Shown piece after piece: positions 1 to 34,193 of a stretch of DNA of 34,193 bases (position 1 is its first letter; the number at the start of each line of letters is the position of its first letter). A model generated the notes under the pieces. The model was given only the letters and a program-made list of their open reading frames with translations. It made no database searches and had not been told where the DNA came from. The translations under genes were made by a program, and so were the position numbers. Origin of the DNA: Lachnospiraceae bacterium (GTDB lineage: Bacteria; Bacillota; Clostridia; Lachnospirales; Lachnospiraceae); assembly GCA_029099805.1 (NCBI GenBank), contig JAQXOR010000016.1:1-34193 (forward strand), written 5' to 3'.

Positions 1-31
1 ATTAGAATAGAAATAGAAAAGAGGTGAGCAG

Positions 32-1151
32 ATGGTAGAGTTGGACGAAATTAAGTACGAACTCTCCGGGTTTGAAAAGCCGCTGCTTGAAATGGGGGAT
101 TCACTTTGACCTCCCCGGAAAGCGCGAGAAAATACAGGAAATAGAAGCAATTATGCAGGAACCGGGCTTCTGGGATGATGCGGACAAGTCGCAGGGGTAT
201 ATCAAGGAGCTCAAAAATCTTAAGGACGCGGTTGCTGATTATGAAGAATTAAAGACGGAGTACGAGGATGTGCAGACCTATCTCGAAATGGGATATGAAT
301 CGGGAGATGCTTCCCTGGTACCGGAAGCCAAAGAGGCGCTGGAGCTCTTTAAAGACCATTATGAGCGCATGCATTTAAATGCACTTCTCAGTGGAGAGTA
401 TGATAAAGAGGATGCAATTCTTACCCTTCACGCAGGTGCCGGCGGAACAGAAAGCTGTGACTGGGCGTCCATGCTCTGCCGCATGTATCAGCGTTGGGCA
501 GACAAACGTGGTTTTACAACCGAGATGATTGATTTCCTGGATGGTGACGAGGCCGGGTATAAATCGGTGACGCTGGAGATTCATGGTGAAAATGCATACG
601 GGTATTTGAAATCGGAACACGGTGTTCATCGTCTGGTGCGGATTTCGCCGTTTAATGCCGCGGGGAAACGACAGACTTCCTTTGTGTCCTGTGACATTAT
701 GCCGGATTTAAAAGAAGCACCGGAAATTGAAATTGATGAAAAGGACCTGCGGATTGATACGTATCGCTCCAGTGGTGCAGGTGGTCAGCATGTCAACAAG
801 ACATCTTCGGCCATTCGTATTACTCATTTGCCGACCGGAATTGTGGTACAGTGCCAGAATGAGCGCTCCCAGTTTCAGAATAAAGATAAAGCAATGCAAA
901 TGCTGAAAGCAAAATTATACCTGTTGCAGGAGCAGCAGAATGCTGAAAAGGAATCCGGCATCCGTGGGGAGGTACGGGATATTAACTTCGGTAATCAGAT
1001 TCGCTCCTATGTACTGCAACCGTATACTTTGGTCAAAGACCACCGTACGAATGAGGAGATAGGTAACGCTCAGGCTGTACTGGATGGTAATCTGGACCCG
1101 TTTATAAATGCATACTTACGATGGAATGCAACCGGAAAGACAAAGGCTTAA
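32..1151 (+). CDS. prfB: Peptide chain release factor 2, expressed by programmed +1 frameshift
   Basis: Short ORF from ATG at 32 (MVELDEIKYELSGFEKPLLEMGDSL*) stops at in-frame TGA 107-109 in CTTTGAC. The +1 frame continues DLPGKREKIQEIEAIMQEPGFWDD... with RF2 GGQ region (SSGAGGQHVNKTSSAIRITHLPTGIVV). The listed start at 72 is an artefact. Confidence 0.96.
94..110 (+). promoter_or_regulatory. prfB +1 programmed frameshift site (SD-like GGGGG + CTTTGAC)
   Basis: GGGGG (94-98), 5-nt spacer, then CTT TGA C (104-110); frame changes exactly here. Confidence 0.93.
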
Positions 1152-1172
1152 CAGAAAAGAGGAGGTTTTTGT

Positions 1173-1631
1173 ATGGCAGAGAGAGATATTATTTTTCGTG
1201 TGGGCGAGGAAGAATATGGATTAGATGTGCAAATGGTGACTGCAATTGAGTCAATGACGGAAGTGGTACCGGTTCCGAATGCTCCTGCATGCATTTTGGG
1301 TCTTATGAATTTGCGCGGAGAGGTTATCCCGGTCTATAGTCTTCGTAAGCGATTCACCTTAGAAGAATGCAACGATGTTATGAAAAATAAGCTGATAGTA
1401 ACACGCTATAACGGAAAATCCATTGCATTCAAAGTAGATGAGGTTATGGAAATGCGTGATTTTGAGGCAGGGGATATTTCCGAGACACCGGTAATTGCAA
1501 GGTCGGACAGAACGAACTATGTGCGTGCGATAGCAAACAAGCAGGGAAAGCTTGTGTTGCTTTTGGAGCCTGCCGGTATGTACGAGGGGGATGAAGAGGC
1601 ACGTATGGAGGAAGTTCTGAAAGCGTTGTAG
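1173..1631 (+). CDS. cheW: CheW-like chemotaxis coupling protein
   Basis: MAERDIIFRVGEEEYGLDVQMVTAIESM...VPVPNAPACILGLMNLRGEVIPVYSLRKRF, typical CheW core; SD GAGGAGG upstream. Confidence 0.92.
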   Translation: MAERDIIFRVGEEEYGLDVQMVTAIESMTEVVPVPNAPACILGLMNLRGEVIPVYSLRKRFTLEECNDVMKNKLIVTRYNGKSIAFKVDEVMEMRDFEAGDISETPVIARSDRTNYVRAIANKQGKLVLLLEPAGMYEGDEEARMEEVLKAL

Positions 1632-1636
1632 GAGTC

Positions 1637-2482
1637 TTATTTTTGAAATCTGTTATGCCGGTTGTAGCTTGCCCGGTATTCCGATGGGGAAAGTCCGGTG
1701 ATTTTTCGGAATGCGTTGGAAAAATTGTGTGCATCGGAAAATCCCAGACTGTATGCAATCTGGGAAACGGGATGTGTGGATTCCGAGAGGGCAGACTTGG
1801 CAACCTCCATTTTAGCCTGCAATACCTGTTGCTTTAAGGTAATGCCTGCATATTTCTTGAAAAGAGTGGTCAGATACTTTTCATTGTATCCGAAATGCGC
1901 CGCTATTTCTGAAATATGCAGGTTTTCTTGTACATTCCATGAAATATAGTCCAAAATGTCACCGTAAAGCTGTTCCTTTAATTCCTTGTCTTTTCGGAGC
2001 CGGTGTCTGCATTGTGCACTAAGCTCCGAAAGAATCGTACTGCACAAATATCTGTTTAAGGTGCTGTCCTTATATCTTTTATCAGAATCCTGTAATTCCT
2101 TCATCAAAATGATGAGACGCTCCGGAAAAGATAACGCACCGGTAGCCGGAATCTGCAAATAGTCCGGCAGATATTCTACATGAGTAGAAAATTGTTCATG
2201 GTCCTGCCGTTCTCCGTGATATCCGAAATGCAGCCAGTAAAACTCGCAATCACCGGATTTGGTACCATGCTGGCACGGCGTAGGAGCCATAAGCAGGTAC
2301 TCCCCGGCATTTACCGCATATTCCTGCTCATGGTCGGCAATATACAGGGTACCTTCCGTAACGACCATCAGCTCGTAATCATCACGGCTTCGCGTCATGT
2401 GAATCCAGTCTTTGTTTGGGGATGTGAATTTTCCACACCAGTGATAGATAAATTCCTTTGTTGTGTCAAATTGAAGAATCAT
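1637..2482 (-). CDS. AraC-family transcriptional regulator (cupin sensor + HTH)
   Basis: C-terminal double HTH (ISEIAAHFGYNEKYLTTLFKKYAGITLKQQV... VSQIAYSLGFSDAHNFSNAFRKITGLSPSEYR); N-terminal cupin-like segment. Start MILQFD at 2482 with SD AAAGGAA. Confidence 0.92.
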   Translation of the reverse strand: MILQFDTTKEFIYHWCGKFTSPNKDWIHMTRSRDDYELMVVTEGTLYIADHEQEYAVNAGEYLLMAPTPCQHGTKSGDCEFYWLHFGYHGERQDHEQFSTHVEYLPDYLQIPATGALSFPERLIILMKELQDSDKRYKDSTLNRYLCSTILSELSAQCRHRLRKDKELKEQLYGDILDYISWNVQENLHISEIAAHFGYNEKYLTTLFKKYAGITLKQQVLQAKMEVAKSALSESTHPVSQIAYSLGFSDAHNFSNAFRKITGLSPSEYRASYNRHNRFQK

Positions 2483-2673
2483 ACACGTTCCTTTCAGCTG
2501 CATTGAGAATGAAACTTACATTAATTTCCTGCTCTCATTAAATTATACCACAGAATAACAGAATGTAAAACCAACTTTTTCACACCTTTTATTACGTTTG
2601 AAGATTCCAATTTTGTTCCATAAATGTCATACTTGTTTTAAGACAAACGATGGAGAGAAAGGAAGGAAAATCG

Positions 2674-5082
2674 ATGATAAGCGGAGCAAAAGCGTTTTCA
2701 TTACAAAAGGTAGTATTAAAAGATTCTTATCTGGTGAATGCATTTGAAAAAGAAGTGGCATACCTGACGGCGTTTGATACGGATAAGCTACTGGCAGGAT
2801 TCCGGGAAACAGCCGGGGTGGATATGCGGGGAGCTACCCGTTATGAGGGCTGGGAAAGCATGTTAATCGGGGGACATACGCTGGGACATTATATGACAGC
2901 TTGTGTGCGAAGCTGTGAATCCGGAAATTGCAGAGAAGAGGACAGAACGGAGCTGTTGCAGATTTTAAATCGCCTGACAGATGGGCTTAAGGAGTGCCAG
3001 GAGGCAGGAACGACAGGATTTTTGTTTGGTGCAATTATTCTTGATAAGGAAAATGTTGAGCTTCAGTTTGATTATGTTGAGGAAAACAAAACCAACATTA
3101 TTACGCAGGCATGGGTGCCGTGGTATACGATGCATAAATTGCTGGAAGGACTTGTCTCCGTAGCAAATATGGAGGTTGAAGGTGATGTCGCAGAAGAAAT
3201 CAAATGTACGGCGAAGATAGTGATGACAAAGCTGGCAGACTGGGTATACAACCGGGCAAGCCGCTGGGATGAGAAGACACACCGGACGGTGCTTGGCATT
3301 GAATACGGCGGTATGAATGACTGCCTGTATGATGTGTATCGGATTACCGGGAAGAAAGAGCATCTGGAAGCGGCACATGCGTTTGACCAGGTGGAGCTTT
3401 TTGAATGTGTTTTGCAGGCTAAGGCAGGAGACAATATACTGAATAATTATCATGCCAATACGACAATACCAAAATTTCTTGGGGCATTAAACCGTTATAC
3501 GGTAACGGGAGAGTCAAGGTATCTCGACTATGTAACTCATTTCTGGAAGCTGGTGACCGAAAACCATACCTATATTACCGGAGGTAACAGCGAATGGGAG
3601 CATTTCGGTGAGGACCGGATTTTGGATAAGGAGCGGACAAACTGTAACTGTGAGACATGTAATGTATATAATATGCAGAAGATGACCAAAAAGCTGTTTC
3701 AGATTACCGGGGAGGTAAAGTACGCGGATTGGTTTGAAAATACCTACATGAATTCCATTTTATCCTCACAGAACCCCGATACCGGGATGACAACCTATTT
3801 CCAGCCGATGGCGAGCGGATATTATAAGGTCTACGGGGACCGTTTCCACAAGTTCTGGTGCTGTACCGGAACCGGAATGGAGAATTTTTCAAAGCTTCAG
3901 GAAGGCTTTTATTTTGAGAAGGAGAATATGCTGCTTGTAAATCAGTATATTGCATCCTCGGTGGTATTCCGCGGGGTAACAATTACACAGGAGGCAGAGA
4001 TTCCGAGGACGGACAAGGTAAGCTTCCGGATAGAGAGTGCTTTGGAAGGAGATATCCTTTTCCGACTGCCCTGTTGGTTATCCGAAAAGGCTGGCATTAC
4101 AGTAAATGGGAAGGACTACGGTTATCGCGTAATCGGAGCGAAAGAAGCAGGCGCTGATTCTGCATTTGGAATCATGAGAGCCGGAAAGGGCTATGCATTG
4201 GTAGAGGGTCCGTTTGAGGCGGATACATCGATTGAGCTTACATTGCCGATGAAGGTAACCGCACATAATCTGCCGGATGGCAAACAAACCTATGGCTTTC
4301 AATATGGTCCGGTGGTGCTGAGTGCTCTTCTGGGGACGAAGGATATGACGGATGCAACGACGGGTGTCAATGTAACCATCCCCGGAAACCGTCTGATTGA
4401 GGAATGTTATGTTCCGTCAAAAAGCGAGCGGATTACAGTAAAGGAAGGCAGTGTGGCAGATTATATGGAACATATTGAGGAGCATCTGGTACGTCAGGGA
4501 GAGGACCTAATATTTTTACTGACAGGAACCGATGCAAACCTGACATATGTACCGCATTATTCCCAGCATAAGGAAAGATACGGAATCTATTTTAAATTCA
4601 CTGCTCCGAATTCACCGGAAGTATGTGACAAAGAAACGGAATCTGTACCGATTGATACGGTTCAGCCGGGATATGGACAGTATGAGAATGATGCACTACA
4701 TGCCATGATAGAATACGGAACCGGCTCTGTCGGGACAACGGCGGGAGGAACTTCACGGTATGCAAAGGCAGGCGGGAGCTTTTCCTACACGATGGAGGTC
4801 TGTCCGGAGGGCACCGAGCTTCTTGTGATGTTTCGGAATTCAGATGCCGGAAAGGGAATCAAAATCACTGCGGGGGATGTGGCGCTTTATGAGGCGGTAT
4901 TGGAAGCACAGGGAGAAGAGGAGTATTTTACGGTAAGACTCCCGATTACGGAGAAAGCAATGCAATCCGCCGAAAAGCGGTTTTACGATTGCAGGGAACG
5001 TACTGTTTTGAGCTTTACCTTCAGCGGAATAGACGGGAAAGAATCCGCAGCGGTATGCCAGTTCCTATATACGGTACAGTAA
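2674..5082 (+). CDS. Glycoside hydrolase, GH127/DUF1680-like (beta-L-arabinofuranosidase family)
   Basis: DUF1680-like motifs: MRGATRYEGWESMLIGGHTLGHYMTACVR, YVTHFWKLVTENHTYITGGNSEWEHFGE, NCNCETCNVYNMQKMTKKLF, KFWCCTGTGMENFSKL. Start at MISGAK with SD AAAGGAAGG. Confidence 0.88.
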   Translation: MISGAKAFSLQKVVLKDSYLVNAFEKEVAYLTAFDTDKLLAGFRETAGVDMRGATRYEGWESMLIGGHTLGHYMTACVRSCESGNCREEDRTELLQILNRLTDGLKECQEAGTTGFLFGAIILDKENVELQFDYVEENKTNIITQAWVPWYTMHKLLEGLVSVANMEVEGDVAEEIKCTAKIVMTKLADWVYNRASRWDEKTHRTVLGIEYGGMNDCLYDVYRITGKKEHLEAAHAFDQVELFECVLQAKAGDNILNNYHANTTIPKFLGALNRYTVTGESRYLDYVTHFWKLVTENHTYITGGNSEWEHFGEDRILDKERTNCNCETCNVYNMQKMTKKLFQITGEVKYADWFENTYMNSILSSQNPDTGMTTYFQPMASGYYKVYGDRFHKFWCCTGTGMENFSKLQEGFYFEKENMLLVNQYIASSVVFRGVTITQEAEIPRTDKVSFRIESALEGDILFRLPCWLSEKAGITVNGKDYGYRVIGAKEAGADSAFGIMRAGKGYALVEGPFEADTSIELTLPMKVTAHNLPDGKQTYGFQYGPVVLSALLGTKDMTDATTGVNVTIPGNRLIEECYVPSKSERITVKEGSVADYMEHIEEHLVRQGEDLIFLLTGTDANLTYVPHYSQHKERYGIYFKFTAPNSPEVCDKETESVPIDTVQPGYGQYENDALHAMIEYGTGSVGTTAGGTSRYAKAGGSFSYTMEVCPEGTELLVMFRNSDAGKGIKITAGDVALYEAVLEAQGEEEYFTVRLPITEKAMQSAEKRFYDCRERTVLSFTFSGIDGKESAAVCQFLYTVQ

Positions 5083-5103
5083 ATATTTGCTACAGTAAAA
5101 CAA

Positions 5104-5139
5104 AAGGTGCAGGCCGAAAGAACCGGTCTGCACCTTGGT
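5104..5139. terminator. Bidirectional intrinsic-terminator-like hairpin between convergent genes
   Basis: AAGGTGCAGGCC..GGTCTGCACCTT between the GH127 stop (5082) and the minus-strand stop (5154). Confidence 0.7.
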
Positions 5140-5153
5140 TGTCGTGCGGATAT

Positions 5154-5804
5154 TTAAAGCCGGGAAGCCGGGCGGAGCAGAGAAATCTCATTATAAGGGG
5201 TTTCTCCGGGAACGATATAAATGAGGGACGGGTTTGCAAGCAGAAAGTCCTTGTAATAGTCGATGTTTGGTGTAGCATCCGGGAAAAGCTTTAAGAGAGG
5301 CTTCATCTGTGTTGAGAAGGCAATCAGGCGGTCCGTCCGGAGATAATAGAGGCACCGCGAGGCTGTGTGGTCGGAAAATAAAGTCAAGGAACGGCTCTGT
5401 TCTTCCCAGACAGCAAATGAGAATAAGCCCCGAAATAATGATACGCATTCTGCTCCGTAGGCAAGATAGGAAAGATACATCAGTGTGCCGTCCGGAGCAT
5501 CGGTAAGCTGTTCCCTCGTGTAATTTTGTGAAAGGAGGGATTCGATTACTTCCGGCCGGTTATCCAGAATGCAGTCGGCAGTAAACAGTATGCCACGTTC
5601 TTCGTTGTAAATGGGAAGGCATTCACGGACGGATTCTTCTGTGAGATATTGAATTCCGCAGCCAAAACAGGCATTCTCTGTACGGACACTTTCATAACGG
5701 TCGATTTTGCATGTACTTCGGTAAGAGTCTTCGAACAGTCGGCAGCAATTCTCCGGCAAGCCTTTGTTTTGGTCCGGTGCGACAATTCCCCAAATTGCAG
5801 ACAT
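5154..5804 (-). CDS. Asparagine-synthetase/lasso-cyclase-like N-terminal (Ntn/glutaminase-like) domain only; no ATP-dependent synthetase domain
   Basis: MSAIWGIVAPDQ... FTADCILDNRPEVIESLLSQ... FSFAVWEEQSRSLTLFSDHTASRCLYYLR.... resembles the N-terminal half of AsnB-like proteins; lacks the Cys after Met; ends after 216 aa. SD AAGGGAG before ATG 5804. Confidence 0.7.
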   Translation of the reverse strand: MSAIWGIVAPDQNKGLPENCCRLFEDSYRSTCKIDRYESVRTENACFGCGIQYLTEESVRECLPIYNEERGILFTADCILDNRPEVIESLLSQNYTREQLTDAPDGTLMYLSYLAYGAECVSLFRGLFSFAVWEEQSRSLTLFSDHTASRCLYYLRTDRLIAFSTQMKPLLKLFPDATPNIDYYKDFLLANPSLIYIVPGETPYNEISLLRPASRL

Positions 5805-5856
5805 AGTATCTCCCTTCAATGGTAAACGACAATGTTTGAGCCTAATATACGGCAGT

Positions 5857-6747
5857 CTATCGGATATAGGTAAGGAGTTGCTTCAGGATGATTTCACGGG
5901 TATCATATCCGACCGGTCGGATGATATGATAAACAGGAATCCTGGACGCGAGTGTCAGTCCGCGGACTCCGTTTTCCGGCGTGTATAATGCTTCTCCAAG
6001 CAGCGGCCGCAGAAACAGTGAATTCATACAGGCCTGAAATTTGGCTATCCCTGTGACTTCCGCAGAGAATACACGGTCCGTATCGGAGAGTGAGAGCATA
6101 ATCATTGCCTGTACCGGAACCGGACCGGTAGGAAAGTATCCGCGGTAGGGTACAAGAAATTTGTCCTTTGCCTCATCGATATAAATAAGCTCCTCCTCGG
6201 AGATGCCGAGGCGCCGTACGGCATCTCGGCATAGCTTCTGATAGGGAAATGCTGCGTAGGCGGATACCGATGCTTCATCGGAACAATCAAGCATGGTAAT
6301 ATCATCTGCCATCAGGCAATAGCCTTTTTTCAGCAGTGCAGAGGTAAGCGTTGACTTTCCGCTGCCACTGTCACCGCAAAGAAGTATCGCGCCTTTCGGT
6401 CCGGAAACACAGGAGCCGTGAATGGCAAGCTTATTCTGCTGATGGAGCAGCATGGAAATTCCCCAGCCGAGCAGATAGGAGCTTAAGAGTGCATCGGGAG
6501 TATCCTTTTTTCTTTCGTAAAAAATCCGGGTGCCGCCTTTTACCAGAAGATAACAGTGCGAGTTGGATAAATAGCTCACATCTGCGGCAATATGGGAATA
6601 GCAGACGGAGTCTGCTTTCAGAGTATCCGGAAAAGGTGCTTCGGAGACGGTAATCTGCGGGAACTCCTCTCCGGCAGAGACTGCCGGTAATTGCCGGAGC
6701 GCGATGTCAGATGCAAGTTGCATGCCGTAAATTCGATAATAATACAT
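5857..6747 (-). CDS. HPr kinase/phosphorylase C-terminal-domain-like P-loop protein (RiPP-associated type)
   Basis: P-loop GDSGSGKSTLTSALL, LMADDITML, AIHGSCVSGPKGAILLCG; N-terminal MYYYRIYGMQLASDIALRQLP resembles HprK-like proteins of lasso peptide clusters. Confidence 0.75.
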   Translation of the reverse strand: MYYYRIYGMQLASDIALRQLPAVSAGEEFPQITVSEAPFPDTLKADSVCYSHIAADVSYLSNSHCYLLVKGGTRIFYERKKDTPDALLSSYLLGWGISMLLHQQNKLAIHGSCVSGPKGAILLCGDSGSGKSTLTSALLKKGYCLMADDITMLDCSDEASVSAYAAFPYQKLCRDAVRRLGISEEELIYIDEAKDKFLVPYRGYFPTGPVPVQAMIMLSLSDTDRVFSAEVTGIAKFQACMNSLFLRPLLGEALYTPENGVRGLTLASRIPVYHIIRPVGYDTREIILKQLLTYIR

Positions 6748-6792
6748 AGAAAATCCTGCACTTTCTGATAGCAGTGAACGGGTTTTATTTTA

Positions 6793-6821
6793 TTATAACG
6801 GCTTTTTTTCGGAAAAACAAT
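6793..6821 (-). promoter_or_regulatory. Candidate sigma-A promoter for the HprK-like/Asn-synthetase-like pair
   Basis: On minus strand TTGTTT-17 bp-TATAAT upstream of the 6747 start. Confidence 0.5.
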
Positions 6822-6885
6822 ACAGCAAATGAAATGCTTCCTTCAGTCAATCAGAAAGCAATGTCTGCGTTATCGGTAACGGCGG

Positions 6886-8100
6886 TTAATGGAACAGCTT
6901 TGGTACACCGTTATACAAAACCTGATTGACGGTGTTGATATCATGACCTCCCGGAACCACACACTGGTACAGATTGCCGTTGGCAAAGTTCTCGCAGTAA
7001 AGGAAGGTGTCGGTAAGTGTCTTCATGGCATTAATCTGCGGAGTGAGATTAGGATTGGCGGAATCGCTGGTGCCACAGCCGCAGTAAATGAAGAAGTCTT
7101 CTGCATTTTTTCCTGCTTGCGCAACCTTTGAAGCCAGATGCTCGGCAGTCTGCATGGCTTTACTGTTTCCTGCGGTCATTCCGAGAGCCCAGCAGTCACC
7201 GCTCATCGGCATGAAGTACGCGAATTCATCAAGGCAGTTTTCAAACACGGACCAGGTAGTTACCGCCCCCATGGAAAAGCCGCCGAAGGCACGGTGGGTT
7301 CTGGAAGCGGCCAGTTCCTCCGGGGTAACGTCTTCTGCATAGGTATGATAGGTTGTTTCAAAAACAGGAATCAGGTCATTCATCAGTTCATAGTGAAAGT
7401 CGATGCAGTTTTGGGTCGCATCATTGCTATATTCGGTATAGTAGGATACGGCACATACTATCATCGGTTCGATTTCTCCGGCATCAATCATACTGTCAAG
7501 CATACGGGTGAATTTGCTCTTTAGGCCCTCGCCTCCTAAAAACCACTTCGGAGAATCTCCGCCGCCGTGCATCAGATACAGGACATTGTACCTGGTTTCG
7601 GTATCTGTTTCGTCGTAGCATGCCGGCAGATAAACCAAAGCGGATTTCTGATACACTTTTCCGTTGTTGTTTCGATGGTTCCTTGTTTCATAAATAAAAT
7701 TGCTCACAGAGCCTAACGGTGCAGGATTGTCATATAAGTAGTTTTGCGTCAGCTTTTGTGTTGTATTATCCGGATAAGTGCGTTCTCTGTCAAAAGTCAA
7801 AAGAGGTTCGGTGAGGACCGGCGTAGCTGTCGGAACAGGAGACACGGTCGGAACAGGAGTAGAGGTTGGTCTCGGAGTTGCGGTAGGTTTTGGAGTTGCA
7901 GTGAGCTCCGGAGTTTGCTTTTCTACCGGCGTTATATCGTTGGTATCCACCGGTATTCCGGTCAGTGTGTCCGAACTCTCAGTCTCTCCGGGTGCGGGTG
8001 TATTTTGTGTGATGGTACCGGAAGAGTCTCCGGATTTTCCCGAACAGCCGGACAGCATCAGAACGGCTGCAATAAGTAAAAAGAATGCTTTATGTTTCAT
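6886..8100 (-). CDS. Lipoprotein with Pro/Thr-rich linker and feruloyl-esterase-like (CE1/XynZ-like) alpha/beta hydrolase domain
   Basis: Lipobox LMLSGCSG; repeat TATPKPTATPRPTSTPVPTVSPVPTATP; YNVLYLMHGGGDSPKWFLGGEG, GFSMGAVTTWSVFE, PGGHD. Confidence 0.85.
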   Translation of the reverse strand: MKHKAFFLLIAAVLMLSGCSGKSGDSSGTITQNTPAPGETESSDTLTGIPVDTNDITPVEKQTPELTATPKPTATPRPTSTPVPTVSPVPTATPVLTEPLLTFDRERTYPDNTTQKLTQNYLYDNPAPLGSVSNFIYETRNHRNNNGKVYQKSALVYLPACYDETDTETRYNVLYLMHGGGDSPKWFLGGEGLKSKFTRMLDSMIDAGEIEPMIVCAVSYYTEYSNDATQNCIDFHYELMNDLIPVFETTYHTYAEDVTPEELAASRTHRAFGGFSMGAVTTWSVFENCLDEFAYFMPMSGDCWALGMTAGNSKAMQTAEHLASKVAQAGKNAEDFFIYCGCGTSDSANPNLTPQINAMKTLTDTFLYCENFANGNLYQCVVPGGHDINTVNQVLYNGVPKLFH

Positions 8101-8244
8101 TGGAAGTTACCTCCTGGTTTTACATTATCCATGCGTGATACCCATGGAATGATTTCTTTCATGAGATAATCATACCTTATTTTGGAGTAAAGCGCAATGC
8201 GAATTAGATACTTAATTTACGAAAAATGTACGAAAAAGAAGACG

Positions 8245-8273
8245 TTGACACTACCATGCAGAAATGATAGACT
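8245..8273 (+). promoter_or_regulatory. Candidate promoter of the MCP gene
   Basis: TTGACA-17 bp-TAGACT. Confidence 0.5.
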
Positions 8274-8318
8274 GATAATAGATGATACTGGAAATTATAC
8301 TTTTGACGAGGTGACAGT

Positions 8319-10067
8319 ATGGAGAAAAACGAGAGAAGGACTAAATTGAAAGCGCGGCGCATAGGAATCCGCGGCAAGATTATGCTGATGCTGATTCTGG
8401 TTATGATGGTCAGCTTGACAATAAGCGGGCTGATGCAATCCTTTACAACAAAATCAAGCATTATCAAGATGTCCGGCGAAAGTGCGAGGGTTGCTGCCAA
8501 TATGGTTGCGCTGCAGCTGAACGGAACAGATTTCAGCGGAATCACATCTGAAAGTGATGAGCTGTATGTTTCAACGCTAAAGCTGCTTCGTGATAATATT
8601 GCCGTATCGAATTTTGAGTATCTTTATGTACTGACGACGGATGGCAAAACAGTTTCTTATTTGATTGATTCTGATGAGTCAGAGGAACAATTCGGAATAG
8701 GGGATGAGTTCTCGGAGTCTTACGAGTATCTGGCTCCTGTGTTTCGGGGAGAGGCTGTTGTAGATGCGGAAATCAAGCCGGAGGTGAACAATGGGGAAGA
8801 GGATAACCTGGTTACGGCATATGTCCCGATTTATGACAATAACGGAAGCGTCACCGCAATCTTGGGCTGTGACTATAATCCGGATTCTCTTTCCGGAATG
8901 TTTTCCAATAATTCTTTCCGGAATACGCTTTGCTCTGCGGTTGTTTTGTGGCTGGGTGTGCTTTTTGCCTTTTTCCTGACCGGTGCCATTGTAAAGGGAA
9001 TTAAGACAGTAAATGAGAAATTGTATGAGATGGTGAATCATAACGGAGACCTGACACAGAAGCTGAGTATAAAGACAGGAGATGAGGTTGAGGTTACCGG
9101 CAGGCTGTTCAATGAGTTCCTGGAATATGTTCGTGAAATTATGATAAATATTGATTCCGGGACTAAAACCTTGGCAGAGGAAAGTATGCATTCCATTGAG
9201 GCTGCTACTGAGACAAGAGCGAATGTGTTCAATGTTTCTGCAACTGTGGAGGAGATGTCCGCAACGACGCAGGAAACCTCGGCTTCCATGATGCAGGTGA
9301 ACAACAGTGTAGATGAAATTGCGCACAATATTACTGCCTTTGAGCAGATGTCACAGCAAATCGGAACACAGACAGATGACATTTACCACCGTGCGGAAAA
9401 GATCTATCAGACAGCATTGACGGAGCAGAAAAAGGCAAAAGCCGATGTGGCGGAGATTTCTTCAAAGGTAGAACAGGGAATTGAGCGTTCCGGAGCAGTG
9501 CGCGAAATTGAACTTCTGACACAGACGATTATGGAAATCTCTTCCCAGACCAACCTGTTGTCTCTGAATGCAAGTATTGAAGCGGCAAGAGCCGGTGATG
9601 CCGGAAGAGGCTTTGCAGTGGTTGCTGCTGAAATCGGTGAGCTGGCACAGAAGTCGTCAGAGGCAGCGGCAAAGATTCAGAAGGTATCTGCCGAGGTAAT
9701 CAGTGCAGTAGACGGGCTGGCAGACAATGCCGGAGAAATGATTACATTTATTGAGAATATTGTCGTGGAAGGATATAATACGTTGCTCGGCGTAAGTGAT
9801 GATTACAAGAACAACTCCAACGATATCCATCAGAATATGGATCAGTTCATTGCACGGACAAAGGAACTGACCGCACTCATCGGAGAAATCAATCAAATGA
9901 TTGCTTCCATCAATATTGCGGTAGAGGAGAATGCAAAGGGTATTTCTGAAGTCGCAGGAGAAATGAATAAGATTACCGGAAATGTTGACCTCACAGCCGC
10001 CGGCGCAGAAAAAACCGGACAGGTGGCGGAGGATTTGACGGTTGAGGTAGCTAAGTTTACGTTATAA
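8319..10067 (+). CDS. Methyl-accepting chemotaxis protein
   Basis: N-terminal TM, sensor region, second TM ([20 protein letters not shown]), HAMP-like segment, and the tip [39 protein letters not shown]. Confidence 0.93.
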
Positions 10068-10081
10068 GTCAGATAGAATGT

Positions 10082-10109
10082 AAAAGCGGAGCGTCGGTCT
10101 CCGCTTTTA
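10082..10109 (+). terminator. Intrinsic terminator after MCP gene
   Basis: AAAAGCGGAG-CGTCGGT-CTCCGCTTTT, then T-rich sequence. Confidence 0.85.
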
Positions 10110-10142
10110 TTAAGTCTTTTTTTATAAATATAGAATCAAAAA

Positions 10143-10156
10143 CGAACTTTTGTTCT
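10143..10156. promoter_or_regulatory. LexA/DinR SOS-box-like dyad upstream of uvrBA
   Basis: CGAAC-TTTT-GTTCT contains GAAC-N4-GTTC, the core of the Gram-positive LexA box. It abuts the candidate -35 (TGTACA 10156-10161, 17 bp, TATGAT 10179-10184). Confidence 0.8.
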
Positions 10157-10261
10157 GTACATTTAAAATAATTTGTGATATGATAGTGGTATTGATGAAG
10201 TGTTGACAGTAAAAAATATAGGTAAATCGGAGAGGAAGACTATCACTTCCGGAGGAGATTT

Positions 10262-12253
10262 ATGCAGACAGAACAAAAACCATTCATTTTACATTCCGAC
10301 TACGCCCCGACCGGCGACCAGCCCCAGGCGATTGCTGACCTGGTAAAGGGCTTTGAGGAAGGCAATCAATTCCAGACTTTGCTGGGTGTTACCGGTTCCG
10401 GGAAGACCTTCACCATGGCAAATGTCATTGAAAAATTAAATCGGCCGACTTTGGTCATTGCGCACAATAAGACCCTGGCGGCCCAGCTTTACGGAGAGTT
10501 CAAGGAGTTCTTCCCTGAGAATGCGGTGGAGTATTTTGTGTCCTATTATGATTATTACCAGCCGGAGGCGTATGTGCCTTCTACGGATACGTATATCGAC
10601 AAGGATTCATCGATTAATGATGAGATTGATAAGCTGCGCCATTCTGCAACGGCGGCGCTTACCGAGCGGCGGGATGTAATTATTGTTGCCAGCGTGTCCT
10701 GTATCTATGGTCTTGGAAGCCCGGTGGACTATCAGAACATGACGGTTTCGCTTCGTCCGGGGATGCAAAAGGACCGGGATGATGTGCTGCGTCGCCTGAT
10801 TGAGATACAGTATACAAGGAATGATATGGACTTTAAGCGCGGTACCTTCAGGGTGCGTGGTGACGTTGTAGAGATTTTTCCGGTTTCCTCTGCGGATACG
10901 GCAATCAGAGTAGAGTTCTTCGGAGATGAGGTAGACCGGATTACGGAGATTGATGTAATTACCGGTGAGATAAAGTGTACTCTGGAGCATACTGTAGTAT
11001 TTCCGGCCTCCCACTATGTTGTCGAGCAGGAGCAGATGAACCGTGCACTGACAGAGATTGAGGAAGAGATGATAGAGCGGGTTCAGTTCTTTAAGAGCGA
11101 GGATAAGCTGATTGAGGCCCAGCGTATCGGGGAACGGACAAGCTTTGATATCGAAATGATGCGTGAGACCGGTTTTTGCTCCGGTATCGAGAATTATTCC
11201 AGACATCTGGCGGGACTTCCGGCAGGTGCTACCCCACATACACTGATTGATTATTTCCCGGATGACTTTTTGATTATTGTGGACGAGTCACATATTACGA
11301 TTCCGCAGGTCCGCGGTATGTCCGCGGGAGACCGTTCCAGAAAGACTACACTTGTAGACTATGGCTTCCGGCTTCCTTCGGCACTGGACAACCGTCCGCT
11401 TAATTTTGCGGAGTTTGAGAGCAAGATTAATCAGATGCTGTTTGTTTCCGCAACGCCGTCCGAGTATGAGGCCACGCATGAGCTGCTTCGGACGGAACAG
11501 GTGATTCGCCCGACGGGGCTTCTTGACCCTGAAGTGACGGTACGTCCGACAGCCGGACAGATTGATGATTTGCTCGGCGAAATCCGAAAGGAAACGGCAA
11601 AGAAAAGCAAGGTACTGGTAACGACACTGACAAAACGTATGGCGGAGGATTTGACAGACTATCTGCGCGAGGTTGGTGTGCGTGTGAAGTATCTCCATTC
11701 GGACATTGATACCCTGGAGCGTTCGGAGATTATCCGCGATATGCGCATGGATGTGTTTGACGTTCTCGTCGGAATTAATCTTTTGAGAGAGGGTCTGGAT
11801 ATTCCGGAGGTCAGCCTGGTTGCAATACTGGATGCGGATAAGGAGGGCTTCTTACGTTCCGAAACTTCACTGATTCAGACGATAGGACGTGCGGCACGAA
11901 ATGCAGAGGGACGAGTTTTGATGTATGCGGATGTGATTACCGATTCGATGCATAAGGCGATTTCAGAGACAAACCGGCGCCGCGCCATCCAGTCGGCATA
12001 TAACGAGGAGCACGGTATTACACCGCAGACGATTAAGAAGGCCGTCAGGGATTTAATCAGTATCTCAAAGAAGGCGGAGGAGATTACGCAGGGCATTGAC
12101 AAGGATATGGAGTCTATGTCGAAGAAGGAGCTGCTTGCGCTTGAAAAGAAGCTGCAAAAGCAGATGAATACGGCGGCAGCGGAGCTGAACTTTGAGCTGG
12201 CGGCAAAGGTACGTGACCAGTTGTTTGAGCTGAAAAAGAAAATGTTGGAGTGA
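10262..12253 (+). CDS. uvrB: UvrABC system protein B
   Basis: [54 protein letters not shown]-terminal UVR motif; SD GGAGG. Confidence 0.98.
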
Positions 12254-12262
12254 GGATGAGTT

Positions 12263-15100
12263 ATGTCAGAAAAGAAATATATTAAAATACGAGGTGCGAG
12301 GGAAAATAATTTAAAGGGAATCAATGTGGATATTCCGCGGGATGAGTTTGTTGTTCTGACCGGTCTTTCCGGCTCCGGCAAGTCATCCCTTGCGTTTGAT
12401 ACGATTTATGCAGAGGGTCAAAGACGTTATATGGAGTCGATTTCTTCTTATGCGAGACAGTTTCTCGGGCAGATGGAGAAGCCGGATGTAGAGAGCATTG
12501 AAGGCTTATCTCCGGCCATTTCCATCGACCAGAAGTCCACGAACCGCAATCCGCGCTCAACGGTAGGTACGGTGACAGAGATTTACGATTATTTCCGCCT
12601 GCTATATGCACGTATCGGGATTCCACACTGTCCGGAGTGCGGAAAAGAGATTAAAAAGCAGACTGTGGATGAAATGGCGGATGAGATTATGCGCCTGCCG
12701 GAGAGGACAAAGATTCAGCTCCTTGCGCCGGTGGTACGCGGAAAAAAGGGCGAGCATGCCAAGATTTTCGAGCAGGCAAAGCGCAGCGGCTATGTACGTG
12801 TTGTAGTAGACGGACAGCTGTATGAGCTTTCCGAGGAGATTAAGCTTGAGAAAAATATAAAGCATAACATAGAGATTATTGTAGACCGTCTGGTGGTGAA
12901 GGAAGGGATAGAGCAGCGTCTCAGAGATTCCATCGACAGTGTACTGCGCCTTAGTGACGGTTTGCTTGTTGTGGATGTGATTGACGGTGAGCCGCTTCGG
13001 TTCAGTGAGAGCTTTTCCTGCCCGGATTGCGGAATCAGCATTGAGGAAATAGAGCCTCGTGTATTTTCCTTTAACAATCCGTTCGGCGCCTGTCCGGAAT
13101 GTCACGGTATCGGCATAAAAATGGAGTTTGATGAGGATTTGCTGATTCCGGACAAGAGTATCAGTATTGCAGACGGGGCGATTGCAGCTCCCGGCTGGCA
13201 GTCGGCAACGGACCCGTCCAGCTACACCGGAAGCACTCTTGCTGCACTGGCAAAGGAGTATAAGTTTGATTTGAAGACTCCGTTCGAAAAGCTCACAAAG
13301 GAAGTTCAGGATATGCTTTACTACGGTACGAACGGTCGTAGTGTGAAGGTTCATTACCGCGGGCAGCGTGGGGAAGGGGTATATGATGTGGCGTTTGAGG
13401 GTCTTGTAAAAAATATCGAACGCAGATATCGTGAGACTGCATCGGATACGGTGAAGCAGGAGTACGAGACCTTTATGCGTACGACACCGTGTAAGCTGTG
13501 TAAAGGAAAACGACTGAAAAAGGAAGCATTGGCAGTAACGGTAGGAGACCGAAATATTGCCGAGGTGACCGAGTGTTCCATACGAGATTTGTATGGGTTT
13601 ATGAATGATTTGAAACTGACGGACCGTCAGCAGCAGATTGGTGAGCTTGTTTTGAAGGAAATCCGGGCAAGAGTAGGTTTCCTGATGGATGTCGGGCTGG
13701 ATTATCTGACTCTGGCGAGAGCTACGGCTTCTCTTTCCGGAGGTGAGGCACAGCGTATCCGGCTGGCAACGCAGATTGGTTCCGGGCTGGTTGGTGTTGC
13801 CTATATTCTGGACGAGCCGAGCATCGGCTTACACCAGAGAGATAATGATAAGCTTTTAAAGACGCTGAAGCATTTAAAGGATTTGGGAAATACCCTGATT
13901 GTGGTGGAGCATGACGAGGACACCATGTTTGCGGCAGATCATATTATTGATATCGGTCCGGGAGCGGGAGACCACGGCGGCGAGGTGATTGCTCAGGGGA
14001 CGGCAGAGGAGATTATGAAGGTGCCTGAGTCAATTACAGGAGCTTATCTTTCCGGCAGACTGCAGATTCCGGTACCGAAGGAGCGCAGAAAACCGACAGG
14101 CTTTTTAAAGATTAAGGGTGCGAGAGAGCATAATCTGAAAAATATTGATGTAGACATCCCGTTAGGAGTATTTACCTGCGTAACCGGCGTGTCCGGTTCC
14201 GGAAAAAGCTCGCTTGTGAATGAGATTCTGTACAAGCAGCTCGCAAAGACTTTGAATCGTGCACGTACCATACCGGGAGCTCATGACAGAATCGAGGGCA
14301 TGGATTGTCTGGATAAGGTCATCAATATCGACCAGTCCCCGATTGGACGTACGCCGCGTTCCAATCCGGCAACGTATACCGGAGTATTCGACCAGATTCG
14401 TGATTTATTTTCCAATACACCGGATGCGAAGCTGCGTGGGTACAGTAAGGGAAGATTCAGTTTCAATATAAAAGGGGGACGCTGTGAGGCATGCAGCGGT
14501 GACGGTATTATAAAGATTGAGATGAATTTCCTGCCTGATATTTTTGTTCCGTGTGAGGTGTGCGGAGGAAAACGCTATAACCGTGAGACACTGGAGGTTA
14601 AATACAAGGGTAAGACGATTTATGATGTGCTGGAGATGCGTGTAGAGGAGGCAGTGAAATTCTTTGAAAATGTACCGTCTATCCGTAAGAAAATAGAAAC
14701 TCTGAATGAGGTGGGCCTGTCCTATCTTAAGTTAGGTCATCCGTCTACTCTTCTTTCGGGTGGTGAAGCACAGCGAATCAAGCTGGCAACCGAACTCAGC
14801 CGCAGAAGTACCGGAAAGACGATTTATATTTTGGACGAGCCGACGACAGGACTTCATTTCGCGGATGTGCATAAGCTCATCGAGATATTGCAGCGTCTGA
14901 CGGAAGGCGGCAACACGGTTGTTGTCATTGAACACAATCTGGATGTGATAAAGACGGCAGATTATATTATCGATATCGGTCCGGAGGGCGGCGATAAGGG
15001 AGGCACCATTGTTGCACAGGGAACACCGGAAGAGGTGGCAAAGGTAAAGAAATCTTATACCGGGCAATATGTGAAAAAATATCTGTCAGAGAAGAAATAA
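12263..15100 (+). CDS. uvrA: UvrABC system protein A
   Basis: Two ABC-type ATPase halves ([54 protein letters not shown]), zinc-binding CxxC motifs, [19 protein letters not shown]. Confidence 0.98.
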
Positions 15101-15144
15101 GCGAGAGAATTACAAAAATTGTAAAAAATGCTTGCAAATTTTGG

Positions 15145-15180
15145 AATGATGTAGTATTATGAGAAAAATACTACATCATT
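15145..15180. repeat. Perfect 14-bp inverted repeat (8-nt loop) overlapping a candidate -10
   Basis: AATGATGTAGTATT (15145-15158) / AATACTACATCATT (15167-15180); candidate promoter TTGCAA (15132-15137)-17 bp-TATTAT (15155-15160). Confidence 0.75.
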
Positions 15181-15206
15181 TTGTATACTTGCATTTCTGT
15201 ATACAA
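15181..15206. repeat. Perfect 8-bp inverted repeat in leader of hydrogenase-MCP gene
   Basis: TTGTATAC (15181-15188) / GTATACAA (15199-15206), directly abutting the preceding inverted repeat. Confidence 0.7.
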
Positions 15207-15240
15207 AACACGCGGCCTTATGATGCAAGGGGGGATTTTT

Positions 15241-17169
15241 ATGGCACATATTAAGTCACTGGTATACACAAATGACCATTGTGTAGGATGTAATCGTTGT
15301 ATCTCGGTCTGCCCGGTTTTGAATGCCAATATAACGGTTATGACAGAGCATGGACCAAGAATTGAAGTGAACAGGGATGCCTGTATTAACTGCGGGTCTT
15401 GTTTTGATGCCTGTGACCACCATGCAAGAGTTTATGAGGATGACACGGAGCAGTTTTTCGCGGATTTAGCCGCAGGAAGAAAGATTTCAATTATTCTTGC
15501 GCCGGCATTTCTTGCAAATTATCCGAAGGAGTATCAAAGTGTGCTCGGCGGATTAAAGCATGCGGGGGTAAACCGTATTGTCAGTGTGAGCTACGGTGCA
15601 GATATTACGACCTGGGCATATATCAATTATATTACAAAGAACAAGCCGGAAGGTACGATTTCACAGCCGTGCCCGGCTGTTGTGAATTACATAGAGAAGT
15701 ATGCTCCGGTGTTATTGCCGAAGCTGATTCCGGTGCACAGCCCGATGATGTGTACGGCGATTTACCTTAAAAAGTATGAAAATCTTACAGATGACTTGGC
15801 GTTTATCAGTCCTTGTATTGCCAAAAAGCTGGAAATCGATGACCCTAATACAAAGGGTATGATAAAGTATAATGTTACGTTTGACGGCTTGATGAAATAT
15901 GTCCGTAAGCATAATCTCTTACTCGGTTCTGCGGAGGATGAGATAGAGTATGGTCTCGGCGCTGTTTATCCGACGCCGGGCGGATTAAAGGAAAATGTAT
16001 ACTGGTTCTGCGGAGAGGATGCTGTAGTGAAGCAGATAGAGGGAGAAAAGAAGGTCTACCGCTATCTGGATGAGTATAGCAAACGAGTACAGGCAGGAAA
16101 GGAGCTTCCTCTTTTGCTGGATGCACTAAACTGCGGTGAGGGCTGTTTATACGGTACTGCAATTGAGGAAAGCAAACTGTCAAATGAAGACGCCTTCTAT
16201 GAAATAGCACGTATCCGTGAAAGAGTGAGAAATTATTATAACAAAAAACAGAAGAATCATAAAAAGAGTCAGGCGGTTTCCACGCCGGAAGAACGACTGG
16301 CTGAGTTAAATGCAGCGTTTGCAAAGCTGAATGAAGCTGATTTCCTACGCAGTTATACAGATCATTCAAGAGAGGTAAAAATCAATTATCCGAATGAGCA
16401 GGAAAAAGAGGAAATCTTTCAGCTGCTTCATAAGGATACGCCGGAGTCAAGGCATGTGGATTGTGCGTCCTGCGGATATAATACTTGTGAGGAAATGGTA
16501 ACAGCGATTTTCAATAAGTGTAATCATAAATCGAACTGTGTACAGTATGAGAAGAGCAGGATTTCAGAGGACAAGGAAAAGCTGGAGCAGCTGAGACTTG
16601 CTGCGACTGCAAAGAATGAACAGATTGCTAAGTTTGTTGAGCAGGATTTTGAACAGCTGGAGTTATCTGTAAACGAAGTGGCTGCAGGAAACCAGCAGAC
16701 AGCAAGTGAAGCAGAGGTTATACAGAGTACGATGGTAACTATTTCGGAGTTCTGCAGTGAGTTAGAGGCTGCGTTACAGGAAATCGGCGGAATTCTGAAA
16801 AATCTGGAGAAGGACAATCAGAATATTTCTGCCATTACAAGGAAAACGAATCTTCTTGCATTAAATGCTTCAGTAGAAGCAGCACGGGCAGGGGAATCCG
16901 GAAAGGGCTTCTCGGTTGTTGCGTCGGAGATTAAGAGTCTTTCTGAGTCTAGTAATCTTGCAACGAAGAGTAGTATGGAAAATAATGTTCAGATATCGGA
17001 GGCGATTCGCAGAATATCCGAGCGGACGGAGCACTTACAGGCTTCGATAGTAACGGCAAATGAACAGGTATCCGGCTTGTCGGCAAGAGCACAGGAGATT
17101 GCCGCAGTTACGGAGACGCTGCAGGCTATTTCAGAGAATGTAAAAGAAAAAATGAAGGAACTCGAATAA
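15241..17169 (+). CDS. [FeFe]-hydrogenase-like sensory protein: ferredoxin domain + hydrogenase H-cluster-like domain + 4Fe-4S domain + MCP signalling domain
   Basis: [12 protein letters not shown] and [14 protein letters not shown]-cluster-like [61 protein letters not shown] tip [41 protein letters not shown]. Start MAHIK with SD AAGGGGGGA. Confidence 0.9.
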
Positions 17170-17178
17170 TGCATAGTT

Positions 17179-17228
17179 AAAACAAAAACGCTTCACCCAT
17201 ACTGAGTATGGAGAAGCGTTTTGTTTTA
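17179..17228. terminator. Bidirectional intrinsic terminator between hydrogenase-MCP and ferredoxin
   Basis: AAAACAAAAACGCTTC..CATAC-TGA-GTATG..GAAGCGTTTTGTTTT. Confidence 0.85.
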
Positions 17229-17243
17229 CGTTCATGCAAATGA

Positions 17244-17411
17244 TTACTGAGAAATAGACTCAGTCGGGCAGGTAGCTGCACAAGCACCGCACTCAAGGCA
17301 AGCATCTGCGTCGATTTCGTAATGAGAAGCTCCCTCACTGATTGCGCCTACCGGACACTCTGCTGCACATGCGCCACAGCTGATGCACTGGTCAGAAATC
17401 TTATATGCCAT
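17244..17411 (-). CDS. 2[4Fe-4S] ferredoxin, 55 aa (absent from the ORF track because of its length)
   Basis: Reverse-strand translation MAYKISDQCISCGACAAECPVGAISEGASHYEIDADACLECGACAATCPTESISQ* with two CxxCxxCxxxCP motifs; SD AAAGGAGG. Confidence 0.96.
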   Translation of the reverse strand: MAYKISDQCISCGACAAECPVGAISEGASHYEIDADACLECGACAATCPTESISQ

Positions 17412-17512
17412 TTTGATATCCTCCTTTTATTAATCTTTCTATATTGTAATATAAAGTTACGAATAATACAAGTACCATTTTTAAGAAGAAAATAATATCT
17501 CTGTGGCGTGCC

Positions 17513-17541
17513 TTGACGAAAGAGGACAGGTTGTGTATACT
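17513..17541 (+). promoter_or_regulatory. Promoter of DUF1858 gene
   Basis: TTGACG-17 bp-TATACT. Confidence 0.65.
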
Positions 17542-17572
17542 ATAATCTACGAAGTTTTATCTTGAAAGGAGA

Positions 17573-17779
17573 ATGAATATGCAGGTAAATAAAGATATGA
17601 CGATTGCAGAGATTATCAGAGTCGATGAGGGAATCGTGCCGATTCTGTTTGATGCAGGAATGCATTGTATCGGTTGCCCGTCCGCACAGGGAGAGAGCCT
17701 TGAGATGGCATGCATGGTACATGGTATTGATGCGGATGAGGTTGAAGAGAAGATTAATGCATATCTCGCAGCAAAGTAG
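17573..17779 (+). CDS. DUF1858-like small protein
   Basis: [62 protein letters not shown]-x2-C pattern typical of DUF1858. Confidence 0.88.
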
Positions 17780-17803
17780 GAAAGAAGATGACATCTATGA
17801 CTT

Positions 17804-17838
17804 CGCCCGGACGTCCTGTCCGGGCGTTGCTGTTTTTA
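17804..17838 (+). terminator. Intrinsic terminator after DUF1858 gene
   Basis: CGCCCGGAC-GTCCT-GTCCGGGCG followed by TTGCTGTTTTT. Confidence 0.8.
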
Positions 17839-17878
17839 TTGGGAACCTTTTCTTTGTGAAACGCTCTGCTCCGTTCAG

Positions 17879-17916
17879 TTTTTTATGACTGTGCCTATTT
17901 TTTATGACTGTGCCTA
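17879..17916. repeat. 19-bp perfect tandem duplication upstream of tRNA-Trp promoter
   Basis: TTTTTTATGACTGTGCCTA twice (17879-17897, 17898-17916), then TTTTTTGC. Confidence 0.9.
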
Positions 17917-17924
17917 TTTTTTGC

Positions 17925-17953
17925 TTGACATTTTTGAAAAAACAGTGTAAGAT
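17925..17953 (+). promoter_or_regulatory. tRNA-Trp promoter
   Basis: TTGACA-17 bp-TAAGAT about 25 nt before the tRNA. Confidence 0.75.
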
Positions 17954-17977
17954 AGGAGAGCAGTCAAAATTGCATAA

Positions 17978-18050
17978 AGGGGTATAGTTCAGCTGGTAGA
18001 ATAACGGTCTCCAAAACCGCAGGTCGTGGGTTCGAATCCTACTGCCCCTG
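17978..18050 (+). tRNA. tRNA-Trp (CCA anticodon)
   Basis: AGGGGTA/TGCCCCT acceptor, anticodon stem-loop ACGGT-CTCCAAA-ACCGC, T-arm GTGGGTTCGAATCCTAC; CCA end not encoded. Confidence 0.95.
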
Positions 18051-18053
18051 TTT

Positions 18054-18082
18054 GAAAGAGTTTCGTATGAGACTCTTTTTTT
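18054..18082 (+). terminator. Intrinsic terminator after tRNA-Trp
   Basis: AAAGAGTTTC-GTAT-GAGACTCTTTTTTTT. Confidence 0.85.
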
Positions 18083-18156
18083 TAATTTACCGGATGTGGT
18101 TGACATGCTTTTTCTGATATTGCATAATAGAAAAGAGAATGTCCGGGAAGGAGGAA

Positions 18157-18182
18157 GCGGTAACAGTACCGCAAAAACGGTA
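18157..18182 (+). promoter_or_regulatory. Hairpin between Shine-Dalgarno and start codon, with competing alternative hairpin
   Basis: SD GGAAGGAGG ends ~18153; GCGGTA-ACAG-TACCGC (18157-18172); alternative TACCG-CAAAAA-CGGTA (18167-18182) includes the A of the ATG at 18182. Confidence 0.55.
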
Positions 18183-19555
18183 TGGATTTTGATGTGATTA
18201 TTATCGGGGCAGGACCGGGAGGTATTTTTTCCGCCTATGAGCTGGTAAAAGGAAACCCCAAGTTAAAAATCGGCATATTTGAGGCAGGCAATGCACTGGA
18301 GAACAGAAAGTGCCCGATTGACGGTGTAAAGGTGAAGTCCTGCATCGGATGCCAGAGCTGTGCCATCATGAACGGATTTGGCGGTGCCGGAGCATTTTCG
18401 GACGGAAAATATAATATTACAAATCAGTTCGGCGGAACCCTGCATGAATATATCGGCAAAAAGACAGCGATTGAGCTGATGGAGTATGTAGATTCCATTA
18501 ATCTGGCTTACGGCGGAGAAGGGACGAAGCTGTATTCCACCGGAAATACAAAGATTAAGAAGCTTTGCCTTGAAAACAGCCTGCATCTTTTAGACGCTTC
18601 CGTACGCCATTTGGGAACAGATATTAATTATATCGTTTTGGAGAACCTTTATAACGAGCTGAAGGATAGGGTAACCTTTTTCTTCCGCACTCCGGTAGAG
18701 CGTGTGGCACTTTGCGAGGACGGATATGAGGTACAGACAAAGAACGGAAACTTTACCGGCGCACAGTGCATTATTTCCGCGGGACGGAGCGGAAGCAAGT
18801 GGATGGAGCAGGTATGCAGGGATTTAGAGATTCCGACGAAGTCCAATCGCGTGGATATCGGTGTACGTGTGGAGCTCCCGGCGGTGATTTTTGCGCACCT
18901 GACGGATGAATTATATGAGAGTAAAATTGTGTATCGTACCGAGAAATTTGAGGATTTGGTACGAACTTTCTGTATGAATCCGCGGGGTGTGGTGGTAAAT
19001 GAAAATACGAACGGTATTATTACGGTGAACGGGCACAGCTATGAGGACCCGGCACGTTATACGGAGAATACGAACTTTGCACTGCTGGTGGCAAAGCACT
19101 TTTCGGAGCCGTTTAAGGACAGCAACGGTTACGGTGAGAGTATTGCAAAGCTTTCCAATATGTTAGGCGGCGGTGTCATCGTGCAGCGGTTTGGTGATTT
19201 GATACGCGGCCGCAGAAGTACGGCTTCCCGTATTGAGGAGGGATATGTTACCCCGACCCTGGCGGCAACACCGGGTGATTTGAGTCTTGTTATTCCGAAG
19301 CGTATTTTGGACGGAATCATTGAAATGCTGTATGCACTGGATAAAATTGCACCGGGAACGGCAAATGATGATACCCTGTTGTACGGGGTGGAGGTCAAGT
19401 TTTATAATATGGAGGTTCAGATTGACGAGCATCTGGAAACCAACCATAAGGGATTGTTTGTTATCGGAGACTGCAGCGGAGTCACGCATTCTCTGTCCCA
19501 TGCTTCTGCAAGCGGTGTTTATGTCGCACGGTACATTTTAGAGGGTCGGGAATAG
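18182..19555 (+). CDS. NAD(P)/FAD-dependent oxidoreductase (uncharacterised FAD-dependent dehydrogenase, COG2509-like)
   Basis: DVIIIGAGPGGIFSAYEL Rossmann motif; CIGCQSCAIMNGFGGAGAFSDGKYN; C-terminal GLFVIGDCSGVTHSLSHASASGVYVAR. Confidence 0.9.
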   Translation: MDFDVIIIGAGPGGIFSAYELVKGNPKLKIGIFEAGNALENRKCPIDGVKVKSCIGCQSCAIMNGFGGAGAFSDGKYNITNQFGGTLHEYIGKKTAIELMEYVDSINLAYGGEGTKLYSTGNTKIKKLCLENSLHLLDASVRHLGTDINYIVLENLYNELKDRVTFFFRTPVERVALCEDGYEVQTKNGNFTGAQCIISAGRSGSKWMEQVCRDLEIPTKSNRVDIGVRVELPAVIFAHLTDELYESKIVYRTEKFEDLVRTFCMNPRGVVVNENTNGIITVNGHSYEDPARYTENTNFALLVAKHFSEPFKDSNGYGESIAKLSNMLGGGVIVQRFGDLIRGRRSTASRIEEGYVTPTLAATPGDLSLVIPKRILDGIIEMLYALDKIAPGTANDDTLLYGVEVKFYNMEVQIDEHLETNHKGLFVIGDCSGVTHSLSHASASGVYVARYILEGRE

Positions 19556-19581
19556 ACGGAACGAAAAGAAGGGAAATTGTG

Positions 19582-20178
19582 ATGAAGAGGAAGGAAAGTA
19601 ATTTTTGTGCCATGATGTCCCGGATGAGATATATTGACCGCTGGGCGCTGATGAGGAATTCCTGCACGGAAAACATCTGTGAGCATTCCCTGGAGGTGGC
19701 AATGATAGCCCATATGCTCTGTGTCATCGGAAATAAGCGGTTCGGAAAGCATTTGGATGGCAGTCGTGCGGCATTAATCGGTATGTATCATGATACAACG
19801 GAGATAATTACCGGGGATATGCCGACTCCGGTGAAGTATTATAATCAGACGATGCAGGAGGTATTTCATCATGTTGAGGATGAGGCGGCCGAACAACTGC
19901 TTGCCATGCTGCCTGCTGATTTGCGGGAGGAGTTTCAGGGACTCTATTTTAAGCAGGAGGAGGAAGCATATCTTTGGCGTCTTGTAAAAGCGGCGGACAA
20001 GTTTTCGGCACTGATAAAGTGTATGGAAGAGAGAAAAGCGGGAAACCGGGAGTTTGACAGTGCTCTGGAGGCAACGAAGGCTTCTATTGTCGCTATGAAG
20101 CTTCCGGAGGCGGATTGCTTTATGGAGGAGTTTATTCCCGCGTATGATAAGAATTTGGATGAGTTACAACGGAGGTAG
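19582..20178 (+). CDS. HD-domain 5'-deoxynucleotidase, YfbR-like
   Basis: NICEHSLEVAMIAHML, GMYHDTTEIITGDMPTPVKYYN HD signature. Confidence 0.88.
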   Translation: MKRKESNFCAMMSRMRYIDRWALMRNSCTENICEHSLEVAMIAHMLCVIGNKRFGKHLDGSRAALIGMYHDTTEIITGDMPTPVKYYNQTMQEVFHHVEDEAAEQLLAMLPADLREEFQGLYFKQEEEAYLWRLVKAADKFSALIKCMEERKAGNREFDSALEATKASIVAMKLPEADCFMEEFIPAYDKNLDELQRR

Positions 20179-20411
20179 GGAATGAAAGCTGCCTTATCCC
20201 GCATTTTGATGCGTTGTAGCTTTTTTGTGAAGCGGTATGCGAAAACCGGAGCCGGAAAACTTTCAGTAGTGCAGAGATTATCAGCCACAAAGCATGCCTT
20301 AAAATATACAAAAGGTACTAGTCTTTCGGGAGAAAATGGTGTAGAATAGTGGAATAAAAAATGACTGTACAACTATCGTTTTAGAAAAATAAGCGACTTT
20401 GGAGGAAGACA

Positions 20412-21953
20412 ATGAACGAAGAAATGATACTCATTTTGGATTTTGGCGGACAGTATAATCAGTTGATTGCAAGGCGCGTGAGAGAGTGTCAGGTATACTG
20501 TGAGGTACACTCTTACAGTATGCCAATTGAAGAAATTAAAAAGATGCAGCCGAAGGGAATTATTTTTACCGGTGGTCCGAACAGCGTGTACGGTGAGGAT
20601 GCACCGCGGTGTCTTCCGGAGTTATTCGAGCTTGGAATCCCGATTCTCGGAATCTGCTACGGCGCACAGCTGATGTCCTTTATGCTCGGCGGCAGGGTGG
20701 CAACCGCACCGGTGAGCGAGTACGGAAAAACAGAGGTTTCGGTTTGTACCGATTCTGTTTTGTTTGAGAATGTTTCGGCAAGTACGATATGTTGGATGAG
20801 TCATACCGATTACATCGAAAAAGCGCCGGAAGGCTTTACAATTATCGGTCATACACCGGTGTGCCCGGTAGCGGCAATGGAGTGTCCGGAAAGAAAGCTT
20901 TATGCGGTGCAATTCCATCCGGAGGTAATGCATACGCAGGAAGGTATGAAGATGCTTTCCAATTTTGTTAAAAAGGTCTGCGGCTGTGCCGGAACCTGGA
21001 AAATGGACTCCTTTGTGGAAACTGCGATTACTTCTATCCGCGAAAAGGTAGGAAACGGCAAGGTGCTTTGTGCTTTGTCCGGTGGGGTGGACTCCTCCGT
21101 GGCAGCGGTACTTCTTTCCAAGGCCGTAGGCAGGCAGCTGACCTGTGTATTTGTAGACCACGGTCTGCTTCGTAAGAATGAAGGGGATGAGGTGGAAAAG
21201 GTATTCGGACCGCAGGGTGCCTATGACCTTAATTTTATCCGCGTCAATGCACAGGAACGTTTCTATGCTCGTTTAAAAGGCGTAGAAGAGCCGGAAGCAA
21301 AGCGTAAAATTATCGGCGAAGAATTTATCCGGGTCTTCGAGGAGGAGGCAAAGAAAATCGGTGCCGTAGACTTTTTGGTACAAGGCACCATTTATCCGGA
21401 TGTCATTGAATCCGGTCTCGGAAAGTCGGCAGTCATTAAGTCCCACCACAACGTAGGCGGTCTGCCGGACTGCGTAGACTTTAAGGAAATTATTGAACCG
21501 CTCCGCCTCTTATTCAAAGATGAGGTCCGCAAGGCGGGTCTGGAGCTTGGTCTTCCGGAATATTTAGTATACCGTCAGCCATTCCCGGGACCGGGTCTCG
21601 GCGTCCGTATTATCGGTGAGGTGACCGCAGAAAAGGTCCGCATCGTACAGGAGGCAGATTACATCTACCGTGAAGAAATCGCAAAGGCAGGCATCGATAA
21701 AAACCTCGGTCAATACTTTGCAGCCATTACCAACATGCGTTCCGTGGGCTGCATGGGCGACGAACGCACCTACGATTACGCCATCGCGCTTCGCGCCGTA
21801 CTGACCTCCGATTTCATGACCGCCGAAGCCGCAGAGCTTCCGTGGGAGGTGCTCGGAAAGGTAACCAGCCGGATTGTCAATGAGGTGAAGGGGGTCAACA
21901 GAGTACTGTATGACTGCACCGGAAAGCCACCGGCAACGATAGAGTTTGAATAG
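20412..21953 (+). CDS. guaA: GMP synthase (glutamine-hydrolysing)
   Basis: GATase I ([23 protein letters not shown]), ATP pyrophosphatase [14 protein letters not shown]-terminal [19 protein letters not shown]. Confidence 0.98.
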
Positions 21954-21960
21954 TAGCCAC

Positions 21961-22007
21961 AAGTCTGGGAAGCCTTATAAACAGGGCGTTCCCGGACTTT
22001 TCTTTTT
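21961..22007 (+). terminator. Intrinsic terminator after guaA
   Basis: AAGTCTGGGAAGCC-loop-GGCGTTCCCGGACTT then TTCTTTTT. Confidence 0.85.
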
Positions 22008-22251
22008 GCTTTGTTACCATTTTGCCGTCATCTGCAACTGCTTCTTTGATAGAGAAACTCTCGTAAGAATTTGCGAGAGTTTATTGAAATTGGACGTATA
22101 ATATGGTACCCTAAATAATGGAGAGCATATTAGTAGGAGAATGATCTATATGACATGCCTAAAGGTGAATTATGCTAGTAGAAGATATCAAAAAGTATTG
22201 CATGAGCAAAAGTAACAGAAGTTAACCGGATAAAGCAAGGATGTGACTGAA

Positions 22252-22971
22252 ATGAAGAAGCCTAAGATGATTTTGTTTGATTATGGACAAACTTTGGTAA
22301 ATGAGCAGTGCTTTGATGGTGTAAAAGGGACAGAGGCAGTTCTTAAGTATGCCACAAAAAATAAATACAATAAATCTGCTGAGGAAGTACAGGCTTATGC
22401 AAATAAACTGAATCAGGAGTTGGGACGATTTGACCCGGAAAAGAAGCACCTGTTTCAAGTGGAAGTTCCAAACCATATGTTTACAAAATATTTATATGAG
22501 GCGCAGGGAATTGAAATTGCATTGAGCCCGGAAGAAATTGACAGCGTGTTTTGGGATGCAGCGGCACCGGGAAAACCGACCGAGGGAATCAGAGAGTTTC
22601 TTGCATTCCTAAAAGAGAACCAGATACGTACCGGTGTAATCAGTAATATTTCATACTGTGGGAATGCTGTTGTTAAAAGGATTCATGACTGCATTCCGGA
22701 TAATGATTTTGAGTTTATTATAGCAACCAGCGAGTATTTGTATCGTAAACCCAATAAGCATATATTTGAATTGGCATTAGAGAAGGCTGAACTTCAACCG
22801 GAAGAAGTATGGTATATCGGGGATCAGTATCAGTGTGATATTGTCGGAGCTAACGCGGCAGGATTATTCCCGGTGTGGTATATCGGGGCAATTGATATGA
22901 ACTATGAACCAAAGGAAGATATACTTACAATAAAGAATTGGAAAGAGTTAATAGATTTGTTAAAAAGTTAG
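22252..22971 (+). CDS. HAD-superfamily hydrolase
   Basis: MILFDYGQTLVNE, GVISNISYCGN, KPNKHIFELALEKAELQPEEVWYIGDQYQCDIVGANAAG. Confidence 0.92.
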   Translation: MKKPKMILFDYGQTLVNEQCFDGVKGTEAVLKYATKNKYNKSAEEVQAYANKLNQELGRFDPEKKHLFQVEVPNHMFTKYLYEAQGIEIALSPEEIDSVFWDAAAPGKPTEGIREFLAFLKENQIRTGVISNISYCGNAVVKRIHDCIPDNDFEFIIATSEYLYRKPNKHIFELALEKAELQPEEVWYIGDQYQCDIVGANAAGLFPVWYIGAIDMNYEPKEDILTIKNWKELIDLLKS

Positions 22972-23034
22972 ATTAGAAACAGAAGAAATAATCATGGCTG
23001 TATCATATAAACGATTATGGAAGAAATATAGGGG

Positions 23035-23622
23035 ATGAATATGAAGAACGTAATACATATTTATGGGGCTTCCGGTTCAGGAACCTCTACATTAGGCAGA
23101 AAAATCAGTGAAGAATTGAGATATAAATTTATGGATACCGATGACTATTACTGGTTACCGACGAATCCACAATACACAACGAAAAGGAGCAAAGAAGAAC
23201 GGCTTGTTTTAATGAAAAAGGATATTTCGGAAAATGATAATGTTGTGATTTCCGGTTCTTTGGTAGACTGGGGTGATGAATTGATTCCGCTGTTTACATT
23301 GGCAATCAGGCTTGTTACAGATACTGAGATAAGAATTGAAAGATTAAAGAATAGAGAGAAGCAAAGATTTGGTAACCGGATTATGCCGGCTGGTGATATG
23401 TATGCTAATCATATAGAGTTTATTGAATGGGCGAGAGAATATGATACCGGCAGCATAGATATGAGAAGCAAGGCAAATCATGATGAGTGGCAGAAATTAT
23501 TACTCTGTAAGCAGATTGTTTTGGATGGAGCAGAGGATTTGGAGGAAAATTTCAAAAAGGTGCAAGCGCATATTAATTCTATAATTGACAAAACCGGAGC
23601 CGCAACGGTTGATTTTGTGTAA
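23035..23622 (+). CDS. Adenylate-kinase-like / P-loop nucleoside kinase family protein
   Basis: VIHIYGASGSGTSTLGRKISEEL P-loop; DTDDYYWLPTNPQYTTKRSKEERLVLMKKDI. Confidence 0.82.
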   Translation: MNMKNVIHIYGASGSGTSTLGRKISEELRYKFMDTDDYYWLPTNPQYTTKRSKEERLVLMKKDISENDNVVISGSLVDWGDELIPLFTLAIRLVTDTEIRIERLKNREKQRFGNRIMPAGDMYANHIEFIEWAREYDTGSIDMRSKANHDEWQKLLLCKQIVLDGAEDLEENFKKVQAHINSIIDKTGAATVDFV

Positions 23623-23640
23623 GGATTGGTGGTATTACGA

Positions 23641-24093
23641 ATGGCAAGGACAGAGAATGTGACAATAACCAATATGTGTATGGTGTTTAATGGAAGCAAA
23701 GTATTGGTGCAAGATAAAAAAGATGAGGATTATTCGGGAATCACCTTTCCGGGGGGACACGTTGAGAAAGGTGAATCGTTTACCGATGCAGTGATTCGTG
23801 AGGTATTTGAGGAGACGGGCTTGAAAATTTCCTCGCCTAGGTTATGTGGAATAAAGGATTGGATGCGGGAGGACGGCACAAGATACATGGTGCTCTTTTA
23901 TAAAACAGATAAGTTTGAAGGTACGGTAACATCCTCTGACGAAGGAGAAGTGTATTGGATTGAATTAGAGGAAATGAAGCAGAAGAAACTTGCTTACGGA
24001 ATGGACAAAATGTTAAAAGTGTTCCTGGATGAAAATATCAGCGAATATTTCTTTTATAAAGAAAACGGTAAATGGACAGAAGAATTGAAATAG
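23641..24093 (+). CDS. NUDIX hydrolase
   Basis: GGHVEKGESFTDAVIREVFEETGLKI matches the Nudix box. Confidence 0.95.
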   Translation: MARTENVTITNMCMVFNGSKVLVQDKKDEDYSGITFPGGHVEKGESFTDAVIREVFEETGLKISSPRLCGIKDWMREDGTRYMVLFYKTDKFEGTVTSSDEGEVYWIELEEMKQKKLAYGMDKMLKVFLDENISEYFFYKENGKWTEELK

Positions 24094-24208
24094 ATTATTT
24101 GGATAGTGATTGCAAATAAGGTGGTATGCAGTTTGCCGCTGAGGCAGCTGAATGCATGATAGCATTGATAGACGATGATACATTTGATTTATGAAACGAG
24201 GATACCGT

Positions 24209-24820
24209 ATGAAAAGGATAAAAATAATCGAGGACGATGATGCGATACGCACGGAACTGAAAACGTTACTCTCAACCAACGGATATCAGCCGGTAGAGGA
24301 GGGGATCTGTGACCTTATACTTATGGATGTTAATCTGCCGGGAGAGAGCGGCTATGCCCTCTGCCGAAAGCTGCGGCAGACCTCGGATACACCGGTTATC
24401 TTTCTGACAGCGAGAGACACCCCGGAGGATGAATTGCTGGCATTCGGCGTGGGCGGAGATGATTTTATCCGCAAGCCTTACAACTCCTCCGTGCTGCTGG
24501 CACGAATCGGACGTATATTGAAAAGTGCAGGAAACGAGACGATGACCATTCGGGGACTGACTCTTGACTTACCGGGCATGAAGGCTGTTTTTGAAGGCAA
24601 TAGCATTGAACTTACAAAAAATGAAACCCGTATCCTGTGGTGCCTGATGCAGAAGGAGCTGTGTACCCGGGATGAGTTAATCGAAGACTTGTGGACGAAC
24701 GGAATGTATATCGACGGAAACACTCTGTACGTCAATATCGGCAGGCTTCGGGAAAAGCTGGTGCAGATTGGTGCAAAGGACTTTATCCGCACGGTACGGG
24801 GAGTGGGGTACCGCCTATGA
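24209..24820 (+). CDS. OmpR/BceR-like response regulator with an apparently shortened receiver domain
   Basis: KIIEDDDAIRTELKTLL, LILMDVNLPGESGYALCRKLR, VIFLTARDTPEDELLAFGVGGDDFIRKPYN, winged-helix C-terminus; only PVEEGI lies between NGYQ and CDLILMD. Confidence 0.9.
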   Translation: MKRIKIIEDDDAIRTELKTLLSTNGYQPVEEGICDLILMDVNLPGESGYALCRKLRQTSDTPVIFLTARDTPEDELLAFGVGGDDFIRKPYNSSVLLARIGRILKSAGNETMTIRGLTLDLPGMKAVFEGNSIELTKNETRILWCLMQKELCTRDELIEDLWTNGMYIDGNTLYVNIGRLREKLVQIGAKDFIRTVRGVGYRL

Positions 24821-25800
24821 GTTTTCGTGATTATCTTGCCGCAAAGGCTGTTTCCCTGTGCTTAACCGGGATTGGCGGACTTTATTTGATTCTCGTTTCT
24901 TATTTGTGCGGCGTACCTGCTTCCCTGCTTGCCGTACTACTGTTTAGCGCGGCAGCGGTAGTATTTCTTGGATTTATCCTCGGCTGGCGGCGCATGAACC
25001 GACGACTGAAAATGCTGCAAAACAGGCTCAGCGAGCTGTCGGAGAAATATCTGATCGGGGAAACGATTGAGCGGCCGAAAGACGCCCTGGAGCTTCCCTA
25101 TTATCTGCTGATGAAGGAAATCTCACGCTCGGCTATCGGGGCAGTAGAGCAGGCCAGAGCGGAAAAACAGGAATACTGCGATTATGTAGATAGCTGGGTT
25201 CACGAGCTTAAAACGCCGCTTACTGCCTGCTCGCTGATTCTCTCCAATGGCGGAGACCCGGCGAAGCTTCGGCGGGAGCTGCGTCGGGCAGATAATCTGA
25301 CGGAGACAATCCTGACTCATGCAAAGCTAACAACAATGGAAAAGGATACACGAATCAGCCATGCCAATCTGCATAACCTATGCGACCAGGCGATTCGTGA
25401 GGAAATGGAGATATTAATCTCTGCCGATATCAACATTACTGTAGACGGAGAATGCTCTGTATATACCGATTCAAAGCTCTTTGTCTTCATCCTCAAGCAG
25501 CTTCTTATCAACTGCGCCAAATACTGCAGGGGCTGTCAGATCAGCATTACGCTTGCAAACGGTATTCTGACCTTTTCGGACAATGGTCCGGGGATTCCCG
25601 CTCATGAACTGAATCGGGTAACGGAACGCGGGTTTACCGGTGCCATAGGACGAAGCAGCGGTCAAAGTACCGGTATGGGGTTGTACATCGTCAGTGAGCT
25701 TTGCAAAAAGCTGAATATCGGTCTGGAGATTTTCTCCGAAGAGCATTGTTTTACCCGATTTGTGTTTCACTTTCCTTCCCAAACCTTACAAAATTGTTAG
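24817..25800 (+). CDS. Bce-like sensor histidine kinase, translationally coupled (ATGA overlap)
   Basis: Two N-terminal TMs, DYVDSWVHELKTPLTACSLIL H-box, FSDNGPGIPAHELNRVTERGFTGAIGRSSGQSTGMGLYIV; ATG 24817 overlaps the regulator TGA 24818-24820. Confidence 0.92.
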   Translation: MSFRDYLAAKAVSLCLTGIGGLYLILVSYLCGVPASLLAVLLFSAAAVVFLGFILGWRRMNRRLKMLQNRLSELSEKYLIGETIERPKDALELPYYLLMKEISRSAIGAVEQARAEKQEYCDYVDSWVHELKTPLTACSLILSNGGDPAKLRRELRRADNLTETILTHAKLTTMEKDTRISHANLHNLCDQAIREEMEILISADINITVDGECSVYTDSKLFVFILKQLLINCAKYCRGCQISITLANGILTFSDNGPGIPAHELNRVTERGFTGAIGRSSGQSTGMGLYIVSELCKKLNIGLEIFSEEHCFTRFVFHFPSQTLQNC

Positions 25801-26461
25801 AGAACCGATAGACAGCGTTAAAGCAGGCGGGATTTACGTTAGAGGAAATTAAGCGTCTGAACGGAACTTTGGATGAGAAGAATTTTCTTGCAAAGAAAAA
25901 GGCGGCTCTGATGGCACAGATTGCAGAGCTGACAAGACAGATTTCTGTTATTGACGGCTATTCTGCGGACACGGAAAATACGCTTGATACACCGGTACTG
26001 CTAAAAAAATACCGGCGGTACTGACTGCAGTCATGAAAAGAAGAATCCATTCCTATGATGAGCTGTTTACCGTGATGCCGGAGATGGGGGCGGAGATGGA
26101 GCGTATCGGGTGTGAATGTGCATTGCCGGAGTACTGCTTTACAAACTATCCGGAGGCAGGATATCAGGAGGAGAACATTCTGATAGAAGCCTGTGAAGCT
26201 GTAACGGAACGGAGAGAAGGGTCTGAGAAGGTCTATTTTAAGGAGTTCCCGGAGGTGGAAGCAGCATGTATTTATCATAAAGGCTCTTATGATAATTTTC
26301 CTAAGACCTATGCAGTTTTGCTGCGCTATATTGAGGAAAACGGATATACCATTTCAGGCAGCATCCGGGAGAGCTATATTGACGGGGCTTGGAACAAGGA
26401 CAATGAGGCTGAGTGGCTTTCCGAGATACAGATACCGGTTGTCACCGCAGTTATTAGATAG
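25800..26461 (+). pseudogene. Degraded MerR-family regulator with GyrI-like effector-binding domain
   Basis: LKQAGFTLEEIKRLNGTLDEKNFLAKKKAALMAQIAELTRQI..PVLLKKYRRY* lacks an N-terminal HTH; after A7 (26003-26009) the other frame continues IPAVLTAVMKRRIHSYDELF..., the GyrI-like domain (ORF 26033-26461). Confidence 0.75.
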
Positions 26462-26499
26462 AATAAGGGCTAAATCAGTTCTTTGGAATTATGTTTACG

Positions 26500-26528
26500 T
26501 TGCGTTTTCTTCCGAATTGTGCTATAAT
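26500..26528 (+). promoter_or_regulatory. Promoter of split MCP gene
   Basis: TTGCGT-17 bp-TATAAT. Confidence 0.65.
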
Positions 26529-26572
26529 TTGTAGAGAAAACTGTGAATTGTACAAAGGAAGGAGCGACATTT

Positions 26573-28660
26573 ATGAAATCTATAAGAATGAGAATCACTG
26601 CGGCGATTGTGGTTTGTTCATTGATTTCGGCATGCATTATTAGCATACTAAGCATTTCCGACTCCAGAGAAGTTTCGAATGTGGCAGCGTAAATGGAACT
26701 GGTGCAGATTTGCTCTATCAGCGGAGGAGAAATGGATGCACTGATTTCGAGAGTCGAACAGTCCGTGGACACCTTAGCTGAAATTGCAATGGAACGATTG
26801 GAGTTTTCAAAGTTTAAGAACAACAATGCCTATGTGGAGGAATATACGAACGGACTCATGAATGAATTCATGACATTTGCGGAGCATACCGATGGTGCGA
26901 TTACCGCGTATATCCGGTATAATCCGGAGTTTACCGAACCGACTTCCGGGATTTTCCTGACGCGAAACGATACGAATTCGCCGTTTGAGAGCGTCACACC
27001 GACGGATTTCAGTATGTATGATCCGGGGGATTTGGCCCATGTAGGCTGGTATTACATACCGGTAGCAAATAAAGCTCCTCTTTGGATGGATCCGTATTTA
27101 AATGAAAATATCAATGTTGAGATGATTTCCTATGTTATTCCGCTATATATCGATGGTACTTCAGTCGGTATTATCGGAATGGATATTGATTTTAGTCAAC
27201 TGACTGAGCAGGCTGACAGTACGGTTGCGTTTGATACAGGTTATTCATTTCTTGTGAGTTCTACCGGAAATGTTTTACATCATAAGGAGATTCCTTCAGG
27301 GACCGACTTGGGAGAATATAACAGCGGTGAACTGGCACCTGTGAAGGAGTATATTGCGGATGTCGCTAATCAGGGAAAAACACTGGAGTACAGTTACAAC
27401 GGCGGCAGTAAGTTCTTGTCTTATATGGAACTGAAAAACGGAATGAAACTGGTATTAACCGTTCCGTTACATGAGATTAAGGCAAATGCGAATGCATTGT
27501 CCATAAAGATTTTATGCTTCCTGCTTTTAGGTATCGTGATTTCGGCTGTGCTCGGCATTTTAATCGGTGGTAATATTGCAAACCCGATTAAGAGGATTAC
27601 AGAAATTATCCGGCAGACGTCCCAGCTTGATTTCCGAAAGGAAGAGAATTTTGACACGCTCTTAAAGAAAAAAGATGAAACGGGAATTATGGCAAATGCA
27701 GTAAATGAGATGCGTTCGATTCTCCGTGAGATGGTAACAAATATGGAGAAGATAAAGGAAAATTTGTCAATGAACATGGAGTTACTGGACCATGTCATGA
27801 GAGAGAATAACACAGTTTCCGAAGATAATTCCGCGACAACCCAGGAGTTGGCCGCTGGAATGGAAGAAAACGCAGCCAGTGCGACCATGATTGTGAACAA
27901 TATAGATGCGATTCAGAGCGATGCGGCAGATATTAAAGAGCTTTCCGAAAAGGAGCAGAATGAGTCAAAGGACATTATGACACGTGCAAGGCGGCTGCGT
28001 GATACTACAATTGCTTCCAATAAGAAGACGATGGAAGTATACGCGGATATGAAGAGCCGTACAGAGGAGGCGGTAGAAAAATCCAAGGTGGTTGCAAAGA
28101 TTAACGATCTTACGGATAACATTCGAAACATTTTCTCTCAGACGAATTTGCTGGCACTGAATGCAAATATTGAGGCAGCGAGAGCGGGAGATGCTGGAAG
28201 AGGCTTTGCGGTAGTTGCTACTGAAATCGGCGCTTTGGCAAACCAGACATTTGAGACGGTTGATGTCATCAATCAGACGGTGGGCGAAGTGAATGATGCG
28301 GTTCAAAATATGACAGACTGTATTCAGGTTATCATGCGCTTTTTGGAGGAAACGGTGGTTGCCGATTATGATTCGTTCGGTCAGGTGGGTGAGCGATATG
28401 AAAGGGATGCAGTATCTTTTTCCGAATCTATGCAGCAGATTTATTCCAAGGTTTCTGACCTGACAAGCAAGATAACAGTAATCGTAGATACTATGGATGG
28501 TGTGAACCGAACGATTACGGAGTCTGCGGATGGCGTTAGCATGATTGCGGAAAAGATAGGTGTCGCGGTGGAAAAGACGGCAGAAGGATACGATCACCTG
28601 CGTAAGAGTGAAGAAAGTCTGGATCTTTTGAAGGGACTGATTGAAAAGTTTAATATGTAG
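26573..28660 (+). pseudogene. Methyl-accepting chemotaxis protein gene interrupted by in-frame TAA at codon 40
   Basis: ATG 26573 behind SD AAGGAAGGAG: MKSIRMRITAAIVVCSLISACIISILSISDSREVSNVAA* (TAA 26690-26692), same frame continues [18 protein letters not shown]... to MCP tip [35 protein letters not shown]. Confidence 0.85.
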
Positions 28661-28683
28661 TATCGGTAGAAAGGAGTGTTTTC

Positions 28684-29742
28684 TTGACCGACGAACAGAA
28701 CAATGCAGCCTTGCACAAACGGCGTGTGAGATATAAAGGAACCCACCCGCGTGCGTTTCATGAAAAATACAAGGAGGCCCAGCCGGAGAAGTATGCGGAT
28801 ACTGTTGCAAAGGTAATCAGTAAGGGAAGTACTCCGGCAGGGATGCATCTGTCCATTATGGTGGAAGAGATACTGGAGGTGTTAAAGATTCAGCCGGGAG
28901 AGCAGGGTCTGGATGCTACGCTTGGGTACGGCGGACATACGAGTGCCATGCTTGCGAGACTGGAAGGTCGGGGGCATATGGTTGCGCTGGATGTGGATCC
29001 GATTGAGATTGTAAAGACGAAAAAACGTCTGGAGGAAAAAGGCTACGGACCGGAGCTTCTTACCGTCTGTCAGACGAACTTTGCCAATATTGATGAGGTG
29101 GCGGAGACTGCCGGAAAGTTTGACTTTGTGCTGGCGGATTTGGGCGTGTCCTCCATGCAGATAGACAACCCGGAGCGGGGATTTTCCTATAAGACGGATG
29201 GGCCGCTGGACCTTAGGCTGGACCCGGAACACGGGCAGTCCGCGGCAGAGCGTCTGCGGAGCATTTCTAAAGAGGAATTTATCGGGATGATGGTGGAAAA
29301 CTCCGACGAGCCTTATGCGGAAGAAATTGCAAAGGCGGTATTTCAGAGAATGAAGCGGGGTGCGAGGTTTGAGACGACCACGGAGCTAAGGGATGCCATA
29401 GAGGAAGCATTACAGAAGCTCCCGGCAGCGGAGCGGAAGGAAGCGGTGAAAAAGTCTTGTGCGAGAGTATTTCAGGCACTCCGCATTGATGTAAACAGCG
29501 AGTTTGAGGTGCTGTATGCATTCTTAGAAAAGCTTCCGGGGATTTTAAAGCCGGGTGCCAGAGTGGCGATTCTGACCTTTCATTCGGGCGAGGACCAGCT
29601 GGTTAAGAAGTCCTTTAAGCAGTTAAAAAAAGTGGGTGTCTATAAGGAGGCATCGGAGGAGGTCATACGGCCGTCAGCGGAGGAGTGCAGACGGAACCCG
29701 CGTGCCAAATCCACGAAGCTAAGGTGGGCGGTAAAGGCGTAA
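28684..29742 (+). CDS. rsmH: 16S rRNA m4C1402 methyltransferase RsmH-type, with N-terminal extension (probable second paralogue)
   Basis: MHLSIMVEEILEVL, LDATLGYGGHTSAML, FDFVLADLGVSSMQIDNPERGFSYKTDGPLDLRLD, ARVFQALRIDVNSEFE, LTFHSGEDQLVKK. TTG start with SD AAAGGAG. Confidence 0.88.
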   Translation: MTDEQNNAALHKRRVRYKGTHPRAFHEKYKEAQPEKYADTVAKVISKGSTPAGMHLSIMVEEILEVLKIQPGEQGLDATLGYGGHTSAMLARLEGRGHMVALDVDPIEIVKTKKRLEEKGYGPELLTVCQTNFANIDEVAETAGKFDFVLADLGVSSMQIDNPERGFSYKTDGPLDLRLDPEHGQSAAERLRSISKEEFIGMMVENSDEPYAEEIAKAVFQRMKRGARFETTTELRDAIEEALQKLPAAERKEAVKKSCARVFQALRIDVNSEFEVLYAFLEKLPGILKPGARVAILTFHSGEDQLVKKSFKQLKKVGVYKEASEEVIRPSAEECRRNPRAKSTKLRWAVKA

Positions 29743-29804
29743 CCGGAAGTGACCCGGAACGGGAAGCCGAAGCAGAAGAGAATAGTGAAAAGAGAAAAAG
29801 AGAA

Positions 29805-29844
29805 AGAAAAGAGCCCTTGATGTTTCTAACGCCGAGGGCTTTTA
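29805..29844. terminator. Bidirectional intrinsic terminator
   Basis: AAAAGAGCCCTT-loop-CGAGGGCTTTT between rsmH and the convergent small peptide gene. Confidence 0.75.
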
Positions 29845-29880
29845 AGCTAACAGAATCCAATAAGTTGCATAGACGGATAC

Positions 29881-30066
29881 TTATGAGTTCTGAGAAGAGT
29901 CATAGGTGCACCAACCCTTATGTGCGCTTTCATTAGGGTTTCCGGTCCATTTCTTTCCACAAACAGGGCATACTCCCCCCGGTTCAGTATCTACGAGACC
30001 GAAATTCTTCGCGGTAAGCTTAATCGCTAATTCTTCTACTGTTGGTTTGTTCCAATTCTTCTTCAT
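29881..30066 (-). CDS. 61-aa peptide with RiPP-like leader and four Cys; candidate RiPP precursor
   Basis: MKKNWNKPTVEELAIKLTAKNFGLVDTEPGGVCPVCGKKWTGNPNESAHKGWCTYDSSQNS; SD GGAAAGGAG 9 nt before ATG; own consensus promoter. Confidence 0.8.
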   Translation of the reverse strand: MKKNWNKPTVEELAIKLTAKNFGLVDTEPGGVCPVCGKKWTGNPNESAHKGWCTYDSSQNS

Positions 30067-30144
30067 AATGATATACTCCTTTCCTTACAGAACCATGATT
30101 CCCATACAAAGATAGGAATGCTGTCTATCTCAATAATTTATCCT

Positions 30145-30184
30145 AATCCGTTTTTGTTATTATTATACCTTAGGAAAACGGATT
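30145..30184. repeat. 10-bp inverted repeat centred on the -10 element
   Basis: AATCCGTTTT (30145-30154) / AAAACGGATT (30175-30184); centre lies inside TATAAT. Confidence 0.75.
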
Positions 30185-30189
30185 GTCAA
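30162..30189 (-). promoter_or_regulatory. Consensus sigma-A promoter of small peptide gene
   Basis: Minus strand TTGACA (30189-30184)-16 bp-TATAAT (30167-30162). Confidence 0.8.
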
Positions 30190-30195
30190 TAAAAA

Positions 30196-30224
30196 CTAAC
30201 AATTTTGTTAGGACTTTTGTCCTA
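30196..30224. repeat. Two overlapping palindromes upstream of the -35
   Basis: CTAACAA-TT-TTGTTAG (30196-30211) and TAGGAC-TTTT-GTCCTA (30209-30224) share TAG. Confidence 0.75.
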
Positions 30225-30316
30225 TTCGGCTTTACGTGCCCGGATGAAAACTGATTTCGGAAGTGTTTGGGGTATCTCATACGTGAGGTTGTGCGCGAGG
30301 TTGTCCGCTATTTTGA

Positions 30317-30355
30317 TTGAGAAATCTTTCGTCTTGTAGTATACTGTTAACAGTA
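30317..30355 (+). promoter_or_regulatory. Promoter with operator-like palindrome for SGNH hydrolase / alpha-xylosidase genes
   Basis: TTGAGA (30317-30322)-17 bp-TATACT (30340-30345); 14-bp perfect palindrome TACTGTTAACAGTA (30342-30355) overlaps the -10. Confidence 0.7.
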
Positions 30356-30416
30356 GGTAATAGTGAATGTGAAAGATGAAATAAGAGATATTTATGTAAA
30401 TACGGAGGACAGATTT

Positions 30417-31526
30417 ATGAAGGAATCTCATTTGCAGGAATGGCTGGCACCGGTTTGGAAGGGTGGAGAAATCTACGAGGAATCCGTGTGCTTTTATGAG
30501 GATGCAACGGGAAAAGAGCAGGGTGGGCATCTTTTGTATATGCCGAAGAAAATCAGTAAGGTTACGAATCATGACGGAACAGTAGAATATGAGGAACAGA
30601 AGGATTACGAAGTGACAGAGTACGGAATCAGGCGTACCGAGGGCAGCAGGATTCCGGTGCTTGCGAGGGCAGAGTATTGTGAAAGCTATACCGGACAGCC
30701 TTGGGCGGGATGGCTTTGCATGCCGGGCAAGGAGCAGTTTGTCCGTATTCTGCCGAATGTGTATACTTATCAGACGTTGGTAACGTATGAGGCAGAGGGG
30801 GCATGGACCGGCTGTATCCCGGAGCGTCAGGGGGAGAAGCTGGTACGTACCTATGAGAAGCTGGAAGCCGGAGAACCGCTTCATATTGTTTTTTTCGGGG
30901 ACAGTATTACAGCAGGCTGGGAGGCAAGCGGTGCCGATGAACCGGCAGTCGATATGGGCTCTCTTGCACCGATGAAGGTGCAGTCTGACCGTTACCCGTA
31001 TCTACCTGTTTGGGCGGAGCTGGTGACAGGAAAGCTTCGTGAGGCATACCCACAGGCGACGATTACAAAGGATAATCTGTCCTCCGGCGGTTCCACGGCA
31101 AAATGGGGCGTAGAGCATGTGACGGAATTATTTGACCGTGTCGATACTCCGGATTTGGTATTTATCGGCTTCGGAATGAATTGTATGTGGGACCCCGCAG
31201 AGGAATTCATGGGATATATCGAAACCATTATGAACGAGCTGCGCGGAAGAAACCCGAAGTGCGAGTTCGTTCTTTACCCGGCCATGACTGCCAACAGGGA
31301 GATTGAGACCTATCAGAATGAGTTTATGCTAACCTACGAGAAGAACTTACAGGACTATGCGGAGAAACACTCCGGTGTGATAGCGGCTCCGGTACACAGT
31401 ATGTTTAAAGAAATGGAAAAACGGGGGAAAACCTATTACGAATACAGCGGAAACTGTGTGAATCACCCGAATGATTTTGCGATTCGTTTATATGGACAGA
31501 CGATATGGGAGACGCTTTGCAAGTAG
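30417..31526 (+). CDS. SGNH/GDSL hydrolase family protein (probable carbohydrate esterase)
   Basis: HIVFFGDSITAGWEASG block I, NLSSGGSTAKWG, VFIGFGMNCMWDP, VNHPNDFAIRLYGQ; ATG 30417 behind GGAGG. Confidence 0.87.
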   Translation: MKESHLQEWLAPVWKGGEIYEESVCFYEDATGKEQGGHLLYMPKKISKVTNHDGTVEYEEQKDYEVTEYGIRRTEGSRIPVLARAEYCESYTGQPWAGWLCMPGKEQFVRILPNVYTYQTLVTYEAEGAWTGCIPERQGEKLVRTYEKLEAGEPLHIVFFGDSITAGWEASGADEPAVDMGSLAPMKVQSDRYPYLPVWAELVTGKLREAYPQATITKDNLSSGGSTAKWGVEHVTELFDRVDTPDLVFIGFGMNCMWDPAEEFMGYIETIMNELRGRNPKCEFVLYPAMTANREIETYQNEFMLTYEKNLQDYAEKHSGVIAAPVHSMFKEMEKRGKTYYEYSGNCVNHPNDFAIRLYGQTIWETLCK

Positions 31527-31612
31527 AGGTATAACTCATGGCTGTAGTAGCGAATGACCGCAAAGGCTGTAGCAGGCCGATGAGGACAAATTTTTTAAAG
31601 AGGAGAAGGCGT

Positions 31613-33943
31613 ATGAAATTTAACAACGGATGCTGGTTACAGAAGGAAGGCTGTCAGTGCTTTGCACCGGCGGAGGCCTATTTTACAAAGGTGACGGAGA
31701 CCGAGGTGACGATTTGTGCACCGACTAGTCGTGTTTACAATAAGGGGTGTACGCTTGGCGGAATTAATCTGACGGTAAAGATTACTTCTCCGAGAGAGGA
31801 TGTACTCCGCGTACAGACCTATCATCATCTGGGGGCGGTTGTGACAGAACCGGCATTTGAGCTGAATCTGCAGGAAATGCCGCTCGCGGTAACGGAAACG
31901 GATGAAAGGATAGTGGTAGAAAGCGGAAAGCTGAGTCTTACGATTACGAAAAATCCGTGGTCCATGGTGTATGCAAGAGACGGTAAGGTACTGACGAAAA
32001 GCTCCGGCAAGGACCTTGCACTGATGAAGACAAACTGGAAGGGCGATTATTATGATAAGGGCGACAATGTGGATACCTACATGCGCCAGCAGCTTACACT
32101 CGGAGTAGGCGAGCTCCTTTACGGCACTGGCGAGCATTTTACGCCGTTTGTGAAAAACGGGCAGAGCATTGATATCTGGAATGAGGACGGCGGTACAAGT
32201 ACGGAGCAGGCATACAAAAATATTCCGTTTTATCTCTCAAACCGTAATTACGGTGTGCTTGTAAATCACCCGGAGCGGGTATCCTTTGAGCTCGGCACCG
32301 AAATGGTAACAAGAGCGGAGTTCTCGGTCGAGGGCGGGTATTTGGATTATTTCCTTTTCGGCGGTGACTCCATGAAGGATGTGCTTGTGGCATATACGGA
32401 TTTGACCGGAAAGCCGTCGCTTCCGGCACCGTGGACCTTCGGACTGTGGTTGTCCACGTCCTTTACTACAAGCTACGACGAAGCAACGGTTATGAGCTTT
32501 ATCGACGGGATGCTTGACCGTGGGATTCCGCTTCGGACGTTTCACTTTGACTGCTGCTGGATGAAGGAATTTCACTGGTCGGACTTTGTGTGGGATGAGC
32601 GTGTGTTCCCGGACCCGGTGGGCATGTTGAAACGAATCAAAGAAAAGGGCTTAAATATCTGTGTCTGGATTAATTCTTATATCGGGCAGGAGTCCAAGCT
32701 GTTTAAGGAAGGAATGGAAAAGGGCTACTTTATCAAGCGGCCGAACGGGCAGGTGTTCCAGTGGGATATGTGGCAGCCGGGCATGGCGATTGTAGACTTT
32801 ACGAATCCGGCGGCGTATGCATGGTTCCAGGAAAAGCTGGAAGTGCTGTTAGAGATGGGTGTGGACTGCTTTAAGACGGACTTCGGTGAACGGATTCCGA
32901 CGGATGTGGTGTATTTTGACGGTTCCGACCCAAAGAAAATGCACAATTATTATACCTATCTGTACAATAAATGTGTGTATGAGCTTCTGGAGCGGAAACG
33001 CGGAAAGGGCGAGGCGGTATTATTTGCCCGTTCCGCGACAGTGGGTGGTCAGAAATTCCCGGTACACTGGGGCGGTGACTGTTGGTCGGATTATGAGTCC
33101 ATGGAGGAGAGCCTGCGGGGCGGATTGTCCCTGATGATGAGCGGCTTCGGCTTCTGGGCTCATGATATCGGCGGCTTTGAGCATACCTCAACACCGGACG
33201 TATACAAACGCTGGGTGGCATTCGGCCTGCTCTCCTCCCACAGTCGTCTGCACGGAAGTACGTCATACCGCGTGCCGTGGGTGTACGACGAAGAGGCGGT
33301 GGATGTGTGCAGATTCTTTACCCGCTTGAAGGCAAGGCTGATGCCGTACCTGTATGAAACGGCAATCTATACAAGCAAAACCGGTATCCCGACCATGCGC
33401 AGTATGGTGTTGGAATTTAGCGGGGACAGAAATTGCAGCTATCTGGACAAGCAATATATGCTGGGCGACAGCCTTTTAGTGGCACCGCTGTTTAGTGAGG
33501 ATGGCATCGCCGAATACTACCTGCCGGAAGGAAGATGGACGAACTTTTTCACCGGCAAAGTCGTAGAGGGCGGCAAATGGTACACCGAGCACCACGATTA
33601 CTTCAGCCTTCCACTCATGGTAAAGGAGGGCTCCGTTATCGCACTCGGCGCAAGAGACGACAAGCCGGACTATGACTACGCGGATGGTGTGGAACTGCGG
33701 ATTTATGAGCTTTCTGACGGCACGACGACAGAAAAGTCCGTGTACGGCATGGATAAAAAGGAAGAGCTGAAAATGGTTGTCAGTCAGGAAGACGGAAGGA
33801 TTACGATTGAGACAGAGGCGAAGAAACCGTATACCGTGAGATTGGTGAACCGGAAGGTAAGTTCTGTGGAAGGCGCAGAGGTAAGGTATGATGGGGAAGA
33901 TACGGTGGTAACAGGAAAGCCAGGACGTATGGTGCTTGCATAG
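31613..33943 (+). CDS. yicI: GH31 alpha-xylosidase (YicI-like)
   Basis: WTFGLWLSTSFTTSYDEATVMSFIDGMLDRGIPLRTFHFDCCWMKEFHWSDFVWDERVFPDP; GVDCFKTDFGERIPTDVVYFDGSDP; RSATVGGQKFPVHWGGDCWSDYESM. SD AGGAGAAGG before ATG 31613. Confidence 0.93.
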   Translation: MKFNNGCWLQKEGCQCFAPAEAYFTKVTETEVTICAPTSRVYNKGCTLGGINLTVKITSPREDVLRVQTYHHLGAVVTEPAFELNLQEMPLAVTETDERIVVESGKLSLTITKNPWSMVYARDGKVLTKSSGKDLALMKTNWKGDYYDKGDNVDTYMRQQLTLGVGELLYGTGEHFTPFVKNGQSIDIWNEDGGTSTEQAYKNIPFYLSNRNYGVLVNHPERVSFELGTEMVTRAEFSVEGGYLDYFLFGGDSMKDVLVAYTDLTGKPSLPAPWTFGLWLSTSFTTSYDEATVMSFIDGMLDRGIPLRTFHFDCCWMKEFHWSDFVWDERVFPDPVGMLKRIKEKGLNICVWINSYIGQESKLFKEGMEKGYFIKRPNGQVFQWDMWQPGMAIVDFTNPAAYAWFQEKLEVLLEMGVDCFKTDFGERIPTDVVYFDGSDPKKMHNYYTYLYNKCVYELLERKRGKGEAVLFARSATVGGQKFPVHWGGDCWSDYESMEESLRGGLSLMMSGFGFWAHDIGGFEHTSTPDVYKRWVAFGLLSSHSRLHGSTSYRVPWVYDEEAVDVCRFFTRLKARLMPYLYETAIYTSKTGIPTMRSMVLEFSGDRNCSYLDKQYMLGDSLLVAPLFSEDGIAEYYLPEGRWTNFFTGKVVEGGKWYTEHHDYFSLPLMVKEGSVIALGARDDKPDYDYADGVELRIYELSDGTTTEKSVYGMDKKEELKMVVSQEDGRITIETEAKKPYTVRLVNRKVSSVEGAEVRYDGEDTVVTGKPGRMVLA

Positions 33944-34057
33944 GGAATAAGGTGGCACTGTAGTAAAAGTGGCATAAAGGTTGATAGGACCTGATAAGCA
34001 GTCTGTGTAGTTGCTATTCGCATTCTCTGAAATGCAATAATATAAGCCACGGTGGAT

Positions 34058-34193
34058 TGAACCGACCTCCAAAAGTTAGACCCAAAATCAGACAATTGGG
34101 AGACTGGTTTAAATACCGTGGTTTTTCTGCTATAATAGGGCAAAGTTTGGGACTTTGGAATTGTTACGCAAAATGAAAGATTTTGTAATTTCT
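34058..34193 (+). mobile_element. IS3-family-like terminus (element runs off the window)
   Basis: TGAACCGACCTCCAAAAGTTAGAC resembles IS3/IS150-type terminal repeats; imperfect hairpin CTCCAAAAGTTAGACC..CAGACAATTGGGAG; extended -10 TGCTATAAT (34128-34136) points into the element. Confidence 0.65.

Follow-up and report, generated by a model that had tools for sequence, protein, structure and literature searches.

The stretch of Lachnospiraceae DNA analyzed here (the window; 34,193 nucleotides) carries on its minus strand a 61-codon gene whose translation, from 30066 to 29881, reads MKKNWNKPTVEELAIKLTAKNFGLVDTEPGGVCPVCGKKWTGNPNESAHKGWCTYDSSQNS*. This candidate precursor of a ribosomally synthesized and post-translationally modified peptide (RiPP), hereafter the 61-mer, its flanking signals and a decayed lasso locus elsewhere in the window comprise the following features:

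29881..30066, minus strand: 61-amino-acid open reading frame (ORF) with stop codon, candidate RiPP precursor (translation)
30010..30066, minus strand: leader MKKNWNKPTVEELAIKLTA, residues 1-19 (leader HMM, E 5e-7; NF033524, E 4.8e-4)
29983..30006, minus strand: candidate ring segment NFGLVDTE, residues 21-28 (predicted by alignment on the leader Thr)
29908..29970, minus strand: zinc-finger-like tail CPVCGKKWTGNPNESAHKGWC, residues 33-53, CX2CX12HX3C (sequence; shuffles)
29884..29886, minus strand: C-terminal Ser61, expected kinase target (alignment; analogy with PadeK)
30076..30081, minus strand: Shine-Dalgarno sequence AAGGAG, ending 9 nt before the ATG (sequence)
30162..30189, minus strand: promoter TTGACA-16 bp-TATAAT, 12/12 matches to consensus
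30196..30211, no strand: operator palindrome CTAACAAAATTGTTAG, common to lasso precursor genes, 6 bp upstream of the -35
30209..30224, no strand: second palindrome TAGGACAAAAGTCCTA, overlapping the first
29811..29841: terminator hairpin shared with the convergent rsmH (fold and sequence)
5857..6747, minus strand: HprK-type kinase with intact frame, belonging to a decayed lasso locus
5154..5819, minus strand: truncated lasso cyclase, amidotransferase domain only

A previous interpretation made from the letters of the window (the sequence-only reading) had placed a probably real gene here, with a strong Shine-Dalgarno sequence, a consensus promoter and a terminator, and each of these elements is indeed found. 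The automatic scan returned no minus-strand terminator; the hairpin came from folding, can form on both strands and is followed by a T-rich run on the minus strand. An inverted repeat, AATCCGTTTT...AAAACGGATT, at window positions 30145-30184, spans the -10 of the gene and is a possible further operator.

The N-terminus carries the WxxPxV motif of paeninodin-type binding to the RiPP recognition element (RRE) as W5-N-K-P8-T-V10, in agreement with the pattern WxxPx[L/V/I/..] and with the role of WxxP in RRE binding (PMC13381572), and Thr18 lies near the presumed cleavage site. The NCBIfam model of the paeninodin family, NF033524, matches residues 2-20 with 19.8 bits, under its 27-bit cut-off; the precursors on contig C152 of the same genome, which lie inside a full lasso cluster, score at most 16.6 bits with this model. 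A separate leader model was based on 17 other Lachnospiraceae lasso-precursor leaders, sourced mostly from NF033524 matches in 397 genomes of the family and their neighbourhoods; the 61-mer itself was excluded, although L019 and L025, which make up two of the 17 rows, had originally come to light with it as query. This model scores the 61-mer at 25.2 bits, with an E-value of 5e-7 among the 997 ORFs of the window and of 5.3 for the next-best ORF, and when the 61-mer was shuffled 20,000 times no shuffle approached its score. A group of short peptides with similar leaders from a second family of the order (L100-L105) was set aside. The resemblance to a paeninodin-like leader is thus beyond chance. 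Searched family-wide, the model hits five places in the 61-mer's own genome, that of the 61-mer with an E-value of 5.5e-5.

Regulatory sequence also links the gene to lasso precursors. Throughout Lachnospiraceae, the palindrome CTAACAANNTTGTTAG closely precedes the -35 element in lasso-precursor genes; 656 kb of loci contain 26 sites that deviate from it at no more than two positions, and 22 of these lie upstream of a leader-bearing ORF at a distance of up to 350 bp. The only perfect copy in the 2.68-Mb genome is at the promoter of the 61-mer gene, and the four sites with at most one mismatch are this promoter, two promoters of C152 precursors and one end of a coding sequence. An operator-like site at 25785, at a coding-sequence end, was taken as chance. 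The pattern itself is not over-represented (8 sites versus 19 for the reversed control), and it is the location of the operator that counts. The operator lies 6 bp from the -35 at the 61-mer gene versus 5 bp in most others, because of which a position weight matrix that includes the -35 ranks this promoter lower, with 72 background positions scoring equally high; the operator argument hence rests on the palindrome. These sequence comparisons give good support for placing the 61-mer gene in a paeninodin-type regulon. A conserved response-regulator/histidine-kinase pair, encoded for instance at L080:7904-9506, is found in about 12 lasso loci, among them contig C87 of the same genome, and would be the natural candidate regulator of the common operator.

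The genome holds the machinery that such a precursor would need, on other contigs. C152 encodes one PqqD/RRE protein (B1), two Transglut_core3 B2 peptidases, two full lasso cyclases, HprK-type kinases, ABC exporters and three precursors, and C87 encodes a third cyclase and a fourth precursor; no B1, B2 or intact cyclase gene lies beside the 61-mer gene. The sequence-only reading had named uniform conservation of the CxxC...C region, together with a plain zinc-ribbon profile hit and a genome without RRE and B2 proteins, as a sign of an ordinary zinc-binding protein; this combination was not observed. The presence of one RRE and two B2 proteins, together with cyclases and kinases, makes the RiPP reading stronger than the window alone showed, as do the operator, the C-terminal Ser and the acidic residue at ring position 8. 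Its proposal of a candidate RiPP precursor is upheld by the leader model built without the 61-mer, the genome-wide RRE and B2 proteins, the common operator and the C-terminal Ser.

The RiPP-like enzymes noted previously about 23 kb away, at 5154-6747, are indeed lasso-related, the kinase being of HprK type and the cyclase retaining its amidotransferase half, but they are not the missing enzymes of the 61-mer. The synthetase half of the cyclase and an adjacent precursor are missing, and the remaining genes show synteny and 57-65% identity (57-62% for the kinase) with HprK-cyclase-precursor clusters from three members of the genus, whose precursors have the core DLGxCxNP[YF]W. The kinase and cyclase fragment were consequently dropped as the 61-mer's own enzymes, this synteny marking them as a decayed NPYW-type cluster. 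At L041, L143, L152 and L082, a cyclase and a kinase accompany precursors that share the conserved core DLGxCxNP[YF]WxGNG.

Decay in the neighbourhood raises the alternative that the 61-mer is a precursor left behind by a decaying lasso locus, perhaps expressed, without a working partner. Comparison of the rsmH-gdsL spacer, which lies between rsmH and a GDSL gene, is in line with this. In the sister species G150 (L174) and G154 (L176) the spacer has the same operator and promoter, arranged alike and on the same strand, with a terminator at its end, and is strongly conserved between the two, yet contains no precursor ORF, whereas in G151 and G153 it is short and lacks such a gene. The promoter site may therefore be older than the 61-mer, or the ORF may have been lost in G150 and G154; the short transcript expected at L174 and L176 could be a small RNA or an eroded precursor. 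A search of these spacers against Rfam gave nothing credible. Occurrence of the 61-mer in a single species likewise fits a relic: no real homologue of its whole length was found in GTDB genomes, viral contigs, phages or plasmids, and PHROGs gave nothing. A match at L018 was rejected as out of frame. However, the ORF, Shine-Dalgarno sequence, consensus promoter and operator of the 61-mer are intact, and the decayed locus 23 kb away fits NPYW-type precursors and not the 61-mer. We regard a relic as unlikely.

The sequence-only reading had further described three Cys and a His in a zinc-ribbon-like arrangement; their spacing, CX2CX12HX3C, is that of a C2HC zinc finger, with an aromatic residue at the zinc-finger Phe position. 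Spacing plus aromatic recurred in 12 of 200,000 shuffles of the tail, for a pattern picked after the sequence was seen. Measured against the C2H2 pattern CX2-4CX3FX5LX2HX3-5H/C, spacing and aromatic fit and Glu replaces Leu; a PDB comparison gave a weak summed match to the C2H2 fingers 2i13 and 1mey. A single-sequence AlphaFold model of the 61-mer reached a pLDDT of 54, and the Foldseek matches of this poor model all had E >2. An ordinary small zinc-finger protein whose leader likeness arose by chance would account for the spacing and the weak finger matches, but against it stand the leader E-value of 5e-7, the perfect lasso-regulon operator and the C-terminal Ser, all of which are independent of the tail. 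Pfam, moreover, contains no zinc-finger match to the 61-mer, and we consider this reading very improbable. Relative to classical C2H2/C2HC fingers, the 61-mer shares the ligand spacing and the Phe-position aromatic and differs in the Glu at the core Leu, the missing Pfam match and the RiPP leader ahead of the tail. The 61-mer may act as a metal-binding or a disulfide peptide.

Between leader and tail, the sequence is compatible with a lasso-type ring. When 59 leader-bearing peptides are aligned on the leader Thr, acidic residues mostly fall at +10 or +11, which, for a core beginning at +3, corresponds to ring positions 8 and 9, respectively. The 61-mer has Asn at +3 and Glu28 at +10, so that E28 occupies ring position 8 when residues are counted as in its cyclase-linked relatives (D26 and E28 at positions 7 and 9 if the core starts at Lys20), an acidic residue at core positions 7-9 not being rare by chance. 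The earlier judgement that the C-terminal part is unusual for a lasso core consequently holds for the tail but not for the N-terminal part of the core. Core residue 1 would by alignment be Asn21 or Lys20 and not Gly or another small residue; the cyclase-linked C87 precursor likewise has no Gly at the core start. Leader-bearing precursors at L080, L046, L042, L151 and L148 share a conserved DGGxxGDGxxSGH-like core with a mostly non-Gly ring start. At the other end, the 61-mer terminates in Ser, as expected of an HprK-type kinase substrate, PadeK phosphorylating the C-terminal Ser of its own precursor (PMC9266682). Ser is the last residue in 25 of the 59 leader-bearing peptides but does not rank among the eight most frequent final residues in a set of 444 long ORFs; as number eight accounts for 4.7%, Ser stays below 4.7%.

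In the larger Lachnospiraceae regions analyzed, a cyclase lies no more than about 7 kb from each of the other leader-bearing genes, the exceptions being those at L081 and at L148, where the contig ends. Both clear stand-alone cases, the 61-mer and G096:C29 (L081, the L076 peptide), are Cys-rich. This setting bears on a further alternative, in which the 61-mer is leader-tagged but linear, so that RRE recruitment, phosphorylation and cleavage would take place without cyclisation, and functions as a C2HC zinc or disulfide peptide. Consistent with it are the lack of an intact adjacent cyclase, the Asn or Lys at core position 1, the L081 peptide as another Cys-rich leader-bearing product without lasso enzymes, and the existence of phosphorylated linear RiPPs with a related leader, the linear polyphosphorylated peptides (LPPs), which have an RRE-recruited leader and are kinase-linked (PMC13381572). 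LPPs resemble the 61-mer in their lasso-like leader, RRE recruitment and kinase link; their leaders, however, read YxxPxVLxHQ, and the 61-mer has WxxP with Trp at the Tyr position and no VLxHQ. E28 at ring position 8, the three cyclases available in trans and the Cys-rich L128, which adjoins a cyclase, argue against a linear product. We give the linear reading somewhat less than an even chance, and it overlaps our preferred explanation, in which ring closure is only a possibility.

That explanation, which we hold to be probable, is that the 61-mer belongs to the paeninodin-type lasso regulon of this genome as a stand-alone precursor processed in trans. Sequence directly shows the common leader, operator and promoter, the C-terminal Ser and the RRE, B2, cyclase and kinase genes on other contigs. 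The two-component system that accompanies lasso loci, in this genome on C87, would act on the operator, the single B1/RRE of C152 would grip the WxxP of the leader, an HprK-type kinase would phosphorylate Ser61 and a B2 peptidase would cut shortly after Thr18. One of the three cyclases may then join residue 20 or 21 to Glu28, and the remaining CX2CX12HX3C tail might bind a metal ion, most likely zinc, or form disulfides outside the cell. A single enzyme set would in this way serve precursors scattered over the chromosome. Against this explanation count the lack of an intact adjacent modifying set and of Gly1, the sub-cut-off NF033524 score, the lack of a whole-length homologue, the two query-found rows of the leader model and the 6-bp operator spacing. 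The 61-mer cannot be counted as an established member of the lasso class, as there is no Gly1, no adjacent cyclase and no known product.

Paeninodin-type, kinase-associated lasso precursors share with the 61-mer the WxxP leader, the Thr near the leader end, the acidic ring position 8 in the register of the relatives and the C-terminal Ser; unlike them, the 61-mer lacks neighbouring B and C genes as well as Gly1 and has a long CX2CX12HX3C tail. In prochlorosin-type lanthipeptides, one enzyme set acts in trans on precursors with a constant leader and hypervariable cores scattered in the genome. The in-trans layout suggested for the 61-mer is alike, whereas enzymes and chemistry differ. RiPP mining tools seek precursors beside enzymes, and here a lone gene was placed in a lasso regulon by its leader, operator and last residue. 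With no intact cyclase nearby, such a lone precursor would imply that current counts of lasso-type products are too low, and the common operator offers a simple route to more such genes.

Cys/His-rich tails recur in the relatives L119, L120, L044, L032, L128 and L076, all beside a cyclase except L076. Judged from sequence, these tails suggest metal binding, and scattered stand-alone genes may give rise to some lasso-type peptides whose tails would bind metal. Among the papers searched, none combined lasso peptides with zinc fingers. It is tempting, if rather doubtful, to extend this to a lasso-type RiPP class with Cys/His metal-binding tails, some of its members being lone genes matured in trans, under one two-component regulon, in which a threaded or branched ring would be joined to a zinc-finger-like tail. 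At L081, in another genus, no operator was seen; the leader-bearing peptide gene, at about 9033-9224, lies there between genes for a pectate lyase and a pectinesterase.
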